DNA of 64,000 nucleotides from positions 1,724,336 through 1,788,335 of the forward strand of contig NC_019695.1 in assembly GCF_000317125.1 (NCBI RefSeq), written 5' to 3'. Positions 1 to 64,000 of the stretch are shown here, piece after piece. Position 1 is the first letter of the stretch. The number at the start of each line of letters is the position of its first letter. The notes below the pieces were generated by a model. The model was not told the origin of the DNA. It did no database searches and saw only the letters and a program-made list of their open reading frames with translations. Position numbers and translations under genes: made by a program. Origin of the DNA: Chroococcidiopsis thermalis PCC 7203. Lineage in GTDB: Bacteria > Cyanobacteriota > Cyanobacteriia > Cyanobacteriales > Chroococcidiopsidaceae.

Positions 1-221
1 TCGGTCTGAGAGCGAAAAAACTCCAGATTGGATGCATCTTGGCGACTAAAAATATGCGCTCCTAAAGCTGCTAATTTCTCGGTGATATGACTCTCTCGGA
101 TATCGGAGCCAGAAACAGGTAAACGACGCTTGGCTAAGATATAAGCAAGAGCAGACATTCCGATACCACCAATACCGACGAAATGGAATGGTTTACCGCT
201 TAAATCGACATAATTAGTCAT
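1..221 (-). CDS. murC: UDP-N-acetylmuramate--L-alanine ligase MurC, N-terminal part (runs off the window)
   Basis: The gene reads leftwards from an ATG at 221 and is cut by the window edge, leaving about 73 residues. The first visible segment, FHFVGIGGIGMSALA, is the glycine-rich nucleotide-binding loop that opens Mur ligases. It is followed by VSGSDIRES and LGAHIF, the usual start of MurC. The family adds L-alanine to UDP-MurNAc in the cytoplasm during peptidoglycan precursor synthesis. A loop of this GIGGIGMS type points to MurC rather than MurD, MurE or MurF. The catalytic middle and C-terminal domains lie outside the window, so integrity cannot be judged. Confidence 0.9.
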   Translation of the reverse strand, partial: MTNYVDLSGKPFHFVGIGGIGMSALAYILAKRRLPVSGSDIRESHITEKLAALGAHIFSRQDASNLEFFRSQT

Positions 222-453
222 TTTTACTCCTCACACCTCACCCCAAAGTCCAGTATACAAATGTCACGCGATATCATATCAGGAAATAAATTTTACGGAT
301 GGCTCGACTGTTTAAGTTTTTTATATCTGACATCAATTCGCTCTGTCCTCCCCAGGCGATGTTTATTTACAGGAATTTACGTACTTAGCTAATAGAGTTT
401 AATTTTTATTTTGAGAAAGTATTTTATTTGGCAGAGATTTTAGTTTTTTTTCT

Positions 454-490
454 GAAAAAAAGCACCCAAATGCTGAATGTCATTGGGTGC
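454..490 (-). terminator. Rho-independent terminator, minus strand, downstream of folE
   Basis: On the minus strand the arm GCACCCAA (490-483) pairs with TTGGGTGC (469-462) across a 13-base loop, and a run of seven T follows at once (461-455). A GC-rich stem plus U-tract is a classical intrinsic terminator. It lies about 145 bases past the folE stop and probably ends the ado-aar-accA-SDR-folE direction before murC. Confidence 0.8.
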
Positions 491-592
491 AGTATAACTA
501 AGTACTGATTAAAACTGACTAAAGCGCGATCGCAAATTATCAGACCATGTGGTGACGAAAAGAATACACTCTTTACGACTTCTGATTCACTA

Positions 593-620
593 GTACGGGC
601 GCACAGCCGTGCACCCCTAC
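593..620. repeat. Dispersed palindromic repeat, GGGGCGCACAGC family
   Basis: The sequence GGGCGCACAGCCGTGCACCCC forms a GC-rich hairpin around CAGCCGTG. A nearly identical copy lies at 62546-62575 between an SDR gene and fumC. Both copies follow the 3' ends of genes. Confidence 0.7.
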
Positions 621-634
621 GACTCCCCAATCAA

Positions 635-1360
635 TTAGAAGAAAGCTGGTTGATGGCGAATCAAGTTGAAAAACTCTTCGCGGGTTTTTTGCTCGTCCTG
701 GAATACTCCAAGCATGGCACTCGTAACAGTCCAAGAACCAGGTTTTTGCACCCCACGCATTACCATACACATATGGGTTGCTTCCATAACCACTGCTACG
801 CCTTGAGGGTCTAAAATTTCCTGTACTGCTTCAGCAATTTGGCGCGTCAGTCGTTCTTGTACTTGCAAGCGGCGGGAGTACATCTCGACAATTCGAGCTA
901 GCTTGCTCAGACCCACCACTTTTTGATTGGGAATATAGGCTACGTGCGCTCTACCCATAAAAGGCAGCATATGATGCTCGCACAAGCTGAAAAAGTTGAT
1001 ATCGCGCACGAGTACCATCTCGTTATGACCTTCATCAAAAATGGCTCCGTTGACGAGTTCTTCTAAAGATTGACTGTAGCCACTGGTGAGAAACCGCATG
1101 GCTTCCGCAACACGCTTAGGAGTTTTCAACAAACCTTCTCGCTCTGGATCTTCGCCTACACCGATCAAGAGGGCGCGTACAGCCTCCATCATCGACTCGT
1201 GGGCTTCTGCTTCGGTAGGAGTCTGTAAGTTTGGTTTTTGACCGTTGTGGGTGTTGCGGTCTGGTCGGGATTGAATCGCCTCCACCAGATCGGAATTCAA
1301 AGGCGATGATTGAAAGCGATTGGTAGAACCATTAGAACCGTTAGAAGCAGCAATAGTCAT
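635..1360 (-). CDS. folE: GTP cyclohydrolase I FolE
   Basis: This 241-residue protein converts GTP to 7,8-dihydroneopterin triphosphate, the first step of folate and pterin synthesis in the cytoplasm. The zinc site is intact: Cys127 and His130 in [10 protein letters not shown], and Cys198 in [10 protein letters not shown]. The stretch [19 protein letters not shown] is the family signature. About 45 N-terminal residues, rich in Ser and Asn, precede the conserved fold and look disordered. It is the last gene of a minus-strand series of five (ado, aar, accA, SDR, folE), an arrangement often kept around the alkane genes. Start at the ATG at 1360; a run of cattag/ggtcatt-type repeats lies just upstream. 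Confidence 0.95.
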
Positions 1361-1572
1361 GGTGTATGTCTCAGATAAAGTTTAACAATGGTTATTGGTC
1401 ATTAGTCATTGGTCATTAGCCATGAGTTAGCAGGAAGTGGAAAGTTAACCAGTGACAACGGGTAGACTGTCCAACTTTGAGAATCTAAAACCACAAGCTA
1501 TATTTCTAATTGCTTGTGGATATCGTAGACGCTTCGATAGCATTCACTTACAAATGACAAATAACAAATGAC

Positions 1573-2298
1573 TTATAGAGCGCCACCACCGGGCATGAGA
1601 GTTAATTCGGCGATCGCGGCTGGTGTTGGTAATAAGGCTGTATGTACGATTGACTGAGCGACAATTTCTGGTGTCAGCATGGCATTACGGTCAAAGTTAT
1701 GCTGAACTGTTTCGCTGTCCCAAAGTTCTGTATTCACAGCACCAGGACAGATGGTGGTGACGCGAATACCGCGAGCGCTTTCCTCTGCTGCTAGGGTCTT
1801 GGATAGGGCAATCAAACCAGCTTTGCTGACGGAATAAGCTCCCCAGTTGGGGAAGGGAGTTTGTCCGGCGATGGAAGCAACGTTAATAATTGTACCGGAG
1901 CCGCGCTGGTGCATTGTGGGTAAAACTGCCAAGATGCACCCAAACACGCTAGTTAGGTTTAAATCTATCACTTTTTGCCAGTCAGGCAGAGGCGTAGCAC
2001 TCAAAGCCCCCGTGTAGCCCATACCCGCACTATTGACCAAAATATCTATAGCTCCACAATCGGCTGCGATCGCAGCCATCTTCTCTGGCACGACATGAAC
2101 TTGGGCAAGATCCAGGGCGTAAGTTTTTGCTTCTACGCCTGTCTGCCTTGCTGCACTTGCAACTGCCTCTAACTTATCTAGCGAACGACCAACTAGAGCT
2201 AAGTTTACTCCCGTCTTTGCAAAGGCGAGGGCTGTTGCTTTACCAATCCCACTACTAGCACCCGTAATTAGGGCGCGTTTTCCCGTTGTCAATGTCAT
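1573..2298 (-). CDS. Short-chain dehydrogenase/reductase (SDR)
   Basis: A classical SDR of about 241 residues: the NAD(P) loop TGASSGIG near the N-terminus, NSAGMG (the NAG motif variant), the catalytic serine region INVASIAG and the YSVSK active-site pair are all in order. The substrate cannot be read from sequence. I place the start at the ATG at 2298, which has GGAG four bases upstream, rather than the TTG at 2307. It lies between accA and folE in the cluster that also holds the acyl-ACP reductase and aldehyde deformylating oxygenase, so action on a lipid-derived or pterin substrate is possible but only an inference from position. Confidence 0.88.
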   Translation of the reverse strand: MTLTTGKRALITGASSGIGKATALAFAKTGVNLALVGRSLDKLEAVASAARQTGVEAKTYALDLAQVHVVPEKMAAIAADCGAIDILVNSAGMGYTGALSATPLPDWQKVIDLNLTSVFGCILAVLPTMHQRGSGTIINVASIAGQTPFPNWGAYSVSKAGLIALSKTLAAEESARGIRVTTICPGAVNTELWDSETVQHNFDRNAMLTPEIVAQSIVHTALLPTPAAIAELTLMPGGGAL

Positions 2299-2692
2299 AA
2301 ACTCCAACTTAATCGCACCACAAATTGCATGGCTGTTGTACTCATGTCAATCTCTTACCCCTGATAGATGCAACTACCTCTAGATTCAACTTATACTTTA
2401 CCTGCAAGAATTGTTGTCTCGAACGTTCGGGCAGATGATTAATTCTTTATTCATGTTGGCTATAGCCATTCAATCGCGGATTTATTATGTAAATCTCTAG
2501 TAGAGTTGAATAGAACATAGAGATTACCAATCGATTGGCGATCGCCAGCCGTTACGGTAGACATTGCTGCTACCTATTGTCCACTTTGCTTTGTTTTGCC
2601 TAGCATGAGACAAAAATGAGAGGTTGTAAAAAATCTTTACACCCCTCGTTGATTATATCACCATCTTTTCCGTCTTCATCTTCTGACAAAAC
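2299..2692. other. Intergenic region upstream of the SDR gene
   Basis: There is no credible gene here. The stretch is AT-rich with one GATTGGCGATCGCC-type HIP1 region near 2535. It may hold the SDR promoter, since the gap to accA is nearly 400 bases. No clear terminator or operator was seen. Confidence 0.4.
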
Positions 2693-3673
2693 TTAGGAGT
2701 CAAATTCGGTAAAAACACCAATTTGACGGAATTTTTGATACCGCAGTTGACGGCGCTGTTGGCTGGTAAGTTGAGTTAATTCTTCTAAATGTTGTAGCAA
2801 AGCTTGCTTGAGAGCGATCGCGGCTTTGAGAGGGTCGGAGTGAGCGCCGCCGATTGGCTCTGGTAAGATTTGGTCAACAATACCTAAATTTTGTAAATCG
2901 ATTGCTGTCATTTTTAATGCCATAGCAGCTTGAGCGGCTTTACTTGCATCTCGCCAAACAATTGCAGCACAAGCCTCGGGGGTGATGACAGTATAAACTG
3001 CGTGTTCAAACATGAGCAGGCGTTCGCCGACACCAATACCCAAAGCACCACCAGAAAAAGCTTCACCAATTGCGGTACAAATAATCGGTACGTCGAGGCT
3101 AAACATTTCGCGTAAATTATAGGCGATCGCTTCCCCAATTCCTTGTTCTTCAGCTGCGACTGTAGGTAAAGCCCCTGGAGTATCAATAAAAGTTAAAATT
3201 GGCATTCCAAAGCGGTTGGCGTGTTCCATCAACCGCATAGCTTTGCGATAGCCACCAGGGGAAGCCATCCCAAAATTACGGGCAATATTATCTTTTGTAT
3301 CGCGTCCTTTCTGATTGCCTAAGATGACGACTGGTCGCCCTGCAAGGCGCGCAACGCCACCAACTATAGCAGAATCATCGCTTCCACGGCGATCGCCGTG
3401 TAACTCCATCCATTCGTCGCTAATAGCTTGAATGTAATCCAAGGTGCTGGGACGACGGGGATGCCTTGCTAATTGTAATTTTTGCGACGGCGATAAACTA
3501 TTAAAAATCTCCTGGCGCAATTGGCGGGCGCGAGCTTCTAGTCGGCGAATCTCTTCCGACACGTCAACGCCATTTTCTGTTGCTAGCTCTCGAATTTGGT
3601 CGATGCGCGACTCCAAATCAACTAGTGGCTTTTCAAAATCTAACAGTAGAGTTTTGCGTTCGGTTGTTGCCAT
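2693..3673 (-). CDS. accA: Acetyl-CoA carboxylase carboxyltransferase subunit alpha
   Basis: At 326 residues this is full-length AccA, the alpha half of the carboxyltransferase that moves CO2 from biotin to acetyl-CoA to make malonyl-CoA for fatty acids. Visible landmarks are the N-terminal helical region ([15 protein letters not shown]), [15 protein letters not shown], the glycine-rich GFGMPI...TFIDTPGA strand and [10 protein letters not shown] (oxyanion region), followed by the [13 protein letters not shown] signature. It lies directly downstream of aar (180 bases). That puts supply of malonyl-CoA next to genes that draw down acyl-ACP; the pairing is common in cyanobacteria. The gap to aar is filled with short direct repeats. 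Confidence 0.96.
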
Positions 3674-3852
3674 CTCGGAAGTGAGTAGTGAGTAGCGAGG
3701 GGTGGGGTAGTGAGTAGCGAGGGGTGGGGAGTGGTGAGTCAGTTGTCAGTTATCAGTTATCGGTGACCAGTTAGTTTTGACTTCTGACTTCTGTTTTCTG
3801 ACTCCTCAGTTTTGACTTTTGACTTTTAACTTTTGACTTACTCTTCAATCCC

Positions 3853-4890
3853 TTAAACTGGTGAATTCTCAAACAGTAGAGGGCGAAAGCCGTGTTTGCG
3901 AGACATTTGACCAATTTGATCCATCTTTGCCACAGTAATTTGGTTGCGTCCCCAAGAAAAGTTAGTGTAGACCTTTTCAAATTCCAGTAGCATTGATTCA
4001 GCAAAGCAGGCAAACAACTGACGAGCTGGTACATCCATGAAGTTAACAATCTTCATAATTTTCCAGTCGATATCCAAAGAGTGTTCGACAATGCCACCGT
4101 TGAGAATATAAACCCCTGGATGTTGAATTTTTGTTGCCAGATTTTTAGGATAACCACCATCAATCATCAAACAGGGGTGTTTTAACATTTGGGCATCGAT
4201 TTCAATTCCCTTGGGCATACTTGCCACCCAGACGACGATATCTGCTTGCGGTAGGGCAGTTTCCAAGTCTAAGATTTTACCTCGTCCTAACTCTGCCTGT
4301 AATGCTTGTAGGCGCTCTTGATTGCGGGCAATTAGTAATAAATCTGCTACGTCGGTACGAGCATTTAACCAGCGACAAACTGCACTACCGATGTCACCGC
4401 TAGCACCGCAAACGGCAACAGTAGCTCGATTGAGGTCAATACCCAACTGCTTTGCTGCTTGCTCCACCTGCTGACAGATAATGTACGCAGTATGAGTGTT
4501 CCCCGTCGTGAACTGCTCGAATTTCAGTTGTACGTTACGGACTTGTTTGATCTGCTGCAAGTTAAAGTTTTCAAAAATAATCGAAGAAAAGCCGCCCAAA
4601 GCTGTAATGTCAATCCCATGCTTTTGAGCGTGCGCCATTGCGTTGATGATTTTTCGCGTTGCAGCTTTAATCCGTCGCGTAGCAAGCATTTCTGGCAGAA
4701 AGCAAGATTCGACATACTTGCCCTCGATTTGCTGTCCAGTAACGCTAGTAACTTTGATATCATCGACTATCTGTGGTGGTGCGCTGCACCAGAAATCAAG
4801 TCCTTGATCGGCATATTCGGGGTAGCCTAATTCTTGTGCTACCGATTGTGCGTGTTCCAGACTGTTTAAGTGACCGATTAGACCAAACAT
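3853..4890 (-). CDS. aar: Long-chain acyl-[ACP] reductase (AAR)
   Basis: A 345-residue NADPH-dependent enzyme reducing fatty acyl-ACP to the aldehyde used by ADO. The N-terminus [17 protein letters not shown] and the pocket segment [13 protein letters not shown] are family hallmarks. The dinucleotide loop is [12 protein letters not shown] (residues 160-171). The cysteine in QLFACFAES (Cys295) matches the position reported as the acyl-thioester nucleophile in the characterised enzyme. Length is close to the usual 339-345. It lies 209 bases downstream of ado on the same strand, but that gap is made of tandem repeats, so co-transcription is uncertain. Confidence 0.96.
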
Positions 4891-4975
4891 GTATTACGGA
4901 TGTCAAACTGGTAGCTCTGACAAAGCAGAGCGGGTGGATGAGAATTTTTGTATCTTTAATCTTAAAAATACTACA

Positions 4976-5098
4976 TAAAGTCAGTTACCAGTTATCAGTT
5001 ACCAGTTACCAGTTATTAGTTATCAGTTACCCAGATTTCTTTGTTACGGTCACTGGTCGCTGTTCGCTGGTCACTGGTTACTGGTTACTGGTCACTGT
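4976..5098. repeat. Tandem short repeats between ado and aar
   Basis: Two adjoining low-complexity tracts lie here: CAGTTACCAGTTATCAGTTA-type units (about 4980-5030) and GGTCACTGGTTACTG-type units (about 5046-5097). The same 7-base unit family (CAGTTAT / ACTGGTC) recurs at 3733-3775, 31118-31165, 44938-44977 and 45899-45930. Confidence 0.8.
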
Positions 5099-5099
5099 T

Positions 5100-5795
5100 T
5101 CAAGCGGCTTGTAGTCCGTAGGCGGATAGACGCATGATGTCACGGGTGGAGAAGCCAATATTGGCAAGGGTTTCACCGTATTGGATCATGAAGTCTTCCA
5201 CCAAAGCATCTTTTTCCATGCCTAAAACCCGAGCATCATCCTCGACTTTATTCAGCATTTGCCAGACAATCGGGAGATTTTGGCGATTGGCTGCTTCTAG
5301 TTCGGCTTTGGACTGTTCAAAGTTGTCTTTCAGCCAAACTTCGCCGAAATTGAGGTGAGTATACTCGTCTTTGACAACGCCCTCGGTAATTTTACGGGCG
5401 AAGTCATCGGCACAGGGAATGTAGATGTTGTAAGCCGCGATCGCAAAACACTCAATAATCAGCGATTGGATTAACAAGCACGTCACGACTTGTCCTGCTG
5501 ATGCTGCTTGTTGAAAGTTTTGATGCAGCCCAGAAAAGAACTCGCGAGCAAATTGCATATCCGGTGTAACTTGGAGATTGCGCCCGCAGGCTTCAAACCC
5601 TTTTTTGTGGCGGTTCTCCATTTTAGATAGGCGAATCAGCTCATCCTTGAGGTTCGGTAGCATTTGAGCCAAACGAATATAGTTTTCGTAGGCTTCTTGT
5701 TCCCCTTCGATCACGATCGCGTTAATGCGACTGTATGCGTCCTTATAGGTTTCGCTGTGGAAATCGATTTCGGAGGTGGCAGCAACTTGCTGCAT
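5100..5795 (-). CDS. ado: Aldehyde deformylating oxygenase (alkane synthase)
   Basis: This 231-residue ferritin-like di-iron enzyme turns a Cn fatty aldehyde into a Cn-1 alkane plus formate. All six expected iron ligands are present at the standard numbering: Glu32, Glu60, His63, Glu115, Glu144 and His147 (in IEGEQEA, KMENRH, IIECFA and DEYTHLN). The family is nearly universal in cyanobacteria and its product is mainly heptadecane or pentadecane held in membranes. It is the first gene of the minus-strand series leading to aar and accA. The 197 bases upstream, facing a divergent ABC permease gene, should carry its promoter. Confidence 0.97.
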
Positions 5796-5991
5796 AGTCG
5801 TTCACTCCTATTGGCGTAAATCAGCTTTGTCGATTGCGGTTGACTCTTTAGCTCTATGCATCAGCGTCAACAATAATTAAAATTAAACCTAACAAATCCC
5901 AAGGGGATCTGTTATCTATTGCAGCAAAATAGAGTCCATTTGGGAGAATATCACCTCTAGGTATAAAAGCATAGAGGAAAGCGAACAATTC

Positions 5992-6831
5992 ATGCTTCAG
6001 AAAGATGTGAATGCCAAACATAAGAATCTCTCTATACCATCTCTTAGTTTTATAGTGCTGATACTGGGAGCGGTAATTGTCTTGCTCCCATTGGGAGTTG
6101 TCTTCCTCACATCCTTTGCACCGCCTGGCTCAACACCCGATTTGTTAACGCGATCGGGATGGACTTTGGTAAACTACCAACAAGCATGGCAGCGAGCAAA
6201 TTTCTTGCTAGCATTTGCTAATTCCACGCTGGTAGCTTTAGCCGTGACTGGAATTCAAATCGTGACTTCAGCTTTAGCGGGTTATGCCTTAGCAAGATTG
6301 AAATTCCGAGGACGACAAGCATTACTGCTGGTTGTTTTGGCAACTTTGGTCATTCCATTTCAGTTATTAGTTATTCCTATCTTTCTCGTCCTCAAATGGG
6401 GACATTTAATTAATACCTATGGAGCTTTAATTCTACCTACAGCTGTAAATGGTTTTGGCATTTTCTTACTCAGGCAGTATTTTCAAACTATTCCCATAGA
6501 GTTAGAAGAAGCAGCAGCGATCGATGGGGCGAACCGCCTGCAAATCTTATGGCGGGTAATGTTGCCTTTATCTCGTCCGGCTTTGGTAACATTATTTTTG
6601 TTTACATTTATCGGTGAGTGGAACGATTTATTTAAACCGCTTGTCTTCACAACGCGCCCAGAATTGCGGACGGTTCAATTAGCACTAGCTGAGTTTCAAG
6701 AACAATTTACTAATAACTGGTCTTTACTGATGGCAGCAGTCGCGATCGCTACCTTGCCAGTCATATTAATATTTCTGATCGGACAGAAACAATTTATTCA
6801 GGGAATCGCTTCGACAGGAATCAAAAATTAA
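5992..6831 (+). CDS. Carbohydrate-type ABC transporter permease (MalG-like)
   Basis: A 279-residue inner-membrane permease with about six hydrophobic segments and the cytoplasmic EAA loop ELEEAAAIDGANRLQILWRVMLP, which contacts the ATPase. The LINTYGALILP and GEWNDLFKP stretches are typical of the MalG/LacG/UgpE group. That group works with a MalF-type permease, an ATPase and a binding protein. None of these lies nearby, so this is an orphan subunit whose partners must be elsewhere. The substrate is unknown. It is transcribed divergently from ado. Confidence 0.9.
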   Translation: MLQKDVNAKHKNLSIPSLSFIVLILGAVIVLLPLGVVFLTSFAPPGSTPDLLTRSGWTLVNYQQAWQRANFLLAFANSTLVALAVTGIQIVTSALAGYALARLKFRGRQALLLVVLATLVIPFQLLVIPIFLVLKWGHLINTYGALILPTAVNGFGIFLLRQYFQTIPIELEEAAAIDGANRLQILWRVMLPLSRPALVTLFLFTFIGEWNDLFKPLVFTTRPELRTVQLALAEFQEQFTNNWSLLMAAVAIATLPVILIFLIGQKQFIQGIASTGIKN

Positions 6832-6921
6832 GGACAAGGGAGACAAGGAGGACAAGGAAGCAGGGGAGCAATTCACGCATTCAAAATTTCCCGACTCCCG
6901 ACTCCCGACTCCCGACTCCCG
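6831..6921. repeat. GGGAGACAAGG minisatellite plus CGACTCC tandem repeat
   Basis: Units of GACAAGGGA/GACAAGGAG (6831-6870) are followed by five tandem copies of a GACTCCC heptamer (6891-6921). The tract sits between the stop of the ABC permease gene and the stop of the convergent hypothetical gene. Confidence 0.85.
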
Positions 6922-6922
6922 C

Positions 6923-7954
6923 TTATTCTTCGCTAATTTGCAAGCGGATCGTGCGTTCGTTATCTCCACCTAAACTGACTTCCATCACTTCACCACCGAG
7001 GGGTTCGAGACAACTCAAAAGCGATCGCAAGTGGGGAGTACTCGCCCCCGTATCTACATACAGGCGATCGGCTAAACTACCAATCCGCTTCCAAGTACCG
7101 TAAAGTTTAGCTATGGTTTGTTCTAACTGCGATGCCTGATTTACCAAGTCAGCCGCGACGTTAATACAGCCTACTCGAATTGCTTCCTGAATCGCCCGTT
7201 CTAAGTCTACATCGTCATTGTTTAGGGCTTGGACGGTCGTAGCAGCATTAATATATTTGGACAGGTACTTTGCTTCCGTTGTCACTTCTTTAATTGTGTC
7301 TACGTCAGGATTTGCTGCAATTTCCCGCTGTAACTCTTTTTGGTGAGACTCTGGTAATTTTTCCATTTCTTTCACCAGAGGCGCAAGATAGCGGGGCGGA
7401 AGCGCGTTTTCTGAAGCTTTCACTTTAACGGGTTCGGGCAGGAGTTCGGACGACATCGCCATCCACTCATCTGATAGCTGACGCACTTCACGACGGGTAA
7501 TGCGATCGCCTCGTTTCGCTGCATCGGTGACTAATTGTTGAATTTCTGGTTCCGCTTTTGCAGTTTCGATAAACGCTCGTTTACTAAAGCATCTTACGGC
7601 ATTGGGGTCTAAATGCCCTTGTTCTACTAGCGTATCGGCGCTGTTAGCTAACTCGATTAAGGAGTATGCTTGACTTTTACTAATTTCCCGCGCCTTCAAC
7701 CAGTTGAGAAAACCACTCCCACGGGCATCTCCTTGTTTTTTCTCGCGATCGCGCACTGCCCTTAAAATTCTGCCCCGCCAGATTTCTGTCTGTAGATCGA
7801 AGCGATCGCAAACTAGCCATGCATTATCTAGCTGCTGCTGAAAATCATGTTCCGAAATTTCTTCGTCTTCAGGATCGGGCAGTTCAAAATTGAGATCGAT
7901 TGACTCTGCTAGGACAGCAGCTAGGTCGTCAGTAGAAGCGGAGGATTGCAACAT
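6923..7954 (-). CDS. Conserved hypothetical protein, mostly helical
   Basis: A 343-residue soluble protein with no signal peptide or membrane segment. The N-terminus is acidic (residues 18-36). The middle part, RGSGFLNWLKAREISKSQAY onward, looks helical and resembles the KilA/DUF3102/ParB-type helical modules that follow an HTH. It is rich in charged helices (REVRQLSDEW, KEMEKLPESHQKELQREI). The C-terminal 70 residues (WKRIGSLADRLYV ... RTIRLQIS) look like a separate small domain. I do not recognise a specific function. DNA binding or replicon-related regulation is a guess from the helical pattern only. The gene stands alone, facing the ABC permease gene. Confidence 0.75.
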   Translation of the reverse strand: MLQSSASTDDLAAVLAESIDLNFELPDPEDEEISEHDFQQQLDNAWLVCDRFDLQTEIWRGRILRAVRDREKKQGDARGSGFLNWLKAREISKSQAYSLIELANSADTLVEQGHLDPNAVRCFSKRAFIETAKAEPEIQQLVTDAAKRGDRITRREVRQLSDEWMAMSSELLPEPVKVKASENALPPRYLAPLVKEMEKLPESHQKELQREIAANPDVDTIKEVTTEAKYLSKYINAATTVQALNNDDVDLERAIQEAIRVGCINVAADLVNQASQLEQTIAKLYGTWKRIGSLADRLYVDTGASTPHLRSLLSCLEPLGGEVMEVSLGGDNERTIRLQISEE

Positions 7955-8052
7955 GAGAAGGCGAACGATCTGGTCACAGACCGTTTATTATTGCACGACC
8001 AGCCGAGCATGAATAGCTCGTACTTTTCCCCTTTCCTGCCATCTGCGTCGCG

Positions 8053-8262
8053 CTAACTGTTGAAAGGCAAATCGGGGCGACGAAACCAGTTTCGATCTAC
8101 CCACTCAGCTTTAAACTTGCCTCTCGTCAACTTTTCTACCAAATTCGGAGTGTGGGGACCTGGCAAAATATTAACCCCCATTCTACTTTTTGCCTTATAA
8201 GCAGGTATAATCGAAAACATTATTAATATAGTAGCGATCGCTACTTGTTGTTTCTTGAGCAT
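8053..8262 (-). CDS. Small hypothetical protein with N-terminal hydrophobic segment
   Basis: About 69 residues from the ATG at 8262: a short hydrophobic segment (VAIATILIMFSIIPAY) and then a basic, proline-containing tail. This could be a small secreted or membrane protein. No Shine-Dalgarno sequence is seen and no family is recognised, so it may be a chance ORF. Confidence 0.3.
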   Translation of the reverse strand: MLKKQQVAIATILIMFSIIPAYKAKSRMGVNILPGPHTPNLVEKLTRGKFKAEWVDRNWFRRPDLPFNS

Positions 8263-8274
8263 ATAGGTTGGCAA

Positions 8275-8752
8275 TATTTATGACTTTATTAAGTTAAGTA
8301 TACAGTAAAGACAGTTTTTCAAGTATAAATAAAAACAATTTAATAAATGTTCTACTTAGATATCAGGCAATATCTATAAGAGAAAACACCTACTAGAGAC
8401 GATGAAGCCTCACATAGAGTTCCTTCAATTGGACTCTATCCAATTCCAGAAAACGATCTATGTTGCCTATCCTCAGAAGATATTTGGAACTCGATAGTTA
8501 AGTTGTTGAGGCACGATCGCCGACCTTGTTTTAAAACGAACTCTACCAACTAGGCGATGTGCCTGGAGCCAGGATTAGAGAGAATCGAAACCAGGAATTT
8601 AGAAAATTGCGATCGCAGCTACTTAACCTACATTAGTAAGCGATCGCTCTAAAACATCGAGCCGAAAAATAGTATGCTTCGATCTGGTAGTTGCCAGCGT
8701 CACCTAGACTAAAGGCAGCACGTTCACTTGACTGTCATAGGAGGATAGGCTA
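8275..8752. other. Long leader/intergenic region upstream of mgtE
   Basis: This 478-base stretch has no gene. It contains a long imperfect hairpin at 8510-8563, immediately followed by a second short stem-loop series (CCTGGAGCCAGG near 8562-8573, and a later AAACCAGG near 8590). Its position ahead of a magnesium transporter gene makes a structured 5' leader plausible, but I could not match the M-box consensus. Confidence 0.45.
8510..8563. other. Long imperfect hairpin, tRNA-like on the minus strand
   Basis: GGCACGATCGCC (8510-8521) pairs with GGCGATGTGCC (8553-8563), with one bulge, across a 31-base loop. Read on the minus strand, the loop begins TAGTTGGTAGAG, which looks like a tRNA D-arm, but no proper anticodon stem or T-arm follows. 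It is either a structured leader element of mgtE or a decayed tRNA. Confidence 0.4.
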
Positions 8753-10153
8753 TTGACCGATCGTAACAACCCATCCTCGACCCTGCAAAACTTCTCGCGT
8801 AAAGAATTACGCAACCTCGTACGCACTCAACTGCTAGCCCTACTAGAACAGGGAGACTTACAGGGAGCTAAAGCCATTTTGGTTCCGGTACAGCCTGCTG
8901 ATATTGCCGAAGCCATTGAAGGCTTACCCGAACCAATGCAAGTACTTGCCTTTCGCTTGCTTTCTAAAGGCGAGGCGATCGAAGTTTACGAATATCTCGA
9001 CCATAGCGTACAAGAAGCACTCGTTCAAGAATTCAAGCGCCAAGACGTGATCGATATTGTGGATAAAATGTCGCCAGACGATCGCGCCCGCTTATTCGAC
9101 GAACTACCCGCTAAAATTGTCAATCGCTTGCTAGAACAACTCAGCCCTTCCGAACGGCAAGCCACCGCCTTACTATTAGGCTACGAAACGGGAACAGCAG
9201 GGCGGATCATGACCCCAGAGTTAATCTCTCTGAAAGAGGGAATGACCGTCACGCAAGCCTTGGAACGCATTCGCTATTTAGCTAAAAATACAGAAACTAT
9301 TTACTACCTTTACGTCACCGATGCAGCGAGAAGGCTGACGGGAACCTTATCTTTACGCGATTTAGTCACTGCCGATCCGCAAGAAACGATTGGCGAAATT
9401 ATGACCCGCGATGCTATCTGCGTGCATACAGATACCGATCAAGAAGAAGTAGCTCGATTAATTCAGCGTTACGATTTTCTCGCTGTCCCAGTCGTCGATC
9501 GCGAACAGCGACTTGTTGGCATCGTTACTGTAGATGACGTAATTGATATTATTCAACAGGAAACTACCGAGGATATCTACGCTTTAGGTGGAGGCGTGCA
9601 ATCTGGGGGCGATGGTTATTTTCAGAGTAATTTATTCTCCGTTGCCCGCAAGCGAGTTGTTTGGTTATTCGTCTTACTCATTACAAATACCGTTACAGGC
9701 ACAATTATTAAAGCTGAAGAAGAGATTTTACAAAAAGTTGTCACCCTAGCGGCGTTTATTCCCTTACTCACTGGTACTGGTGGTAACGTAGGGGCGCAGT
9801 CTTCAACTGTCGTCATTCGCGGGATGAATACCGATGAAATTAGGGCGTTAGGACCAGCACAAGTCATCATTAGAGAGGCACTAGCTGGATTGTTACTCGG
9901 TTCCATGTTGGGGACGATCGCCACGATTTGGGCTTTTTTCTTACAAGGAAACTTATCGGTAGCGATCGCCGTAGGAGCCAGTCTTGTAGCAATTTCTGTT
10001 TTGGCTTCTGTTTCCGGTTCTGCACTACCATTTTTATTTCGCTTACTAGGCTTAGATCCGGCTTTGATGTCAGCGCCGTTTATTACAACCGCAGTTGACG
10101 TACTGGGAGTTTTAATTTATTTCAATTTGGCAAGAGTCATTTTACGGGTCTAA
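8753..10153 (+). CDS. mgtE: Magnesium transporter MgtE
   Basis: A 466-residue magnesium channel/transporter of the inner membrane. The order is canonical: an N-terminal MgtE_N superhelical domain (to about residue 145, with MSPDDRARLFDELP), two CBS domains (about 150-275; IMTPELISLKEGMTV and IMTRDAICVHTDTD), then five membrane segments from about residue 300. The pore-lining TGTGGNVGAQSSTVVIRG stretch is intact. The start is TTG at 8753 with GGAGGA eight bases upstream, the only start with a good ribosome site. The family opens when cytoplasmic Mg2+ is low, sensed by the N and CBS domains. A long structured leader precedes it. Confidence 0.96.
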   Translation: MTDRNNPSSTLQNFSRKELRNLVRTQLLALLEQGDLQGAKAILVPVQPADIAEAIEGLPEPMQVLAFRLLSKGEAIEVYEYLDHSVQEALVQEFKRQDVIDIVDKMSPDDRARLFDELPAKIVNRLLEQLSPSERQATALLLGYETGTAGRIMTPELISLKEGMTVTQALERIRYLAKNTETIYYLYVTDAARRLTGTLSLRDLVTADPQETIGEIMTRDAICVHTDTDQEEVARLIQRYDFLAVPVVDREQRLVGIVTVDDVIDIIQQETTEDIYALGGGVQSGGDGYFQSNLFSVARKRVVWLFVLLITNTVTGTIIKAEEEILQKVVTLAAFIPLLTGTGGNVGAQSSTVVIRGMNTDEIRALGPAQVIIREALAGLLLGSMLGTIATIWAFFLQGNLSVAIAVGASLVAISVLASVSGSALPFLFRLLGLDPALMSAPFITTAVDVLGVLIYFNLARVILRV

Positions 10154-10176
10154 AATTCCCAGTTTCTAATCCCCGC

Positions 10177-10434
10177 TCACAGTTCCGAAGCACTATCGGG
10201 TGCAACAATTTCCCCTTTACCCATTTGAAGGATCATCTCATCATCGGTAATGAGTTCGCTCAGTTCCTTCACTTGTAAATTCATACTCTCGCAGGCTCGC
10301 TTGAGCGCTTGTGAAAAACCATTTAAATCTTCACCAAAACCGCACTGACGGGCAGCAGTTTCAATTCCCTGCTTAGCGTTTGCTCTCGCACAGTCAACTA
10401 ATTCAGTACCTTGCAGTGGTGTAGGTGATGCCAT
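10177..10434 (-). CDS. Small conserved hypothetical protein (85 aa)
   Basis: An acidic, soluble 85-residue protein: a helical first half containing two cysteines (DCARANAKQGIETAARQCGFG) and an acidic tail (LITDDEMILQMGKGEIVAPDSASEL). I do not recognise a named family. Codon use and the clear ORF with an ATG argue for a real gene. It lies tail-to-tail with mgtE, only 23 bases from the mgtE stop. Confidence 0.6.
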   Translation of the reverse strand: MASPTPLQGTELVDCARANAKQGIETAARQCGFGEDLNGFSQALKRACESMNLQVKELSELITDDEMILQMGKGEIVAPDSASEL

Positions 10435-10507
10435 ATTTTAATTACTACTGTCTCGGTATTTTTTGTTAGAGTAGCAAATCTGTGGATATGGCTGCATCTT
10501 TCCTAAG

Positions 10508-10548
10508 TCAGTTGTTAGGGAGCAGGGAGCGGGGAGCAGGGAGAGAAG
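10508..10548. repeat. GGGAGCA / GGGGAGC short tandem repeat
   Basis: A few degenerate GGGAGCAGG units lie between the 85-residue gene and the M20 hydrolase gene. They belong to the same G-rich 7-9-mer class found throughout the window. Confidence 0.6.
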
Positions 10549-10569
10549 ATGAATTTCTGACTTCTACTT

Positions 10570-11742
10570 CTATTGCCAATACTTCACCGCAGCGTAGGCA
10601 AGGGTGACGACACCAGTAACGATCGCGGCTTCGTTAACTTCAAATTGAGGATGGTGCAGGGGATAGTTGGTGCGATCTTCGTATCCTACCCCTAAGCGAA
10701 ACATAGCACCAGGAGCGTGTTCGAGATAGCGTGAAAAGTCTTCTGCACCAAGGGAAGGTTCGGTTAAAACTAAAACGCGATCGCTTCCCCAAGCCTCTTC
10801 TGCGGCTGTTTGTAAAATTTGGGATAGACCAATATTATTTTGCACCCCTGGTACTCCTGGGCGATAGCTCATTTCGTATTGCGCTCCGTAGGAGTGGCAA
10901 ATATTAGCGACGATTTTTTCGATCCACCCAGGTAGATTAGTCCGGGTTTCGGGATGGAGCGATCGCACGCTGCCAAGTAATTTTACTTGGTCGGCAATGA
11001 CGTTTGGCGCTCTACCACCTGTAATCTGTCCAATGCTTAGTACCACTGGACGCAACGGGTTTTGCGTGCGGCTGATGGCTTGTTGCAGGGTGGTAATGAC
11101 TTGCGCGGCGATCCAAATAGCATCGATCGCTTCGTGGGGTCGCGCCCCATGCCCCGATTCACCGATAATAGTAATTTCTAACTCGTCTGCTGCTGCTGTT
11201 AGCGCCCCATAGCGGATACCTACCTTTCCGGCGGGAATGGAAGGGAAGACGTGTACGGATAGAATTGCCGAGACATTTTCCATCACCCCGTCAGCAATCA
11301 TCCAGCTGGCTCCTTGAGCAGTTTCCTCTGCTGGCTGGAACAACAGCCGCACGTTACCTGGTAACTGGGATGCTAGTTCGGAAAGAACCATAGCAGTTCC
11401 AAGTCCTACGGTGGTGTGGACATCGTGTCCACAGGCGTGCATCACACCTGTCGCTCTGGAAGTAAATTCTAATCCCGTGCGTTCGTTAATGGGTAGTGCA
11501 TCCATGTCGGTACGAATTGCCAATAAGCGGCGATCGCTACCATGTCCCTGTACTTCTCCTACTACACCAGTTTTACCAACCGCCTCTCTGACATGAACTC
11601 CACTAGACGAAAGGACACCAGCAACATAAGCAGATGTGTGATACTCTTGACCGCTTAATTCTGGGTGACTGTGGAGATGGCGGCGAATTTCAATTAAACG
11701 CGGCGCTAACTTTAGGGCTATGTCTTTTATTTGGGTAAGCAT
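10570..11742 (-). CDS. M20 family amidohydrolase / aminoacylase-type peptidase
   Basis: A 390-residue cytoplasmic metallohydrolase of the M20D (HipO/IAA-amino acid hydrolase) group. Metal-site motifs are in place: RRHLHSHPELSGQE near the N-terminus, MHACGHDVHTT, LFQPAEETAQGA, and ARPHEAIDAIWIAAQVI in the dimerisation domain, ending with GAEDFSRYLE. The group cleaves N-acyl amino acids or similar amides; the exact substrate cannot be told. The gene is solitary, with about 190 bases of AT-rich sequence upstream. Confidence 0.92.
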   Translation of the reverse strand: MLTQIKDIALKLAPRLIEIRRHLHSHPELSGQEYHTSAYVAGVLSSSGVHVREAVGKTGVVGEVQGHGSDRRLLAIRTDMDALPINERTGLEFTSRATGVMHACGHDVHTTVGLGTAMVLSELASQLPGNVRLLFQPAEETAQGASWMIADGVMENVSAILSVHVFPSIPAGKVGIRYGALTAAADELEITIIGESGHGARPHEAIDAIWIAAQVITTLQQAISRTQNPLRPVVLSIGQITGGRAPNVIADQVKLLGSVRSLHPETRTNLPGWIEKIVANICHSYGAQYEMSYRPGVPGVQNNIGLSQILQTAAEEAWGSDRVLVLTEPSLGAEDFSRYLEHAPGAMFRLGVGYEDRTNYPLHHPQFEVNEAAIVTGVVTLAYAAVKYWQ

Positions 11743-11936
11743 TGACTATTTATATATATAATCAACTTTCCCCCATCATAAATAAGATAAGACGAGCAGT
11801 TCGTGACTACTTGAGCAGATATATACGGATTCGACAGTCAAATTGTGTCTGAGAGGAAATATTATGTGACGATCTGGTGACATGCCTTGACGCATTGCGA
11901 TCGCACTTTGATTTATCGATCGATAGATGAATAGGT

Positions 11937-12383
11937 TTACTGCACGCCTGGGCAGTAGTACTGTGTAGCTAGTTTATTGACGATTTCCGAATTAACCTCA
12001 TCTGCTTTTGCTTCATGATCTTCCGATTGAGCTTCTTGAATTTCCTCTAGGGAAATTCCGGCTTCTAAGTCGTTACAGACACCTTTTGCGGCTGCGATAT
12101 TAGTTTCTGGAGATTGCTGAATATTAGCGATCAAATTATCGCGCACGTCAGCGTGAGTCATGGCTTGCTGTTTGTAAGCTTCGATAAATGCTTTGTCTAG
12201 AGCTGCGATTGTCGATTTTGTAGCTTTTTCAGCACATAGGGATTGAGATAAGTCCAGCACGTCCCCCGCACCAGTGGTAACGAAGCAGAGGTAGTCTGGT
12301 TCGGAGGCAAAAGCTTGGAATTGGAAACCAGAAACTAGAACAATAGCAGCAGCAGCGATAGTTGCATTGAAGCGGAAGTTCAT
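11937..12383 (-). CDS. Hypothetical secreted protein
   Basis: About 148 residues from the ATG at 12383, chosen because it puts a typical signal peptide (FNATIAAAAIVLVSGFQFQAFA) at the N-terminus; an upstream TTG would bury it. The mature part has three or four cysteines (YLCFVTTG, SLCAEKA, VCNDLEAG, YYCPG) that could form disulfides, and is acidic and helical. Export to the periplasm or outside is likely. The family is not recognised; similar small cyanobacterial secreted proteins exist without known function. Confidence 0.65.
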   Translation of the reverse strand: MNFRFNATIAAAAIVLVSGFQFQAFASEPDYLCFVTTGAGDVLDLSQSLCAEKATKSTIAALDKAFIEAYKQQAMTHADVRDNLIANIQQSPETNIAAAKGVCNDLEAGISLEEIQEAQSEDHEAKADEVNSEIVNKLATQYYCPGVQ

Positions 12384-12422
12384 AACGTCACCGAGGTAGA
12401 TTTCTATATTTGTTATGCCCAA

Positions 12423-13028
12423 CCTTAGTGACGATCTAACAGAATTATAAAAAAAATCTTAATTTTTTTCATGCTTTTCTTAAGATTTACCCAAACCCTT
12501 GCTCAGACTAGGTTTCTCAAACTGAAGATTTTCTAAAAAGATCCTTAAGAAAATTTCGAGCTTGCTAAATCTGGATTCCAGCAACAGGAAGCAAGTTCGA
12601 CTATCTTTTCTGCCTTGAGATAGAAAAATATCAAATACCGAGAATGTACGGTATCGTATCTCATTTCAGATTTGATTTAGTTTTAAAGTAGGTTTTAACA
12701 TAGCGGATCGATCCGTAAAGCTACTGGACTTTAGCGGCGATCGCTAAATCTACATAAACTTTATATAGAGAGCCTAAATGATTTGTGAATCTGGGATATT
12801 GCTGGTTGACGGTTGACGGTTAACGGTTAACTGTCAACTGTTAACCGTCAACCACCACAACGATCGGTTCATGACTCAAATAGAATCGCTATATGTACAT
12901 CAACTTAAAACCCGAGCTATATCGGCATAGAATAGCGCAATATAGCAAGTTATGCCTCATTTTCTAGATCGAGAAGCACAGGTAGGGACACACAGCTATA
13001 TGCCCCTCACATGTTCTGTATCATTAGG
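12423..13028. other. Gene-free stretch between the secreted protein gene and rbfA
   Basis: These 606 bases are AT-rich with scattered HIP1 sites and no credible ORF. The only distinct structure is the hairpin-forming repeat at 12803-12854. Confidence 0.5.
12803..12854. repeat. Hairpin-forming GGTTGACGGTTAAC repeat
   Basis: Direct copies of GGTTGACGGTTAAC are followed by the inverse GTTAACCGTCAACC, giving a stem of at least 14 bases within a tandem-repeat context. A related GTTAACTGTCAACTGTCA tract lies near 25498-25517 upstream of chlD. Confidence 0.75.
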
Positions 13029-13448
13029 TTACGCTTCATCCTCGGCGGAGATTTCAATTTCATCTTCCTTGTAGTCTGGCTCTAGATTGGCGGGGCGATC
13101 TTGATTGAGCCGATTAATCAGCGACAGCACTCTCGTCCCTCTTTCAATCGAACGATCTTCGTGAAATACAACTTCTGGAGTGCGGCGGAGACGGATTCTT
13201 TGCCCTAACTCTCGGCGAACGTACCCTGTGGCTGACTTTAAGCCTGCCATAGTTTGCTCTCTAGCATCGTCTGAACCGTATATTGATACGTAGATCTTGG
13301 CGTGTTGTAGATCGCCGGATACGTCTACATCGGTAACGCTAACCATACCTACACCGACTCGATCGTCTTTGATGCCATTTAATAGCATCTGACTTACCTC
13401 GCGTTTGATTAATTCAGCAACGCGATCCACACGGCGACTTGTAGCCAT
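13029..13448 (-). CDS. rbfA: 30S ribosome-binding factor A
   Basis: This 139-residue protein has the single KH-like domain of RbfA: the [19 protein letters not shown] start, [20 protein letters not shown], and [18 protein letters not shown]. It acts in late 16S rRNA processing and cold adaptation of the small subunit. The C-terminal 15-20 residues are unusually acidic ([15 protein letters not shown]). It is preceded on the same strand by the DUF751 gene, a pairing often seen in cyanobacteria. Confidence 0.95.
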
Positions 13449-13639
13449 AACAATAACCCTTCCTCATACTTGAATCAAATCAGTAGAGCCAACTGCAATG
13501 GTTCTACCCAACTTTTCTAGTCTATTAGCTATTGCAAGAAGGCAGCAGGCAGAAGACAGAAGGTTATAATACTGATTCCATTGACTTTACAAGCTGGCGA
13601 TCGGCTGTACGGTTGTTTTCGCCATATTTCATGATTTTA

Positions 13640-13846
13640 TTAAGATGGGCTTAAGCCTAGCATGGCGCGGAGGGTAAACAGAACGAACAAAGATAATCCA
13701 ACGAACATACCAACGATCGCGATCGCGGTTGTGGGACGCTTGAATAGGGGAGTCAATGGAGATATGGCGTTTAAGAAAATCCCCAAGACGATTGTGACAA
13801 AGTAGCGGGGGTAGCGAGAGACGTTTTCCCAGAAGCCATCAAACAT
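13640..13846 (-). CDS. DUF751 family protein (Ycf33-like)
   Basis: A 68-residue membrane protein with two hydrophobic segments (YFVTIVLGIFLNAI and AIAIVGMFVGLSLFVLFTL) separated by a short basic loop. The ENVSRYPRYFVT start is characteristic of the cyanobacterial and plastid DUF751/Ycf33 family. Function is unknown. It lies 191 bases upstream of rbfA on the same strand. Confidence 0.85.
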   Translation of the reverse strand: MFDGFWENVSRYPRYFVTIVLGIFLNAISPLTPLFKRPTTAIAIVGMFVGLSLFVLFTLRAMLGLSPS

Positions 13847-14010
13847 TTGATTTGTAAGCCTTGTCTAGCTGTTAAATTTTTTTCATGTGAATTACGTTTA
13901 TTCTATAGCAATTTGTTATTGGTCATTCGTGAGTGGCTGGTGGCTGGTAGCTAGTGGCTTGACTCAATTCTTGTCACCAGCCACGCTTTCACTAGCCACT
14001 GATAACTTTG

Positions 14011-14038
14011 TACAGAGATTACATGTAACGTCTCTAGA
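14011..14038. repeat. Copy of the GTAGAGACGTTACA palindrome (degenerate)
   Basis: TACAGAGATTACA followed by TGTAACGTCTCTAG is a slightly decayed copy of the 28-base palindrome also found inside chlD and at 57873, 59052 and 60080. It lies about 40 bases ahead of the DNA methylase start. Confidence 0.8.
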
Positions 14039-14075
14039 CTGATAACTGATAACTGTTCACTACTCAATTCTTTGA

Positions 14076-14933
14076 ATGCTACGTCAGTCACTCCAGTTAA
14101 GCCTTCCGCGTCCGTTTTTAAAATGGGCGGGTGGTAAAAGCCAGTTGATTTCTCAATATATTCCTTACTTTCCTCAAAAATTTGCTACGTACTACGAGCC
14201 ATTTTTGGGAGGAGGGGCAGTCTTTTTTTACTTGTATGGAGTGACTAGAAACGATAAACCGACACAAAAGTTTCCAGCAGTACTGACAGATATTAATCCT
14301 GAATTGGTCAATGTGTATTGTTGCGTGCGCGATCGCGTTGAGGAATTAATCGAGTTGTTGGCACGGCATCAAGAACAGCACGATCGCGATTATTATTATC
14401 GGGTGCGATCGCAGTTCACAGGAACGCCTGTGGAAATGGCAGCGCGATTAATTTATCTGAATAAAACTTGTTTTAACGGTTTATACCGTGAAAACTCTAA
14501 AGGAGAGTTTAATGTCCCAATGGGAAAATACAAAAATCCTACTATTTGTAATGCAGAGTTATTGCGTTTAGTTTCAGTCTCTCTTCAATCTGTAGTCATA
14601 GAGGTTAGACCTTTTGATGCTATTTTAGATTTTGCTAAAACGCCAGAGGATTTTGTTTATTTCGATCCACCCTACCATCCCTTGAGCGATACTAGTAACT
14701 TTACAGGTTATAGTCGTTACTCTTTTAACGAAAAAGATCAGATTAGATTGAGAGATACATTTGCAGAATTAGCTCGGCGTGGGGTTAAGGTCATGTTATC
14801 TAATTCCGATTGTTCATTGGTTCGAGAGTTATATAAAGATTTTCACATTCATGAAATTTTAGCAACCAGAGCAATTAATTCTAAAGCCCAAAAGAGGGGT
14901 AAGATTACTGAAATATTAATAACTGCGCATTAA
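14076..14933 (+). CDS. DNA adenine methylase, Dam/DpnM (D12) class
   Basis: A 285-residue N6-adenine methyltransferase of the alpha class. It has the SAM-binding motif PFLKWAGGKSQL at residues 13-24, EPFLGGGAVFF, TDINPELVNVY, the specificity segment around NKTCFNGLYREN, and the catalytic DPPY at residues 197-200. In this class the usual target is GATC. No restriction endonuclease is adjacent, so it is an orphan Dam-type enzyme. The HIP1 octamer, abundant here, contains GATC. The last four bases overlap the 3' end of the convergent VOC gene. Confidence 0.93.
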   Translation: MLRQSLQLSLPRPFLKWAGGKSQLISQYIPYFPQKFATYYEPFLGGGAVFFYLYGVTRNDKPTQKFPAVLTDINPELVNVYCCVRDRVEELIELLARHQEQHDRDYYYRVRSQFTGTPVEMAARLIYLNKTCFNGLYRENSKGEFNVPMGKYKNPTICNAELLRLVSVSLQSVVIEVRPFDAILDFAKTPEDFVYFDPPYHPLSDTSNFTGYSRYSFNEKDQIRLRDTFAELARRGVKVMLSNSDCSLVRELYKDFHIHEILATRAINSKAQKRGKITEILITAH

Positions 14934-15316
14934 AAATAACTATTTTGATTTGAGTAGAGCGAACCTTGCATACCAAAGAGATTGTTAAAAGGATCGCGCA
15001 TCTGACAAATTGCTCGATTATCTTCAATTACTAAAGGTCCCCGGTAAAGCGTAGCTCCATGCTGGTTTGCTTTATCAAGTGCTTTTGCAAAGTCATTGAC
15101 ACGCCAGTAAGCAACCTGACCTGCACTACCAGGAGACATCTTTGCATCAGCAGGATGAAAAAACATTTCTACTCTACCAACCTGAATTATAGCTGCTTTT
15201 ATTTCTCCATCTGAATTGAAATACTTGACTGGAAGATTTAAAAGTTTACTGTACCAATTTGCTGCTTCAACAACATCAAATACGAAAAAGAAGACAGATT
15301 GAACTCCATCAAACAT
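14930..15316 (-). CDS. VOC (glyoxalase/bleomycin-resistance) family protein
   Basis: A 128-residue protein of two beta-alpha-beta-beta-beta modules, with VVEAANWYSKLLNLPVKYF in the first and DPFNNLFGMQG ending the second, which is the standard VOC signature. The family binds a metal and small substrates, including lyases, dioxygenases and drug-binding proteins. This member cannot be assigned a reaction. It is convergent with the Dam-type methylase and overlaps it by four bases. Confidence 0.85.
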   Translation of the reverse strand: MFDGVQSVFFFVFDVVEAANWYSKLLNLPVKYFNSDGEIKAAIIQVGRVEMFFHPADAKMSPGSAGQVAYWRVNDFAKALDKANQHGATLYRGPLVIEDNRAICQMRDPFNNLFGMQGSLYSNQNSYF

Positions 15317-15531
15317 CTATTTTGTCTCATTTTTATAAAAGATAGGCATAACCTACTCTACATTACTAGTCTTTTTTTTGAAATAATCCTTCTCAAGATA
15401 GAGGAATAGCATGAAAGAGATCCCTTCTGGGGATAGAGTGACTCGTTTGATTTCAGGGATTATGCTGATTTTGTCTAAACTCAAGTATCAAATAAAACAT
15501 TAGATAACTTGAAAGGAGTTTTATTGAAATC

Positions 15532-16143
15532 ATGTCTAATCTAAACCCAGGTAATAGCTATAACCGTGAAGTGCGTCAAGAGTCTTATCAAGATGCTAAC
15601 GGTAACACCCATGTTAATGTGACAAAGACAACTGAATCTAATGATTCTTATCAGCATGGCTACGTACACGGTCGAGTTGCAGAGCGCAGCACTCAAGAGA
15701 GAGCATCAACTGTAAGAGATAATGAAAATGCGGCACGAGGTCTGCTTTTGGGAATTCTGCTGACAACAATTGCAGCTTTGAGTGCGGGAGTCATTTGGTA
15801 TTTGAATCAATCTCCTCAAGCATCTACATCGACACCACAACCCGTTCTCGTTCCCGTACCTAGCGACAAACCAAACACAGAATCTTCTACGGTCGATCGC
15901 AGTTCGGAAAAACAAACAATTATTGAGAGAATTAAGGAAGTACCAGTTCCAGTTCTGCAACCCCCAGCATCTACTCCACAGCAGAACGAAAATATGACAA
16001 CTCCCGCTCCTACACAGCCTGAAACTGAAGCTGAAACAACTCAACCTCAACAGAATAACAGTGCTACTACCGAATCTCAAACACCATCTGCTGAGGGTAC
16101 GTTAGGTCAAGATACAACTACAAGCGAAAGTTCTTCTCAGTAG
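15532..16143 (+). CDS. Single-pass membrane protein with Thr/Pro/Gln-rich tail
   Basis: The 203-residue protein has a charged N-terminal part (REVRQESYQDANGNTHVNVT, residues about 11-45), one membrane segment (GLLLGILLTTIAALSAGVIW, about 69-88) and a long low-complexity tail rich in Thr, Pro, Gln and Ser. N-terminus inside and tail in the periplasm is the likely topology. The Shine-Dalgarno sequence AAAGGAG lies about ten bases before the ATG. I recognise no family with known function. Its stop is followed by a hairpin repeat and a convergent gene. Confidence 0.7.
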   Translation: MSNLNPGNSYNREVRQESYQDANGNTHVNVTKTTESNDSYQHGYVHGRVAERSTQERASTVRDNENAARGLLLGILLTTIAALSAGVIWYLNQSPQASTSTPQPVLVPVPSDKPNTESSTVDRSSEKQTIIERIKEVPVPVLQPPASTPQQNENMTTPAPTQPETEAETTQPQQNNSATTESQTPSAEGTLGQDTTTSESSSQ

Positions 16144-16149
16144 ACAATA

Positions 16150-16174
16150 GTAAGGTGGGCAATGCCCACCCCAC
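16150..16174. repeat. AAGGTGGGCAATGCCCACC hairpin repeat between convergent genes
   Basis: GGTGGGCA and TGCCCACC are inverse arms around a very short loop. A sister copy lies at 37641-37664. Here it fills the gap between two convergent genes and may act as a bidirectional terminator. Confidence 0.7.
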
Positions 16175-16176
16175 GG

Positions 16177-16464
16177 TTAAATTTTTTCAAAATGTTCGAC
16201 TACTGGAAATGGATCGTAAAAGTGGTGTAATAGTTTTTTCCATTGTTGATATTCAGGAGACTTTCTAAATTCAACTGTATGAGCTTCTAAAGTCTTCCAC
16301 TTAACAAGTAATAAATATTTTCCTTTAATTTCTATACATTTATGTAATTCGTGGGATGAATACCCATTCATAGCCGAAATAATTCTGGAAGCCTGTTTGA
16401 AAGTTGCTTCAAAATCGCTTTCCATTCCCAACTTGACACTCAGCATTACTGCCTCAAGAATCAT
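16177..16464 (-). CDS. ABM-type (antibiotic biosynthesis monooxygenase) small protein
   Basis: A 95-residue ferredoxin-like fold protein. The pattern MLSVKLGMESDFEATFKQA, then YSSHELHKCIEIKGKYLLLVKWKTLEAH and FRKSPEYQQWKKLL is typical of the ABM superfamily. Such proteins are cofactor-free oxygenases or haem-degrading enzymes, and many are uncharacterised. The Shine-Dalgarno sequence GGGAGG lies seven bases upstream of the ATG. Confidence 0.85.
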   Translation of the reverse strand: MILEAVMLSVKLGMESDFEATFKQASRIISAMNGYSSHELHKCIEIKGKYLLLVKWKTLEAHTVEFRKSPEYQQWKKLLHHFYDPFPVVEHFEKI

Positions 16465-16557
16465 AAAATACCTCCCAGGAAACTAGCTAATAATACAGTT
16501 TTTGTACTAAATAGCATATATGTAAATACTTATAAACTAAGTCAAGAGGAGGTAAGA

Positions 16558-17343
16558 ATGCGGCTGATTGCAGGGTGTCAAATTACATATGAAGTCAACG
16601 CGCCAACTCCACTCATTTTCATGCTTAGACCTCGCAGTGGATTGGGACAATGGGTGATGCGAGAGGAATACATCATCGAACCCAGCGCACAAGTTATAGA
16701 GTATACCGATAGTTATGGTAATTTGTGTCAGCGGATGGTAGCGCCTCCAGGTTCATTTCAGGTACAAACTACAGCTGAAGTAGACACCGCAGATAAAATT
16801 GATACTCAACCAGGCGCGCCGTATGTGTTGGTACAGGATTTACCGGAAAGTACGCTGCAATTTCTGTTACCCAGTCGCTATTGTCAAGCAGATTGCTTGG
16901 GAAATCTAGCAAATGAGATTGCTGGCAATGCTGCACCTGGATACGATCAAGTAGAGGCGATTCGCAGTTGGATTCAGCAAAATATAGAATATCGCTACGG
17001 TACGAGCGATGCTTCTACTTCTGCTGTGGATACAGCCGAGCAAAAAGTAGGGGTCTGTCGCGATTTTACCCATTTGGGTATCGCCTTAAGCCGCAGTTTG
17101 AATATTCCGGCGCGGATGGTAGTAGGATATCTTTACGAGTTAGATCCGATGGATCTGCACGCATGGTTTGAAGCGTTTGTAGGTGGACGTTGGTATACGT
17201 TTGATGCTACCCAAAAAGAACCAAGGGGTAATAGAATTGCGATCGCCTACGGACGAGATGCGGCTGATGTTGCCTTAGTTACCCAATTTGGTGCAGTACA
17301 ATTGAAGAATATGAAAGTTTGGGTAGATAAAGCTAATACCTAA
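16558..17343 (+). CDS. Transglutaminase-like (cysteine protease fold) protein
   Basis: This 261-residue protein has an N-terminal beta domain (about 1-110) and a transglutaminase core with a complete triad: Cys167 in KVGVCRDFTH, His201 in MDLHAWFEAF and Asp216 in WYTFDAT. Bacterial members usually act as peptidases or amidases rather than cross-linkers. GAGGAGG precedes the ATG. The DUF1350 gene starts 26 bases downstream, so the two are probably one transcript; no functional link between the families is known to me. Confidence 0.9.
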   Translation: MRLIAGCQITYEVNAPTPLIFMLRPRSGLGQWVMREEYIIEPSAQVIEYTDSYGNLCQRMVAPPGSFQVQTTAEVDTADKIDTQPGAPYVLVQDLPESTLQFLLPSRYCQADCLGNLANEIAGNAAPGYDQVEAIRSWIQQNIEYRYGTSDASTSAVDTAEQKVGVCRDFTHLGIALSRSLNIPARMVVGYLYELDPMDLHAWFEAFVGGRWYTFDATQKEPRGNRIAIAYGRDAADVALVTQFGAVQLKNMKVWVDKANT

Positions 17344-17369
17344 AACCCTACTCCCCACTCCCTAAGCTC

Positions 17370-18143
17370 ATGGAATGGAAAGAAATTGCTGGGAACTGGG
17401 TTTTAGTTCCCCATAAGCAAATCGGGATCGTGCATTTTTTAGGCGGTGCGTTTGTCGCCACTGCACCTCAATTGACGTATCGCTGGCTCTTAGAACAACT
17501 CGCTGAGGAAAATTACGTTGTCGTTGCTACGCCGTTTGTCAACACTCTAGATCATACCGCGATCGCCCGCTCGGTACTGAATGGGTTTGAAAATGCGATC
17601 GGACAACTTTACGCTAAATCCCTCCTGCGCAGCCGCTATTTACCAATTTACGGCGTGGGGCATAGTATGGGGTGTAAACTCCATCTATTGATTGGCAGTC
17701 TGTTCAATGTCGAACGCGCTGGTAATATCCTCATTTCTTTCAATAATTATGCGGCGCGAGATGCTATCCCCTTGGTACAGCAGTTGAATTTTAATCCGGG
17801 CTTCTCTGTCGAGTTTACCCCTTCTCCTCTGGAAACCAATACTCTGTTGCAAACTCGTTACGAGGTTCGCCGCAACTTAGCGATCAAGTTTACCAATGAC
17901 ACGATCGATCAGTCTGAAGCTTTGGTGAAGTTGCTGCATCAACGCTTTCCTGGGATGGTGACATTAAAAACCCTCAGCGGTACTCATACCACGCCTTTAA
18001 GTCAAGACCTACAATGGCAAACTGGTTCTAACTTTACACCTCTCGATGCAGTAGGACAGTGGTTTAAGCAAGAGTTTTCTCGCGATTTAAGACAGCTAAG
18101 ACAAACAATCGTACAGTGGCTTAATCCCGTTTCTATGTTGTGA
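17370..18143 (+). CDS. DUF1350 family protein (alpha/beta-hydrolase-like)
   Basis: A 257-residue protein of the cyanobacterial and plant DUF1350 family. The start MEWKEIAGNWVLVPHK, the segment VHFLGGAFVATAPQLTYRWLL and the GVGHSMGCKLHLLIGS nucleophile-elbow-like motif (G-H-S-M-G) suggest an alpha/beta-hydrolase fold with a serine at the elbow. HTTPLSQD near residue 210 could supply the histidine. The reaction is unknown. It follows the transglutaminase gene by 26 bases. Confidence 0.88.
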   Translation: MEWKEIAGNWVLVPHKQIGIVHFLGGAFVATAPQLTYRWLLEQLAEENYVVVATPFVNTLDHTAIARSVLNGFENAIGQLYAKSLLRSRYLPIYGVGHSMGCKLHLLIGSLFNVERAGNILISFNNYAARDAIPLVQQLNFNPGFSVEFTPSPLETNTLLQTRYEVRRNLAIKFTNDTIDQSEALVKLLHQRFPGMVTLKTLSGTHTTPLSQDLQWQTGSNFTPLDAVGQWFKQEFSRDLRQLRQTIVQWLNPVSML

Positions 18144-18798
18144 TGGCGATCGAGCGTGTAGAAATACTATAGATTCGATCGCGCCTCTGTTGCATACATA
18201 TAAAGTCAGTTAAATTCAGCTTTTTTAACCACGTATAAAATTATTGTCTATACTTAATTGTGTTTCCACCTAGCGACAGAGGAATTAAAGTTATGCAGTT
18301 CTTAACTTATTAACATATAGGCAAATTGCTTCTACATTACAGCAGTATTTATCTCTAAACCAGCGCACAGATATGCAAATTTTACTTACGCCACCATAAT
18401 AGTAATTTTATAAGTTGGAATAACTCTAGTCATATATACCTGACATACAGAGTTAAAAATGTTGTGAATTGATATATTACCTAAGCTCGATCGCACAAGA
18501 TTTGTAGCTATAGAATTGCACTCTACAATACGAATCTAAGCTAACTCAGAGCTTTGCAACTCACACGAATAGAGTTGACTTGTCAGCCTATCAATTTTAA
18601 GTTTCAAGTACATTATTGCTGATATAGCAATCCTATTTGATTCATGAACGTGGAGTAGGCTTCTAGCCTGCGGCAGGCTAGAAGCCTACTTTAAAAATCA
18701 TTTAGAACTGCTATAGATACATTCTTTAACATCGCTGGGTTTCTGATATTAGCGATCTAGAAGTATAGCCATTTTAACCAGGTATAAGGAGATGGATT
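18144..18798. other. AT-rich gene-free stretch upstream of the methyltransferase gene
   Basis: These 655 bases carry no credible ORF. They are AT-rich, with a single GC-rich long palindrome at 18655-18689. The Shine-Dalgarno AAGGAGATGG of the next gene lies at the right end. Confidence 0.5.
18655..18689. repeat. Perfect 17-base-arm palindrome, GTAGGCTTCTAGCCTGC
   Basis: GTAGGCTTCTAGCCTGC is followed, after one G, by its exact reverse complement. The stem is long and GC-rich and stands alone in AT-rich DNA, like other dispersed palindromic elements in cyanobacteria. Confidence 0.85.
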
Positions 18799-19584
18799 GT
18801 GAGCCAATTTGATAGTATTGGACAGCTTTTTCCGCCTAAGACAAAAGGTTTTTCTGAGCAGCTCAAGAAAATATTTAATAATGGAAAACAACTGCTACCA
18901 AAGAGTTTTAAGCAATCTGCCAAGCAAGCATTAAAACCTTTATTTATGCTCAAAACAAGAGTAGAGCTACTACAGGTAGGCGTGCAGCCTTTAGCAGAAA
19001 ACTGGTGTGAGAGAGGAGATAGCGCTCATCGCGTTTATTTAGATTGGTATTTACAAAAATTCACGGCAGATATTAAAGGTCATTGCCTAGAATTTCAAGA
19101 CGATACTTATACATCTCGTTTTAGGGATCGGATTACCAAGCTAGATGTTTTAAACAAGGATTATATTCCAAATGCAACTATTGTTGCCGATTTAACTCAA
19201 CCAAACGATCTACCTAGTAATACTTATGACTGTATCATTTGTACGTATGTCTTACACATAATTGCAGAACCAGAAAAAATCGTTTCAGAAATGCATCGTA
19301 TTTTGAAGCCAGGGGGTGTATTACTGATTGCCGTACCGAATATTACAATCAATTATCCTGCCTATCCCGAATACTGGCGCTTTACAGCTCGCGGTTTGCA
19401 CTACATCTTAGCTAAATCTTTTCTTGCCGAACAGATCGACATACAAACTTATGGAAATTCTCTTGTAGCTGCTGGAGAACTCCGAGGCATGGTAGCTTAT
19501 GATTTTGCTAAGGCGAAATTGGAATATAACGATCCGCGTTTCCCACTGATTGTGTGTGGGAGGGCAGTCAAATCAGAGCAATAA
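18799..19584 (+). CDS. Class I SAM-dependent methyltransferase
   Basis: A 261-residue protein starting at a GTG with AAGGAGATGG just upstream. The C-terminal half is a Methyltransf_11-type fold: NTYDCIICTYVLHIIAEPEKI (motifs II and IV), MHRILKPGGVLLIAVPN (motif VI). Motif I is not the usual GxGxG but HCLEFQDDTYTSRF, a variant seen in methyltransferases linked to cell-surface glycan synthesis. The basic N-terminal 60 residues could contact membrane or polymer. The substrate is unknown, and no glycosyltransferase lies nearby. Confidence 0.8.
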   Translation: MSQFDSIGQLFPPKTKGFSEQLKKIFNNGKQLLPKSFKQSAKQALKPLFMLKTRVELLQVGVQPLAENWCERGDSAHRVYLDWYLQKFTADIKGHCLEFQDDTYTSRFRDRITKLDVLNKDYIPNATIVADLTQPNDLPSNTYDCIICTYVLHIIAEPEKIVSEMHRILKPGGVLLIAVPNITINYPAYPEYWRFTARGLHYILAKSFLAEQIDIQTYGNSLVAAGELRGMVAYDFAKAKLEYNDPRFPLIVCGRAVKSEQ

Positions 19585-19666
19585 TATAGAGAGCGGATGC
19601 GATCGCCACAAGTAAGATTACCATTCTATCGGTTGGCGATCGCGGAAAAAGCTGCTCGTAGGTCCA

Positions 19667-19801
19667 TCATCCGCTAAAGTTGCCAGCCACGCAATTGGTT
19701 AGAATAATTTTAATATTTTGTTTTGCTAATTGACGGCAAGTTTCTAAACCCAAACCGCGATTTGCTCCCGTCACGATCGCAACTTTTTTAACTTCGCTCA
19801 T
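19667..19801 (-). pseudogene. N-terminal stub of a short-chain dehydrogenase
   Basis: Reading left from an ATG at 19801 gives MSEVKKVAIVTGANRGLGLE, a textbook SDR start with the TGANRGLG cofactor loop. After about 36 residues of SDR-like sequence (to KIILTN) the frame meets CVAGNFSG and a stop at 19667. The remaining 200 or so residues of an SDR are absent in all frames downstream. It is a truncated relic, near other truncated genes at 20.6-21.7 kb. Confidence 0.75.
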
Positions 19802-19875
19802 GTTTTTCTATCCTATAAAGTTTCAAAAGTATCTTAAAAAGATATTAGACTTCTGGCTAGATAAATTTTATTCAT

Positions 19876-20493
19876 TTATTCAGAAATTCCTAATATCGCA
19901 CAAGGAAGACTTGGATCTAGTTGCCGAATGACTAAACTATTTTGAGAATGACAACCTAATAGCATTATGTCTGCTGTTTCAGTCTCTACAATATTTTTGA
20001 GTTCCGTAGCTAAAGAACCAAATCGTAGATGAGCCACAAACGTACCTTTCCATGCTTCAGCTAAACATCGCGCTCGCCATAAAATTTCGTCTGCTTGTGC
20101 TAACAAAATTGTTTTAGATTTGGTTGCGAGTGCCTGAGTTCCAGAGAGAGTGGCGACAGGTGTAGATTTCTTTTGTCCCCGACGAAAAGCTTTTGAGGAA
20201 CTGGAGCTATAAATTTTGGTCAGTAACTCTATTTGTACTTCATCTAAGACATAAACAACGTGAATTGTGACTTGGTTTTGAGTCGCCAAGCGAGTTTGAT
20301 GAGCAATTAATAAAGCTAGATCTAACGCTGCTTGGCTGTCAGGAGAACCGTCATAACCGACAACTAAATTTAGCGATCGCTCGGATGTATTATTCTGAGT
20401 TTGATATCCAGTTGGCATCCGCAAAATCAAGTTGTGTACGTCTTGACTACCTAGAGCATTTTGCAGCCGCGCCAGAATGGGTTTGAGGTTCAC
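19876..20493 (-). CDS. Universal stress protein (UspA) family
   Basis: A 205-residue single-domain Usp protein. It begins the fold at LNLVVGYDGSPDSQAALDLALLIA (about residue 40) and ends with ADIMLLGCHSQNSL. A basic, Ser-rich insert of about 40 residues (SSSSSKAFRRGQKKS) separates strands two and three. The ATP-binding GxxG...GS pattern at the C-terminus is not seen, suggesting a non-nucleotide-binding member. Such proteins respond to stress and are often of unknown precise role. A G-rich 9-mer repeat lies just upstream. Confidence 0.82.
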   Translation of the reverse strand: MNLKPILARLQNALGSQDVHNLILRMPTGYQTQNNTSERSLNLVVGYDGSPDSQAALDLALLIAHQTRLATQNQVTIHVVYVLDEVQIELLTKIYSSSSSKAFRRGQKKSTPVATLSGTQALATKSKTILLAQADEILWRARCLAEAWKGTFVAHLRFGSLATELKNIVETETADIMLLGCHSQNSLVIRQLDPSLPCAILGISE

Positions 20494-20512
20494 AGTTTTT
20501 CCTTTGGGTAAG

Positions 20513-20571
20513 TGGGAGACAAGGGGAACAAAGGAGAGGGGGGGACAAGGGAGACAAGGGGGACAAGGAAG
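20513..20571. repeat. GGGAGACAAGG-type minisatellite
   Basis: Degenerate copies of GGGAGACAAG and GGGGACAAG lie between the nitrate-type ATPase fragment and the universal stress protein gene. They match the 9-mer array inside chlD. Confidence 0.85.
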
Positions 20572-20637
20572 AAGCTAAATCAATATACATTCTTCTATCT
20601 TCTGACTCCTGACTTCTGGCTCCTGACTTCTAATAAA

Positions 20638-20991
20638 TTATTCGTCTTGGGTGAAATAGCGATCGAGAAAATCTAAGGCGCGATCGCGCAGTTCCACGTA
20701 TTCTGTTGAATGTCGCATGGCATGGCGATCGCGGGGGTGAGGAAAGGGAACGTCGATGATTTCACCAATTTTAGCGTTGGGACCATTTGTCATCAAAACA
20801 ATGCGATCGGACATATAAATTGCCTCTTCTACGTCATGAGTAATCATCATCACCGCCTGTCGCTGATGTTCCCAAATATCTAAGACTTGTCTTTGTAATT
20901 TTCCGCGAGTGAGAGCATCTAATGCTCCGAAAGGTTCGTCCATTAGTAGCATTTTTGGACGAGTCGCTAAAGCTCGGGCAATTCCTACTCA
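20638..20991 (-). pseudogene. C-terminal fragment of a nitrate/cyanate-type ABC transporter ATPase (NrtD-like)
   Basis: The frame reads VGIARALATRPKMLLMDEPFGALDALTR, continuing through MITHDVEEAIYMSDRIVLMTNGP to FLDRYFTQDE and a stop at 20638. This is the ABC signature tail, Walker B, D-loop and switch histidine plus the C-terminus of the NrtD/CynD/TauB ATPase group. The first half, with Walker A, is missing: the sequence stops at the junction near 20990, where the 5' part of an unrelated transporter gene begins on the same strand. It cannot encode a working ATPase. Confidence 0.88.
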
Positions 20992-21737
20992 GGAGAAATT
21001 GGAATTGGTAACATTTCCCCAATAACAAAGAATGTTAAAACACCAGCAATCAAAACAATCCCTAATGTTAAAACTTGAGGATGATTAATTTTTGGATGGG
21101 GAAGATGTTCTAAATCTTCTAAATCTTTATGCCAAATTTTACGAAATAGAAATGGTAGCATTGCAACCACAGTAATAACTGCAATAACTCCACCTAAACT
21201 GAGGCGCGCGAGGTAATCAATAAAGCTGACGTTTACGGCATCTCCGACAATAAATGTAGCTGGATCTCCTACCAATGTTAGTAATCCGGCACTGTTGGCT
21301 ACGAATACCATTAAGATGAGTAGTGGTACAAAGTTTACCCCTACTTCCTCTGCAATCGGAGGAATCAGCGGTGCTAGTAACATAACTGTTGTAGCATTGG
21401 GCAAAAAAGCGCAAATTGGAGTTGTAATTGCCACAATTCCCAGTAGCAAGCGCTTGCCTTGTCCTTTAGCTAAAATCACAATTTGGGTGGCTAAATAATC
21501 AAAAACTTTTGTAGGTTCAAAAGCTCGTACCAACACCATTACGCCAAAAAACAAAGCAATGGTAGAGTAGCTATTACCAATATATCCAATTGCTTCATTT
21601 AGCGTTAACACATTTGTAAAAACAAGAATTAATGCTCCTAAAAATGCCGCGATAGTCAAGTGTATCCATTCTGTCATCACGAAAAAGATGACACTAAGGA
21701 AAGTAATAGTGCTAGCGATCGCCTGCCAGTTTTCCAT
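20985..21737 (-). pseudogene. 5' part of an ArsB/SLC13-type ion transporter gene, truncated
   Basis: From the ATG at 21737 the frame encodes about 250 residues of a membrane transporter of the ArsB/NhaD/SLC13 type: WIHLTIAAFLGALILVF, LPNATTVMLLAPLIPP, GDPATFIVGDAVNV. Normal members are 420-450 residues. Here the frame ends abruptly at LPIPISPE followed by a stop, exactly where nitrate-type ATPase sequence begins. About half of the membrane segments are lost, so function is unlikely. The TTG at 21776 is a less likely start. Confidence 0.85.
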
Positions 21738-22623
21738 ATTATTACTACTGGTTTGATTATTAATTATTCTAACCAAAGTTATAGAGCTTTACATCCATAC
21801 AAAACTCTACTAATGCGCTTGATATTTATTGGTAGTTAGCTACATACGGCTAAGGTAATGAAGCGATCGCATCTGTTTGTGACTCCGCAACTATAGCAGT
21901 TCTATTTGATGCTTGAAATTCAAGCATAGTAGAGTGGGCGTTGCGTGCCTGACAATTTTTCAAGGCGAATTGCTTTATTTTTACCAGTGATTTTTGTGGG
22001 ATTTTCATCTGCTATTTTTCAGTCTCTTCAAGTGCAGGTACAACAGGCTTAACAGTACGAGCCTTGGAAGCTGAACCAAGCAGAACATTATTGATAATGT
22101 TGCTTATTTCAGTCTCCTCTCAACGCCTACGGAGTTAGCTGACGGGCTAGAACTGAGAGATGTTCTTCTTGTCAAGGATGAATTATGAAGATCTGAACTC
22201 GATACTCGTTCTTGCTAATTCATCTTTAAACCAGATAAGCCCCAGATTTTGGTTCCTCCGCTCCAGTTTTACTAAAGTCTTGAACTCCTCAACACAGACA
22301 CCACTGGATTAGGCTAACTGTTTTCAAACTATTGAAGAGAAATTTAACATTCTTACTCAAATTCGTCAAATTATTCCGGGTAGCGTGCAATTTTTGCAGA
22401 CAATTACAATAACATCAAGCCAAAATTTTCAGCAGGGGAATCGAGCCGCTATTAGTGTCGAAAAGCTTTTCAGCTATCTCTACGGGGCAGAAATGCGGAC
22501 GAACCACTGGCGAAGTACCATAGCATTGCTTACCGAAGTATCGAACGATAGAGTGGTTCCACCATCTGGCAGGTTCCTATAAACTGAAGATTGCCATGCC
22601 TATCTCTATGCGTGCTTGAAGTG
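21738..22623. other. Gene-poor stretch with possible decayed coding DNA
   Basis: About 880 bases contain no recognisable intact gene. An open stretch from about 22311 to 22582 encodes roughly 90 residues (IEEKFNILTQIRQIIPGSVQ ... RVVPPSGRFL) with no ATG and no family I recognise. On the minus strand around 22015-22090, a tail ending KPVVPALEETEK and a stop looks like the 3' end of a lost gene. Together with the flanking truncated genes this suggests a site of past rearrangement. Confidence 0.4.
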
Positions 22624-23814
22624 ATGCAAGATTTCAGTCAACTGCTGCTCGATCGAAGCGATACGATTTTGAAGGACTGGATTGCTGCCATTCGTGCAGA
22701 TGACCAAATTGAAACAGCTAACGAACTGCCGTACAAGTCTTTGCAAGACAGCATACCGCGCGTAATTCAAGCGATGGCAACAGTGCTTTCTCAATCACAA
22801 GATAGCGATTTGAAGACACTAGTAGAGGTGAGTTTAGAACACGGTGTCATTAGGGCAGAACAAGGATTTGAGGCTGGGGAAATTGCCCGAGAGTATCGAA
22901 TTCTGCGTCATGTTATCTTCTCTACCATTGAGACAAGCTTGCAGACAAGCTCAGCGTTAGAGGTGATTCGTGCTTTTCGGTTAATTGATACTGTCATTGA
23001 TGAAGCGATCGCCCGCTGCTTTAAAAGCTACACCGAACAACGATTGGCAGAACTACAACAGCTACAAAGTCAACTGACACTCAACAATCAGGAATTAACG
23101 CGGCTGGTGCGGGCAAATCGCGAAAACCTTTCTCATCTCGCCCACGAACTGAAAACTCCTTTGACTTCGATCATTGGCTATGCCGATTTATTTTTGCGCC
23201 TACAGCGGAAAGACAGAGTTGAGGTAAAAGATAGCTACGCCAATATAGAACATATCGAACAGGTGTTAAGCGGTGGTAGGCATTTATTACACTTGATTAA
23301 CGATGCTTTAGAAATCTCGCGATACGAAGCAGGGCAAATGCAACTCCAGCCTGCAATAGTCGAGATTCGCGAGCTAACAAGCGATCTTGTTGCTATGATG
23401 CAGCCTGCGGCACAAGCCAAGGAACTCAAATTGAGCCTCGATTTAGATTCAGCCCCAAAAGAAGTTGTCACGGATTCGTTACGATTGCAGCAAATTGTGA
23501 CGAATCTGATTAGTAATGCGATTCGCTACACGCTAGATGGAAAGATTTCGGTGAAATGTTGGACGATCGATCGCGAACGATGGGCGATCGCAGTTGCCGA
23601 TACAGGCGTAGGAATTGCGCCAGAAGCACAGCAGCGCGTGTTTGAACCCTATTTTCAAGCCGGAACGATCGCCATACCCAACAGCACGGGTTTGGGGCTG
23701 GCGATCGTTTCGCGCTTAGTCAAGCTGTTGCAGGGAAAGATTGAATTAGCCTCTGAGGTTGGAGTTGGTTCGACATTTACAGTGACTTTTCCGCTCAAAG
23801 TTAAAACAAAATAA
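22624..23814 (+). CDS. Orphan sensor histidine kinase with RsbRD-type N-terminal domain
   Basis: About 396 residues from the ATG at 22624 (an upstream TTG at 22591 is possible). The N-terminal 135 residues (FSQLLLDRSDTILKDWIAAI ... IDEAIARCF) match the RsbRD_N four-helix sensor. A coiled coil (LAELQQLQSQLTLNNQEL) leads to the HisKA box with His174 in SHLAHELKTPLTSI. The ATPase domain follows, with NLISNAIRYT, VADTGVGIAPEAQ and STGLGLAIV. There are no membrane segments, so it is a cytoplasmic kinase. No response regulator lies adjacent and its partner is unknown. Confidence 0.9.
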   Translation: MQDFSQLLLDRSDTILKDWIAAIRADDQIETANELPYKSLQDSIPRVIQAMATVLSQSQDSDLKTLVEVSLEHGVIRAEQGFEAGEIAREYRILRHVIFSTIETSLQTSSALEVIRAFRLIDTVIDEAIARCFKSYTEQRLAELQQLQSQLTLNNQELTRLVRANRENLSHLAHELKTPLTSIIGYADLFLRLQRKDRVEVKDSYANIEHIEQVLSGGRHLLHLINDALEISRYEAGQMQLQPAIVEIRELTSDLVAMMQPAAQAKELKLSLDLDSAPKEVVTDSLRLQQIVTNLISNAIRYTLDGKISVKCWTIDRERWAIAVADTGVGIAPEAQQRVFEPYFQAGTIAIPNSTGLGLAIVSRLVKLLQGKIELASEVGVGSTFTVTFPLKVKTK

Positions 23815-24161
23815 TATTCCGCGATCGGCTATTTGTAATTTATTATTTTTGACTGTTAAGCTAAAATCATCTTATTTTAATTATTCTTAATTAAGAAATA
23901 TTAGACAATTGCTAAAACTTTCTATTGTTGAGCCAATTTTTCTCAGAATTTTCTAAATTAATAATTGCGATCGCTTAGCAGAAATAGGCAAAAGTATTTA
24001 TGCCGTTCTGAGTGTAACTACAGAAGAAATGAAGCTACATAGTTAAAGCGAACCGTTATTTAATTATGGGTGTAGCTATTAAAGTATGCTCTAATCGCCT
24101 TAAGTATAGAGCATATTTTAATTGACTAGGTTGCTATAAAAAAGCATGAGGAACTCGAAAA
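23815..24161. other. AT-rich intergenic region
   Basis: These 347 bases between the histidine kinase gene and the secreted protein gene contain no ORF, repeat or terminator that I can support. They are markedly AT-rich and may carry the promoter of the downstream gene. Confidence 0.4.
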
Positions 24162-24746
24162 ATGAAACTTGACCGTCGTTATTTATCTTTTGGACTCGTC
24201 TTACTATTGCAAACAATCTGGCTGGCTCCAGCAGGCTCGGAACCACTAAAACTGCGAAACTCAGAACTAAAATTAGAGCGATCGCAAATGCTCGTAGCGA
24301 AAAAGCTAACATTAGCGTCAGGAACTAAACTGCAATTAGAACTAGCTGAAGAACTTAGCTCAAAGACAGCACAAGAGGGAGATATTGTTGTTTACTATGC
24401 AGCAACAAATGTCCTCTCACCAACCAAAGAAATTTTGATTAAAAAAGGAGCGCGAGCGACTGGAAAAGTTACTGAAGCAAAACGCGCTCGCATGTTTGGT
24501 AAAAAAGGACAATTAAACTTTACTGTGGAAGAAATTGAAGCAGTGGATGGTACTAAAATTCCGTTGCGATCGACTGTGGAGAAAAATGGTAAAGGTCGGG
24601 GTGCAACTATGGTAGCTGTGGCAGCACTTGTCAGCGTATTTGGCGTATTTATTAAAGGCAAAAATATCACCGTAAAACCAGGCACGTTGGTAGAAGCCTA
24701 TGTAGATTATGACACGGTAGTTGAGACAGCCAGTCGCGCGCTATAA
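24162..24746 (+). CDS. Secreted conserved hypothetical protein
   Basis: A 194-residue protein with a signal peptide (YLSFGLVLLLQTIWLAPAGS). The mature part starts a beta-rich domain: LASGTKLQLELAEELSSKTA, then VLSPTKEILIKKGARATGKV, then GKKGQLNFTVEEIEAVDGTK. This pattern (durable limits, KGA.A.GKV, then a property-cost statement) recurs in many bacterial secreted proteins of unknown function. A hydrophobic stretch (GATMVAVAALVSVFGVFIKG) near residue 150 is glycine-linked and may insert in a membrane. No role can be assigned. Confidence 0.7.
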   Translation: MKLDRRYLSFGLVLLLQTIWLAPAGSEPLKLRNSELKLERSQMLVAKKLTLASGTKLQLELAEELSSKTAQEGDIVVYYAATNVLSPTKEILIKKGARATGKVTEAKRARMFGKKGQLNFTVEEIEAVDGTKIPLRSTVEKNGKGRGATMVAVAALVSVFGVFIKGKNITVKPGTLVEAYVDYDTVVETASRAL

Positions 24747-24764
24747 GGAAGTAACAGTAGATTC

Positions 24765-24791
24765 GTGGGGTGCGTTGATAACGCACCCTAC
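24765..24791. terminator. GGTGCGTT hairpin repeat between convergent genes
   Basis: GGGGTGCGTT and AACGCACCC form a stem around a GAT loop between two convergent genes, 20 bases after one stop and just before the other. It looks like one of the dispersed palindromic repeats and is placed to terminate both transcripts, although no clear U-tract follows. Confidence 0.5.
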
Positions 24792-24794
24792 CAG

Positions 24795-25274
24795 CTATTG
24801 TATCCAACCCCAGCTTTTGCTTTGTCCTGTAAATAGAGTCGAGCGATCGCTGTTATTTTGAGCCAAGTTCAAACTCAGGTTATGAATAGCTTGTTGATCG
24901 GACTTGACTTCTAGCAGTTTCATAAATACATTAAACTCTTGCTGATAACTTGGTTTTTCTAAAATTCTCTGATATACAGTTCTTAATTCCTTTTCAATAA
25001 TTTGTTGAGCCTTAGCATCATCTTTAATTGGCTCTAACTGTACTTGAATTGATTTAAGTTCCTTTCGCAATACTTGCGTTTCTTCAGAAACAGGTAATCG
25101 ACTCAGCATATTAGATAGCTTAATTTGAGCCTGTTTCGCCAATGACTTGCTTTGAGTTTGTTGATATTGGACTTTAGGGAGATTAGCAGCGTTTGAGTTA
25201 GCTGAATTTGGAACTTCTGTTACGGGTGTAAACAGTGTCAAGCCAGAAAAGAAAACTCCACATACAATACACAT
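24795..25274 (-). CDS. Hypothetical secreted helical protein
   Basis: About 159 residues. The N-terminus CIVCGVFFSGLTLFTPVTEV is hydrophobic and could be a signal peptide or lipoprotein-like anchor. The rest is helical and Gln/Lys-rich (QYQQTQSKSLAKQAQIKLSN ... LRKELKSIQVQLEPIKDDAK). It ends in SWGWIQ. No family is recognised. It is convergent with the preceding secreted protein gene. Confidence 0.5.
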   Translation of the reverse strand: MCIVCGVFFSGLTLFTPVTEVPNSANSNAANLPKVQYQQTQSKSLAKQAQIKLSNMLSRLPVSEETQVLRKELKSIQVQLEPIKDDAKAQQIIEKELRTVYQRILEKPSYQQEFNVFMKLLEVKSDQQAIHNLSLNLAQNNSDRSTLFTGQSKSWGWIQ

Positions 25275-25578
25275 AATATGATTTTTACCTATTAGATTAG
25301 CGGATTAAGTATATACGTACATAGTTTACCGAGCGAATTCATTTTGTAGGTAAAGAATGCGCAAAGACAGGCAAAAAAATATTAAAAATCAATTAATTCT
25401 TGTGAGATTTCACGCATGTTTATGCAAGCTTTATAAAGTATTGAAATTATGAGAATATCGTTTGACTGACAAATAGAAGGGCGATCGCTCTCCGAACCGT
25501 TAACTGTCAACTGTCATATTTTCAGTAAGGGACAAAGAATTGATATGCTAGAAGGCTGGAAGCTCAAAGATTGAAACC
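25275..25578. other. Upstream region of chlD
   Basis: These 304 bases lie between the divergent starts of the helical secreted protein gene and chlD. The stretch is AT-rich with one HIP1 site and a short GTTAACTGTCAACTGTCA repeat near 25498-25517. It must carry the chlD promoter. No operator could be identified. Confidence 0.4.
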
Positions 25579-27834
25579 ATGCCTGCGTCGTCTACTGCAA
25601 CCGTTACCAGTTTTCCCTTAACTGCTGTCGTGGGACAAGAAGCCATTAAAATAGCCCTGCTGCTAGCAGCCGTCGATCCTGGTTTGGGAGGAGTCGCGAT
25701 CGCAGGTCGTCGCGGTACGGCAAAATCAGTCATGGCGCGGGCAATTCATACCCTTTTACCGCCGATTGAAGTTGTTAAAGGTTCTTTTTGTAACTGCGAT
25801 CCCAATCGCCCTGAAGAATGGGACGACGAACTAAGTAGAGACGTTACATGTAACGTCTCTACAGAGGGTAACGTCTCTACAGAGGGTAACGTCCCTACAG
25901 AAGTGATTCCCGCACCATTCATACAAATTCCTTTAGGCGTGACAGAAGACCGACTTTTAGGTTCGGTGGATGTAGAACAATCGGTCAAACAGGGAGAAAC
26001 CGTATTTCAACCAGGACTGCTGGCACTTGCCCATCGTGGCGTGTTGTATGTCGATGAAATTAACTTACTCGACGACAGTATTAGCAACCAACTGCTGACG
26101 GTTTTAACCGAGGGACGCAACCAAATCGAACGGGAAGGAATTAGTTTTGGGCATCCCTGTCAGCCTTTATTTATCGCTACGTATAACCCAGAAGAAGGAG
26201 CGTTACGGGAACACCTGCTCGATCGCATCGCGATCGCTCTTTCTGCGGATGGCGTGCTAGGTCTAGACGAACGAGTACAAGCAGTAGAACAGGCGATCGC
26301 TTACACCACCTCACCGCAGCAGTTTCTCCAGCAATACGCCGAAGATCTCGACAATCTCAAAACTCAAATTATCTTGGCGCGAGAGTGGCTCAAAGACGTA
26401 CAAATTACCCACGAGCAAATTGCCTATTTAGTCGATGAAGCGGTACGCGCTAGAGTCCAGGGACACCGCGCCGAACTCTACGCCGTGCGAGTCGCCAAAG
26501 CCGCCGCCGCTTTAGAAGGCAGAACCACAGTTACAGCCGAAGATCTTCGTCGCGCCGTAGAATTAGTCATCGTCCCGAGAGCAACAGTCGTACAAACTCC
26601 ACCCGAAGCACCACCCCCACCACCTCCACCACCCCAAAACCAAGACGAACCCGAAGATGAGTCTAACCAGGAACAGGAGGAGCAGGAAGAGAAGGACGAA
26701 CAGGAAGAACCTGAAAACGAGCAAACACCGCCCAACATTCCTGAAGAATTTGTCTTTGATGCCGAAGGTGTAATTCTCGACGACAGCGTGCTTTATTTCG
26801 CACAGATGGCACAGCGGCGGGGGAAGTCCGGCAGTCGCAGTTTAATTTTCTCCGAAGATCGGGGACGATACGTCAAACCGATGTTACCCAAAGGTCCCGT
26901 GCGACGAATTGCAGTAGATGCCACGTTAAGAGCAGCTGCACCTTATCAGAAGGCACGGCGGGAGAGGCAGGGAGCAGGGAGCCTGGGAGTGCAGGGAGTA
27001 GAGACAAGGGAGACAAGGGAGACAAGGGAGACAAGGGAGACAAGGGAGACAAGGGAGACAAGGGAGACAAGGGAGACAAGGGAGACAAGGGAGACAAGGG
27101 AGACAAGGGAGACAAGGGAGACAAGGGAGCAACTACCAACTACCAATTACCCATTACCAATTACCAATTACCCACAAAAAAGAGTTTTTGTCGAGCAGGG
27201 AGATATCCGCTCGAAGCGACTCGTCCGCAAAGCGGGAGCATTGATCGTGTTTGTGGTTGATGCTTCTGGCTCGATGGCGTTGAATCGGATGCAATCAGCT
27301 AAGGGGGCAGTTTTTCAGCTCTTGACAGAAGCGTATGAAAATCGCGACCAAGTGGCGTTGATCCCGTTTCGTGGCGAACAGGCAGAGGTGTTGTTGCCTC
27401 CTACCCGTTCGATCGCTTTGGCGCGTAAACGATTGGAGTTGTTGCCTTGTGGTGGCGGTTCGCCCCTAGCGCATGGTTTAACACAAGCGGTACGGGTGGG
27501 TATGAATGCTCAAATGGCGGGAGATATCGGACAAGTGGTCGTTGTGGCAATTACCGACGGTCGAGGAAATATACCTTTGGCGCGATCGCTAGGCGAACCT
27601 TTACCAGAGGGAGAAAAGCCCGATATCAAGAAAGAACTACTGGAAATCGCCGCTAGAATTCGCGGATTGGGAATACAGCTGTTAGTCATCGATACTGAAA
27701 ATAAATTTATCTCTACAGGTTTTGCTAAAGAACTAGCTCAAACTGCGGGAGGAAAATACTACCACCTACCAAAAGCTACTGACTCCGCGATCGCTGGTGT
27801 TGCTAAAAGTGCAATTAATGCGATTAGGGGTTAG
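25579..27834 (+). CDS. chlD: Magnesium chelatase ATPase subunit D, with in-frame repeat insertions
   Basis: ChlD pairs with ChlI and ChlH to insert Mg2+ into protoporphyrin IX, the first committed step to chlorophyll. Order: a degenerate AAA+ domain ([50 protein letters not shown]), a Pro-rich then acidic linker (about residues 337-380), and a C-terminal integrin I/VWA domain with a MIDAS motif ([15 protein letters not shown]). At 751 residues it is longer than the usual 670-680. The excess is repeat DNA read in frame: about 22 residues after WDDELS (about 86-108), 14 ETR triplets (475-516), and a [14 protein letters not shown] stretch after them. No stop is introduced, and the flanking conserved blocks are intact, so a working enzyme is likely. 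Confidence 0.96.
25835..25903 (+). repeat. GTAGAGACGTTACA palindrome plus half-copies inside chlD
   Basis: The 28-base palindrome (GTAGAGACGTTACA and its inverse) is followed by two further half-units, each GAGGGTAACGTCTCTACA or a close variant. The stretch adds residues [20 protein letters not shown] to the AAA+ domain of ChlD without changing frame. Confidence 0.92.
27001..27126 (+). repeat. Minisatellite of 14 GAGACAAGG units inside chlD
   Basis: Fourteen perfect tandem copies of the 9-base unit GAGACAAGG encode (Glu-Thr-Arg)14 in the linker of ChlD. Because the unit is a multiple of three with no stop in this frame, copy number can change without breaking the gene. The same unit occurs in intergenic arrays at 6831, 20513, 27838, 48140, 54321, 56285 and 59170. 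Confidence 0.97.
27127..27178 (+). repeat. ACTACCAATTACC-type short repeats inside chlD
   Basis: Directly after the minisatellite, CAACTACCAACTACCAATT and related units are read as [15 protein letters not shown]. The same unit family fills gaps at 27930-27965, 36508-36545 and 37720-37760. Confidence 0.85.
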
Positions 27835-27835
27835 G

Positions 27836-27970
27836 GAGTCGGGACAAGGGGGACAAGGGGGAACTCGCTCTTCCCCACGACCGAAGGGAGTGGGGATTAG
27901 GGGGCGAAGGGGGACAAGGAAGAAGAATTTTACCAACTACCAATTACCCATTACCAAATCACCAATTCCG
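27836..27970. repeat. Mixed repeats downstream of chlD
   Basis: GGGACAAGGGGGACAAGGGG units (27838-27862), a second GGGGACAAGG (27910-27920) and TACCAATTACC units (27935-27965) follow the chlD stop. They are the same families that interrupt the gene. Confidence 0.8.
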
Positions 27971-28069
27971 AATTCCGAATTCTCTCCACTCACTTTTAAC
28001 TAGATTTAACTTCTATCTGCTAGCAATCCAGATATATTAAGAGGATTGTGTAGCTATTTGTGGCTGCTT

Positions 28070-29848
28070 ATGGATAAAGTACGCGACCCAGCTACCAAGT
28101 ATGCCATATATGTAGCTACGGCAGTCTTGGTACTGGGTTTTATCATTACGCTCGTTCGCAACGGAATACAAATTCTGGCTGATGCCACTTTCTGGTTGGG
28201 TTTGTATGGCTGGTTGGCTGCCGGGATCGTTATCGGCTATTTAGTTTATCTGGGATTGCGAATTTTAGGATGGCGCTCTTCGGAGGAGGCGGAGCCAAAT
28301 GTAGTGGATACCTCAGGGGTTATCTATAGAGCGATCGCTCCAACCGCAACTGAAAGAGGAACTGAGGCAATCGCCACTCGTTCTAAAATCTCGGCGGGCG
28401 AACTTCCACCCTGGGAAGTTGCCGATCTCCCTGCACCGCCGCCATTTAGTTTTAATAATGCGATCGCTCTGATTGGACCTGGAGCAATTCTCTTGGGGAC
28501 TTCGATTGGTAGCGGCGAATGGCTGCTGGGTCCAGCGGTGACGGCTCAGTACGGTGGTTTTATGTTGTGGATTGCCACGACTTCGATTATTCTCCAAGTC
28601 CTCATGAACATGGAGTTTATCCGCTACACCCTGTATACGGGCGAACCAATTTATACAGGTTTTATGCGGACTAAACCAGGACCCCGCTTCTGGGCAATTT
28701 TTTATTCTGTCCTGGCGTTTTTGCAACTAGGATGGCCTGGGTGGGCTTCTTCGGCGGCTACGGCTCTGACTGCGATGTTTGTCGGCGATATTCCTGGACC
28801 GGAACACGCAGAAACGATTAAAGCATTTGGTTTATTCTGGTTCCTATCTACAGTGGCGATCGTTGCTTTTGGAGCCAAAATTGAGCGGACGATGGAAGTC
28901 GTGCAATGGTTTTTTGTTGGGGCAATCCTCCTGTTCTTAATTGTCATTGCCCTGGGTTTTACTGCACCCGAGACGTGGGGTCGAGCGGCAATGGGTTTTC
29001 TCCGCTTCGGCACGATTCCCCCTAATGTTGATTGGCTGAAAGTGGGAGGCTTTGCGGCTTTTGCTGGTGCGGGAGGAGTCTTAAATGGAACGCTGAGTAA
29101 CTGGTTTCGCGATAAGGGATTGGGCATGGGAGGCGTAGTGGGATACATTCCGGCACTGATTGGCGGTCGCCGTATGTCTCTGACTCCCACGGGTAAAGTC
29201 TTTCCCTTAACCACCGAAAACAAGAAGCGTTGGCGTGAATGGTGGAAGTATGCCATTACCGACCAATATGGTGTGTGGGTGCTGGGATGTTTCTTAGGAA
29301 TGGGACTGCCAGCCTTGTTGACTTTGCAGTTTATTCCGCCTGGAACTCGCTTTGACAACCAATTTGCGATCGCCGTCTATCAAGCTCAATACCTATCGCG
29401 GGAAGATACCACTAGCATTATGTGGTTTATTACTCTGTTGGTAGGCTTTTGGATTCTCTACAGTACCCAACTTGGCATTACTGATGTTTTTGCGCGTATG
29501 GTGACAGATATGGTGTGGTCGGGCAGCAGCCACATTCGCGCTTGGCGAGGGGGAGATATTCGTTTTGTTTACTACAGCATCCTCTCTTTGTTTACTCTGT
29601 GGGGAGTTTTTATTCTCTTATCAGGGATCAAGCCCTTTTTCTTAATTCTCCTGAGTGCGAACATTGCTGGCTTAAATTTTGTCTTTCTAGGTTTGCACGC
29701 TCTCTATGTCAATCGCAAATTTCTCCCTGCCGAATTGCGATCGCCGCTATGGCGAGAGGCGATTGTTTTACTCTCAGTCGTGTTTTTCGGTTTTTTCTTC
29801 TGCCAAGCCTTACCGAGTATTATCGGACAGTTTACCCAAGGAGGATAA
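28070..29848 (+). CDS. Nramp-like membrane transporter without the usual metal motif
   Basis: About 592 residues from the ATG at 28070 (in-frame TTG codons at 28046 and 28058 are alternatives; AGAGGA lies at 28039-28044). Two membrane segments and a 60-residue loop precede an Nramp-type core: FNNAIALIGPGAILLGTSIGS and GEWLLGPAVTAQYGGFMLW. At least ten hydrophobic segments follow. Classical Nramp proteins have DPGN in the first core helix; here the equivalent is GTSIGSGEW, so Mn2+/Fe2+ transport cannot be assumed. Related divergent proteins occur in several bacterial phyla. No metal regulator or partner gene lies nearby. Confidence 0.78.
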   Translation: MDKVRDPATKYAIYVATAVLVLGFIITLVRNGIQILADATFWLGLYGWLAAGIVIGYLVYLGLRILGWRSSEEAEPNVVDTSGVIYRAIAPTATERGTEAIATRSKISAGELPPWEVADLPAPPPFSFNNAIALIGPGAILLGTSIGSGEWLLGPAVTAQYGGFMLWIATTSIILQVLMNMEFIRYTLYTGEPIYTGFMRTKPGPRFWAIFYSVLAFLQLGWPGWASSAATALTAMFVGDIPGPEHAETIKAFGLFWFLSTVAIVAFGAKIERTMEVVQWFFVGAILLFLIVIALGFTAPETWGRAAMGFLRFGTIPPNVDWLKVGGFAAFAGAGGVLNGTLSNWFRDKGLGMGGVVGYIPALIGGRRMSLTPTGKVFPLTTENKKRWREWWKYAITDQYGVWVLGCFLGMGLPALLTLQFIPPGTRFDNQFAIAVYQAQYLSREDTTSIMWFITLLVGFWILYSTQLGITDVFARMVTDMVWSGSSHIRAWRGGDIRFVYYSILSLFTLWGVFILLSGIKPFFLILLSANIAGLNFVFLGLHALYVNRKFLPAELRSPLWREAIVLLSVVFFGFFFCQALPSIIGQFTQGG

Positions 29849-29915
29849 TGTATCGTTCTTAACTAAGTAGTTGTCTACTCTATTAAGATCGATCCCTCAC
29901 AAATTGGGAAACCTC

Positions 29916-31073
29916 ATGAATCAAATCAGTTCTAATCGTCGGATTGTCTGTCCTCAATGCGGTTACGACGATAACCCTTTTACAGCTAACCACTGTTTGA
30001 ATTGTAACTCTCGCCTCCGTAGTCAATCTGCTGATGGGGGCGATCGCGATTCTCTATCGAGGCGTAATAGCATTCCTTGGTCAGTCATACCTTTAGCAGG
30101 ACTGCTATTAGTCACACTAGGGTTATTTGTTCTCTGGCGGAACAGTCAACCGCCAACGCCTCCCTCATCCCAACCACTAACATCTCAAGCTGATTTCCCG
30201 AGAGAATGGCAGCTCTATAACTCCTTGCGGGATGTCCCTGATGTTCCTGAAGGAGTTTTCCTCTATGGCGGCGCTATGGCTTCAGCTGCCTTACGTGCCA
30301 AGAATATACAAAGTGAAATTACCCGCGCCCATCCAAAATTTCGCCTGCTTTATACCGATCCGCTCAACGTCCCGCCCGACTCTGGCAAGGGCATTGAAAT
30401 GACGGCTAATGGAGAAATTAGTTTCTCCGAGTCCTTTCGACCCATTCAGCAATCGGAATACAATATAGTGCGATCGCGCGGTTACACCCTCAAACAAGTT
30501 CCCGTAGCGCTAGGAGGTATTGCCTTCTACAGCCATCCTGGGGTGAAGTTATCTGGTATATCCTTGGGTCAAATCCAAGAGATTTACAGTGGCAAAATTA
30601 CGAATTGGCGACAACTGGGAGGATCGAATCTACCAATTGTTCCCGTCAGTCAAGACCCCGATGCGAAAGCGTCTACGAGTTTTCTGTTGCAAGGAATGCC
30701 GAGTTCCCAACGGCGGTTTGGTAAAAATGTACAAATTGTCCGCGATACTACTAGTGCAATTCGCAAAGTTGCTGCAATACCGGGAGGCATCGGCTACGGC
30801 GCTCAGGCTTTAGTAGTCGGTCAACAGACAGTTGAGCCACTCAGTTTGGCAAAGGGGCGATCGCGTAACTACGTTCCAGCAGCCGCTCCCGATGGTACGG
30901 TGAACCAGCAAGCCCTGCTTGACGGTTCCTATCCACTGATTCGCCGGATCTTCGTAGTTTATCGCGAGGATGGCAGTTTAGATGAAGTGGCTGGAAGAGC
31001 TTACGCTAACCTGCTGCTATCCACAGAAGGTCAAAAACTCGTCGATCGAGCGGGTTATGTACCGATTCGGTGA
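29916..31073 (+). CDS. Membrane-anchored zinc-ribbon protein with PstS-like periplasmic domain (copy 1)
   Basis: About 385 residues from the ATG at 29916. Order: a four-Cys zinc ribbon (Cys12, 15, 27, 30; RIVCPQCGYDDN), a linker, one membrane segment (PWSVIPLAGLLLVTLGLFVL, about 52-72), a Pro/Ser-rich spacer, and a periplasmic-binding domain of the PstS type (FLYGGAMASAALRA, VPVALGGIAFYSHPG, ITNWRQLGGSNLPIVPVSQD, GIGYGAQAL). Topology implies a cytoplasmic ribbon and a tethered periplasmic domain. No PstC, PstA or PstB gene lies nearby. A close paralogue lies 750 bases downstream. A sensor role is an inference. Confidence 0.85.
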   Translation: MNQISSNRRIVCPQCGYDDNPFTANHCLNCNSRLRSQSADGGDRDSLSRRNSIPWSVIPLAGLLLVTLGLFVLWRNSQPPTPPSSQPLTSQADFPREWQLYNSLRDVPDVPEGVFLYGGAMASAALRAKNIQSEITRAHPKFRLLYTDPLNVPPDSGKGIEMTANGEISFSESFRPIQQSEYNIVRSRGYTLKQVPVALGGIAFYSHPGVKLSGISLGQIQEIYSGKITNWRQLGGSNLPIVPVSQDPDAKASTSFLLQGMPSSQRRFGKNVQIVRDTTSAIRKVAAIPGGIGYGAQALVVGQQTVEPLSLAKGRSRNYVPAAAPDGTVNQQALLDGSYPLIRRIFVVYREDGSLDEVAGRAYANLLLSTEGQKLVDRAGYVPIR

Positions 31074-31209
31074 GGAATGAGGCAAAGAAGTCGTAAGTCG
31101 TAAGTCGGGAATCAGGAGTCGGTGGTCACTGGTCACTGGTCACTGGTCACTGGTCAGTGATAACTGCTCCCTATAAAATTTACACAAATAAAATTAGGTG
31201 CTTTACATT

Positions 31210-31716
31210 ATGTCGCAAAATCATCCTTTACCTCGTTTGATTCTCGCTTTTGTGGCTGGATTTTTATCAGTTTTACTATTTCATCAATTAGCACTATTGT
31301 TGTTACATAGTATTGGTTTTGCACCTGCTAAGTTAACAGCTTATGCGATCAAATCAACACAACCGTTCGGCATTCCTCGCGTCTGGTCTCTTGCTTTTTG
31401 GGGCGGTGTTTGGGGGATTGTATTAGTCTTATTCGTTTCCTTTTTTCGACAAGGGTTGGGAATTTGGGGGACAACACTGCTATTTGGCGCGATCGCACCT
31501 AGTCTTGTTAACTGGTTTATTGTCATGCCCCTAAGAGGCGAACCTGTCGGTGGTGGCTGGCAACCCAACGGTATTGCTACAGCCTTAATTCTCAACGGCA
31601 TTTGGGGTTTAGGGACAATTTTGCTCTACCGCTTAATTTCCTTAAGCGTACTCGGTCGCAAACGACGCAGTAACAACGGTTTAGAATCGGGAGAACGAGA
31701 AAGAATTCGCCACTAG
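31210..31716 (+). CDS. Small integral membrane protein
   Basis: About 168 residues from the ATG at 31210. Four hydrophobic segments: FVAGFLSVLLFHQLALLLLH, WSLAFWGGVWGIVLVLFVSF, GTTLLFGAIAPSLVNWFIVM and ATALILNGIWGLGTILLYRL. Similar membrane proteins are widespread in bacteria with no known role. It is sandwiched between the two zinc-ribbon/PstS-like genes on the same strand, each separated by more than 100 bases of repeat-rich sequence, so linkage is uncertain. Confidence 0.75.
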   Translation: MSQNHPLPRLILAFVAGFLSVLLFHQLALLLLHSIGFAPAKLTAYAIKSTQPFGIPRVWSLAFWGGVWGIVLVLFVSFFRQGLGIWGTTLLFGAIAPSLVNWFIVMPLRGEPVGGGWQPNGIATALILNGIWGLGTILLYRLISLSVLGRKRRSNNGLESGERERIRH

Positions 31717-31823
31717 ATGTCAGTTGTCAGTTATCAGCGATCAGTGACTAGTGACTGGTGGCTAGAAAAGAATCCAGCCACTAGTTGCTAGCCACTAGCC
31801 ACGCACCACGCACCACCTTTTTT

Positions 31824-33005
31824 ATGAAAGTTCATCAAACTAAAATCATTTGCCGTGTCTGTGGTTACGATGATAATCCTAGTAACGCCGATCGCTGTCA
31901 GCGTTGCCACTCCACTCTTAACCGCAGTTTTCCCGAGTCCGCTAAAAATTCTCAAACTAAAAACTCGTCTGCTTTTCCCTGGTCGGTCATACCGCTGATT
32001 GCGTTATTGTTGGGAACGGGTGGGATGTACTGGTTCTACAGAAGTCATACAACTGCTACTTTGAAAGATAAACCGAGTGCAGTTGTTACGCCCACACAGC
32101 AACCGCTAGGAAAACAGCCTCCAGCAATAGCATCCAATACAGCGGATATTCAAACCTATGCGTCGATGCAAGATGTTCCTAACGTTCCTACAGGTGTGTT
32201 TAATTATGGCGGCGCAACCTGTTTTGCTGCTATGACTGCCCACGGAATGCACTCTAGTATTGCCAAAGTGCGTCCAAATTTCCATCTACGCTATACCGAA
32301 CCACCTGTTAACGTTCCGCCGGGTTGTAGTACCGGGATCGGTATGTTGCTTGATGGCGAACTCAGTTTTGCTCAAAATGGTCGCTCCGTGTCAGATGCAG
32401 AGTATCGCAAAGCTAAAGAACGTAACTTTACTCTGCAACAAGTGCCAGTGGCAATTGATGGCATTGTATTTTTTACCCACCGCAACGTTCCCTTACCTGG
32501 ACTGTCGGTGAAACAACTTCAAGATATTTTCTTGGGCAAAGTGACTAACTGGAAACAGCTAGGGGGACCCAATCGAGCGATCGCGCCTATTTCTCAAGAC
32601 CCCAAGGTTCACGCTTCGCTCAAATTATTGCTGAGCGATCGCGTCAACAATTTGGGTCGTAATGTCAAGATCGTGCGCGACTACACCACAGCCATGCGAA
32701 GAGTTGCTGCTACCCCTGGGGCAATCTCTTACAGTTCGGCTTCTATTGCTGTCGGACAGCGATCGATTCATCTGTTGGGCATAGCTAGAGGTAGTTCTAA
32801 AGATTACGTCTCCCCTGTTGCAGGCGAGCGCGTCAATGTTGCTGCCTTGCGCGATGGTTCTTATCCCATTACTCGCCGTCTATTTATCGTCATTCGCCGC
32901 GACCGCACTCCCGACGAACAAGCAGGAGTTGCTTACACCAACTTGTTACTCTCCCACGAAGGACAGCAAATTGTTGAAAAAGCTGGATTTGCAGCAATTC
33001 ATTGA
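31824..33005 (+). CDS. Membrane-anchored zinc-ribbon protein with PstS-like periplasmic domain (copy 2)
   Basis: About 393 residues from the ATG at 31824. It has the same plan as copy 1: a zinc ribbon with Cys10, 13, 25 and 28 (KIICRVCGYDDNPSNADRC), a membrane segment (PWSVIPLIALLLGTGGMYWF), a spacer and a PstS-like domain (GVFNYGGATCFAAMTAHG, VPVAIDGIVFFTHR, VTNWKQLGGPNRAIAPISQD, AISYSSASIAVGQRS). Sequence similarity to copy 1 extends through the whole length, so the pair arose by duplication. The ligand is unknown. It ends just before a perfect hairpin shared with the convergent sulfite oxidase gene. Confidence 0.85.
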   Translation: MKVHQTKIICRVCGYDDNPSNADRCQRCHSTLNRSFPESAKNSQTKNSSAFPWSVIPLIALLLGTGGMYWFYRSHTTATLKDKPSAVVTPTQQPLGKQPPAIASNTADIQTYASMQDVPNVPTGVFNYGGATCFAAMTAHGMHSSIAKVRPNFHLRYTEPPVNVPPGCSTGIGMLLDGELSFAQNGRSVSDAEYRKAKERNFTLQQVPVAIDGIVFFTHRNVPLPGLSVKQLQDIFLGKVTNWKQLGGPNRAIAPISQDPKVHASLKLLLSDRVNNLGRNVKIVRDYTTAMRRVAATPGAISYSSASIAVGQRSIHLLGIARGSSKDYVSPVAGERVNVAALRDGSYPITRRLFIVIRRDRTPDEQAGVAYTNLLLSHEGQQIVEKAGFAAIH

Positions 33006-33015
33006 ATTGAAATGT

Positions 33016-33044
33016 ATTTGCAAGTCGCATGGCGACTTGCAAAT
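33016..33044. terminator. Perfect 13-base-arm hairpin between convergent genes
   Basis: ATTTGCAAGTCGC, then ATG, then GCGACTTGCAAAT: a perfect stem in the 48-base gap between the stops of the PstS-like gene and the sulfite-oxidase-type gene. There is no long U-tract, but the position suits a bidirectional terminator. Confidence 0.65.
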
Positions 33045-33053
33045 ATTCTCTCC

Positions 33054-34298
33054 TCAACTCACAGTCACGGGATGGCTGACAACCGCATTGTACAAATAGC
33101 CTTTAGCATTGAAAGGTACTGAAGTTGGTTGGGTATTGCCTTTAGTGTCTGTAGCCTTTGCCTGAAGCTGATATTTGCCAGGACGAGCATTCCAATCTAC
33201 ATCCCATCTCACCCAAGCTCCATCAAGGTTAGGCTCTCGGAGTCGTGCCGCTTGCCAGGTCTTGCCCCCATCAAGGCTGACCTCAACTTTGGCAATTTTA
33301 CCGCTAGCAGACCAAGAACGCCCTCGCAATAAATGTTCTCCTGCGGGCATTTTGGCATCCCAAGCCAGCTCGAAAGCACTTTTGATATTTTGCGCCGTGA
33401 TAATCGTGCCTTTAGCAGGGGGATTGGGTTGATAGTCGGAGCCGATTAAGACATAACTTTCCGTGTTCCATGTGGAAAACAGAGGTTTTTCTGAAACTTC
33501 AATCCGCCCTACCCATTTGATACTAGCCGCACCCAGCCAGCCTGGAACGAAGGCACGGATGGGGAAACCGTGGTCTGCTGGTAGAGTTTGCCCGTTCATC
33601 GCATAGACGAGCAATGTATCTTCCTCTAATGCCTTCGCCAGGGACATCGGACGACGAACTTTCTTTTCGTCTAACCCTTCTGGCATTACGTCTTTTGCGG
33701 TGCGTTTGACTCCTGCGAGTTGCAGAACTTCCCGCAAAGGTACGCCCGTCCATTCTGCTACACCGATCGCGCCCAGTTTCCACGGCGCTCCGTCGGCTTT
33801 TTTTCCCTGGACGGATTCAAAAAAGCTGCGACCGTTACCAGCGCACTCTAGCGCTCGAATCACCGAGACTGATGGTAGAGAAAGTAGTTCGTCGTAAGTA
33901 AACTCTCTCGGACGAGACACCCCAGACCCTTCAACCCGCAAGCGCCATGTCTTCTGGTCGATTTTGGGGGTAGCCGTGTGGTTGCGGACGTAGAATAGCT
34001 CGTTGGGAACGAGATAGCCTCGGTCATACATGGCTTCCCAACGCATTTCTTGTTGAATGCCTTTGTAATCGTAAAAAAGTTCTGGAGGAACTGATTTAAC
34101 TACCTCCCCAGCAGCCAGAGCGGGTTCTTCTAGCCGTAAGCGTGGTAAACCGCTACCAATTGCTATTCCCGCACCGACAGTCATAAATTGCAGGAATTTC
34201 TTGCGCGACATACCTAAAGTTTTCGCTTTCTGCCAGATAAATTCATCGGCTCTAGCTTGCTGGTAAACTTTTTCGACTAGCAGATCGTTTTCCTTCAT
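33054..34298 (-). CDS. Sulfite-oxidase-family molybdopterin enzyme
   Basis: A 414-residue protein with the Mo-cofactor domain (about 95-290), whose molybdenum ligand is Cys152 in RALECAGNGR, and a C-terminal Mo-co dimerisation domain (about 300-410; IAKVEVSLDGGKTWQAA). The N-terminus holds SRKKFLQFMTVGAGIAIGSG, a twin-arginine-like signal with Arg-Lys in place of Arg-Arg, and LAAGEVV as a possible cleavage region. Export in folded form is plausible but not certain with the altered motif. Members oxidise sulfite or have other oxo-transfer roles. No haem subunit gene is adjacent. Confidence 0.9.
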   Translation of the reverse strand: MKENDLLVEKVYQQARADEFIWQKAKTLGMSRKKFLQFMTVGAGIAIGSGLPRLRLEEPALAAGEVVKSVPPELFYDYKGIQQEMRWEAMYDRGYLVPNELFYVRNHTATPKIDQKTWRLRVEGSGVSRPREFTYDELLSLPSVSVIRALECAGNGRSFFESVQGKKADGAPWKLGAIGVAEWTGVPLREVLQLAGVKRTAKDVMPEGLDEKKVRRPMSLAKALEEDTLLVYAMNGQTLPADHGFPIRAFVPGWLGAASIKWVGRIEVSEKPLFSTWNTESYVLIGSDYQPNPPAKGTIITAQNIKSAFELAWDAKMPAGEHLLRGRSWSASGKIAKVEVSLDGGKTWQAARLREPNLDGAWVRWDVDWNARPGKYQLQAKATDTKGNTQPTSVPFNAKGYLYNAVVSHPVTVS

Positions 34299-34800
34299 GC
34301 CTTATATCTCCAGTCGAGTAAATAAGAACAATATTAGGGCTAATTGAGAAATTTTCAAGTAAACAAACAGTTAAGATGGCAAATGAAACTTCTGAAAAAC
34401 ACTGGGCATTTAAATATAGCTATTTCGCTAGATAACAAATTAGTTTTAATGTAGTAATTCCAAACTGAGATGGACTTATACCAGTTTTTTGTAACTATAT
34501 GTCACAGACTATATGTCACAAAGATATGCGACAGCAGATCCCCTAACTCTCCTTGTAAAAAAGGGAACCAGTGGAGAGGAAATTTTGGACAAAAATAAAG
34601 AGAATTAGTATTGGTGTTAAGACTATCATCGATCGCCGATTAGTTATTGGTCATCAACCAAATATGAATCGTACTAAAAGCGTTTTTTAATTAGATATTT
34701 TATGACTCAAATAAGCCTTGTATTTATGTCTTAGCTGTAAAACTTGAACAAAGAACCTACAAAGTCAAGACGCGGAATTTTGCGCCTCCGTAAGCTTGAC
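34299..34800. other. AT-rich gene-free stretch
   Basis: This region lies between the divergent sulfite-oxidase-type and ArsR genes. It contains no credible ORF. A duplicated TATATGTCACA-type motif occurs near 34496-34516. The right end leads into the ArsR operator pair. Confidence 0.4.
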
Positions 34801-34852
34801 ATTTAAGTAAAAGCTTATATATCCTAAATATTTAAGTGAATGCTTAAATATT
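34801..34852 (+). promoter_or_regulatory. Double ArsR-type operator
   Basis: Two dyads with the same layout lie side by side. Site 1 (34801-34820) is ATTTAAG-6-CTTATAT with one mismatch. Site 2 (34827-34852) is AATATTTAAG, then TGAATG, then CTTAAATATT, perfect over ten bases per arm. This TTAAGnnnnnnCTTAA pattern is typical of ArsR/SmtB-family sites. Site 2 covers the ATG at 34840, which argues that translation starts at 34855 and that the regulator represses its own operon. Confidence 0.8.
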
Positions 34853-34854
34853 GT

Positions 34855-35190
34855 ATGAGTAGACCCGCTGCGGGGGGAGATATTTTTCAGGCGATCGCCG
34901 ATCCAACGCGACGAGCATTGCTGGATCGGTTGCGTGACGGCGAACAACCAGTAAAACAACTGGCTGAACCTTTTGCCATGTCTTTACCAGCCATTTCTCA
35001 GCATTTGCAGGTGTTGTGTGAAGTAGGCTTAGTTACCCAACGGCGGGAAGGACGACAGCGGCTTTATCAATTGAATCCTGCACCTTTAAAACAAGTGTCG
35101 GAGTGGGTATCGCATTACGAACAGTTCTGGCAAGAGAAATTAGCTGCTCTCGGTGCATATTTGGAGAATAACCGATGCTCAGAGGATTAA
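34855..35190 (+). CDS. ArsR-family HTH repressor
   Basis: About 111 residues from the ATG at 34855. The winged-helix signature is clear: FQAIADPTRRALLDRLRDGE, VKQLAEPFAMSLPAISQHL (recognition helix), QVLCEVGLVTQRREGRQRLYQL (wing). The alternative ATG at 34840 lies inside the operator. No cysteine pair typical of metal-sensing SmtB sites is seen, so this is probably the non-metal subgroup commonly paired with AHSA1 (SRPBCC) proteins. It overlaps the AHSA1 start by 16 bases. Confidence 0.92.
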   Translation: MSRPAAGGDIFQAIADPTRRALLDRLRDGEQPVKQLAEPFAMSLPAISQHLQVLCEVGLVTQRREGRQRLYQLNPAPLKQVSEWVSHYEQFWQEKLAALGAYLENNRCSED

Positions 35191-35795
35191 AGACCAAAGT
35201 TTTCTATCCTTACTCACCGCAGCAAGTCTGGCGGGGACTCACCGAGAGGCGATCGCTTGCCGCATGGTTGATGGACAATGATTTTGAACCGCAGATCGGT
35301 CACAAATTTCAGTTTCGCACTCATTCCCTACCAGGTTTAGATGGTGTTATCCGTTGCGAAGTTTTAGAAATTGACGCACCAAAACGACTTGCTTACAATT
35401 GGCAGGATAGTTATATGAGTCAGCCTTCGATTGTGATTTGGACGCTGACACCTGTTGATGGCGGGACGCAACTTCAGCTAGAACACCGCGAGTTAAATTA
35501 CGCAACACCTCAGTTACAGGAGGTACGCATTTGTAACCAGAGATCTCGAACTCCCCTAGATCCCATTAACAAGGGGGGGACAGATGCTCCCTTTTCAAGG
35601 GGGTTGGGGGATTTCAATGCAGTGACTCATGCTGTAGAGGCGATCGCTCCCAGTTCTACATGTTCACCTACGCATATTGGTGCAGCTCAAATTTTAGAAA
35701 GTGTTATTCTCCATTCTTTGTTGAATGGTGGTTGGAATGACAAGCTCGATCGACTACCAAATGTTTTAGCGAGCTTTTTTGATAATAACGGGTAA
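35175..35795 (+). CDS. AHSA1/SRPBCC-domain protein with in-frame repeat insertion
   Basis: A 206-residue ligand-binding-fold protein. The first 120 residues are typical: KVFYPYSPQQVWRGLTERRS, AAWLMDNDFEPQIGHKFQF, RLAYNWQDS, GTQLQLEHREL. The last part, LLNGGWNDKLDRLPNVLASF, is the usual C-terminal helix. Between them, from about residue 122 to 148, lies SRTPLDPINKGGTDAPFSRG, encoded by a C/G-rich dispersed repeat (AACTCCCCTAGATCCC ... CAAGGGGGTTGGGGG). It is co-transcribed with, and overlaps, the ArsR gene. Whether the insertion harms the fold is unknown. Confidence 0.85.
   Translation: MLRGLKTKVFYPYSPQQVWRGLTERRSLAAWLMDNDFEPQIGHKFQFRTHSLPGLDGVIRCEVLEIDAPKRLAYNWQDSYMSQPSIVIWTLTPVDGGTQLQLEHRELNYATPQLQEVRICNQRSRTPLDPINKGGTDAPFSRGLGDFNAVTHAVEAIAPSSTCSPTHIGAAQILESVILHSLLNGGWNDKLDRLPNVLASFFDNNG
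35541..35616 (+). repeat. CCCCTAGATCCC ... GGGGGTTGGGGG dispersed element inside the AHSA1 gene
   Basis: A C-rich start (CTCCCCTAGATCCC), a middle AACAAGGGGGGG and a G-rich end (CAAGGGGGTTGGGGG) form a partly palindromic unit. It resembles the ATCCCCCCTTTTTAAGGGGG element at 59828-59860. It keeps the reading frame. Confidence 0.75.
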
Positions 35796-35902
35796 CTAAA
35801 TTCTGCTTCCTCACTCTCATTCTCGCTCAGACAATTAAAAATGTATAGCTGTAAGTATACGCCTCGACCCAAGATTTAAGTTTGAATTAGGAGGCTATAA
35901 AG

Positions 35903-36505
35903 ATGAGTTTTCCCAAACAGTCAAACATTCCTTTTTTTCCTCAGTTTTCAGCTTATGGAGAGAGTTATTTTAATATTTACTCTCGCTTACTAGCTACAAG
36001 AGTAATCTTTTTAAGAGGTGACATTACAGAAGAAATAGCTAATTCAATTGTAGCGCAGATGCTATTTCTCGATACGGAAGATTCAGGACGAGATATTTTT
36101 CTATATATCAATAGTTCAGGTGGTTCAGTTACGGCTGCATTGACTATTTACGATACAATGACTCAAATCCAGGCGGATATTTGTACCGTCTGCGTTGGAA
36201 CTGCAAAGGGAATGGCTGCATTATTACTTTCTTCCGGCACAAAAGGAAAAAGATCGGCTTTACCGAATGCCCGAATTGCGATCGCACAGCCATTAGCTAG
36301 CACTCAAGGGAAAGTAAGCGACATCGAAGTTACAGCTAGAGAAATTGCACATTTAAGAGAAACAGTTAATAGCATACTTTCTATTAATAGCGATCGGGCA
36401 ATAGAACAAATCAAATTCGATACAGAGCGAGAATTTTATCTCAACGCTGAAGCAGCAAAAGAGTATGGATTGATTGACAATATTATTCAAAATTTGACTG
36501 TGTAA
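35903..36505 (+). CDS. ClpP-like protein lacking the catalytic serine and histidine (ClpR type)
   Basis: A 200-residue ClpP-fold protein starting at an ATG with TAGGAGG nine bases upstream. The fold is intact (RVIFLRGDITEEIANSIVAQ, IFLYINSSGGSVTAALTIYD, FYLNAEAAKEYGLIDNII). The active site is not: the serine motif GxAASMGA reads GTAKGMAA (Gly103), and the histidine motif RIxIHQPL reads RIAIAQPL (Ala128). Asp173 remains. It should therefore assemble with ClpP rings but not cleave. Cyanobacteria have a known inactive subunit, ClpR, but that is normally beside clpP3; here no clp gene is adjacent, so this may be an additional dead paralogue. Confidence 0.88.
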   Translation: MSFPKQSNIPFFPQFSAYGESYFNIYSRLLATRVIFLRGDITEEIANSIVAQMLFLDTEDSGRDIFLYINSSGGSVTAALTIYDTMTQIQADICTVCVGTAKGMAALLLSSGTKGKRSALPNARIAIAQPLASTQGKVSDIEVTAREIAHLRETVNSILSINSDRAIEQIKFDTEREFYLNAEAAKEYGLIDNIIQNLTV

Positions 36506-36507
36506 TT

Positions 36508-36550
36508 GATTGGTAATTGGTAATTAGTAATTGGTGATTGGTAGGTAATA
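36508..36550. repeat. TTGGTAATTGG-type tandem repeats
   Basis: Units of TTGGTAATTGGTAATTAG lie directly after the ClpP-like gene stop, 50 bases before the epimerase gene. Confidence 0.7.
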
Positions 36551-36603
36551 ATTTATTTTGCTTTTTAACTTTTAACTTTTAACTTTCCCATCAAGGAGCA
36601 AAT

Positions 36604-37632
36604 ATGAAAATTTTAGTTATCGGGGGAACGAATTTTATTGGTCCTGCTGTAGTTAGGCAATTGTATGCAATGGGACACGAAGTTACCGTTTTCCATCGAG
36701 GAAAAACAGCAGCAGACTTACCCGAAGGAATACAACATATATTAGGCGATCGCTCCGCTCTTAGCCAGATGAAAAGTGAATTTGAGCGTCTTTCGCCTCA
36801 AGTTGTCGTCGATATGTTTCCCTATACCGAGGCAGATGCGATCGCGCTGATGAATATATTTCAGGGTATCGCAGAGCGCGTTGTTGCTATTAGCAGCATG
36901 GATGTCTATCGCGCTTATGCAGTATTTCTGCAAATTGAATCGACTCCAGTTGAGCCGGTTCCCCTAACTGAAAATTCAGCCTTGCGCCAGCAGCTACATT
37001 TATTTCGGGAAATGGCTGAAAGACCGCTGAACGCTCCGGCAGATTATGAAAAGATTTTGGTCGAACGGGTAGTGATGAATTCTGCCGATTTAACTGGTAC
37101 AATTGTACGGCTGCCAATGGTTTACGGGACGCAAGATCCTCTCAACCGTCTATTCCCCTACTTAAAGCGAATGGATGAAGACCGTCCGGCGATCGTCTTG
37201 CCAGAAAGCATAGCTCAATGGCGCGGTTCCTACGGGTATGTAGAGAATGTTGCTTACGCGATCGCTTTGGCAGCTACAAACGAACGTGCTAAGGGACGTA
37301 TTTATCATGTTGCAGATGCAGAAGTTTTAACTGAGGCAGAAAGACTGAGCAGAGTTGGACGAGTCGCAGGCTGGCAAGGCAAAATTGTGACTGTTGCCAC
37401 AGAATCTTTACCGACAGACTGGAACCTACCATACAACACGGCTCAGTACTGGCTGGTAGATACCACCCGCATTCGGCAGGAACTCGGTTATAGCGAAGTC
37501 GTCACGCTAGAAAAGGCGCTAAAAACAACAATTGACTGGCAGCGATCGCATCCACCAACAGAAATTTCTCCGTGGACTGGAAAAGAATTACTCGACTACG
37601 CTACTGAAGATCGCATTTTGAAAAGTATTTAA
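36604..37632 (+). CDS. NAD-dependent epimerase/dehydratase family protein
   Basis: A 342-residue extended-SDR protein with the nucleotide loop VIGGTNFIGPAVV at the N-terminus and the epimerase pattern VVAISSMDVYRAYAVF. The active-site tyrosine region is ADYEKILVE, so the usual YxxxK spacing is not clear. This group, near the plastid RNA-binding CSP41 branch, often has unassigned substrates. The Shine-Dalgarno AAGGAG lies eight bases upstream. It is followed by a palindromic repeat and an ABC exporter operon. Confidence 0.85.
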   Translation: MKILVIGGTNFIGPAVVRQLYAMGHEVTVFHRGKTAADLPEGIQHILGDRSALSQMKSEFERLSPQVVVDMFPYTEADAIALMNIFQGIAERVVAISSMDVYRAYAVFLQIESTPVEPVPLTENSALRQQLHLFREMAERPLNAPADYEKILVERVVMNSADLTGTIVRLPMVYGTQDPLNRLFPYLKRMDEDRPAIVLPESIAQWRGSYGYVENVAYAIALAATNERAKGRIYHVADAEVLTEAERLSRVGRVAGWQGKIVTVATESLPTDWNLPYNTAQYWLVDTTRIRQELGYSEVVTLEKALKTTIDWQRSHPPTEISPWTGKELLDYATEDRILKSI

Positions 37633-37640
37633 TATCAATT

Positions 37641-37664
37641 GTAAGGTGGACATTGCCCACCTTA
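37641..37664. repeat. GTAAGGTGGACATTGCCCACC hairpin (partial copy)
   Basis: GTAAGGTGG pairs with CCACCTTAC around ACATTGC. It is a sister of the element at 16150-16174, here after the epimerase gene. Confidence 0.65.
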
Positions 37665-37767
37665 CACACTCAATAGAGGATGAGATTAGGGGTGAGGGTA
37701 ATGATATGAAAACTAGCCTCTACCAACTACCAACTACCCATTACCCATTACCCATTACCACTTTTTT

Positions 37768-38697
37768 ATGAAAGCCTTAGAAGCGTATAATCTCAAAAAA
37801 ACTTTCCGCCGCAACAAACAAAATGTACCAGCAGTGAAGGATGTTTCCTTAACTATCTACCCAGGAGAGATCTTAGCTTTTCTTGGTCCCAATGGTGCAG
37901 GTAAAACAACTAGTATCAAAATGATGGCGGGTTTAATTCAGCCTGATTCTGGTTCAGTGAGAATTGTAGGTAAAGATCCTCATCGCAATGCTTCAGCGTT
38001 ACAAAACCTGGGTGCAGTTTTAGAAGGGAATCGCAACCTTTACTGGCGATTGACTCCAGAGGAAAATTTAGAATATTTTGGCGTATTAAAAGGACTAAAT
38101 CGACGAGAAGCGCGTCTTGCCGGAAGAGATCTTTTAGAAAGATTTGACTTGTTAGCCAAGCGACATACTCCTGTAGAGCAACTTTCACGGGGAATGCAAC
38201 AGAAATTAGCATTTGCTGTAGCTTTAGTTCATCGTCCCAAACTTCTATTATTAGATGAACCAACTTTAGGATTAGATGTAGAAGCAACTGAGGATGTAAA
38301 AATTCTCGTCCGCGAAATTGCTGCTACTGGTTGTGCTATCTTGCTGACAACACACCAATTACAAATAGCAGAAATTTTATCAGACCGAATTGCCATTATT
38401 CAAAAAGGCGAGATTTTGGCAGAAGCACCCACACAAAAATTGATTCAACAATTTTCTGGTACAGCTTACAAGATAGAAATGGAAACCGCTTTAGATGAAA
38501 CAAGAATAATAGAATTAGAAACAATTGGTTTAGAGATTGAATCCAGAAGATTTATTTACATCGATCGCCCGGAATTACTCTATAAAGTTCTTGCTATTCT
38601 CCAGCCTTTACCAATTCAATCTGTGGCAAAAGAACAAGCTAATTTAACAGAAATATTTTTACAGATTGTGAAACAAGGTAATAATATTAATGATTGA
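37768..38697 (+). CDS. ABC-2 type transporter ATP-binding protein
   Basis: A 309-residue ATPase with Walker A (LGPNGAGKTTSI), Q-loop region, signature (LSRGMQQKLAFAVAL), Walker B (LLLLDEPTLGLD) and the switch histidine (LLTTHQLQIA). The C-terminal 90 residues form the usual extension of the DrrA/CcmA-like exporters. ATTACCCATTACC repeats precede the start. It overlaps the permease gene by eight bases, so the two are co-translated. Substrates of such pairs include antibiotics, lipids and polysaccharides; nothing here points to one. Confidence 0.92.
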   Translation: MKALEAYNLKKTFRRNKQNVPAVKDVSLTIYPGEILAFLGPNGAGKTTSIKMMAGLIQPDSGSVRIVGKDPHRNASALQNLGAVLEGNRNLYWRLTPEENLEYFGVLKGLNRREARLAGRDLLERFDLLAKRHTPVEQLSRGMQQKLAFAVALVHRPKLLLLDEPTLGLDVEATEDVKILVREIAATGCAILLTTHQLQIAEILSDRIAIIQKGEILAEAPTQKLIQQFSGTAYKIEMETALDETRIIELETIGLEIESRRFIYIDRPELLYKVLAILQPLPIQSVAKEQANLTEIFLQIVKQGNNIND

Positions 38698-39463
38698 GTT
38701 ATTTTTTGCAGAATTAAAACGAACTTGGATTTTACAACGTCGCTATCCAATCGAAGTTGTTGGTATTATTATAGTTACTGTTTCAATTTTTTATGGATTG
38801 TTTTTGAGCGCTCGTTACGTTGCTGGGGCGAGTTTTCAATTAGGCGATCGCCTCGATTCAATAGTTATTGGCTACGTGCTTTGGAGCTTAGTTTTATTTG
38901 TTATGGGCAACGTTGCTAATAGAATTCAGTACGAAGCTCAAACTGGCACGCTCGAACAACTTTTTCTCTCTCAATTCGGGGCAGTCAAAGTATTTTTAAT
39001 TCGATCGCTAGCAGCGATAACGTTGCAATTAGCTTTTGTTTTGAGCATTTTATTAACTATAATGCTCTTAACTGGCAGCCGTCTCGATTTTCCTCCAGTT
39101 TTGATTTTACCTCTCATAACTGTATTGATGGGAGCGAATGGGATTGCTTTTATAATTGGAGCTTTAGCTTTATTATTTAAGCAGGTAAGCCAATTACAAG
39201 TCATATTTCAATTTGGTTTATTATTTCTCCTAGCTACTCCCATAGAAGCATCGACGGGATTTGCCCGAGTCTTAGCAAGTCTATTACCAATTACTCCCAG
39301 TGCAGGAATATTACGAGCTTTGATGGCACGCGGAGAGAATTTAAATTTAACTCACATAGCGATCGCTTTCATCAATGGAGTCGTATATCTTGCTCTAGGG
39401 ATAGGACTATTCCGACTAGCAGAACGCCAAGCAAAGAAACGCGGAATTTTAGGCGGATATTAA
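38690..39463 (+). CDS. ABC-2 type transporter permease
   Basis: A 257-residue inner-membrane protein with about six hydrophobic segments, including PIEVVGIIIVTVSIFYGLFL, FVLSILLTIMLLTG and GIAFIIGALALLFKQVSQLQ. The order and size match ABC2_membrane permeases. It is translationally coupled to the ATPase before it, giving a half-transporter pair that probably forms a homodimeric or heterotetrameric exporter. The stop at 39463 faces the two-component operon; AGTGACTAGTCACT in the gap is a short palindrome. Confidence 0.9.
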   Translation: MIELFFAELKRTWILQRRYPIEVVGIIIVTVSIFYGLFLSARYVAGASFQLGDRLDSIVIGYVLWSLVLFVMGNVANRIQYEAQTGTLEQLFLSQFGAVKVFLIRSLAAITLQLAFVLSILLTIMLLTGSRLDFPPVLILPLITVLMGANGIAFIIGALALLFKQVSQLQVIFQFGLLFLLATPIEASTGFARVLASLLPITPSAGILRALMARGENLNLTHIAIAFINGVVYLALGIGLFRLAERQAKKRGILGGY

Positions 39464-39488
39464 TCAGTGACTAGTCACTCATCAACAA

Positions 39489-41396
39489 CTAACAACCAAC
39501 TGGTTGCGAACACAGAACTTGCTTCATCGTTTGCAATAATTCTTGGGCTGTGTAGGGTTTTGCTAAAAAGGCTTGTACTTCTATGTCTGTCATTCCATGA
39601 AATTTGTCTTGAGCGGCTAAACCACTAGTAGCAATAATTTTAGTTTGGGGATTGAGTTTTTGTATAGTACGAATTGTGGTAATACCGTCCATTGCAGGCA
39701 TTAACATATCAATTAAGATTAAATCTATCCGATCGCGGTGTTCTGCGTAGGTGGCGATCGCCTCAATTCCGTCACTAGCAGTGACAACTTTATAATTAAA
39801 AGTCTCTAGAGAAGTTTTTGTTGCCTCGCGCACGCCAGCTTCATCATCCACAACCAAAATCAACTCACCGTTCCCATAGGGCGTGTCTTGTTCTGTCTGC
39901 CGATAATATTCTACAACTGCCACTGCTGGTAGATAGACTTGAAATTCCGTACCTCTACCGAGTTCGCTCCAAACTTGAATAAATCCATTGTGACCTTTAA
40001 CAATACCCATGACAGTGGATAGTCCTAGTCCCGTGCCTTTACCGAGTTCTTTGGTCGTAAAAAATGGCTCAAAAATTCTTTCCTGGGTTTCCAGCGACAT
40101 TCCCTGACCTGTATCTCTGACGGTAACGACGATGTAGGAGCCAGCTTTTGCCTCCAAGTTCATCCTGGCGTAGTGTTCGTCTGCTGTAAAGTTTTCGGCA
40201 GAAATTGTCAACGTTCCACCATTAGGCATGGCATCGCGAGCGTTGACGCAGAGATTCATTAGGACTTGATGCAATTGAGTGGCATCCCCAGAGACAGACC
40301 ACAAATTAGAGGCAATGTTAGTCTGAACCTCGATCGATTTTGGAAAGGTTTGTTTGGCAATTTGGCGAATTTCTGAGATTAAATGCTTAATTTGTAAGTT
40401 TGTATACGTTCCCTCTAAACCTCGTGCAAAAGAGAGTACCTGCTTGACTAAAGCCGCACCCCGTTTGGCGTTGGTAACGACAATTGGCAAAAGTCGCTGA
40501 CTGCGCTCGTCGTGCATTTGAGATTCCAGTAGCTGAGCTGTCATCAGAATTGGTGCTAGGACATTATTCAAATCGTGAGCAATGCCGCTGGCAAGAGTGC
40601 CGATACTTTCCAAACGCTGAGCGCGTAAAAATTGAGCTTCTAAGAGTTTTTTCTCGGTAATATCAGTATTGACGACAAGAATTGACTTAGGCTGAGCTTG
40701 GCGATCGCGTACTAAGGTCCATCGACTGTAGACGACAATTGGTTTCTCGTTTTTAGTGACTTGATGTAGTTCGCCTTGCCAAGTGTCTGTTTGCTCTAAG
40801 GCTGTGTGAATCTCTAGCAGTTGATCGACGAGACTCTCGTTGTAGATTAATAAGTTAGGATTTCGCCCGATCGCCTCTTGTGCTTGCCAACCGTAGAGAC
40901 GTTCTGCTCCCTTGTTCCAATATAAAACTTTGTCATCTAGCGATCTAACAATAATGGCATCGGTGGCGACATTGAGTAATTCGGCTTGGGCGCGGATTTG
41001 TTGCTGAGTGTGCTGGCGTTCGAGGGCGTAGCGAATGGAACGTTCTAGTAAAGGGGCGCTCAACTGAGTTTTTTCTAGATAGTCGGCTGCTCCTGCCTTC
41101 ATCGCCTCGATATCGATTTCGCGATCGCCTTTGCCCGTGAGTAAAATTATGGGTGCGGCACAACCTTCAGCTACGGCAGCTTGAAGCAATTCTAAACCAT
41201 TGCGATCGCCCAAGCGGTAGTCGAGCAAGTAAATATCGTGTTGACACTGGGCGATCGTCGCTATTGCCTCATCATAAGAACTTACCCAGTCTAAATCGAA
41301 TGTCGTGCCTTGAGCTGCTGCCAACCAGTCTCGCGTCAAGACATAATCGTCCTCGTCGTCATCAACTAAAAGTACTTTGACTCGCTCAGTGTCCAT
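39489..41396 (-). CDS. Hybrid histidine kinase: REC-PAS-HisKA-HATPase-REC
   Basis: A 635-residue soluble protein. An N-terminal receiver (Asp59 in [10 protein letters not shown]), one PAS domain (about 133-250; [17 protein letters not shown]), a HisKA domain with His274 in [12 protein letters not shown], an ATPase domain ([29 protein letters not shown]), and a C-terminal receiver (Asp563 in [13 protein letters not shown]). It is the third gene of an overlapping operon: its start lies 11 bases inside the preceding response regulator gene. Receiving phosphate from the upstream regulator and passing it on is a likely scheme. No membrane segment or DNA-binding output is present. Confidence 0.93.
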
Positions 41397-41859
41397 GTCC
41401 GTTTCCCACCGATTGCAGTGGTAGTTCTACAATTTCAAACCAGTATTTACCAATAGTCCTCATGACCTCTACTAAGGAAGCAAAGGTGACTGGTTTAGTG
41501 ATATAGGAGTTAGCGCCTAATTCATAACTACGATAAATATCTTCCTCGGCTTTGGAAGTTGTCAATACCACTACTGGTATATGTTTTAACTGCGGGTCTG
41601 CCTTAATTTCCCGTAGTGCCTCGCGTCCGTCTTTCTTGGGCATGTTGAGATCGAGTAAAATCAAGCCTGGACGAGGGGCAAGCTTCAGGTCAGTATATTG
41701 ACCGCGCTGATGTAGGTAATCCATTAATTCCTCGCCATCGCGCACGAGATAGAGATCGTTAGCCAAGCGACTTTCTGCCAGCGCTTCTCTTGCTAACATG
41801 CAATCGTCTTCGTCATCGTCAGCCATGAGAATTGTGACAGTGGTGCGTCGCCCTTTCAC
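41386..41859 (-). CDS. Rcp1-type response regulator
   Basis: A 157-residue single receiver domain without output domain, with the phosphoacceptor Asp70 in LILLDLNMPKKDGREAL, acidic pocket MADDDEDDCML and the Thr-Lys pair in VVLTTSKAEE and NSYITKPVTF. The C-terminal extension resembles the Rcp1 regulators that partner cyanobacterial phytochromes. It starts 4 bases inside the end of the large GAF kinase gene and ends 11 bases inside the next kinase gene, so the three are translationally linked. Confidence 0.93.
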   Translation of the reverse strand: MKGRRTTVTILMADDDEDDCMLAREALAESRLANDLYLVRDGEELMDYLHQRGQYTDLKLAPRPGLILLDLNMPKKDGREALREIKADPQLKHIPVVVLTTSKAEEDIYRSYELGANSYITKPVTFASLVEVMRTIGKYWFEIVELPLQSVGNGHGH

Positions 41860-44708
41860 TCCGAGTTATCTCCTACGAGTTGTTTAATTGGCAGGGTAAC
41901 ACTAAATTTAGCTCCTTGCCCTGGACTACTTTGAGCTGTAATATTGCCCTGATGTCGTTCGACAATTTTACGGCAAATCGCTAGTCCGATTCCTGTACCC
42001 TCGTACTGACTGCGACTGTGCAGGCGTTGAAAGACATTGAAGATCCGATCGAGATACTTTTGCTCAAAACCAATACCATTATCCTCTACCATAATTTGGC
42101 ATGATGTGGCGATCGCCCCATCTGTAACTGGTTGGTGTTGGGAATCAAATAGTTGGCTGAAAAGCTTAACCACTGGAGGCGTATCTTGTTTGTGAAACTT
42201 CAGTGCATTACTCAAAAGATTTTGTAATAACTGCTGCATCTGTACTGGGTCAGCATCAATTTTAGGAAGGGAACTAACTTCCACCTTACCCCCAGTCTGC
42301 TGTATCCTCACCTCTAGATCGGATAATACTTCTTTTACGACTCGATTGAGATCGACAGTTACAAAAGGTTGCGCTTTAGTCGTGACGCGGGACAGCATTA
42401 AGAGATCGTCAATCAGAGTTTGCATCCGTCCGGCTGCATTTTGCATTCGCTCCAAGGAATCGAGTCCTTGCTCGTTGAGAAGATCTCCGCAACTGGCTTT
42501 CAAGCGGTTGCCAAAGGCTTGAATTTTTCGGAGTGGCTCTTGCAAGTCGTGGGAAGCAACGGAGGCAAATTGTTGCAGTTCCGCGTTAGAACGGGCAAGT
42601 TCTTGCGCGTAGCGGGTTTCTTCGGCTAGCATTTGGGCTTGGGCGAGAGCAATGCCGATTTGATCGCTCAATTGCCGTAACAATTCGGTTTCAAAGCTGC
42701 TCCAAACGCGGGGACTACTACATTGATGGGCAATCAGCAAACCCCAGAGTTCTCGCTTGAGGAAAATCGGCACGACGAGATTAGCTCGGACTCCATATTG
42801 TTGCAGAAGTTCTTTGTGGCAAGCGTGTATTTCTGCTGGCTCGACATCATGAATAGCGCTGATGCGTCCTTGTCGATATTTTTGAATGTATTCCTCCTCA
42901 AAACAAGGATCGTAGATATGTTGTCCTAAAATCGCTGGATAGCCGTTGACTACGGCTTCCCGCACGACATTTCCAGAACCATCCAACCATAGGCGAAAAA
43001 TAATCACCCGATCTGCTCGGAGAAACTTTTGAATTTCGTTGACGGTAGTTTGGAGGATCGATTCTAGTTGGAGCGATTGACGAATTTTCAGGGTAATTTC
43101 GGCAAATAATTGCGATCGCAAATTTTGGCGTTGTAGTTCTGCTTCGGCTCGTTTGCGTTCGGTGATGTCGCTGCCAATACCCAAAAATCCGGTAATCTTA
43201 CCGTTAGCATCGTACATGGCGCTAATTGACAATAGAACGGGGAAGCGGCTGCCATCTTTACGAATGTAAGTCCATTCTTGCTCGGTTGGTTCTCCCCGTC
43301 TTGCTTTAGCAACAAACACCTCAAACCCTGGTTCGATTGTCACTCCCAGTTCTTGAGTCAATTCTCGCGCCCGACTGACGACTTCTTCGCGATCGTGAAT
43401 GATTACAGGTGTGGTTTTACCAACAATTTCTGAGGCGGAATAGCCCAATAATTTCTCGGCAGCAGCATTAAAGGTGAGGATTGTCCCGTCAGTAGTGGTA
43501 GAAATTATCGTATAGTTAGCGCTGTTGAGAACTGCTTGTTGCAACTGCATAGTTTGTTGCAGTTGGTTTTCCATCCGTTTGCGATCGGTGATATCGCGTG
43601 TAAAGCAGCGCGTGTGGATAAATTGCTTGTCTTTCCAAAAAACGTTAGAGCCGATCGATACATCTCGGATAGAACCATCTTTGCATAACAACCGCGCCTC
43701 GTAGTCGCACAGTGTCTCGCCAGCATTGAGGCGTTGCAGAATATCGTCGATAACTTCTCGATCGGCGTGAAACTTGGCAATGTGTTGTCCGATGTACTCT
43801 TCGCGAGTGTAACCGAGCAGATTTAATTCAGCTTGGTTTGCCCAGACAATAATTCCATCTGCTCCTACCCAGTGTATGCCGACGCTGGCATTTTCTAGAA
43901 AATCAGCCAGTTCTCGTTCTCGCGTGCGGGCGATCGCCTCTAGGCGTTTGCGCTCGTTAATATTTTGGAAATATACTGATATACCATCTTGAGATGGATA
44001 GGCATGAACGGCAAACCAAGTATTGAGCGGAGGATAGAACTCTTCAAAAGCAACTGCAATTTGTTGCGCTCTTGCTTGGCGATACTCCTGGTCAAAAGTA
44101 GAACCCACTGCTTCGGGAAACTCATCCCAAATACTCTTACCAATTAACTCCGCTCTCGTTTTTTGTAGAAATACTTGGGCGTGTTGATTGATGTAGGTAA
44201 ATCGCCACTCATTATCTAAGGTAAAAAAGCCATCGCTGATACTTTCTAAAATATTGGTAACTTGTTGGCGCGATGCTTGGGCTGCGTCCGTAGAGGCGCG
44301 TAATTCTGCCATCGTCCGACTAGCTTGTAATAAATGCCGTACTCGCTGCCGTAAAACTATGTCGTTAATTGGTTTGGTAATAAAATCAGTTGCACCTGCA
44401 TCAAAAGCGAGTTGGAGCGATTCTGCATCATCTAGCCTTGTAACGATTAATATTGGCACGCTATCGCCATTAGGAAAACTACGCAAGTGCCGACAGCAGG
44501 CGAACCCATCCATCACGGGCATAACGGCATCTAGCAATACGAGACTGGGACGAAACTGAGTGTAAGCCGCTATTGCCTGTTCGCCATTTTGCACTTCTAC
44601 GACCTGATATCCAGCCTGTTCCATCACTCGGCGCATGTGCTGCCGCATGAGTTTATCGTCGTCTACAACCAAAATCGTAGTAGCATCAAGAATGGGAGCG
44701 TTGTCCAT
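41856..44708 (-). CDS. REC-PAS-PAS-PAS-GAF histidine kinase with cyanobacteriochrome-like GAF
   Basis: A 950-residue cytoplasmic kinase. Order: receiver (Asp60 in LVLLDAVMPVMDG), three PAS domains (about 145-252, 268-377, 390-516), one GAF domain (about 543-697), HisKA (His720 in ASVASHDLQEPLRKI) and ATPase (LLSNALKFHK, VEDNGIGFEQ, GTGIGLAICR). The GAF carries two marks of bilin-binding cyanobacteriochromes: DPCF at 600-603, the DXCF motif with a second cysteine (Cys602), and HACHKELLQQYGVRANLVVP, with Cys630-His631 as the usual bilin anchor. The kinase is thus probably a photoreceptor. The gene leads an operon with an Rcp1-like regulator and a second hybrid kinase. Confidence 0.93.
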   Translation of the reverse strand: MDNAPILDATTILVVDDDKLMRQHMRRVMEQAGYQVVEVQNGEQAIAAYTQFRPSLVLLDAVMPVMDGFACCRHLRSFPNGDSVPILIVTRLDDAESLQLAFDAGATDFITKPINDIVLRQRVRHLLQASRTMAELRASTDAAQASRQQVTNILESISDGFFTLDNEWRFTYINQHAQVFLQKTRAELIGKSIWDEFPEAVGSTFDQEYRQARAQQIAVAFEEFYPPLNTWFAVHAYPSQDGISVYFQNINERKRLEAIARTRERELADFLENASVGIHWVGADGIIVWANQAELNLLGYTREEYIGQHIAKFHADREVIDDILQRLNAGETLCDYEARLLCKDGSIRDVSIGSNVFWKDKQFIHTRCFTRDITDRKRMENQLQQTMQLQQAVLNSANYTIISTTTDGTILTFNAAAEKLLGYSASEIVGKTTPVIIHDREEVVSRARELTQELGVTIEPGFEVFVAKARRGEPTEQEWTYIRKDGSRFPVLLSISAMYDANGKITGFLGIGSDITERKRAEAELQRQNLRSQLFAEITLKIRQSLQLESILQTTVNEIQKFLRADRVIIFRLWLDGSGNVVREAVVNGYPAILGQHIYDPCFEEEYIQKYRQGRISAIHDVEPAEIHACHKELLQQYGVRANLVVPIFLKRELWGLLIAHQCSSPRVWSSFETELLRQLSDQIGIALAQAQMLAEETRYAQELARSNAELQQFASVASHDLQEPLRKIQAFGNRLKASCGDLLNEQGLDSLERMQNAAGRMQTLIDDLLMLSRVTTKAQPFVTVDLNRVVKEVLSDLEVRIQQTGGKVEVSSLPKIDADPVQMQQLLQNLLSNALKFHKQDTPPVVKLFSQLFDSQHQPVTDGAIATSCQIMVEDNGIGFEQKYLDRIFNVFQRLHSRSQYEGTGIGLAICRKIVERHQGNITAQSSPGQGAKFSVTLPIKQLVGDNSE

Positions 44709-44879
44709 AGCTTACGCTTAGACTAAATTTTTTGGCGTTCTAATTGGCAGAGCTATTTATACTCTATTAAATATTAAATTCATCGCGTTTGCGCGATCTC
44801 CGGTAAAACATCTACCCTAAGACTGATGATTTCTTTTTGAAGTTGGTTGCAAATGCTACACAGCATGAAAAAGATGAAA

Positions 44880-44977
44880 TGTCAATTAGTCATCGGTAGT
44901 TGGTAGTTGGTAATTGCTAAGTCGTAAGTCAGAATAAACTGGTCACTGGTCGCTGGTCACTGGTCACTGGTCACTGT
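44880..44977. repeat. TTGGTAGTTGG and GGTCACTGGTCGCTGG short repeats
   Basis: Tandem units TAGTTGGTAGTTGGTAATTG (44893-44915) and GGTCACTGG (44940-44975) lie between the operon start and the TenA-like gene. Confidence 0.8.
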
Positions 44978-45589
44978 GTACGCCATTTGCCAGAAATCTT
45001 TTTCTAATCTAGCAACATTCAAAAAAGCTGCTGTGGCTTGTTGCTGCACCTCCTCTGAGGCGTTACTCAAAGCTGCATCTGCTTGCTGTTCTAGGAAGTC
45101 TACGTAAGTCGTAAAATCGGGATTGCCCCAGCGATCGGCAAATTCAGTGTAGGGTGGGGGCATGGCTCCAGGTAATTGCCAGCCTTGATTGTATGCTAGT
45201 TCGATCGCCCAAAGTGCCGTAGCTTGTACGGCATAGGGCGTTGCAGATAAGCTTTGCATATAGTCGCAATACTCAATGCAGGTAGGCTGTTTATCAGTAT
45301 TGAGTTGCAGTTGGCGTTCGGCGGCTTTGGTTTGAAACCAGTTGAGTTCGTCTTTAAGGGCGCTCAATCCAGCCAAAAGAATATCGAAGTTGTGCGGGGG
45401 TGCGATCGCCAAAATTCTCGCGAGAAAACGGGTAAAATCTATCACAAATAAATAGTCTTGTACCAACCAAGTATTAAACTGTTGCGGTTGAATTGTTCCC
45501 TGTTGGCATTCTTGCAGGAAAGGATGGATCGTAGCTTCTTGCCACGCTTGAGGATGCTTTTGTAGTAATTGTTGACAAGTTAAGCCCAT
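44957..45589 (-). CDS. TenA/thiaminase-II family protein
   Basis: A 210-residue all-helical protein. The landmarks HPQAWQEATIHPFLQECQQG, FNTWLVQDYLFV, ALWAIELAYNQGW and YTEFADRWGNPDF are typical of TenA-type (TENA/THI-4) enzymes that hydrolyse degraded thiamin, releasing the pyrimidine for salvage. Whether it is the TenA_C or TenA_E kind is not decided: PTCIEYCDYM offers cysteines near the active region. The gene is followed by fmdB and formamidase genes on the same strand but the gaps are more than 40 bases. Confidence 0.85.
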   Translation of the reverse strand: MGLTCQQLLQKHPQAWQEATIHPFLQECQQGTIQPQQFNTWLVQDYLFVIDFTRFLARILAIAPPHNFDILLAGLSALKDELNWFQTKAAERQLQLNTDKQPTCIEYCDYMQSLSATPYAVQATALWAIELAYNQGWQLPGAMPPPYTEFADRWGNPDFTTYVDFLEQQADAALSNASEEVQQQATAAFLNVARLEKDFWQMAYTVTSDQ

Positions 45590-45638
45590 AAATGGAAGCG
45601 TTGCAGAAAACTTGAATTTGTATTCTCTTTTTCCAATT

Positions 45639-45899
45639 TTAATGGTTAATCATCCAAGGGCGACTGCCAGTATGACTTCTCAGGTGGGGTTGTTCGGGTT
45701 CGCGATCGCGTTTGACTAATTTTGGCTCTGGATTTTCCTGTTTCAGTCGCATCGAACCAGACAACAACATCGGTGGTGCAAACACTTTTTTGGCAGGTTC
45801 TTCACAAGTTGGGCAATGAGCAGGATTGTTACATTCTGCCAGCGATCGCCATTCATCAAATACACCACAATCATCGCAACGAAATTCGTATAAAGGCAT
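45639..45899 (-). CDS. FmdB-family zinc-ribbon protein
   Basis: An 86-residue protein with an N-terminal zinc ribbon: Cys8 and Cys11 in FRCDDCG, and Cys29 and Cys32 in HCPTCEE. The PLYEFRCDDCG start is the FmdB signature. The rest is charged and probably disordered. Such proteins are often encoded beside amidase genes, originally as regulators of formamidase. The formamidase gene lies just upstream on the same strand (171 bases), supporting that link. A GGCGGGTTTACC-type repeat lies in the gap. Confidence 0.88.
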   Translation of the reverse strand: MPLYEFRCDDCGVFDEWRSLAECNNPAHCPTCEEPAKKVFAPPMLLSGSMRLKQENPEPKLVKRDREPEQPHLRSHTGSRPWMINH

Positions 45900-45930
45900 A
45901 GTCAGTTATCAGTTATCAGTTATCAGTTGC

Positions 45931-46000
45931 TGTAGGGGCGGGTTTACCAAAGATTTCTAATTCTAACAAATATGGCTGGTGAACCCGCCCGTTCGGGCAT
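45931..46000. repeat. GGGGCGGGTTTACC ... GAACCCGCCC palindrome
   Basis: A left arm TAGGGGCGGGTTTACC and a right arm GGTGAACCCGCCCG enclose an AT-rich centre (AAAGATTTCTAA). Related copies lie at 49441-49490 and 61151-61213. Confidence 0.75.
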
Positions 46001-46069
46001 CGGGAAATAAAGGAAGATCGATCGTGATGATTGATTGATGGTTACAAATGACCAATTACCAATTACCCT

Positions 46070-47275
46070 TTAAACAGGCAAAATATTCTTGTCAAAAATC
46101 TCCGTCGGAATTGCTAGCGTACAACAAGCATTGGGAATATCAACGATACCGCTGACTCTTCCTTCTACGGGCGCACAACTGAGCAATAAATAAGCTTGTT
46201 CGCCTGTAAAACCGAATTTCTTCAGATATTCGATCGCATTTAAGCAAGCACGACGGTAGGCAATATGCACGTCCATAAAGTATTGCTTACCTGTATATTC
46301 GTCTACGGAAATCCCTTCAAATACGAGATATTCTGAATAACGTGGCTCTACGGGACCTGGCTTGAAAATTGGGTTGACCATGCCGTATTTTTCTACACCA
46401 CCTTTGATGATGTCTACGTGGAGATCGATATAACCGGACATTTCAATTGCACCGCAAAATGAGATTTCCCCATCTCCTTGGGAGAAGTGAATATCTCCCA
46501 TCGATAGCTTTGCACCTTCCACGTAAACGGGGAAATAAATCCGCGTTCCTTTGGAGAGGTTTTTGATATCGCAGTTACCACCGTGTTCGCGAGGGGGGAC
46601 GGTACGTGCACCTTCAGCCGCAATGCGATCGAAGTCTGCTGGTGCGACTTGACCCAAAATCGCATTTTTTGGATTCGGTAGAGCCGCATAAACTGGCATA
46701 TTCGCCGCTAATCCCGCTCCATAAGTCCGTAAATCGGGAGCTGTTGAAACTAACTCTGCTTCCCGCTTATTCCATGTTGCCAGTAAGTCGTGTGAGGGAG
46801 CGCAACCAATCAAACCAGGGTGAGTGATGCCAGCAAAACGCACGCCTGGGATGTGACGGGAGCTGGTATAAATGCCCTCCAGATCCCAAATTGCCTTAGC
46901 ATGATTGGGGTAGTGGTCGGTCAGAAAGCCACCACCGTTGTCTTTAGCAAAAATGCCTGTAAAGCCCCACTCATCGCCCTGCAAAGCGCCAATATCGAGC
47001 AAATCGACAACCAAGATGTCTCCTGGTTGAGCGCCGTTGACCCAGATGGGACCGCTCAATACGTGGACGACCGTTAAATCGACATCGCGGATATCGTCAG
47101 GATTATCGTTATTTTTAATCTGTCCGTCCGTCCAATCTTTACACTCAATGCGGAAGACATCACCTGGATTCACCGAAACCACGGCAGGAATATCAGGATG
47201 CCAGCGGTTGTGTCCAGGTAGTTCCTGTCGATCCATTGGCTTAGTTAGATCGACTTTGAAAAGCGTTTTCGGCAT
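46070..47275 (-). CDS. fmdA: Formamidase / acetamidase (FmdA_AmdA family)
   Basis: A 401-residue cytoplasmic enzyme that hydrolyses formamide to formate and ammonia. Landmarks: GHNRWHPDIPAVVSVNPGD, ECKDWTDGQIKN, VHVLSGPIWVNGAQPGDILV, VPPREHGGNCDIKNLSKGTR and the HFSQGDGEISFCGAIEMSG stretch. Length matches the family (about 400-410). AGGAGG precedes the ATG by five bases. It sits with the FmdB-type zinc-ribbon gene, an arrangement seen in other bacteria. Nitrogen scavenging is the usual role; no NtcA site was found upstream. Confidence 0.95.
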   Translation of the reverse strand: MPKTLFKVDLTKPMDRQELPGHNRWHPDIPAVVSVNPGDVFRIECKDWTDGQIKNNDNPDDIRDVDLTVVHVLSGPIWVNGAQPGDILVVDLLDIGALQGDEWGFTGIFAKDNGGGFLTDHYPNHAKAIWDLEGIYTSSRHIPGVRFAGITHPGLIGCAPSHDLLATWNKREAELVSTAPDLRTYGAGLAANMPVYAALPNPKNAILGQVAPADFDRIAAEGARTVPPREHGGNCDIKNLSKGTRIYFPVYVEGAKLSMGDIHFSQGDGEISFCGAIEMSGYIDLHVDIIKGGVEKYGMVNPIFKPGPVEPRYSEYLVFEGISVDEYTGKQYFMDVHIAYRRACLNAIEYLKKFGFTGEQAYLLLSCAPVEGRVSGIVDIPNACCTLAIPTEIFDKNILPV

Positions 47276-47604
47276 TCAAATCCTCCTAAAGCTGCGCGGA
47301 CATAGCGCATCATAAGGATTAGAACGCAGGAGAATTTGTATCAAAAATAACCAACAATTGTCAAAAATAATCAACGTTACATAACACCAAATCTCTTGGA
47401 GTCAAAATTGTGTTTTATTTAACAAAAAATGAAGAAAAAAATTTAACAATTGAGAAGGATCGATATTTATCTGTAGAACGAATCGCGATCGCCATTGCTA
47501 GGTTGAATTGAACGAACAATCCAACCCAGCAGTCGTCCTCTCTAGGGTGGCACGAGCAGGTTAATTCTATGAAAAACTAACCCAGAACGACACAAGCCTT
47601 TACT
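47276..47604. other. Intergenic region upstream of the formamidase gene
   Basis: These 329 bases hold a strong Shine-Dalgarno (AGGAGG) at the left end and AT-rich sequence with two copies of TCAAAAATAA (near 47340 and 47358). I looked for a GTA-N8-TAC NtcA site and did not find one. Confidence 0.4.
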
Positions 47605-47817
47605 CTACTTCTTTGCCAGCAATTCCAGGAACTCAGAGGTTGTTTGCAACTCCTCTAAGACCACATCTTTCGGCATCAGAGATAAAACACTACTCTTAAC
47701 ACCCGACGTACACAGAGGATTTACATAACAAGCTCCCTGACGACAGAATGCCACCACACCACCGTTATGAGCCTCAAAGACGATCGCACTTCCAGATTCT
47801 CGCTTCGTAATAGACAT
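47605..47817 (-). CDS. Small hypothetical protein (70 aa)
   Basis: A 70-residue protein: a beta-like first half (SGSAIVFEAHNGGVVAFCRQ) and a helical, Leu-rich end (VVLEELQTTSEFLELLAKK). The Shine-Dalgarno GAGGGGG lies about eight bases upstream of the ATG. No family is recognised. The compact length and good ribosome site make it plausible. Confidence 0.5.
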   Translation of the reverse strand: MSITKRESGSAIVFEAHNGGVVAFCRQGACYVNPLCTSGVKSSVLSLMPKDVVLEELQTTSEFLELLAKK

Positions 47818-48320
47818 CCTAGCAGCCCCCTCTGCATAAATGCAGATATAAAATTGGTAAACTTTAACGATTGGCAGTTGGTGATGCTACGCAATTGAAC
47901 GCTGGAAATATCTGTATTCAATCTGTACTCAAAATGACAAAATAGCCGCCCGTTCTCCTCTTTCTTTAGACAGATTAGTCATAAGTGGTAATAGGCAATT
48001 GGTAATAGGTGGTTGACAGTAGAGAGTGACTAGTGGCTGGTGGCTAGTGGAACCAGCAGTAAATAGGGTGTGGGGTGTGGGGTGTGGGGTGTGGTGAGTA
48101 GTGCGCGATCGTTCTCCCCCAACTCCGCGACTCTCTCTTCTCCCCCTTGTCCCCCTTGTCCCCCTTGTCCCCCTTGTCCCCCTTGTCCCCCTTGTCTTCC
48201 TTGTCCCCCTTGTCTCCCTTGTCTCCCTTGTCCCCCTTGTCCCCCTTGTCCCCCCTTGTCTCCCCTGCTCCCTGCTCCCTGATAACTGTAAGCTAGTCAT
48301 AGCGATCGCGAGGATGAATT
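47818..48320. other. Repeat-filled gap upstream of formaldehyde dehydrogenase
   Basis: These 503 bases hold TTGGTAATAGG-type units (about 47995-48012), GGTGTGGGGTGTGGGG units (48068-48095) and a long C-rich 9-mer array (48140-48266). Short ORFs in this stretch translate the array and are not genes. Confidence 0.7.
48140..48266. repeat. CCCCCTTGT minisatellite (about 13 units)
   Basis: Around 13 tandem 9-base units of TCCCCCTTG with variants (TTCCTTGTC, TCTCCCTTG). It is the reverse-strand form of the GGGGACAAG unit. It lies 50-180 bases ahead of the formaldehyde dehydrogenase start. Confidence 0.95.
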
Positions 48321-49430
48321 ATGGATGTCAGAGCAGCTGTTGCCTACGAACCTGGAAAACCTTTGCAATTGGAGACGGTACAACTAGAAGGACCAAAAGC
48401 AGGGGAAGTCTTAGTCGAAATCAAAGCGACTGGAGTTTGCCATACCGATGCCTATACTCTTTCTGGTAAAGATCCAGAAGGCTTATTTCCGGCAATTTTA
48501 GGGCATGAAGGGGCTGGGGTTGTCGTGGAAGTAGGGGAAGGGGTAAAGAGTGTGAAAGTGGGCGATCGCGTCATTCCTCTTTACACTCCCGAATGCCGTC
48601 AGTGTGAATATTGTCTCAGTCGTAAAACAAATCTCTGTCAAGCCATTCGCCTCACTCAAGGCAAGGGGTTGATGCCCGATGGTACGAGTCGGTTTTCCTT
48701 AAATAGCACGAAGCTCCACCACTACATGGGAACATCCACTTTTGCTAACTATACAGTACTACCAGAAATTGCTGTTGCCAAGATCCGTGAAGATGCACCT
48801 TTTGACAAAGTTTGTTACATCGGTTGTGGTGTAACTACGGGTATTGGTGCAGTTGTTTATACGGCAAAAGTCGAACCAGGCTCAAAGGTTGTCGTTTTTG
48901 GTTTGGGGGGGATTGGTTTAAACGTCATCCAAGGAGCGCGAATGGTAGGCGCAGAGATGATTGTTGGTGTAGATGTTAATCCTAGTAAACGGGCGATCGC
49001 TGAAAAGTTTGGTATGACGCATTTTGTCAATCCAAAAGAAGTGGAAGGCGATTTAGTTCCTTATTTAGTAGAGTTAACTAAAGGTGGAGCTGACTACAGT
49101 TTTGAATGTATTGGCAATGTAAATGTCATGCGTCAAGCATTAGAATGCTGCCATAAAGGTTGGGGTGAAAGTATTATTATTGGCGTTGCTGCTGCGGGTG
49201 AAGAAATTCGCACTCGTCCATTTCAATTAGTAACAGGAAGAGTTTGGAAAGGTTCGGCTTTTGGCGGTGCGAGAGGGCGCACAGACGTACCGAAAATTGT
49301 CGATTGGTACATGGAAGGCAAAATTAATATTGATGATTTAATCACTCACACAATGCCAATCGAAAAGATTAACGATGCCTTCGATTTGATGCACAAAGGA
49401 GAATCAATTCGTACCGTGCTGACGTTTTAG
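48321..49430 (+). CDS. frmA: S-(hydroxymethyl)glutathione dehydrogenase / class III alcohol dehydrogenase
   Basis: A 369-residue zinc MDR enzyme of the FrmA/AdhC class. Catalytic zinc ligands are Cys40 ([12 protein letters not shown]), His62 (LGHEGAG) and Cys169 (IGCGVTTG); structural zinc is Cys92, 95, 98 and 106 ([15 protein letters not shown]). The NAD-binding loop is [11 protein letters not shown]. It oxidises the spontaneous adduct of formaldehyde and glutathione, and also reduces S-nitrosoglutathione. No S-formylglutathione hydrolase gene (frmB) lies adjacent. Confidence 0.96.
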
Positions 49431-49440
49431 TTGAGGGTAG

Positions 49441-49490
49441 AGCGGGTTCGCTCAAAATTTTCCTACAAATCTCTTAGTAAACCTGCCCTT
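49441..49490. repeat. AGCGGGTTCGCTC ... AAACCTGCCC repeat
   Basis: A degenerate copy of the GGGCGGGTTTACC palindrome class follows the formaldehyde dehydrogenase stop, with the ATCTCTTAGTAAACCTGCCC right arm. Confidence 0.6.
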
Positions 49491-49593
49491 TTAACAGTGC
49501 AAACTGCAAATTTGCAAATATCTTTCGTGTAAATATCGAGGATAATAGTAAAAGATAAACACTTTTTCTAAAGCCGCGATCGCTATAAGTATA

Positions 49594-50016
49594 ATGACGG
49601 GCAGCAACGAACGACTAACTCAAATTGAATCATTGTTGCAACAGTTTGTTGCTGCCAGCACTCAATCAAAAGCCGAAAGCGACGAACGGATGCGAAGAAT
49701 CGAGCAACGCTTGGAACAGTCAGCCACCGAAAGCGACGAACGGATGCGAAGAATCGAGCAATCAGCCATCGAAAGTAATGCTCGCTTGACACGGATCGAG
49801 CAGATTGTAGAATCAAACAATCGCTTTTTGGAGTCTTTCAGTCGAGATTTGAGGCAGTATACCGAAACCATGCATAATTTAGCGACTCGCATGGACGGGA
49901 TAATTGCTTCGGCAAACCAAGACAGACAAGAAACCAATTCTCGGTTGTCTGCAATCCAAAGACAGACAGGAACAATTGCTAAACATTTAGGAGTAGAGGG
50001 CAGCGATCGTGCTTAA
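49594..50016 (+). CDS. Coiled-coil hypothetical protein with internal repeat
   Basis: A 140-residue, highly charged protein predicted to be almost fully helical coiled coil. An 18-residue unit (ESDERMRRIEQRLEQSAT) is followed by a second, ESDERMRRIEQSAIESN. At DNA level 35 bases are identical (49673-49707 and 49727-49761) with a 54-base period, indicating recent duplication. Similar short coiled-coil proteins are numerous in filamentous and related cyanobacteria, with no known function. Confidence 0.75.
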   Translation: MTGSNERLTQIESLLQQFVAASTQSKAESDERMRRIEQRLEQSATESDERMRRIEQSAIESNARLTRIEQIVESNNRFLESFSRDLRQYTETMHNLATRMDGIIASANQDRQETNSRLSAIQRQTGTIAKHLGVEGSDRA

Positions 50017-50065
50017 CGATAATTAATTATCATAGACAGGGTGTGATGTAACAAAATCTAAAGTA

Positions 50066-51595
50066 GTGGAAACAGATGTCATTGTCATCGGTAGCGGTAT
50101 TGGTGGTTTGAGCTGTGCGGCAATTTTGGCACGGTATGGATTTGATGTTGTTGTCTGCGAAAGCTACTCAACTCCTGGGGGTGCGGCGCACGGTTTTGAA
50201 CGCAACGGTTTTAAATTTGATTCTGGACCTTCCCTCTACTCCGGTTTATCTTACAGCCCTTCACCCAATCCACTGCGACAAGTTTTAGATGCAATTGGCG
50301 AAGATCTACCTTGTGTCAATTACGATACTTGGGGTTGCTGTTTGCCCGAAGGTGATTTCGATACGACGGTAGGTGCAGACCAATTTTGTGATGTGTTGGC
50401 AAGGTTGCGAGGAGATAAGGCTGTAGCCGAGTGGCGCGAACTTCAACGAGTCATAGAACCTTTAGCCAAAGCTGCTACGGCAATTCCTCCCACGGCTTTA
50501 CGTTTCGATTTAGGTGCAGTCATTTCTTTAGGGCAATATCTGCCTGCGATGCTACCTCATGTTGGTAGTACTTTTAAACTGACGGGGGCATTCAGTCAGA
50601 TTATGGATGGTGTCGTCACCGATCCGTTTGTGCGTAACTGGTTGGATCTGTTGTGTTTTCTCCTCTCTGGGCTACCAGCAAGCGGCACGAGTGCGGCAGA
50701 AATGGCATTTATGTTTGCCGACTGGTACAAACCTGGAGTGATGTTAGATTACCCTCTAGGTGGTAGTGGGGCATTAGTTGATGCCTTAGTACGGGGATTA
50801 GAAAAACATGGGGGTAAATTGATGCTAAATGCCCATGTTGAGGAAATTTTAGTAGCGGGACGCGCTCAAGGTGTTCGATTGCGTGGTAGTGAAGAATTAC
50901 ACGCAAGACGAGCCGTCGTCTCGAATGCTTCTATCTGGGACACGCTGAAATTACTTCCGCAAGATTCCATACCAAAATCTTTGCAAGCAAGACAGGCAAC
51001 TCCAGAGTGTGACAGTTTCATGCACCTACATTTGGGAATTGATGCCACACATATTCGGGCAGATTTGGCATGTCACTATATTGTGGTAAACGATTGGGAA
51101 AGGGGAGTCACAGCACCGCAAAATGTCGTATTGGTATCGATTCCATCAGTTTTAGATCCGTCCCTAGCACCACCAGGAAAGCACGTTATTCATGCTTATA
51201 CTCCTGGTAGCGAACCTTACAGTATATGGCAGGGAATGGATCGCAAAAGTGAAGAGTATGCCCGTCAAAAACAAGCACGGGCAGAAGTCATGTGGCAAGC
51301 TTTGAGACGGATTATTCCTGATATCGACAACCGCTGTGAAGTAACTTTGGTAGGTACGCCCCTAACTCACGCTCGTTACTTACGCCGTCATCGAGGTTCC
51401 TACGGTCCCGCCATTGCTGCGGGGCAAGGTTTGTTTCCTGGCGCAACTACACCGATTCCAGGGTTGTTGTGTTGTGGTGATTCTACCTTCCCTGGTATCG
51501 GTTTACCCGCCGTCGCCGCCAGTGGTGCGATCGCGGCAAATACCCTTGCCCCATTATCTCAGCATTTGCAGTTATTGCGGAAATTAAGGGAGTAG
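50066..51595 (+). CDS. FAD-dependent oxidoreductase of the carotenoid isomerase/desaturase family
   Basis: A 509-residue flavoprotein starting at a GTG. The N-terminal Rossmann loop VIVIGSGIGGLSCAAILARYG is followed by VVVCESYSTPGGAAHGFERN and the GFKFDSGPSLYSGLS stretch typical of CrtI/CrtH/retinol-saturase proteins. The C-terminal signature GLLCCGDSTFPGIGLPAVAA is the second FAD segment of that family. It may isomerise, desaturate or saturate a polyene; no carotenoid gene is adjacent to settle it, although a type 2 IPP isomerase lies 1.6 kb downstream. Confidence 0.88.
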   Translation: METDVIVIGSGIGGLSCAAILARYGFDVVVCESYSTPGGAAHGFERNGFKFDSGPSLYSGLSYSPSPNPLRQVLDAIGEDLPCVNYDTWGCCLPEGDFDTTVGADQFCDVLARLRGDKAVAEWRELQRVIEPLAKAATAIPPTALRFDLGAVISLGQYLPAMLPHVGSTFKLTGAFSQIMDGVVTDPFVRNWLDLLCFLLSGLPASGTSAAEMAFMFADWYKPGVMLDYPLGGSGALVDALVRGLEKHGGKLMLNAHVEEILVAGRAQGVRLRGSEELHARRAVVSNASIWDTLKLLPQDSIPKSLQARQATPECDSFMHLHLGIDATHIRADLACHYIVVNDWERGVTAPQNVVLVSIPSVLDPSLAPPGKHVIHAYTPGSEPYSIWQGMDRKSEEYARQKQARAEVMWQALRRIIPDIDNRCEVTLVGTPLTHARYLRRHRGSYGPAIAAGQGLFPGATTPIPGLLCCGDSTFPGIGLPAVAASGAIAANTLAPLSQHLQLLRKLRE

Positions 51596-51614
51596 GGAGT
51601 AGGGAGTAGGGAGA
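51590..51614. repeat. GTAGGGA tandem repeat
   Basis: Three copies of AGTAGGG follow the flavoprotein stop. It is the short G-rich tandem type. Confidence 0.6.
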
Positions 51615-51778
51615 ATTACTTTTGACTTTTAGCTTTTGACTTTTAGCTTCTCCCGAGTCGTGTTTTTACTTATACCAATTTCATATAAAAATTACATGTT
51701 GCTGCGCGTAATTACAGTAAACAGTTGGGGTGGCTGCGGGCAAACTAAATGCAACTAAGCTAGCAGCTGCCAAACTTG

Positions 51779-53107
51779 ATGAAAATCTGGGGTTCGAGTA
51801 CCTCCATCCGCAATCGCTTCGCCTTTGGTATGGGAGCTATGCTGCTGCCGTTGATTTTGCTTGGTTGTGGGACTTTTATCTCGGTAGAAGGAGCGTTGAG
51901 TAAATTTGAAAAAAATGAAAACGCAACTTTAGAGGAATTGTTTCCCGTTACCGAGTTAGAATCACTGATTGTCATGGCATCAACTTCTGCTGATGATTAT
52001 CTCAGCTACGGTACGCCAGATGCTCGCGATCGCTTTCTGCGGATAAGTGGTGAAATAGATAAAGCTTTTGTGACAATTCTGAATACCTCAAACGATACGC
52101 CAGAAAAAACAGCTTTGTTGTTCGTAGCTCAAAAAGCATGGCAACAAGCTAAAATCAGCAGCCAGGCGATTTTTACGAATTCCCATCTAGCTAGAACTAA
52201 GTTTACTGCCCAAGAAAAGAAGCGTTTGGACGTACAGCTCGAACAGGCTACAGAAGCTCTAGATCGATTGCAAGAACTCCTGACTCATTTGCAAATATCT
52301 GATAACGTCGCTCAAGCGCGAAACACCAAACTTTGGGTAAAGGCGATTGTAGTTGTTGTGTTTGGCTTGGGATTGGGAGTAGCGGCGATCGCGAGTTTAA
52401 CTTTAGCTCGTTCTGTATTAATCCCATTGCAGATTTTAGCAGAGGGAGTCAAACACCTAGCTGAGGAAGATCTTTCTTACCGGATTGTCCTAACGAATCA
52501 AGATGAATTGGGGCAACTGGCAACGATGTTTAATCAAATGGCAGAAAAACTCGAACAGAGTCAGACAGCTTTGCGAAATTTAGCGACTTTGGATGGATTA
52601 ACCGGAGTTTTTAACCGTCGCGAGTTCAACCAAAAACTCAAAACAGAGATCGAGCGATCGCATCGCTACATGCATCCTTGCTCTTTAATTATGTTAGATA
52701 TCGACTATTTCAAAAAGCTGAACGATACCCACGGACACCAGGGGGGAGACAAAGCACTCAAAGTCGTTGCTGAGATCGTCAAACGCGAAATTCGCCCCGT
52801 GGACGTAGTGGCGCGTTATGGCGGCGAAGAGTTTGCCGTGATTCTACCAGAAACGCTCAACGATAGTGCGGCGATTGTCGCAGAACGATTGCGTCATGCT
52901 GTGGCTGTTGAAGCGATCGCTATTTCCTCCGAACTCTCGATTCATGTCACTGTCAGCGTCGGTCATGCAACTTTTCCAATAGATGCAATTTTAGAGGAAA
53001 AATTACTCGGTGCTGCTGACAAAGCCTTATATGCTGCTAAACATTCCGGTCGTAACCGAGTCGTGAGTTACAATAGCTTGCAGCAAACGGTAGAACAAGC
53101 CGGATGA
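51779..53107 (+). CDS. Diguanylate cyclase with HAMP and periplasmic sensor
   Basis: About 442 residues from the ATG at 51779. Order: a membrane segment (FGMGAMLLPLILLGCGTFIS), a periplasmic helical sensor domain (about 40-185), a second membrane segment (KAIVVVVFGLGLGVAAIASL), a HAMP domain (RSVLIPLQILAEGV ... MFNQMAEKLEQ) and a GGDEF domain with GGEEF at residues 348-352. An I-site RxxD (RPVD) lies five residues before it, so product inhibition is expected. It makes c-di-GMP, which in cyanobacteria tunes motility and aggregation. No EAL domain is present. Confidence 0.93.
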   Translation: MKIWGSSTSIRNRFAFGMGAMLLPLILLGCGTFISVEGALSKFEKNENATLEELFPVTELESLIVMASTSADDYLSYGTPDARDRFLRISGEIDKAFVTILNTSNDTPEKTALLFVAQKAWQQAKISSQAIFTNSHLARTKFTAQEKKRLDVQLEQATEALDRLQELLTHLQISDNVAQARNTKLWVKAIVVVVFGLGLGVAAIASLTLARSVLIPLQILAEGVKHLAEEDLSYRIVLTNQDELGQLATMFNQMAEKLEQSQTALRNLATLDGLTGVFNRREFNQKLKTEIERSHRYMHPCSLIMLDIDYFKKLNDTHGHQGGDKALKVVAEIVKREIRPVDVVARYGGEEFAVILPETLNDSAAIVAERLRHAVAVEAIAISSELSIHVTVSVGHATFPIDAILEEKLLGAADKALYAAKHSGRNRVVSYNSLQQTVEQAG

Positions 53108-53165
53108 AAACTTACCTGCATCTTCTACCCAAGACTGAGAAAATGGTAGTAAATGATGCTTCGAT

Positions 53166-54227
53166 TTGAATCCACCTGTGAACCTTCCTACCAATTTGCC
53201 AGCAGCTACCGAATCTCGTAAAGCAGATCACCTGCGAATTTGCATCGAACAAGATGTCCAGTGCCAGTCTGTGACAAATGGATTGGAACGCTATCGCTTT
53301 ACTCATACCTGTTTACCCGAACTAAATCGCGGTGACATTGACTTAACCACTACCTTTCTAGGTAAGAAGCTAGGCGCACCCCTACTCATTTCTTCCATGA
53401 CTGGGGGTACAGAGCAAGCAGGCATCATCAATCGACGCTTAGCTGAGGTTGCCCAACACTATAAAATCGCGATGGGTGTAGGTTCTCAACGGGTAGCAGT
53501 GGAAAAACCGCAAGTTGCCGATACATTCGCCGTGCGATCGCTCGCTCCCGATATTCCCTTATTCGCTAACTTGGGTGCGGTGCAACTCAACTACGAATAT
53601 GGCTTAGAACAATGCTTGCGGGTAGTAGACATCCTCGAAGCCGATGCCTTGATTTTGCATCTCAATCCCCTACAAGAGTGCATTCAACCCAGAGGTGATG
53701 TCAACTTCTGCGGTTTACTTGACAAAATCGAAAACCTGTGCGTGAAGCTACCCGTTCCGGCGATCGCGAAAGAAGTCGGTAATGGAATTTCAGGGGAGAT
53801 GGCGCAAAAACTTATCAATGCTGGAATTGCAGCGATTGACGTAGCGGGTGCAGGTGGTACGTCCTGGGCAAAAGTAGAAAGCGAACGGGCAGAAACAGCC
53901 ATGCAACGCCGCCTCGGACTCACCTTTGCTGACTGGGGTATTCCCACGGCAGAATGCATTATCAACGTGCGGCAGGCTGCCCCCAATATTCCTCTGATTG
54001 CCTCTGGCGGGTTGAGACACGGCTTAGAAGTTGCCAAAGCGATCGCCCTGGGAGCAGATCTTGCAGGTCTTGCCATGCCGTTTTTACGAGCAGCTGCCGA
54101 ATCAGAATCGACCCTACACGCTCTTGCAGAAGTCCTAATTGCCGAAATTACCACCGTCCTCTTTTGTACTGGTAACGCTAACTTACAACAGCTCAAACAA
54201 TCTCAAACTTTGCAGCGCGTAGCATAA
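53166..54227 (+). CDS. fni: Type 2 isopentenyl-diphosphate delta-isomerase
   Basis: A 353-residue FMN-dependent TIM-barrel enzyme interconverting IPP and DMAPP. Landmarks: [17 protein letters not shown] at the start, [50 protein letters not shown] and [14 protein letters not shown], plus [20 protein letters not shown] (phosphate-binding glycine region). The start is taken as the TTG at 53166; the GTG at 53178 is an alternative. Cyanobacteria use the MEP pathway and often carry this isomerase. The gene is solitary. Confidence 0.95.
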
Positions 54228-54320
54228 ATGATAGTTGTGGGAAAAATTAAATCAGTTGTCAGTTATTAAGTGACTAGTGGAACCAGTGGCTGGTGGCTAG
54301 AATGCTCCCTCTGCTCCTCT

Positions 54321-54402
54321 ACTTCCTTGTCCCCCTTGTCTCCCTTGTCCCCCTTGTCTCCCCTGTCTCCCTTGTTCCCTTCCCTACTCCCTACTCCCTA
54401 GT
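54321..54402. repeat. CCCCTTGTC minisatellite upstream of sppA
   Basis: Five to seven 9-base units (CCCCCTTGT, TCTCCCTTG and variants) are followed by CCCTACTCCCTACTCCC. They sit just ahead of the sppA start at 54406. Confidence 0.9.
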
Positions 54403-54405
54403 TAA

Positions 54406-56253
54406 ATGCGTAACTTCCTCAAACAAACTTTTGCTAGTGCCATTGGAACCTTGCTCGGACTGCTACTATTTTTTGGTCTGAGTATATCTGGAATGCTTGT
54501 CATATTGGTGGCATTGGCTGCTCAAGATAACGAACCGCAAGTTAAGGATAGATCGGTCTTAGTTTACGATCTATCTCTCAATATCACCGATGCCCCGCGT
54601 AACTCCAGTACCAGCGCTTTGATTCAAAATGCTCTTTCAGGAGAAAGTAACCGCACGATCGCCCTTCGCACGGTGCTAGATACCCTGGAAAAGGCAAGGC
54701 GCGACCCTAAAATTATTGGAATTTATCTCGATGGCAGCAATAGCGCCGAGGATGGCAGCAGTGGCTACGCCAAATTGAAAGAAGTGCGGGGAGCCTTGGA
54801 AAAATTCCGTGCTGCTGGCAAAAAAATTATTGCTTACAGCTCAAGTTGGGGAGAGAAAGAATATTATCTCAGTTCCGTGGCGGATACCATAGTGCTGAAC
54901 CCCCTTGGCGCAATGGAGATTAATGGTTTGGGTGCTTCAACTCCATTCTTAACGGGGGCATTAGAGAAATTTGGTGTTGGGGTGCAAGTGATTCGGGTAG
55001 GTAAGTTTAAAGCTGCCGTAGAACCATTAATTCGTCAAAATCTCAGTCCAGAAAATCGGCAACAGACACAGAAATTATTAAATGATGTGTGGGGAGAGTG
55101 GCGCACAGCAGTCGGTCAAAGCCGGAAAATTAGCCCTAACCAGTTACAAGCGATCGCAGACGGTCAAGGTTTCTTGCTGGCAGAAACAGCTCAAAAACAA
55201 GGATTAGTAGACAAAGTAGACTATTTCGATCGCGTTTTGGCGCAGTTAAAGCAGCTAACTGGTGAGGAAAAAGAAAATAAAACCTTCCGCCAAATTAGCT
55301 TGAGTGCATATGCTGGGGTTTCTGGTAAGGCTTTGGGCGTAGAACGGAACTCAGAGAATAAAGTGGCGATCGTCTACGCTGAAGGTGATATTGTGGACGG
55401 TCAAGGAGAGGCGGGACAAGTAGGAGGCGATCGCTTTGCCCGGATCTTCCGCCAATTGCGACAGAATCCCAATGTCAAAGCTGTTGTCTTACGGGTAAAT
55501 AGTCCTGGTGGAAGTGCCACAGCTTCAGAAATCATTCAACGCGAGATCCGCCTGACGCGGGAATCCAAAAAACCAGTCGTTGTCTCTATGGGCGATGTTG
55601 CAGCTTCCGGCGGTTACTGGATTGTCACCGATGCCAATCGGATTTTTGCCGAACCCAACACAATTACAGGTTCTATCGGCGTATTTGGACTGCTGCCAAA
55701 TTTCCAAAAGTTGGCAAATAACAATGGTATTACCTGGGATGTGGTGAAAACTGGAAAATATGCCGACAGTCAAACTGTTTCTCGCCCTAAATCTCCCGCA
55801 GAATTAGCAGTCTATCAACGCGCGGTCGATCGCATCTACAGTACATTCTTATCAAAAGTTGTTGAGGGACGGGATTTACCGCAACAGAAAGTCGAGGAAA
55901 TTGCCCAAGGTCGAGTTTGGTCGGGTGTCAGTGCCAAACAAATTGGGTTAGTCGATGAAATTGGTGGGTTAGACGCAGCAATTGACTACGCCACGAAGCA
56001 AGCCAAGTTAGGCGATGACTGGGAAGTAGCAGAATATCCCGAAAGTCGTTCTTTAGAAGAACGCTTATTTGGGCAAGTCTCTGATGGAGTCAGAACCGCC
56101 TTGGGTAACAATACTGCTGCAAACCAACTCGCACTACCAGCCCCAATCGCATCTGAAGTTGCTAAAATGCGCGACGAGCTAGCAATTCTGCAAGTCATGA
56201 ACGATCCTTTAGGAGTTTATGCCCGTTTGCCATTCAATCTGACGATTGAATGA
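54406..56253 (+). CDS. sppA: Signal peptide peptidase SppA, 67K type
   Basis: A 615-residue membrane-bound serine protease with two ClpP-like halves. The N-terminal hydrophobic segment (ASAIGTLLGLLLFFGLSISG) anchors it. The Lys/Ser dyad is visible: Lys202 in VGKFKAAVEP of the first half and Ser401 in VAASGGYWIV of the second half. It digests cleaved signal peptides in the membrane; in Synechocystis SppA1 acts in light acclimation. The C-terminal 100 residues (SLEERLFGQVSDGVRTALG) are an extension of the usual kind. The start follows a 9-mer repeat array with no clear Shine-Dalgarno sequence. Confidence 0.95.
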   Translation: MRNFLKQTFASAIGTLLGLLLFFGLSISGMLVILVALAAQDNEPQVKDRSVLVYDLSLNITDAPRNSSTSALIQNALSGESNRTIALRTVLDTLEKARRDPKIIGIYLDGSNSAEDGSSGYAKLKEVRGALEKFRAAGKKIIAYSSSWGEKEYYLSSVADTIVLNPLGAMEINGLGASTPFLTGALEKFGVGVQVIRVGKFKAAVEPLIRQNLSPENRQQTQKLLNDVWGEWRTAVGQSRKISPNQLQAIADGQGFLLAETAQKQGLVDKVDYFDRVLAQLKQLTGEEKENKTFRQISLSAYAGVSGKALGVERNSENKVAIVYAEGDIVDGQGEAGQVGGDRFARIFRQLRQNPNVKAVVLRVNSPGGSATASEIIQREIRLTRESKKPVVVSMGDVAASGGYWIVTDANRIFAEPNTITGSIGVFGLLPNFQKLANNNGITWDVVKTGKYADSQTVSRPKSPAELAVYQRAVDRIYSTFLSKVVEGRDLPQQKVEEIAQGRVWSGVSAKQIGLVDEIGGLDAAIDYATKQAKLGDDWEVAEYPESRSLEERLFGQVSDGVRTALGNNTAANQLALPAPIASEVAKMRDELAILQVMNDPLGVYARLPFNLTIE

Positions 56254-56284
56254 TTGGTCATTGGTCACTGCTCATTTGTATTTA

Positions 56285-56380
56285 TTCCCCCTTGTCCCCT
56301 TGTCCCCCTTGTCCCCCTTATCCCCCTTGTCCCCCTTGTCCCCCTTGTCCCCCTTGTCCCCCTTATCCCCCTTGTCCCGA
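56285..56380. repeat. CCCCCTTGT minisatellite (about 10 units)
   Basis: About ten CCCCCTTGTC / CCCCCTTATC units lie between sppA and the antiporter gene. It is the longest intergenic array after that at 48140. Confidence 0.95.
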
Positions 56381-56433
56381 CTCCCAACTCCCGAATTAAC
56401 GGCACAATGAGAAAAGTGACTTGAGGTTAAAGC

Positions 56434-57873
56434 ATGAATTTTGGTGGACTGATTTCCGCAGCACCAGTATTTGACGCGATCGCCTGGTTCGATCCGATTC
56501 GCATCGGTAGCACTTCTTTACTTGCCAGTGCTTCAACAGCAGACAATGCTCCCTTCATTTTTGCTGGCATCTTAGCTAGTCTGGTTGTCATTTACCTAGC
56601 CAGTACCATTGGCGGGGAAGTTTGCGCGCGGCTGAATTTACCACCAGTTTTAGGGCAACTTATCGGCGGCTTGGTGGTAGGAATCTCGGCTTTACATCTG
56701 TTGGTTTTTCCAGAAGGTGGCGGCGACAGTTCTAATTCCCTGTTAATGAGTTTTCTGGAGGCTACGGCAGGATTGAGTGTAGATGGAGTGACGACAACAT
56801 TTCAGATAGACAGCGAAGTGATCTCCGTTCTATCGGAAATTGGTGTGGTGATTTTACTATTTGAAATTGGGTTAGAGTCCAATTTACAAGAATTATTGCG
56901 CGTCGGGACTCAAGCTACAATCGTCGCGATCGTCGGGGTGGTGACACCATTTCTATTCGGTACTTTAGGCTTAATTACTTTATTTCACATCTCCACCGTA
57001 CCAGCTATTTTTGCAGGCGCGGCTTTGACGGCAACTAGCATCGGTATTACGGCTAAAGTTTTGGCAGAACTCAACTATCTCAACCGTTCGGAAGGACAAA
57101 TTATTATCGGTGCGGCGGTGCTGGATGATGTTTTGGGTATTATCGTCCTAGCAGTGGTTGCTAGTCTTGCTAAAACTGGAGAAGTCGAACTGACAAATAT
57201 TATTTATTTAATCCTCAGTTCGGTCGTGTTTTTAGTAGGAGCAATTTTAATTGGACGCTGGTTAAATCCCTACTTCGTTCAGTTAGTCGATGCACTCAAA
57301 ACTCGCGGTCAATTATTAATTCCAGCGCTCATTTTCGCTTTTGTCTTGTCCTACATTGCCACTGTCATCAAATTAGAGGCAATTTTAGGAGCTTTTACTG
57401 CTGGGTTAGTATTAGCAGAAACGCAAAAATGTCGCGAATTGAAAAATCAGGTCGTACCGATCGCAGATATTCTCGTACCGATTTTCTTTGTCGTTGTTAG
57501 TGCCAAAACAGACATCGGTGTTTTAAACCCAGCCGTCCCAGCAAATCGGGAAGGGCTGATTATGGCAAGCTTTCTGATTGTCGTGGCAATTTTGGGTAAA
57601 GTTGTCACTGGCTTCACCGTCTTCGGGCAAGAAAAAGTCAATCGTTTAGCGATCGGTGTGGGTATGATTCCTAGAGGTGAAGTAGGACTTGTTTTTGCTG
57701 GCATTGGTTCTGCTACTGGCGTGTTACCACCTGCCTTAGATGCAGCAATTATTGTCATGGTCATTGTCACCACATTTATCGCCCCACCACTATTACAAAT
57801 TGTGTTTCAGCGATCGCCAGAACAGAATTTACCGCAACCAGAAGCGATCGCATCATCACCAGAGTCTCGATAA
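56434..57873 (+). CDS. CPA2-family monovalent cation/proton antiporter
   Basis: A 479-residue inner-membrane antiporter. At least twelve hydrophobic segments; the first conserved block PVLGQLIGGLVVGISALHLL, then VILLFEIGLESNLQELL, the ion-binding AVLDDVLGIIVLAV (Asp-Asp pair), and IPRGEVGLVFAGIGS. It belongs to the KefB/NhaS3-like branch. There is no C-terminal RCK/TrkA-N domain, so it is not ligand-gated in the KefC manner. Exchange of Na+ or K+ for H+ is likely; the cation cannot be read. Confidence 0.93.
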   Translation: MNFGGLISAAPVFDAIAWFDPIRIGSTSLLASASTADNAPFIFAGILASLVVIYLASTIGGEVCARLNLPPVLGQLIGGLVVGISALHLLVFPEGGGDSSNSLLMSFLEATAGLSVDGVTTTFQIDSEVISVLSEIGVVILLFEIGLESNLQELLRVGTQATIVAIVGVVTPFLFGTLGLITLFHISTVPAIFAGAALTATSIGITAKVLAELNYLNRSEGQIIIGAAVLDDVLGIIVLAVVASLAKTGEVELTNIIYLILSSVVFLVGAILIGRWLNPYFVQLVDALKTRGQLLIPALIFAFVLSYIATVIKLEAILGAFTAGLVLAETQKCRELKNQVVPIADILVPIFFVVVSAKTDIGVLNPAVPANREGLIMASFLIVVAILGKVVTGFTVFGQEKVNRLAIGVGMIPRGEVGLVFAGIGSATGVLPPALDAAIIVMVIVTTFIAPPLLQIVFQRSPEQNLPQPEAIASSPESR

Positions 57874-57899
57874 AGAGACGTTACATCAACGTCTCTACA
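57873..57899. repeat. AGAGACGTT ... AACGTCTCTA palindrome between convergent genes
   Basis: AAGAGACGTTACATCAACGTCTCT is a copy with a shorter core of the palindrome also seen in chlD. It fills the 37-base gap between the antiporter stop and the rhomboid stop. Confidence 0.85.
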
Positions 57900-57910
57900 T
57901 TTCGTCTCAA

Positions 57911-58615
57911 TTAATCGCGTTTCAACAATCCAAACATTGGGGCGAGAATTGCCCCAAATACAAATCCTCCGGCGTGCGCCCAATAAGCGACACCGCCACT
58001 TTCCATCCCAATATTGCTAGGAACTTGTAAACTAGCGATACCATATAAAGCTTGTTGAACGAACCACAATCCTAAGAAAAAAATTGCTGGAATTTGCAAG
58101 GTAGTCACGAAGAATCCCAAAAATACTAAAGTCAATACCCTTGCTTGGGGATAACGCAAAATGTACGCACCCATCACGCCTGCGATCGCCCCACTTGCAC
58201 CCAATGAGGGAATAGTTGAATTTGGTGAGAAAAACCACTGAGATAACGCCGCTAAAACTCCACAAGTAAGATAAAAAATTAAAAATTTTACATGTCCCAA
58301 ACGGTCTTCTACATTATTCCCAAAAATCCAGAGAAACAGCATATTTCCGGCAATGTGTAAGAAGCCGCCATGCAAAAATTGAGATGAAATTAATGTCATC
58401 CATTCTGGTAATTGCTGCGGTGTTGGAATGGGACATCTACCCACTATATTTCCTGACAATTGGCAAGGCACGACGGCAGCTGAATAGAAAAATTCTTGTA
58501 ATTGTTGTTGGTTCAGGGTTAATTGGTAAAGAAAAATACCAATATTTGCACCGATTAATCCATAGGTAATATAAGGCGTAATTGATGTAGGAACATCGTC
58601 GCGCAAAGGGAACAC
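57911..58615 (-). CDS. Rhomboid-family intramembrane serine protease
   Basis: A 234-residue protein with six hydrophobic segments. The catalytic serine is Ser141 in PSLGASGAIAGVMGA, and the histidine is His214 in GVAYWAHAGGFVFG. HGGFLHIAGNMLFLWIFGN is the conserved helix-two stretch. Such proteases cleave substrates within the membrane plane. The roughly 40-residue loop between the first and second segments (QLSGNIVGRCPIPTP) is cysteine-bearing. The gene is solitary. GTGATTTT-like AT-rich sequence precedes it. Confidence 0.93.
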   Translation of the reverse strand: MFPLRDDVPTSITPYITYGLIGANIGIFLYQLTLNQQQLQEFFYSAAVVPCQLSGNIVGRCPIPTPQQLPEWMTLISSQFLHGGFLHIAGNMLFLWIFGNNVEDRLGHVKFLIFYLTCGVLAALSQWFFSPNSTIPSLGASGAIAGVMGAYILRYPQARVLTLVFLGFFVTTLQIPAIFFLGLWFVQQALYGIASLQVPSNIGMESGGVAYWAHAGGFVFGAILAPMFGLLKRD

Positions 58616-58850
58616 GGCATTTTTCCTTATCGTGAAACTGCTTGTAAAATTTTAGCTTAAGTATTTTTTACCACAACAGAGGAAGTCAAAAGTCAAAAGT
58701 CAGAAGTCAAAACTTTTCTCAGAACTCACTTCAAAAAAATTACTCCTAAAGGTGGAGCAAAAATTACACCAAACCACATGTAAGAGAGAGGAGAGTGCAT
58801 TTTCTTGCTGTATAGAATGATGCTAAATTAGCATGGATTTGGAAAAGATT

Positions 58851-59033
58851 ATGTCAGAAGAAGAAAAAAATACGTCATCAGCTTCCGGCGGCTATCAAAC
58901 CCCCGTTGAGGAAGACATTCGCAAAACTGGTAATGCGGCTCAAACAGATGCTAAGCCTTCTGCTGTACCAGAATCTGGCAGCAGCGATCAAATGGCTGAA
59001 GGTGGTGGCAATCAAGGCACTGAAAAGCGCTAG
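58851..59033 (+). CDS. Small acidic, disordered protein
   Basis: About 60 residues from the ATG at 58851 (58833 is an alternative). The composition is Glu, Ser, Gly, Gln and Pro rich with no hydrophobic core (YQTPVEEDIRKTGNAAQTDA, then DQMAEGGGNQGTEKR), so it should be intrinsically disordered. I recognise no family with known function. A weak start region makes this moderately supported. Confidence 0.5.
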   Translation: MSEEEKNTSSASGGYQTPVEEDIRKTGNAAQTDAKPSAVPESGSSDQMAEGGGNQGTEKR

Positions 59034-59051
59034 TATGTATCAGTTATCAGT

Positions 59052-59080
59052 GTAGAGACGTTACATGTAACGTCTCTACA
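59052..59080. repeat. Perfect copy of the GTAGAGACGTTACA palindrome
   Basis: The full 28-base palindrome (GTAGAGACGTTACA plus its inverse) is present, matching those in chlD (25835) and at 60080. Confidence 0.95.
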
Positions 59081-59205
59081 CAGTTGTCAGTTATCAGTTG
59101 TTGGTTATGACTTCTGACTCCTGAGTTTTAATTTTTAACTTTTGACGTTTGACTTTTAATTTTTGACTTCTCCCTTGTCTCCCCTGTTCTCTTGTTCCCT
59201 CAAAG

Positions 59206-59775
59206 ATGGATACTCTAGAAGGTATTAGTATCGGTATTGCTCTCAGTGCGGCTTGTGGCTTTCGGATTTTTATTCCACCGTTAGTCATGAGTATTGCAGC
59301 TGTTTTCGGTCATTTACCCCTGGCTTCAGGTTTTGCTTGGATGGGGACTTATCCGGCACTGATAGCTTTTGCTGTGGCGACGACGGTGGAAGTGGGGGCT
59401 TACTATATTCCCTTGGTAGACCACTTGCTAGATACTATTGCTACCCCAACCGCGATCGCAATTGGTACTGCTATCACCGCTGCTTTTCTACCCGATACCG
59501 ATCCTTTACTCAAATGGACTTTAGCCGCGATCGCAGGTGGTGGTACAGCTGGTACAATTCAAGGCTTAACGGGAATTGCTCGGATATCTTCTACTGCTTT
59601 GACAATTGGACTCGGTAATTCAGTCGTAGCGACAATTGAATCTTTCGGCGCGTTTGTTTTGTCAATCTTGGCGCTCGTATTACCTTTCTTAGCTGTTAGC
59701 TTAGCTGTGGTTTTAATTGTCGTTAGCTTGAGTAAAATAATTCAGATCTTGTATAGTAAAAAGCAGGTTGAATAG
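59206..59775 (+). CDS. DUF4126 domain membrane protein
   Basis: A 189-residue membrane protein with about five hydrophobic segments. The LEGISIGIALSAACGFRIFI start, DTIATPTAIAIGTAITAAFL and AIAGGGTAGTIQGLTGIARI match DUF4126. A conserved Gly-rich segment suggests tight helix packing. Function is unknown. A short CCCTTGTCTCCC array precedes the start. It is solitary between a small disordered protein gene and a repeat-rich gap. Confidence 0.85.
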   Translation: MDTLEGISIGIALSAACGFRIFIPPLVMSIAAVFGHLPLASGFAWMGTYPALIAFAVATTVEVGAYYIPLVDHLLDTIATPTAIAIGTAITAAFLPDTDPLLKWTLAAIAGGGTAGTIQGLTGIARISSTALTIGLGNSVVATIESFGAFVLSILALVLPFLAVSLAVVLIVVSLSKIIQILYSKKQVE

Positions 59776-60132
59776 TTCGCATTTTCTTAAGTTGCGATCG
59801 TCTATTTTCTTTCAACTACGTCATAGAAGATCCCCCCATCCCCCCTTTTTAAGGGGGCGATAAAATTGGATATATGACAATGGCAAATGACTAATGAAGC
59901 TCAAAATGGGGGCGATAAAATCGGATATTTTACAATGACGAATGACGAATGACAAATTTATGACAATTAAAAATATTGCGATCGCCACTGTTTCAAATTT
60001 GACAATATAAGCAATCAAACTAGCTATCTATTTTTTCCATCCTAGCTAATGCTAGATCTGCAACCAATTTTTTTACTATGTAGAGACGTTACATGTAACG
60101 TCTCTACAGCCAGAACCAGATGGAGAATTAGC
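59776..60132. other. Repeat-rich gap upstream of the MDR oxidoreductase
   Basis: These 357 bases hold a C/G-rich element, ATCCCCCCATCCCCCC ... AAGGGGGCGATAAAAT (59825-59865), a second GGGGGCGATAAAAT copy (59907-59921), GACGAATGACGAATGAC units, and a perfect palindrome at 60080-60107. The latter lies just before the start at 60133 and makes an ORF there look longer than the gene. Confidence 0.7.
60080..60107. repeat. Perfect copy of the GTAGAGACGTTACA palindrome upstream of the MDR gene
   Basis: The 28-base palindrome ends 25 bases before the ATG of the oxidoreductase. It may affect translation or transcription of that gene. Confidence 0.95.
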
Positions 60133-61143
60133 ATGAAGCTATACGAAATTCAGAATTCCTTCGGTTTAGACTCTCTAAACATTGCAGAACGTCCAGATGC
60201 TAGCCCCAGTTACGGACAAGTATTAATCAAAATCCGGGCAGTATCCCTGAATTACCGCGATCTGATGGTGGTTAAAGGACTGTACAATCCCAACATACCT
60301 TTACCTCTAATTCCCTTTTCTGATGGCGCGGGAGAAGTTGTAGCAGTCGGGGAAGGAGTGACGCGGGTAAAAGTGGGCGATCGCGTGGCGGGTATTTTCT
60401 TCCAAAATTGGATCGCCGGAAAACTAACCGCAGCAAAAACCAACTCGGCTTTGGGTGGAGCCAGAGACGGAATGCTGGCAGAATATGTAGTATTGCACGA
60501 AGATGGCTTAGTACACGTTCCAGCACACCTCACAGACGCAGAAGCATCTGCTTTACCCTGCGCCGCCGTCACTGCTTGGAATGCCCTATTTCACTCCGGT
60601 AACCTCAAAGCAGGCGAGACAGTACTCGTACAAGGTACGGGCGGAGTTTCGATTTTTGCCCTTCAGTTTGCCAAAATTGCAGGGGCGCGAGTTATTGCTA
60701 CCTCCAGCAGCGATGAAAAGTTGGAAAAAGTCAAGCAATTAGGGGCTTCAGAAACAATTAATTACAAACAATCTCCTCAATGGGGCAAAACCGCCAGAGA
60801 ATTAACTGGTGGTGAGGGTGTCGATCTAGTTGTAGAAGTTGGCGGATCGGGAACTCTAAACGAATCTTTACGGGCTGTACGTATAGGCGGACAAATAAGT
60901 TTAATCGGCGTTCTCAGCGGTGGTAGTGGCGAGATTAGCACGGTATCGATGTTAATGAAAAGCGTGTGCGTGCAGGGAATTTATGTTGGTTCGCGAGAGA
61001 TGTTTGAAGCCATGAATCAAGCAATTACGCTACATCAAATCAAACCAATTGTAGATCGTGTCTTTCCTTTTTCTGAAGCACGAGAAGCTTTGAAATATAT
61101 GGAAAGCGGCTCTCACTTCGGCAAAATTTGTATCCAATTCTAA
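60133..61143 (+). CDS. Zinc-type MDR (quinone-oxidoreductase-like) NAD(P)-dependent dehydrogenase
   Basis: A 336-residue enzyme. MKLYEIQNSFGLDSLNI and VSLNYRDLMVVKG are family landmarks of the quinone oxidoreductase/YhdH-like branch. The nucleotide loop is VLVQGTGGVSIFALQFAK and SSDEKLEKVKQLGASETINY follows. No zinc-ligand cysteines of classical alcohol dehydrogenases are seen, so a zinc-independent reductase is likely. I use the ATG at 60133; extending to 60049 would include repeat DNA ([11 protein letters not shown]). The GGGCGGGTTC repeat follows the stop. Confidence 0.9.
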   Translation: MKLYEIQNSFGLDSLNIAERPDASPSYGQVLIKIRAVSLNYRDLMVVKGLYNPNIPLPLIPFSDGAGEVVAVGEGVTRVKVGDRVAGIFFQNWIAGKLTAAKTNSALGGARDGMLAEYVVLHEDGLVHVPAHLTDAEASALPCAAVTAWNALFHSGNLKAGETVLVQGTGGVSIFALQFAKIAGARVIATSSSDEKLEKVKQLGASETINYKQSPQWGKTARELTGGEGVDLVVEVGGSGTLNESLRAVRIGGQISLIGVLSGGSGEISTVSMLMKSVCVQGIYVGSREMFEAMNQAITLHQIKPIVDRVFPFSEAREALKYMESGSHFGKICIQF

Positions 61144-61150
61144 ATTCCTA

Positions 61151-61213
61151 TACGGGCGGGTTCACCGAAAATCTCTGCTAGTAGTAAAGCCGCTCGCTAA
61201 ACTCGCCCCTACA
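61151..61213. repeat. ACGGGCGGGTTCACC ... CTCGCCCCTA repeat
   Basis: ACGGGCGGGTTCACCGAAAA and TAAACTCGCCCCTA are inverse arms of a degenerate palindrome related to that at 45931. It lies between the MDR gene and the DinB gene. Confidence 0.7.
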
Positions 61214-61239
61214 ATTCCCCAGCTCCCTTCAAAACTAAT

Positions 61240-61731
61240 ATGCTTGTCGAACACTTTCAAATGCTTGCCCGCTATAACAGTTTGGCAAATCACAAATTGT
61301 ATCAAGTTTGTTCTCAGTTAAGCGATACGGAACGCAAGCAAAATCGACCTGCATTTTTTAAGAGCATTCATGGCACGCTCAATCATATTTTAGTAGGCGA
61401 CCGCATTTGGCTGACAAGATTTGCAGGCAAGCAAATACCATCAACTATGCTCGATGCAATTCTTTACGAAGATTATGAGGAATTGTGGACGGCACGTAGA
61501 GTAGAAGATGAGCAGATTGAAACCTTTGTTGCCAATCTAACTGCGGAGTTTTTGCACGGGACGATCGAGTATGTAAACAATGCTGGAAAAACTTGTGCAG
61601 ATCCAGTCAATTTATTAGTCGCTCACTTTTTCAACCATCAAACTCACCACCGAGGACAGATTCACGACATGGTGACACAGACTACAATTTCACCACCGTC
61701 TTTAGATATGCATCGCTTGATTAGACCTTAA
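61240..61731 (+). CDS. DinB-family protein
   Basis: A 163-residue four-helix metal-binding protein. The three histidines expected for the metal site are in place: HGTLNHILVGDRIWL (helix two) and FFNHQTHHRGQIHDM (helix four). The start MLVEHFQMLARYNSLANHKLY is typical. Many DinB-like proteins are thiol-dependent transferases, but this one is unassigned. It is followed after 18 bases by an SDR gene on the same strand, probably one transcript. Confidence 0.88.
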   Translation: MLVEHFQMLARYNSLANHKLYQVCSQLSDTERKQNRPAFFKSIHGTLNHILVGDRIWLTRFAGKQIPSTMLDAILYEDYEELWTARRVEDEQIETFVANLTAEFLHGTIEYVNNAGKTCADPVNLLVAHFFNHQTHHRGQIHDMVTQTTISPPSLDMHRLIRP

Positions 61732-61749
61732 TCTGTAAGGAGCGATCGA

Positions 61750-62544
61750 ATGGATCTTCAACTAACGGACAAAATCGCCCTAATTAGTGGTTCTACTGCT
61801 GGAATCGGCTTGGCGATCGCGACGATTTTAGCCCAAGAGGGGGCAACAGTAGCGATTAATGGCAGAAAACCAGAACGAGTTGGGAGTGCGATGGATAAAA
61901 TTAGGCAGATTTATCCAGAAGCAAAACTACAAGGTGTCACGGCAGATTTATCTACCGCAGTTGGTGCTGAGTTAACGTTTCAGCAAGTACCAGTCGTAGA
62001 CATTTTGGTGAATAATCTGGGAATTTATCAAGCCAAGGAATTTGGCGAAATCACAGATGTAGATTGGATGGAAATTATCGAAACTAACCTCATGAGTGGC
62101 GTGCGGTTATCGCGGCATTACTTACCGCTGATGCTGCAACAAAACTGGGGACGGATTATTTTTATCTCCAGCGAATCATCTGTGAATATTCCCGCTGAAA
62201 TGATCCATTATGGCGTAACCAAAACCGCTCAACTTGCCTTGGCGCGAGGAATGGCAGAAACTACAGTTGGTAGTAACGTTACGGTAAATTCTATCCTGGC
62301 TGGTCCCACCAAGTCAGAAGGGGTAGAAACTTTCGTGCAAGACATGGCGCAGTCTGGCAATATCGATCCGAGCCAGGTAGAAAAAGAGTTTTTCGAGAAG
62401 ACTCGCCCTTCTTCCCTAATTAAACGCTTCGCCACGCCGGAGGAAGTTGCGGCTTTAGTTGCTTTCGTAGCCAGTCCCTTAGCGTCTGCTATTAACGGCG
62501 CAGCCTTGCGAGTTGAGGGGGGAGTGGTGCGATCGATTATTTAA
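61750..62544 (+). CDS. Short-chain dehydrogenase/reductase (SDR)
   Basis: A 264-residue classical SDR: cofactor loop ISGSTAGIGLAIA, NNLGIYQAKEF (variant of NNAG), catalytic Ser in IIFISSESSVN and YGVTKTAQ active-site Tyr-Lys. The GPTKSEGVETF region and C-terminal INGAALRVEGG are typical. Cofactor preference is probably NADP (Arg in NGRKPERV). The substrate is unknown. It sits 18 bases after the DinB gene, with AAGGAGCGATCGA just upstream. Confidence 0.92.
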   Translation: MDLQLTDKIALISGSTAGIGLAIATILAQEGATVAINGRKPERVGSAMDKIRQIYPEAKLQGVTADLSTAVGAELTFQQVPVVDILVNNLGIYQAKEFGEITDVDWMEIIETNLMSGVRLSRHYLPLMLQQNWGRIIFISSESSVNIPAEMIHYGVTKTAQLALARGMAETTVGSNVTVNSILAGPTKSEGVETFVQDMAQSGNIDPSQVEKEFFEKTRPSSLIKRFATPEEVAALVAFVASPLASAINGAALRVEGGVVRSII

Positions 62545-62545
62545 G

Positions 62546-62575
62546 TAGTAGGGGCGCACAGCCGTGCGCCCCTCT
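62546..62575. repeat. AGGGGCGCACAGCC ... GCGCCCCT palindrome
   Basis: AGTAGGGGCGCACAG and CCGTGCGCCCCTCT are inverse arms. It is the best copy of the family also seen at 593-620. It lies between the SDR stop and fumC. A second element, TATACAA/TTGTATA type around ACCATG (62583-62611), follows directly. Confidence 0.85.
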
Positions 62576-62668
62576 AGATATTGTATAAACCATGTTCGTA
62601 TGGTTTATACAATTGCGAATTGGAGTGCCATAGGATGTAGGATGTGGTGAATTAAGGAATAAATGCTA

Positions 62669-64000
62669 ATGGAACCCATGACTGCTCAAATCGGCACTCG
62701 GACTGAAACCGATAGTATGGGGACGATTGAAGTACCGAGCGATCGCTACTGGGGCGCACAAACCCAGCGATCGCTAATTTACTTCGCCATTGGCAACGAT
62801 ACCATGCCACGGGAAATGATTCGGGCGATCGGAGTTTTGAAACAAGCGGCGGCGGTTGTCAATCAAGAGTTGGGACAACTACCGGAAGATAAAGCGAGTT
62901 TAATCGTGCAAGCCGCAGAAGAGGTAATTTCTGGCAAGCTAGACGACCATTTTCCGTTACGAATTTGGCAGACGGGCAGCGGCACTCAAACCAACATGAA
63001 TGCAAATGAAGTTATTGCCAATCGAGCGATCGAGCTAGCTGGGGGAGTTTTGGGCAGTAAAAAGCCAATTCACCCCAACGACCATGTAAATATGTCCCAA
63101 TCTTCCAACGATACGTTTCCCACAGCAATGCATATTGCCGCAGCTGAAGAGATTTACCATCGACTGCTACCAATGGTCAAGAAACTGCGAGACGCATTGG
63201 CAGCTAAATCTGAGGAATTTCAGGAGATTGTCAAAATCGGTCGCACTCACTTGATGGATGCCGTACCTTTGACTTTAGGACAAGAATTTTCTGGCTATAT
63301 CGCTCAATTAGATAAAGACTTAAACCGCATTCAAGCTGCATTACCAGATTTATATGAATTAGCAATTGGGGGTACGGCAGTAGGTACGGGTTTGAATACA
63401 CATCCAGAATTTGCCGATCGCGTCGCGGCGAAAATTAGCGATCGCACCCAATTACCATTTATCTCTGCCCCAAATAAATTTGCCGCTTTAGCGGCTCACG
63501 ATGCGATCGTTGCTGCTAGCGGGACGTTGAAAACCCTAGCAACTTCGTTAATGAAAATTGCCAACGATCTGCGCTGGTTGGGTTCTGGTCCCCGGTGTGG
63601 CTTAGGAGAGCTAATTTTACCTGCGAATGAACCTGGATCGTCAATTATGCCAGGAAAAGTCAATCCGACTCAGTGCGAGGCGATGACGATGGTATGCGTG
63701 CAAGTGATGGGAAACGACACCGCGATCGCAGTTGCCGGATCTCAAGGTAACTTCGAGCTAAACGTGTTCAAGCCTGTCATGATACACAACTTGCTGCACT
63801 CCATCCGATTATTAGCCGATGCTTGCTCGTCTTTTACCGAACATTTAGTTGTTGGTATTGAGCCAAATCGAGAACAAATTCAGCATTTCCTCACCAATTC
63901 CCTGATGCTAGTCACAGCACTCAACCCCCATATCGGTTACGATCGCGCTGCTGCTGTGGCGAAAAAAGCATATAGCGATCGCACTACGCTACGCCAAGCC
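62669..64000 (+). CDS. fumC: Class II fumarate hydratase FumC (3' end outside the window)
   Basis: The frame runs from the ATG at 62669 to the window edge, about 444 residues of an expected 460. Landmarks: [77 protein letters not shown] and the signature [16 protein letters not shown]. It hydrates fumarate to malate in the cytoplasm. AAGGA lies ten bases upstream of the chosen ATG; ATGs at 62663 and 62678 are also in frame. It is an iron-free class II enzyme. Confidence 0.95.

What the first reader, a model, noticed from the sequence alone, without database searches (positions are those of the whole stretch)
27001..27126. In-frame 9-bp minisatellite in an essential chlorophyll gene (chlD)
Fourteen exact GAGACAAGG units encode (Glu-Thr-Arg)14 in the ChlD linker. 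The same unit is otherwise an intergenic array in this genome. Because unit length is divisible by three, expansion and contraction keep the frame. It could act as a length-variable linker in a complex whose activity depends on linker flexibility, or be a tolerated passenger.
Basis: seen in the sequence. Interest (0 to 1): 0.7.

Follow-up and report, generated by a model that had tools for sequence, protein, structure and literature searches.

The report
Translated repeat cassette inside ChlD
A block of 'junk-like' repeat DNA that is scattered all over this cyanobacterium's genome has landed, in frame, inside an essential chlorophyll gene at a spot that tolerates insertions, and the same has happened to about one in twenty of its longer genes, including DNA polymerase I and the mismatch-repair gene mutS.

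Summary
In detail: fourteen exact GAGACAAGG units at 27001-27126 encode (ETR)14 inside a full-length ChlD (25579-27834). The context was misread. The nonamers are the core of a 207-bp composite cassette (26971-27177, 69 aa): G-rich heptads, nonamers, then ACCAATT-type heptads. It sits just before the VWA domain. Other genera of the family have 2 aa there. Two congeners carry inserts at the same site with other repeat content (42-43 aa), and distant cyanobacteria have repeat-like DNA there too.

The unit is not 'otherwise intergenic'. In 1.6 Mb sampled, 20 of 112 nonamer arrays lie inside genes, all with the same strand coding. 46 of 916 genes over 600 nt hold an embedded array, among them mutS, polA, queA and cobN. 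Open 7-bp families are in genes as often as the 9-bp family, so divisibility by three is not what matters. Families with stop codons are nearly absent. ChlD stays under strong purifying selection (dN/dS 0.008-0.03 downstream of the insert).

Best reading: a tolerated, in-frame passenger from a genome-wide repeat invasion, expanded by slippage at a permissive linker. There is no evidence of a tuned linker. Copy-number polymorphism is untested. It resembles protein-invading repeats of Rickettsia, but is built differently.

The parts
25579..27834 (+). chlD, magnesium chelatase subunit D, 751 aa, single copy
26971..27177 (+). whole inserted composite cassette, 69 aa (residues 465-533), replacing a 2-aa P-N/D/H/G found in other genera
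   Evidence: alignment with 18 family genomes and 80 other cyanobacterial loci
26971..27000 (+). 5' part of the cassette: G-rich heptad-like DNA (GGGAGC type), encodes [10 protein letters not shown]
   Evidence: same 5' position of G-rich heptads next to nonamer arrays elsewhere
27001..27126 (+). 14 exact GAGACAAGG units, (ETR)14, residues 475-516
27127..27177 (+). 3' part of the cassette: CAACTACC/CAATTACC heptads, encodes [17 protein letters not shown]
   Evidence: same 3' position elsewhere in the genome
25850..25901 (+). second in-frame repeat in the same gene: 2.9 copies of 18-bp [30 protein letters not shown] in the AAA+ domain; congener G009 has one unit fewer, G008 has none
27232..27831 (+). 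VWA (integrin I) domain downstream of the insert, dN/dS 0.008-0.03 among the three species

Best explanation
The array is one translated copy of a dispersed composite repeat cassette (5' G-rich heptads, then GACAAGG nonamers, then C-rich ACCAATT-type heptads) that has multiplied through this Chroococcidiopsis genome, in and between genes. In chlD repeat DNA entered, in the ancestor of the genus, a loop between the conserved '[10 protein letters not shown]' segment and the VWA domain. Its content has since been replaced in each species, and in this one the nonamers expanded to 14 identical units by slippage or recombination in 3-codon steps. Only copies that keep the frame, carry no stop codon and encode a hydrophilic flexible peptide in a permissive loop survive. 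The peptide is a tolerated passenger and ChlD remains a working essential protein. Shown: insertion, shared site, content turnover, genome-wide family, stop filter, purifying selection. Inferred: slippage, mobility, neutrality, disorder.
For: Empty site in the other six genera of the family, except one holding a different repeat. Inserts at the same site in both congeners, 42-43 aa against 69 aa, with no GAGACAAGG. 255 two-unit hits in the genome, 28 and 49 in the congeners, nearly none elsewhere in the family, 0 for the reversed control. 20 of 112 nonamer arrays lie inside genes with coding signal on both sides, and 46 of 916 genes over 600 nt hold some embedded array. Hosts include MutS, PolA, CobN, QueA and PBP1C. 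The MutS and QueA inserts are absent or short in other genera and differ in congeners. Cassette order is the same between and within genes: ACCAATT-type 3' of the nonamers 21:0 and 12:0, G-heptads 5' 13:0 and 6:0. Stop filter: families with stops on both strands or on the tested strand 0-4% in genes, stop-free ones 18-28%. dN/dS 0.008-0.03 in the VWA part.
Against: The strand bias in genes (20 of 20, binomial p = 2e-6) is not explained by stops in the nonamer itself, which is open in all six frames. Most cases (13 of 17) are explained by the ACCAATT flank, whose other strand has stops, but the 4 others also agree, so a protein-level or mechanistic preference is possible. ACTGATA and CAGTGAC heptads are open on one strand yet never seen in genes, so the stop filter is not the whole story. 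All three congeners keep an insert at the ChlD site, which could also mean that some insert is useful. Slippage and mobility were not observed.
Confidence: 0.8

Rival explanations
1. [quoted passage not shown]
For: The insert lies directly before the VWA domain, which mediates the main ChlD-ChlH contact in Synechocystis (PMC6604950). The unit is a multiple of three. All three species keep an insert there.
Against: Sequence and length of the insert are not conserved between congeners and most cyanobacteria have none. The same cassette sits in many unrelated genes. Open 7-bp families are as common in genes. The long acidic polyproline linker lies elsewhere (residues about 337-390), so reach is already provided.
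Confidence: 0.08
2. Assembly or sequencing artefact: the array or its copy number is an error.
For: Perfect 126-bp repeats are prone to miscounting, and no reads were available.
Against: The frame is intact on both sides, the composite cassette and site are shared with two independently assembled congeners, and the same architecture recurs in dozens of genes. The exact number 14 stays unverified.
Confidence: 0.05
3. Nucleic-acid-level function: the repeat is kept for an RNA structure or a G-rich DNA structure, and the peptide is a by-product.
For: Strict strand polarity of the cassette and 20 of 20 coding-strand orientation in genes.
Against: The transcript of the region folds less well than all 200 shuffles (z = +2.96). 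Intergenic arrays show only a weak, non-significant orientation preference relative to tandem genes (24:12, p = 0.065). G-quadruplex formation was not tested.
Confidence: 0.06
4. The insert is removed before or after translation (bypassing, splicing or protein processing), so mature ChlD has normal length.
For: Nothing positive; no proteomic data were available.
Against: No intein or intron signature; the contents differ between species and are plain tandem repeats; open frame throughout.
Confidence: 0.01

Closest known systems
Rickettsia palindromic elements (RPE) inserted in frame in protein genes (Ogata et al. 2000; described in PMC2229807 and PMC10969869)
   Same: Dispersed repeats found between genes and in frame inside unrelated conserved genes, translated, apparently tolerated; for Gmk, activity was retained with changed substrate affinity (PMC2229807).
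   Different: RPEs are single ~100-150-bp palindromic elements with one conserved peptide frame. Here the inserts are tandem arrays of 7- and 9-bp units in an ordered composite, not palindromic, with a nonamer open in any frame, and variable in length.
Cyanobacterial short tandemly repeated repetitive (STRR) heptamers, also found inside the RNase P RNA gene (Vioque 1997, seen here only as a title in a reference list)
   Same: Heptameric tandem repeats dispersed in a cyanobacterial genome that can enter functional genes.
   Different: Here the nonamer core, the fixed cassette order and the entry into protein genes in frame; the organism is not heterocyst-forming (own knowledge).
Correia elements, where the stop-free 107-bp form is found in genes and the stop-rich 155-bp form is not (PMC2229807)
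   Same: The same stop-codon filter decides which repeat family is found inside genes.
   Different: MITE-type elements, not tandem arrays.
ChlD of other cyanobacteria with repeat-derived DNA at the same site (Hassallia, Tolypothrix, Scytonema; Gloeocapsa UFS-A4)
   Same: Insert at the identical position; the motif is dispersed in the Hassallia, Tolypothrix and Gloeocapsa genomes.
   Different: Other repeat families (GGCAGGGAGCAGG-type heptads, CCCCCCTTAATAAGGGG palindromes).

Membership tests
Magnesium chelatase subunit D (ChlD) | Match above the curated cut-off of TIGR02031, with AAA+ and VWA domains | tested here: met
   784.5 bits vs 499.6; AAA and VWA domains
Magnesium chelatase subunit D (ChlD) | Under purifying selection on both sides of the insert | tested here: met
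   dN/dS 0.03-0.06 upstream and 0.008-0.03 downstream
Protein-invading dispersed repeats (RPE-like behaviour) | Same repeat found between genes and in frame inside several unrelated conserved genes | tested here: met
Protein-invading dispersed repeats (RPE-like behaviour) | Insert absent from orthologues of relatives | tested here: met
   ChlD, MutS, QueA
Rickettsia palindromic element proper | Palindromic element with terminal inverted repeats and a stable stem-loop | tested here: not met
   fold less stable than all 200 shuffles, z = +2.96; plain tandem units
Variable-number tandem repeat (VNTR) | Copy number varies between strains of one species | not testable with these tools
   only one genome per species held; between species the content differs and the 18-bp repeat differs by one unit
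STRR-type heptamer repeats of cyanobacteria | 7-bp tandem units dispersed in the genome | tested here: met
   for the flanking parts only; hundreds of 7-bp arrays; the core unit is 9 bp
Intein | Hint domain and conserved splice-junction residues | tested here: not met
   69-aa insert of tandem repeats, no such domain matched

The most novel reading that the evidence does not exclude
Chroococcidiopsis carries an undescribed class of ordered, polar, composite tandem-repeat cassette that actively spreads and enters protein genes in frame in one orientation, rebuilding about 5% of its longer proteins with hypervariable linkers. Some of these linkers, in ChlD or MutS, may have come to modulate protein function.
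Probability: 0.15. Interest if true: 0.8.

Novelty: new variant of a known kind. Interest (0 to 1): 0.55.

Why it matters
In-frame invasion of conserved genes by dispersed repeats is known from Rickettsia, but here it is done by expandable tandem arrays, in a free-living phototroph, on a scale of roughly one in twenty longer genes, including mutS, polA and chlD. That gives a natural catalogue of sites in essential proteins that tolerate long disordered inserts, a test bed for how proteins gain linkers, and a caution for gene annotation and for mutagenesis or expression work with this strain.

Tried and rejected
RNA structure of the inserted region: rejected, folds worse than shuffles. AlphaFold of the full protein (mean pLDDT 58) and of residues 391-751: the insert is coil with pLDDT about 35 and lies outside the well-modelled VWA fold, but the conserved segment before it is also below 50, so disorder of the insert is suggested, not shown. 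Fold search of that model returned mainly VWA domains and added nothing. A second intact ChlD copy: none (the other ~42% match is ChlI-like). 'Multiple of three favours genes': rejected. Intergenic array orientation relative to neighbouring tandem genes: weak, not significant. Literature searches for this phenomenon in Chroococcidiopsis or cyanobacterial proteins found nothing, but the library lacks most subscription papers.

Full report
OBSERVATION. The window holds fourteen exact GAGACAAGG units at 27001-27126. They are in frame in a 751-aa ORF, 25579-27834, and encode (ETR)14 at residues 475-516. The ORF is magnesium chelatase subunit D (TIGR02031, 784 bits, cut-off 500), with the AAA+ part matching solved ChlI structures and the VWA part matching 2x31. 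It is the only full ChlD in the genome. The genome is 6,689,401 bases in three contigs, chromosome 6,315,792, and its family members are Chroococcidiopsidaceae. From memory these sizes are those of Chroococcidiopsis thermalis PCC 7203 (taxonomy); the tool does not name the genome.

WHAT WAS INSERTED. The nonamers are only the core. Compared with other genera of the family, which read ...RRERQ-P-N-RKVIVEQ..., this ChlD has 69 residues (26971-27177) between RRERQ and KRVFVEQ. The DNA is a composite: G-rich heptad-like sequence, 14 nonamers, then CAACTACC/CAATTACC heptads. The two congeners held (G008, G009) also have inserts at exactly this position, 42 and 43 aa, but made of other repeat DNA (GGGAGCAGGGAGC..., CTAGCCACTAGCCAC, CCCGACACCCGACAC) and without any GAGACAAGG. 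So an insert predates the genus split and its content has turned over. Another genus of the family has a short palindromic repeat (CCCCCCTTAATAAGGGG) at this site, and distant Hassallia, Tolypothrix and Scytonema have GCAGGGAGCAGG-type DNA there. The heptad motif is dispersed in the Hassallia and Tolypothrix genomes (176 and 16 hits, reversed control 0; only 3 hits in the Scytonema genome) and the palindrome is dispersed in the Gloeocapsa genome (15 hits, control 4). The position is therefore a recurrent, permissive insertion site.

A SECOND INSERT IN THE SAME GENE. Window 25850-25901 holds 2.9 copies of an 18-bp repeat in the AAA+ domain. G000 reads [19 protein letters not shown]009 [12 protein letters not shown], and G008 has no such unit. 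This is an in-frame difference of one repeat unit between species.

GENOME-WIDE CONTEXT. Two-unit GAGACAAGG matches number 255 in this genome, 28 and 49 in the congeners, 3 in one other family member and 0 in the rest, with 0 for the reversed pattern. I took 1.6 Mb of the chromosome, called genes with a simple ORF and hexamer model, and required coding signal on both sides of an array. Of 112 nonamer arrays, 20 are inside genes. Over all repeat families, 46 of 916 genes longer than 600 nt hold an embedded array. In 0.4 Mb of G009 no nonamer array and only a few heptad arrays are inside genes, and in 0.4 Mb of G014, another genus, there are none. Hosts identified by curated models include MutS (1055 bits), DNA polymerase I (1050), CobN (1651, with about four separate repeat inserts), QueA, penicillin-binding protein 1C, a two-domain ABC ATPase, an RND adaptor and a glycogen debranching enzyme. 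In MutS the insert precedes the Walker A segment PDLIILTGPNASGKS; it is absent in some genera, short in others and different in each congener. QueA is similar.

HOW REPEATS GET FILTERED. The nonamer and the heptads GGGAGCA, CCGACTC and AATTCCG are free of stops on both strands. They are inside genes in 18, 20, 25 and 28% of cases. ACCAATT and AAAAGTC, with stops on one strand, are inside genes in 13 and 17%, always on the open strand (31 of 31, 12 of 12). CTAGYCA, with stops on both, is at 4%; ACTGATA (68 arrays) and CAGTGAC (48), with stops on one strand, are at zero, which the stop filter alone does not explain. So stop codons, not a unit length divisible by three, are the main thing that decides which repeats are found in genes. 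Insert length in a gene need only sum to a multiple of three. The nonamer does have one advantage, that single-unit slippage is harmless. This may explain why ChlD holds the longest perfect run of the sample (14, next 11), but it is an inference.

POLARITY. Around nonamer arrays the order is fixed: G-heptads 5' (13:0 between genes, 6:0 in genes) and ACCAATT-type heptads 3' (21:0 and 12:0); CTAGYCAC-type heptads occur 3' only between genes (12:0). The cassette therefore behaves as one ordered unit. In genes the nonamer strand with GACAAGG is always the coding strand (20 of 20). For 13 of 17 cases this follows from stops on the other strand of the ACCAATT part; the other 4 also agree. Whether hydrophobic translations of the other strand (PCL, LVS, LSP) are selected against, or the mechanism has a strand preference, is open.

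IS THE GENE ALIVE? Among the three species, dN/dS is 0.03-0.06 upstream and 0.008-0.03 downstream of the insert. The VWA domain, which in Synechocystis makes most of the contact with ChlH (PMC6604950), has been kept intact with the insert in front of it. ChlD is read through the insert and functional, by inference from selection, not from an experiment.

MECHANISM. Most likely repeat DNA entered a loop that tolerates insertions, by an unknown route (replication slippage seeded by purine-rich codons such as CGGGAGAGGCAG, gene conversion between dispersed copies, or transposition). Its content was replaced, and nonamers expanded locally. The peptide is a hydrophilic, probably disordered passenger. 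Structure prediction places it outside the VWA fold as coil at pLDDT about 35, but the model is weak in the whole region. RNA structure is not the reason: the region folds worse than all shuffles.

COMPARISON. The closest known behaviour is that of Rickettsia palindromic elements, in frame in conserved genes. The defining palindrome was tested and is absent, so this is not an RPE; it works like one at the protein level. The building material resembles cyanobacterial STRR heptamers. I found no report of this phenomenon in cyanobacterial proteins in the library available.

LIMITS. Gene calls are home-made and cover a quarter of the chromosome. Only two congeners were available.

Noticed in passing
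L204:15375-18050 (genome C1:1555375-1558053): mutS of this genome carries a repeat-derived insert directly before the ATPase P-loop segment, at a site that is hypervariable among relatives; possible effect on mismatch repair unknown.
   Followed up: partly
L152:10358-14446 (genome C1:310358-314449): cobN, another metal-chelatase subunit, holds about four separate repeat-derived inserts, most shared with the congeners in altered form.
   Followed up: partly
L164:16069-19065 (genome C1:556066-559065): DNA polymerase I has [30 protein letters not shown] between its 5' nuclease and 3' exonuclease parts.
   Followed up: partly
window 20514-20572, 48137-48266, 54325-54379, 56286-56378: Other nonamer arrays of the window, the last three outside long ORFs, with mixed GAGACAAGG/GGGACAAGG units, unlike the homogeneous chlD array.
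   Followed up: partly
G000 chromosome, sampled 1.6 Mb: Nonamer arrays inside genes always have the GACAAGG strand as coding strand (20 of 20), though both strands are free of stops; 4 of 4 cases without an adjacent ACCAATT array also agree.
   Followed up: partly
G000 chromosome, sampled 1.6 Mb: Heptads ACTGATA and CAGTGAC are open on one strand yet none of 116 arrays lies inside a gene with coding signal on both sides.
   Followed up: no
genome C1:124822-126276, 1501235-1503811: Another dispersed repeat, GGGGAACTCGGGGACCCCACGACCGAAGGGAGTGGGGATTAGGGGGCGAA, follows several nonamer arrays both between and inside genes (peptide GGTRGPHDRREWGLGGEGGQG).
   Followed up: no

Follow-up and report, generated by a model that had tools for sequence, protein, structure and literature searches.

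A perfect 28-bp palindrome lies in frame within the magnesium chelatase gene chlD of Chroococcidiopsis thermalis PCC 7203. It belongs to a group of small dispersed palindromes (28-30 bp) of the SDR/REP kind, which have probably spread by copying and which genes probably tolerate only where the protein loop is flexible and the frame is kept. The window analysed is the whole stretch of 64,000 nucleotides that contains chlD, and positions are those of the window unless a contig or locus is named. The source genome (G000; 6.69 Mb in three contigs) was compared with two congeners only, G008 and G009.

The repeat tracts of chlD

The host ORF encodes ChlD, with an AAA+ domain similar to the solved ChlI and BchI, plus lid and VWA domains. 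The following features lie within it.

25579..27834, + strand: chlD, magnesium chelatase subunit D (AAA+, linker, VWA), the host ORF of 751 aa
25835..25862, no strand assigned: perfect 28-bp palindrome of family A, GTAGAGACGTTACATGTAACGTCTCTAC, in frame 1 of chlD
25867..25880, - strand: right half-unit of family A with 1 mismatch, the first extra copy of the 18-bp tandem unit
25885..25898, - strand: right half-unit of family A with 2 mismatches
25850..25901, + strand: tandem array of the 18-bp unit GTAACGTCTCTACAGAGG, 2.9 copies
27001..27129, + strand: second in-frame repeat, a 9-bp unit GAGACAAGG in 14.3 copies, read as (RET)n, in the linker
27130..27174, + strand: heptamer array adjoining the (RET)n tract, in frame in the linker

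The palindrome and its two extra half-units are positioned exactly as in a preliminary description of the window, which had noted them as an in-frame addition to chlD. That description also reported perfect copies at 59052-59079 and 60080-60107; these are identical to the copy in chlD and both are intergenic, with none expected from shuffled sequences. The end CGTCCCTACAGAAGTG of the half-unit at 25885..25898 is common to the congener that carries family B in chlD.

The tract, at about residues 87-107, sits in a length-variable stretch, both in the alignment of ChlD across the family and against solved ChlI, the loop being placed by alignment to solved ChlI/BchI. The aligned domain has 324 aa here, compared with 311-315 aa in most members of the family and 298-299 aa in one genus; in one relative with a palindrome of its own it has 323 aa. 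The addition of about 22 residues proposed earlier is correct as the length of the repeat tract, but not as a net gain, since other genera have ~9-11 unrelated residues in the loop. Most likely the tract is a tolerated extension of the loop without a function of its own. The RNA around the chlD copy is calculated to fold far more stably than shuffled sequences (z -4.0). A predicted structure of the AAA+ domain, made from 18 sequences of the family, was discarded because its mean pLDDT was 41.7.

The linker has (RET)n in G000, compared with tracts derived from heptads in the congeners. Arrays encoding RET and related to that of the chlD linker have matches at dozens of sites in the genome. A scan of genome contigs for a pattern from a chlD junction gave one hit, a chance match in Chryseobacterium that lies outside chlD.

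Families of palindromes with common ends

Allowing up to 3 mismatches, there are 227 copies of family A in G000, 76 in G008 and 191 in G009, and the reversed pattern used as a control gave 0 copies in G000. The repeat is dispersed and mostly intergenic, as had been proposed, and its copies are near-identical and lineage-specific. A second family, B (GTAGGGGCGCACAGCTGTGCGCCCCTAC), has the same length as A, with 221, 239 and 96 copies in G000, G008 and G009 respectively (up to 3 mismatches). A smaller family, C (GTACGGGCGGGTTTNNAAACCCGCCCCTAC), has ends in common with A and B. All three have the form GTA(G/C)RGRCG...CGYCY(G/C)TAC around differing symmetric centres, with a size of 28-30 bp. No Rfam family matches the palindrome, and a literature search on its sequence returned nothing relevant. 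Five further copies lie in the window.

593..620, no strand assigned: family B copy with 3 mismatches, GTACGGGCGCACAGCCGTGCACCCCTAC; the site has tandem repeats instead in G008 and G009
14010..14037, no strand assigned: degenerate family A copy with 4 mismatches
59052..59079, no strand assigned: perfect family A copy, intergenic, within a heptamer (CAGTTAT-type) tract; same site in G009
60080..60107, no strand assigned: perfect family A copy, intergenic; same site in G009
62548..62575, no strand assigned: family B copy with 3 mismatches, found in G008 too

Family A is absent from 15 of the 16 other genomes of the taxonomic family that were searched, and in the remaining one a symmetric variant occurs three times. 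A-like palindromes occur in 33 of 291 genomes of the class, where different lineages favour different symmetric centres (TTACATGTAA, TTCCATGGAA, TTGCATGCAA and TTTCATGAAA). Among the variants listed, the lineage-typical centres ACATGT, CCATGG, GCATGC and TCATGA are all symmetric, and these sequences provide strong evidence that symmetry matters between lineages. Paired complementary changes are also in excess within G000, with 14 against 1.8 expected for family A, and 7 against 1.7 for family B.

Orthologous copies have 64 one-sided differences and just 2 symmetric ones, the latter at position 8 of the chlH copy and position 1 of that in snf2. With most differences one-sided, most sites are not being actively returned to symmetry, and the rarity of symmetric double changes indicates that most copies simply decay. 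Copies within genes are more decayed than the others (2.2 compared with 1.4 mismatches), as expected both for old, tolerated insertions and for constrained coding DNA.

Placement relative to genes and reading frame

Gene statistics were obtained for 1.6 Mb of the 6.69-Mb genome (a quarter), using a home-made codon-usage gene caller. This sample holds 145 copies of A and B, with 116 intergenic, 7 at gene edges and 22 within predicted genes. The coding fraction predicts 108 within genes, so that these are depleted. Between convergent genes there are 39 copies (20.2 expected), and between divergent genes 18 (35.3 expected). Copies are enriched just downstream of genes, at a median distance of 44 bp from the gene 3' end, and the intergenic hairpin probably acts at the 3' ends of mRNA. 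A preference for heptamer flanks was considered and rejected, as 17 of 145 copies have lag-7 flanks, a share no higher than that of randomly chosen intergenic positions (135 of 1232).

All 22 in-gene copies are readable, and the repeats therefore do occur within genes in a translatable frame, a count that the preliminary description had called for. The frames 0, 1 and 2 are used 15, 7 and 0 times. Frames 0 and 1 are open. Frame 2 holds a TAG stop; it is never found inside genes and occurs only at their ends, and the six copies that overlap a gene 3' end are all in frame 2 and supply the stop of the gene. The detection of ORFs itself selects readable copies, and the frames of the flanks were therefore called separately from codon usage. 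In 13 copies the flanks are strongly coding on a single strand, and the two flank frames, called independently, were in phase in every case, where the chance probability is (1/3)^13 = 6e-7. This supports the earlier suggestion of selection for in-frame events, and out-of-frame events look to have been purged. One less closely related genome from the order has 132 A-like copies, and of the 15 examined one lies in a long ORF, in frame 0 (VETFHATSLH). The in-gene habit therefore extends beyond the genus, and may be rarer elsewhere.

The hosts in the sample, read from their translations, include ChlD, ChlH, TrpD, PheT (twice), PurK, ProC, RecJ, SufD, MetH and ThrB. Six were checked against Pfam (ChlD, TrpD, PheT, ChlH, PurK and MetH). 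Less certain are those named from recognisable motifs: ProC, RecJ, SufD, ThrB, an M20 peptidase, an LD-carboxypeptidase, a SNF2 helicase, ThiO-ThiG, an acyl-CoA synthetase-like protein, a hybrid kinase, a DUF3326 protein and others.

Further repeats lie in or beside two of these genes. In the ThiO-ThiG fusion (L195 2930-5017) the linker is made up of a GRGTGETRETG 9-mer and heptamer repeats, and the palindrome lies in the ThiO part. Right after the pheT stop (G000:C1:4783846-4783895; L198 near 3847-3895) a copy of A has apparently been inserted in a B half, with GTAGGGGCGCACAGTTTCCCGT preceding A; the two may form a nested repeat.

The same loops in congeneric genomes

Besides chlD, 21 in-gene sites were located in G009 and G008, and all but two of them in an outgroup genus. 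Nine of the 21 have family B in all three congeneric genomes and lack it in the outgroup sampled; these insertions therefore predate the congeners. One site (sufD) has family A in all three. Four (acs-like, DUF3326, R-M-like and thrB) are empty in at least one congener, from which they differ by a net +15, +18 or +21 bp, or +51 bp in DUF3326, which has gained a further half copy. From their sizes it looks as if loop sequence had been replaced in these genes. The remaining seven sites hold differing repeats:

chlH: A in G000, A in G009, B in G008
metH: B in G000, C in G009, B in G008; in another genus, heptamers at this position
hybrid (histidine) kinase: B in G000, C in G009, 9-mers in G008
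purK: B in G000, heptads in G009, heptads in G008
thiO: B in G000, heptads in G009, B in G008
pheT, second site: B in G000, heptads in G009, heptads in G008
M20 peptidase: B in G000, heptads in G009, B in the other frame in G008

The chlD loop varies too. It carries A with one fewer 18-bp unit in G009, B with a B-type half-unit in G008, and in G013, from another genus (L039), an unrelated palindrome GCGATTGCGCGAAGCGCTGCACTTCGCGCAATCGC (GCGATTGCGCG...CGCGCAATCGC). According to the preliminary description, equivalent non-repeat sequence here in all close relatives would speak against its reading. Other genera do have non-repeat sequence in the loop, but within the genus all three congeners have palindromic repeats and there is thus no empty chlD site. 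Recent turnover is supported by differences in presence and type between genomes whose ChlD proteins are 95-99% identical. Clean insertion with target duplication finds no support at the in-gene sites: the size differences are multiples of 3 with no single fixed insert length, and no duplication is found.

It could be imagined that the in-frame tracts are kept because the loop peptides help to regulate or localise the proteins, in line with a functional reading of RPE-type inserts. The retention of family B in all three congeners at nine of the 21 sites is compatible with this, as is the presence of family A in both ChlD and ChlH, which belong to one enzyme complex. Both strands of a palindrome have the same sequence, and so each family can encode only two peptides; these are unrelated to each other (SRGAQLCAPT is one of them), and the hosts are unrelated enzymes. 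Moreover, the congeners exchange the peptide for unrelated repeats or do without it, and the DNA copies decay. We therefore consider selection for the peptides very improbable.

We favour a process in which copies would spread by copying on single-stranded hairpins, carried out by an HUH/RAYT-like transposase acting in trans or by template switching in replication as candidate agents. The same process could overwrite existing repeats, so that a permissive loop would be rewritten repeatedly, while selection would purge events that are out of frame or disrupt the core.

A more specific and more doubtful proposal is that families alike only in their outer ~9 bp swap centres without changing site (A to B, B to C). 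Ectopic copies would interact by gene conversion or template switching, and the loops would so be rewritten in frame with the peptide of another family. Such exchange between fixed ends is suggested at a handful of sites, in three genes (chlD, chlH and that of the kinase) and at an intergenic locus. The A- and B-bearing genomes agree at chlD in the left boundary GACGAACTAA and in the right end CGTCCCTACAGAAGTG, and the full unit and half-unit switch type together. At chlH the right boundary and the frame are unchanged while the centre differs. At the intergenic locus, where G008 has plain heptamers, B (in G000) and C (in G009) keep the ends GACTCCTGTACGGG...CCCCTAC around differing centres.

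These conserved boundaries, and the joint switch in chlD, would be less readily explained if the loops were insertion hot spots, in which separate insertions entered the only tolerated spot and older repeats were lost by deletion, with no exchange in place. Nevertheless we give hot spots not far short of an even chance, and repeated independent insertion is at least as likely as exchange of centres. Between genera the chlD loop differs in length, and in G013 it has an unrelated palindrome; the metH site is occupied by heptamers in another genus, and palindromes alternate with heptad arrays. Palindrome-targeting insertion sequences are also known, from references quoted in PMC3116915.

Search for a mobilising enzyme

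GTAG REPs are 20-40 bp palindromes with a GTAG end that lie near gene 3' ends or between convergent genes, where the TAG can serve as a stop, and that occur in frame in genes; they are found in cyanobacteria among others (Di Nocera et al. 2013, PMC3733652). The palindromes described here resemble them in length (28 bp), high copy number (227 and 221), placement between convergent genes and at 3' ends, use of TAG as a stop, and in-frame copies in genes. They could on these grounds be an ordinary GTAG-type REP family moved by a RAYT transposase (PMC3733652), yet we are inclined to doubt it. In A and B the GTAG is paired with CTAC at both ends, so that there is no unpaired tag at one end, and the asymmetry of GTAG/GTAC occurs only in family C, which is partly asymmetric (GTAC/CTAC), and in some copies of B. 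Nor were the palindromes found to flank a RAYT gene: the three genomes have 18 Y1 (PF01797) loci, and no A or B copy (up to 5 mismatches) was found within ~1.5 kb (~3.3 kb in total) of any of them. A search for half-sites paired inwards around a gene likewise found none, and no mobilising enzyme was thus identified.

Comparison with other repeats

SDRs of Nostoc and its relatives, described by Elhai and colleagues in 2008, reportedly form families of 21-27 nt with symmetric changes and without an encoded enzyme, and are said to lie often within heptamer arrays or mini-transposons. Among the present repeats, individual copies lie within heptamer tracts and in a MITE-like element and compensatory changes are seen, but there is no overall preference for heptamer flanks, and the length is 28-30 bp. 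To our knowledge, neither systematic turnover within genes nor exchange of centres between species has been described for SDRs.

Some B copies lie at the centre of a ~100-bp inverted-repeat element with empty sites in congeners, as in cyanobacterial MITEs. In contrast, most A and B copies occur by themselves, with no flanks of this kind, and those within genes have neither a constant insert length nor a duplication. The MITE-like element with family B in its middle (TAGCRRTTYTCAATTG...) is found in G000:C1 at ~1702028 and 1599391 (L067, L061), and a congener has a cleanly empty site.

The earlier likening to RPE elements holds as a functional parallel, in that in both cases palindromic repeats are inserted in frame within unrelated metabolic genes. 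It does not extend to membership, as the Rickettsia RPE is ~150 bp with a conserved peptide (PMC10969869), compared with 28 bp in a cyanobacterium. GTAG REPs and SDRs are closer.

Implications

In-frame REPs within genes have been reported before, and different REPs occupy about the same site in recB in two Xanthomonas species (PMC3733652). What is new is therefore the scale, and the switching of families from species to species in loops of conserved enzymes; the exchange of centres is possibly new also. Tiny dispersed repeats reach many core enzymes of a free-living photosynthetic bacterium, beyond reductive pathogens such as Rickettsia, and rewriting recurs in the same protein loops. If the exchange of centres is correct, it would be a recurrent way of varying the loops of essential enzymes that does not depend on a transposase. 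There is also a warning for annotation, in that the low-complexity loops of such proteins are repeat DNA and not conserved domains.

Elsewhere in the window, a c-di-AMP (ydaO/yuaA) riboswitch is located at 22109-22289 on the - strand, with a score of 51 bits against a cut-off of 38.
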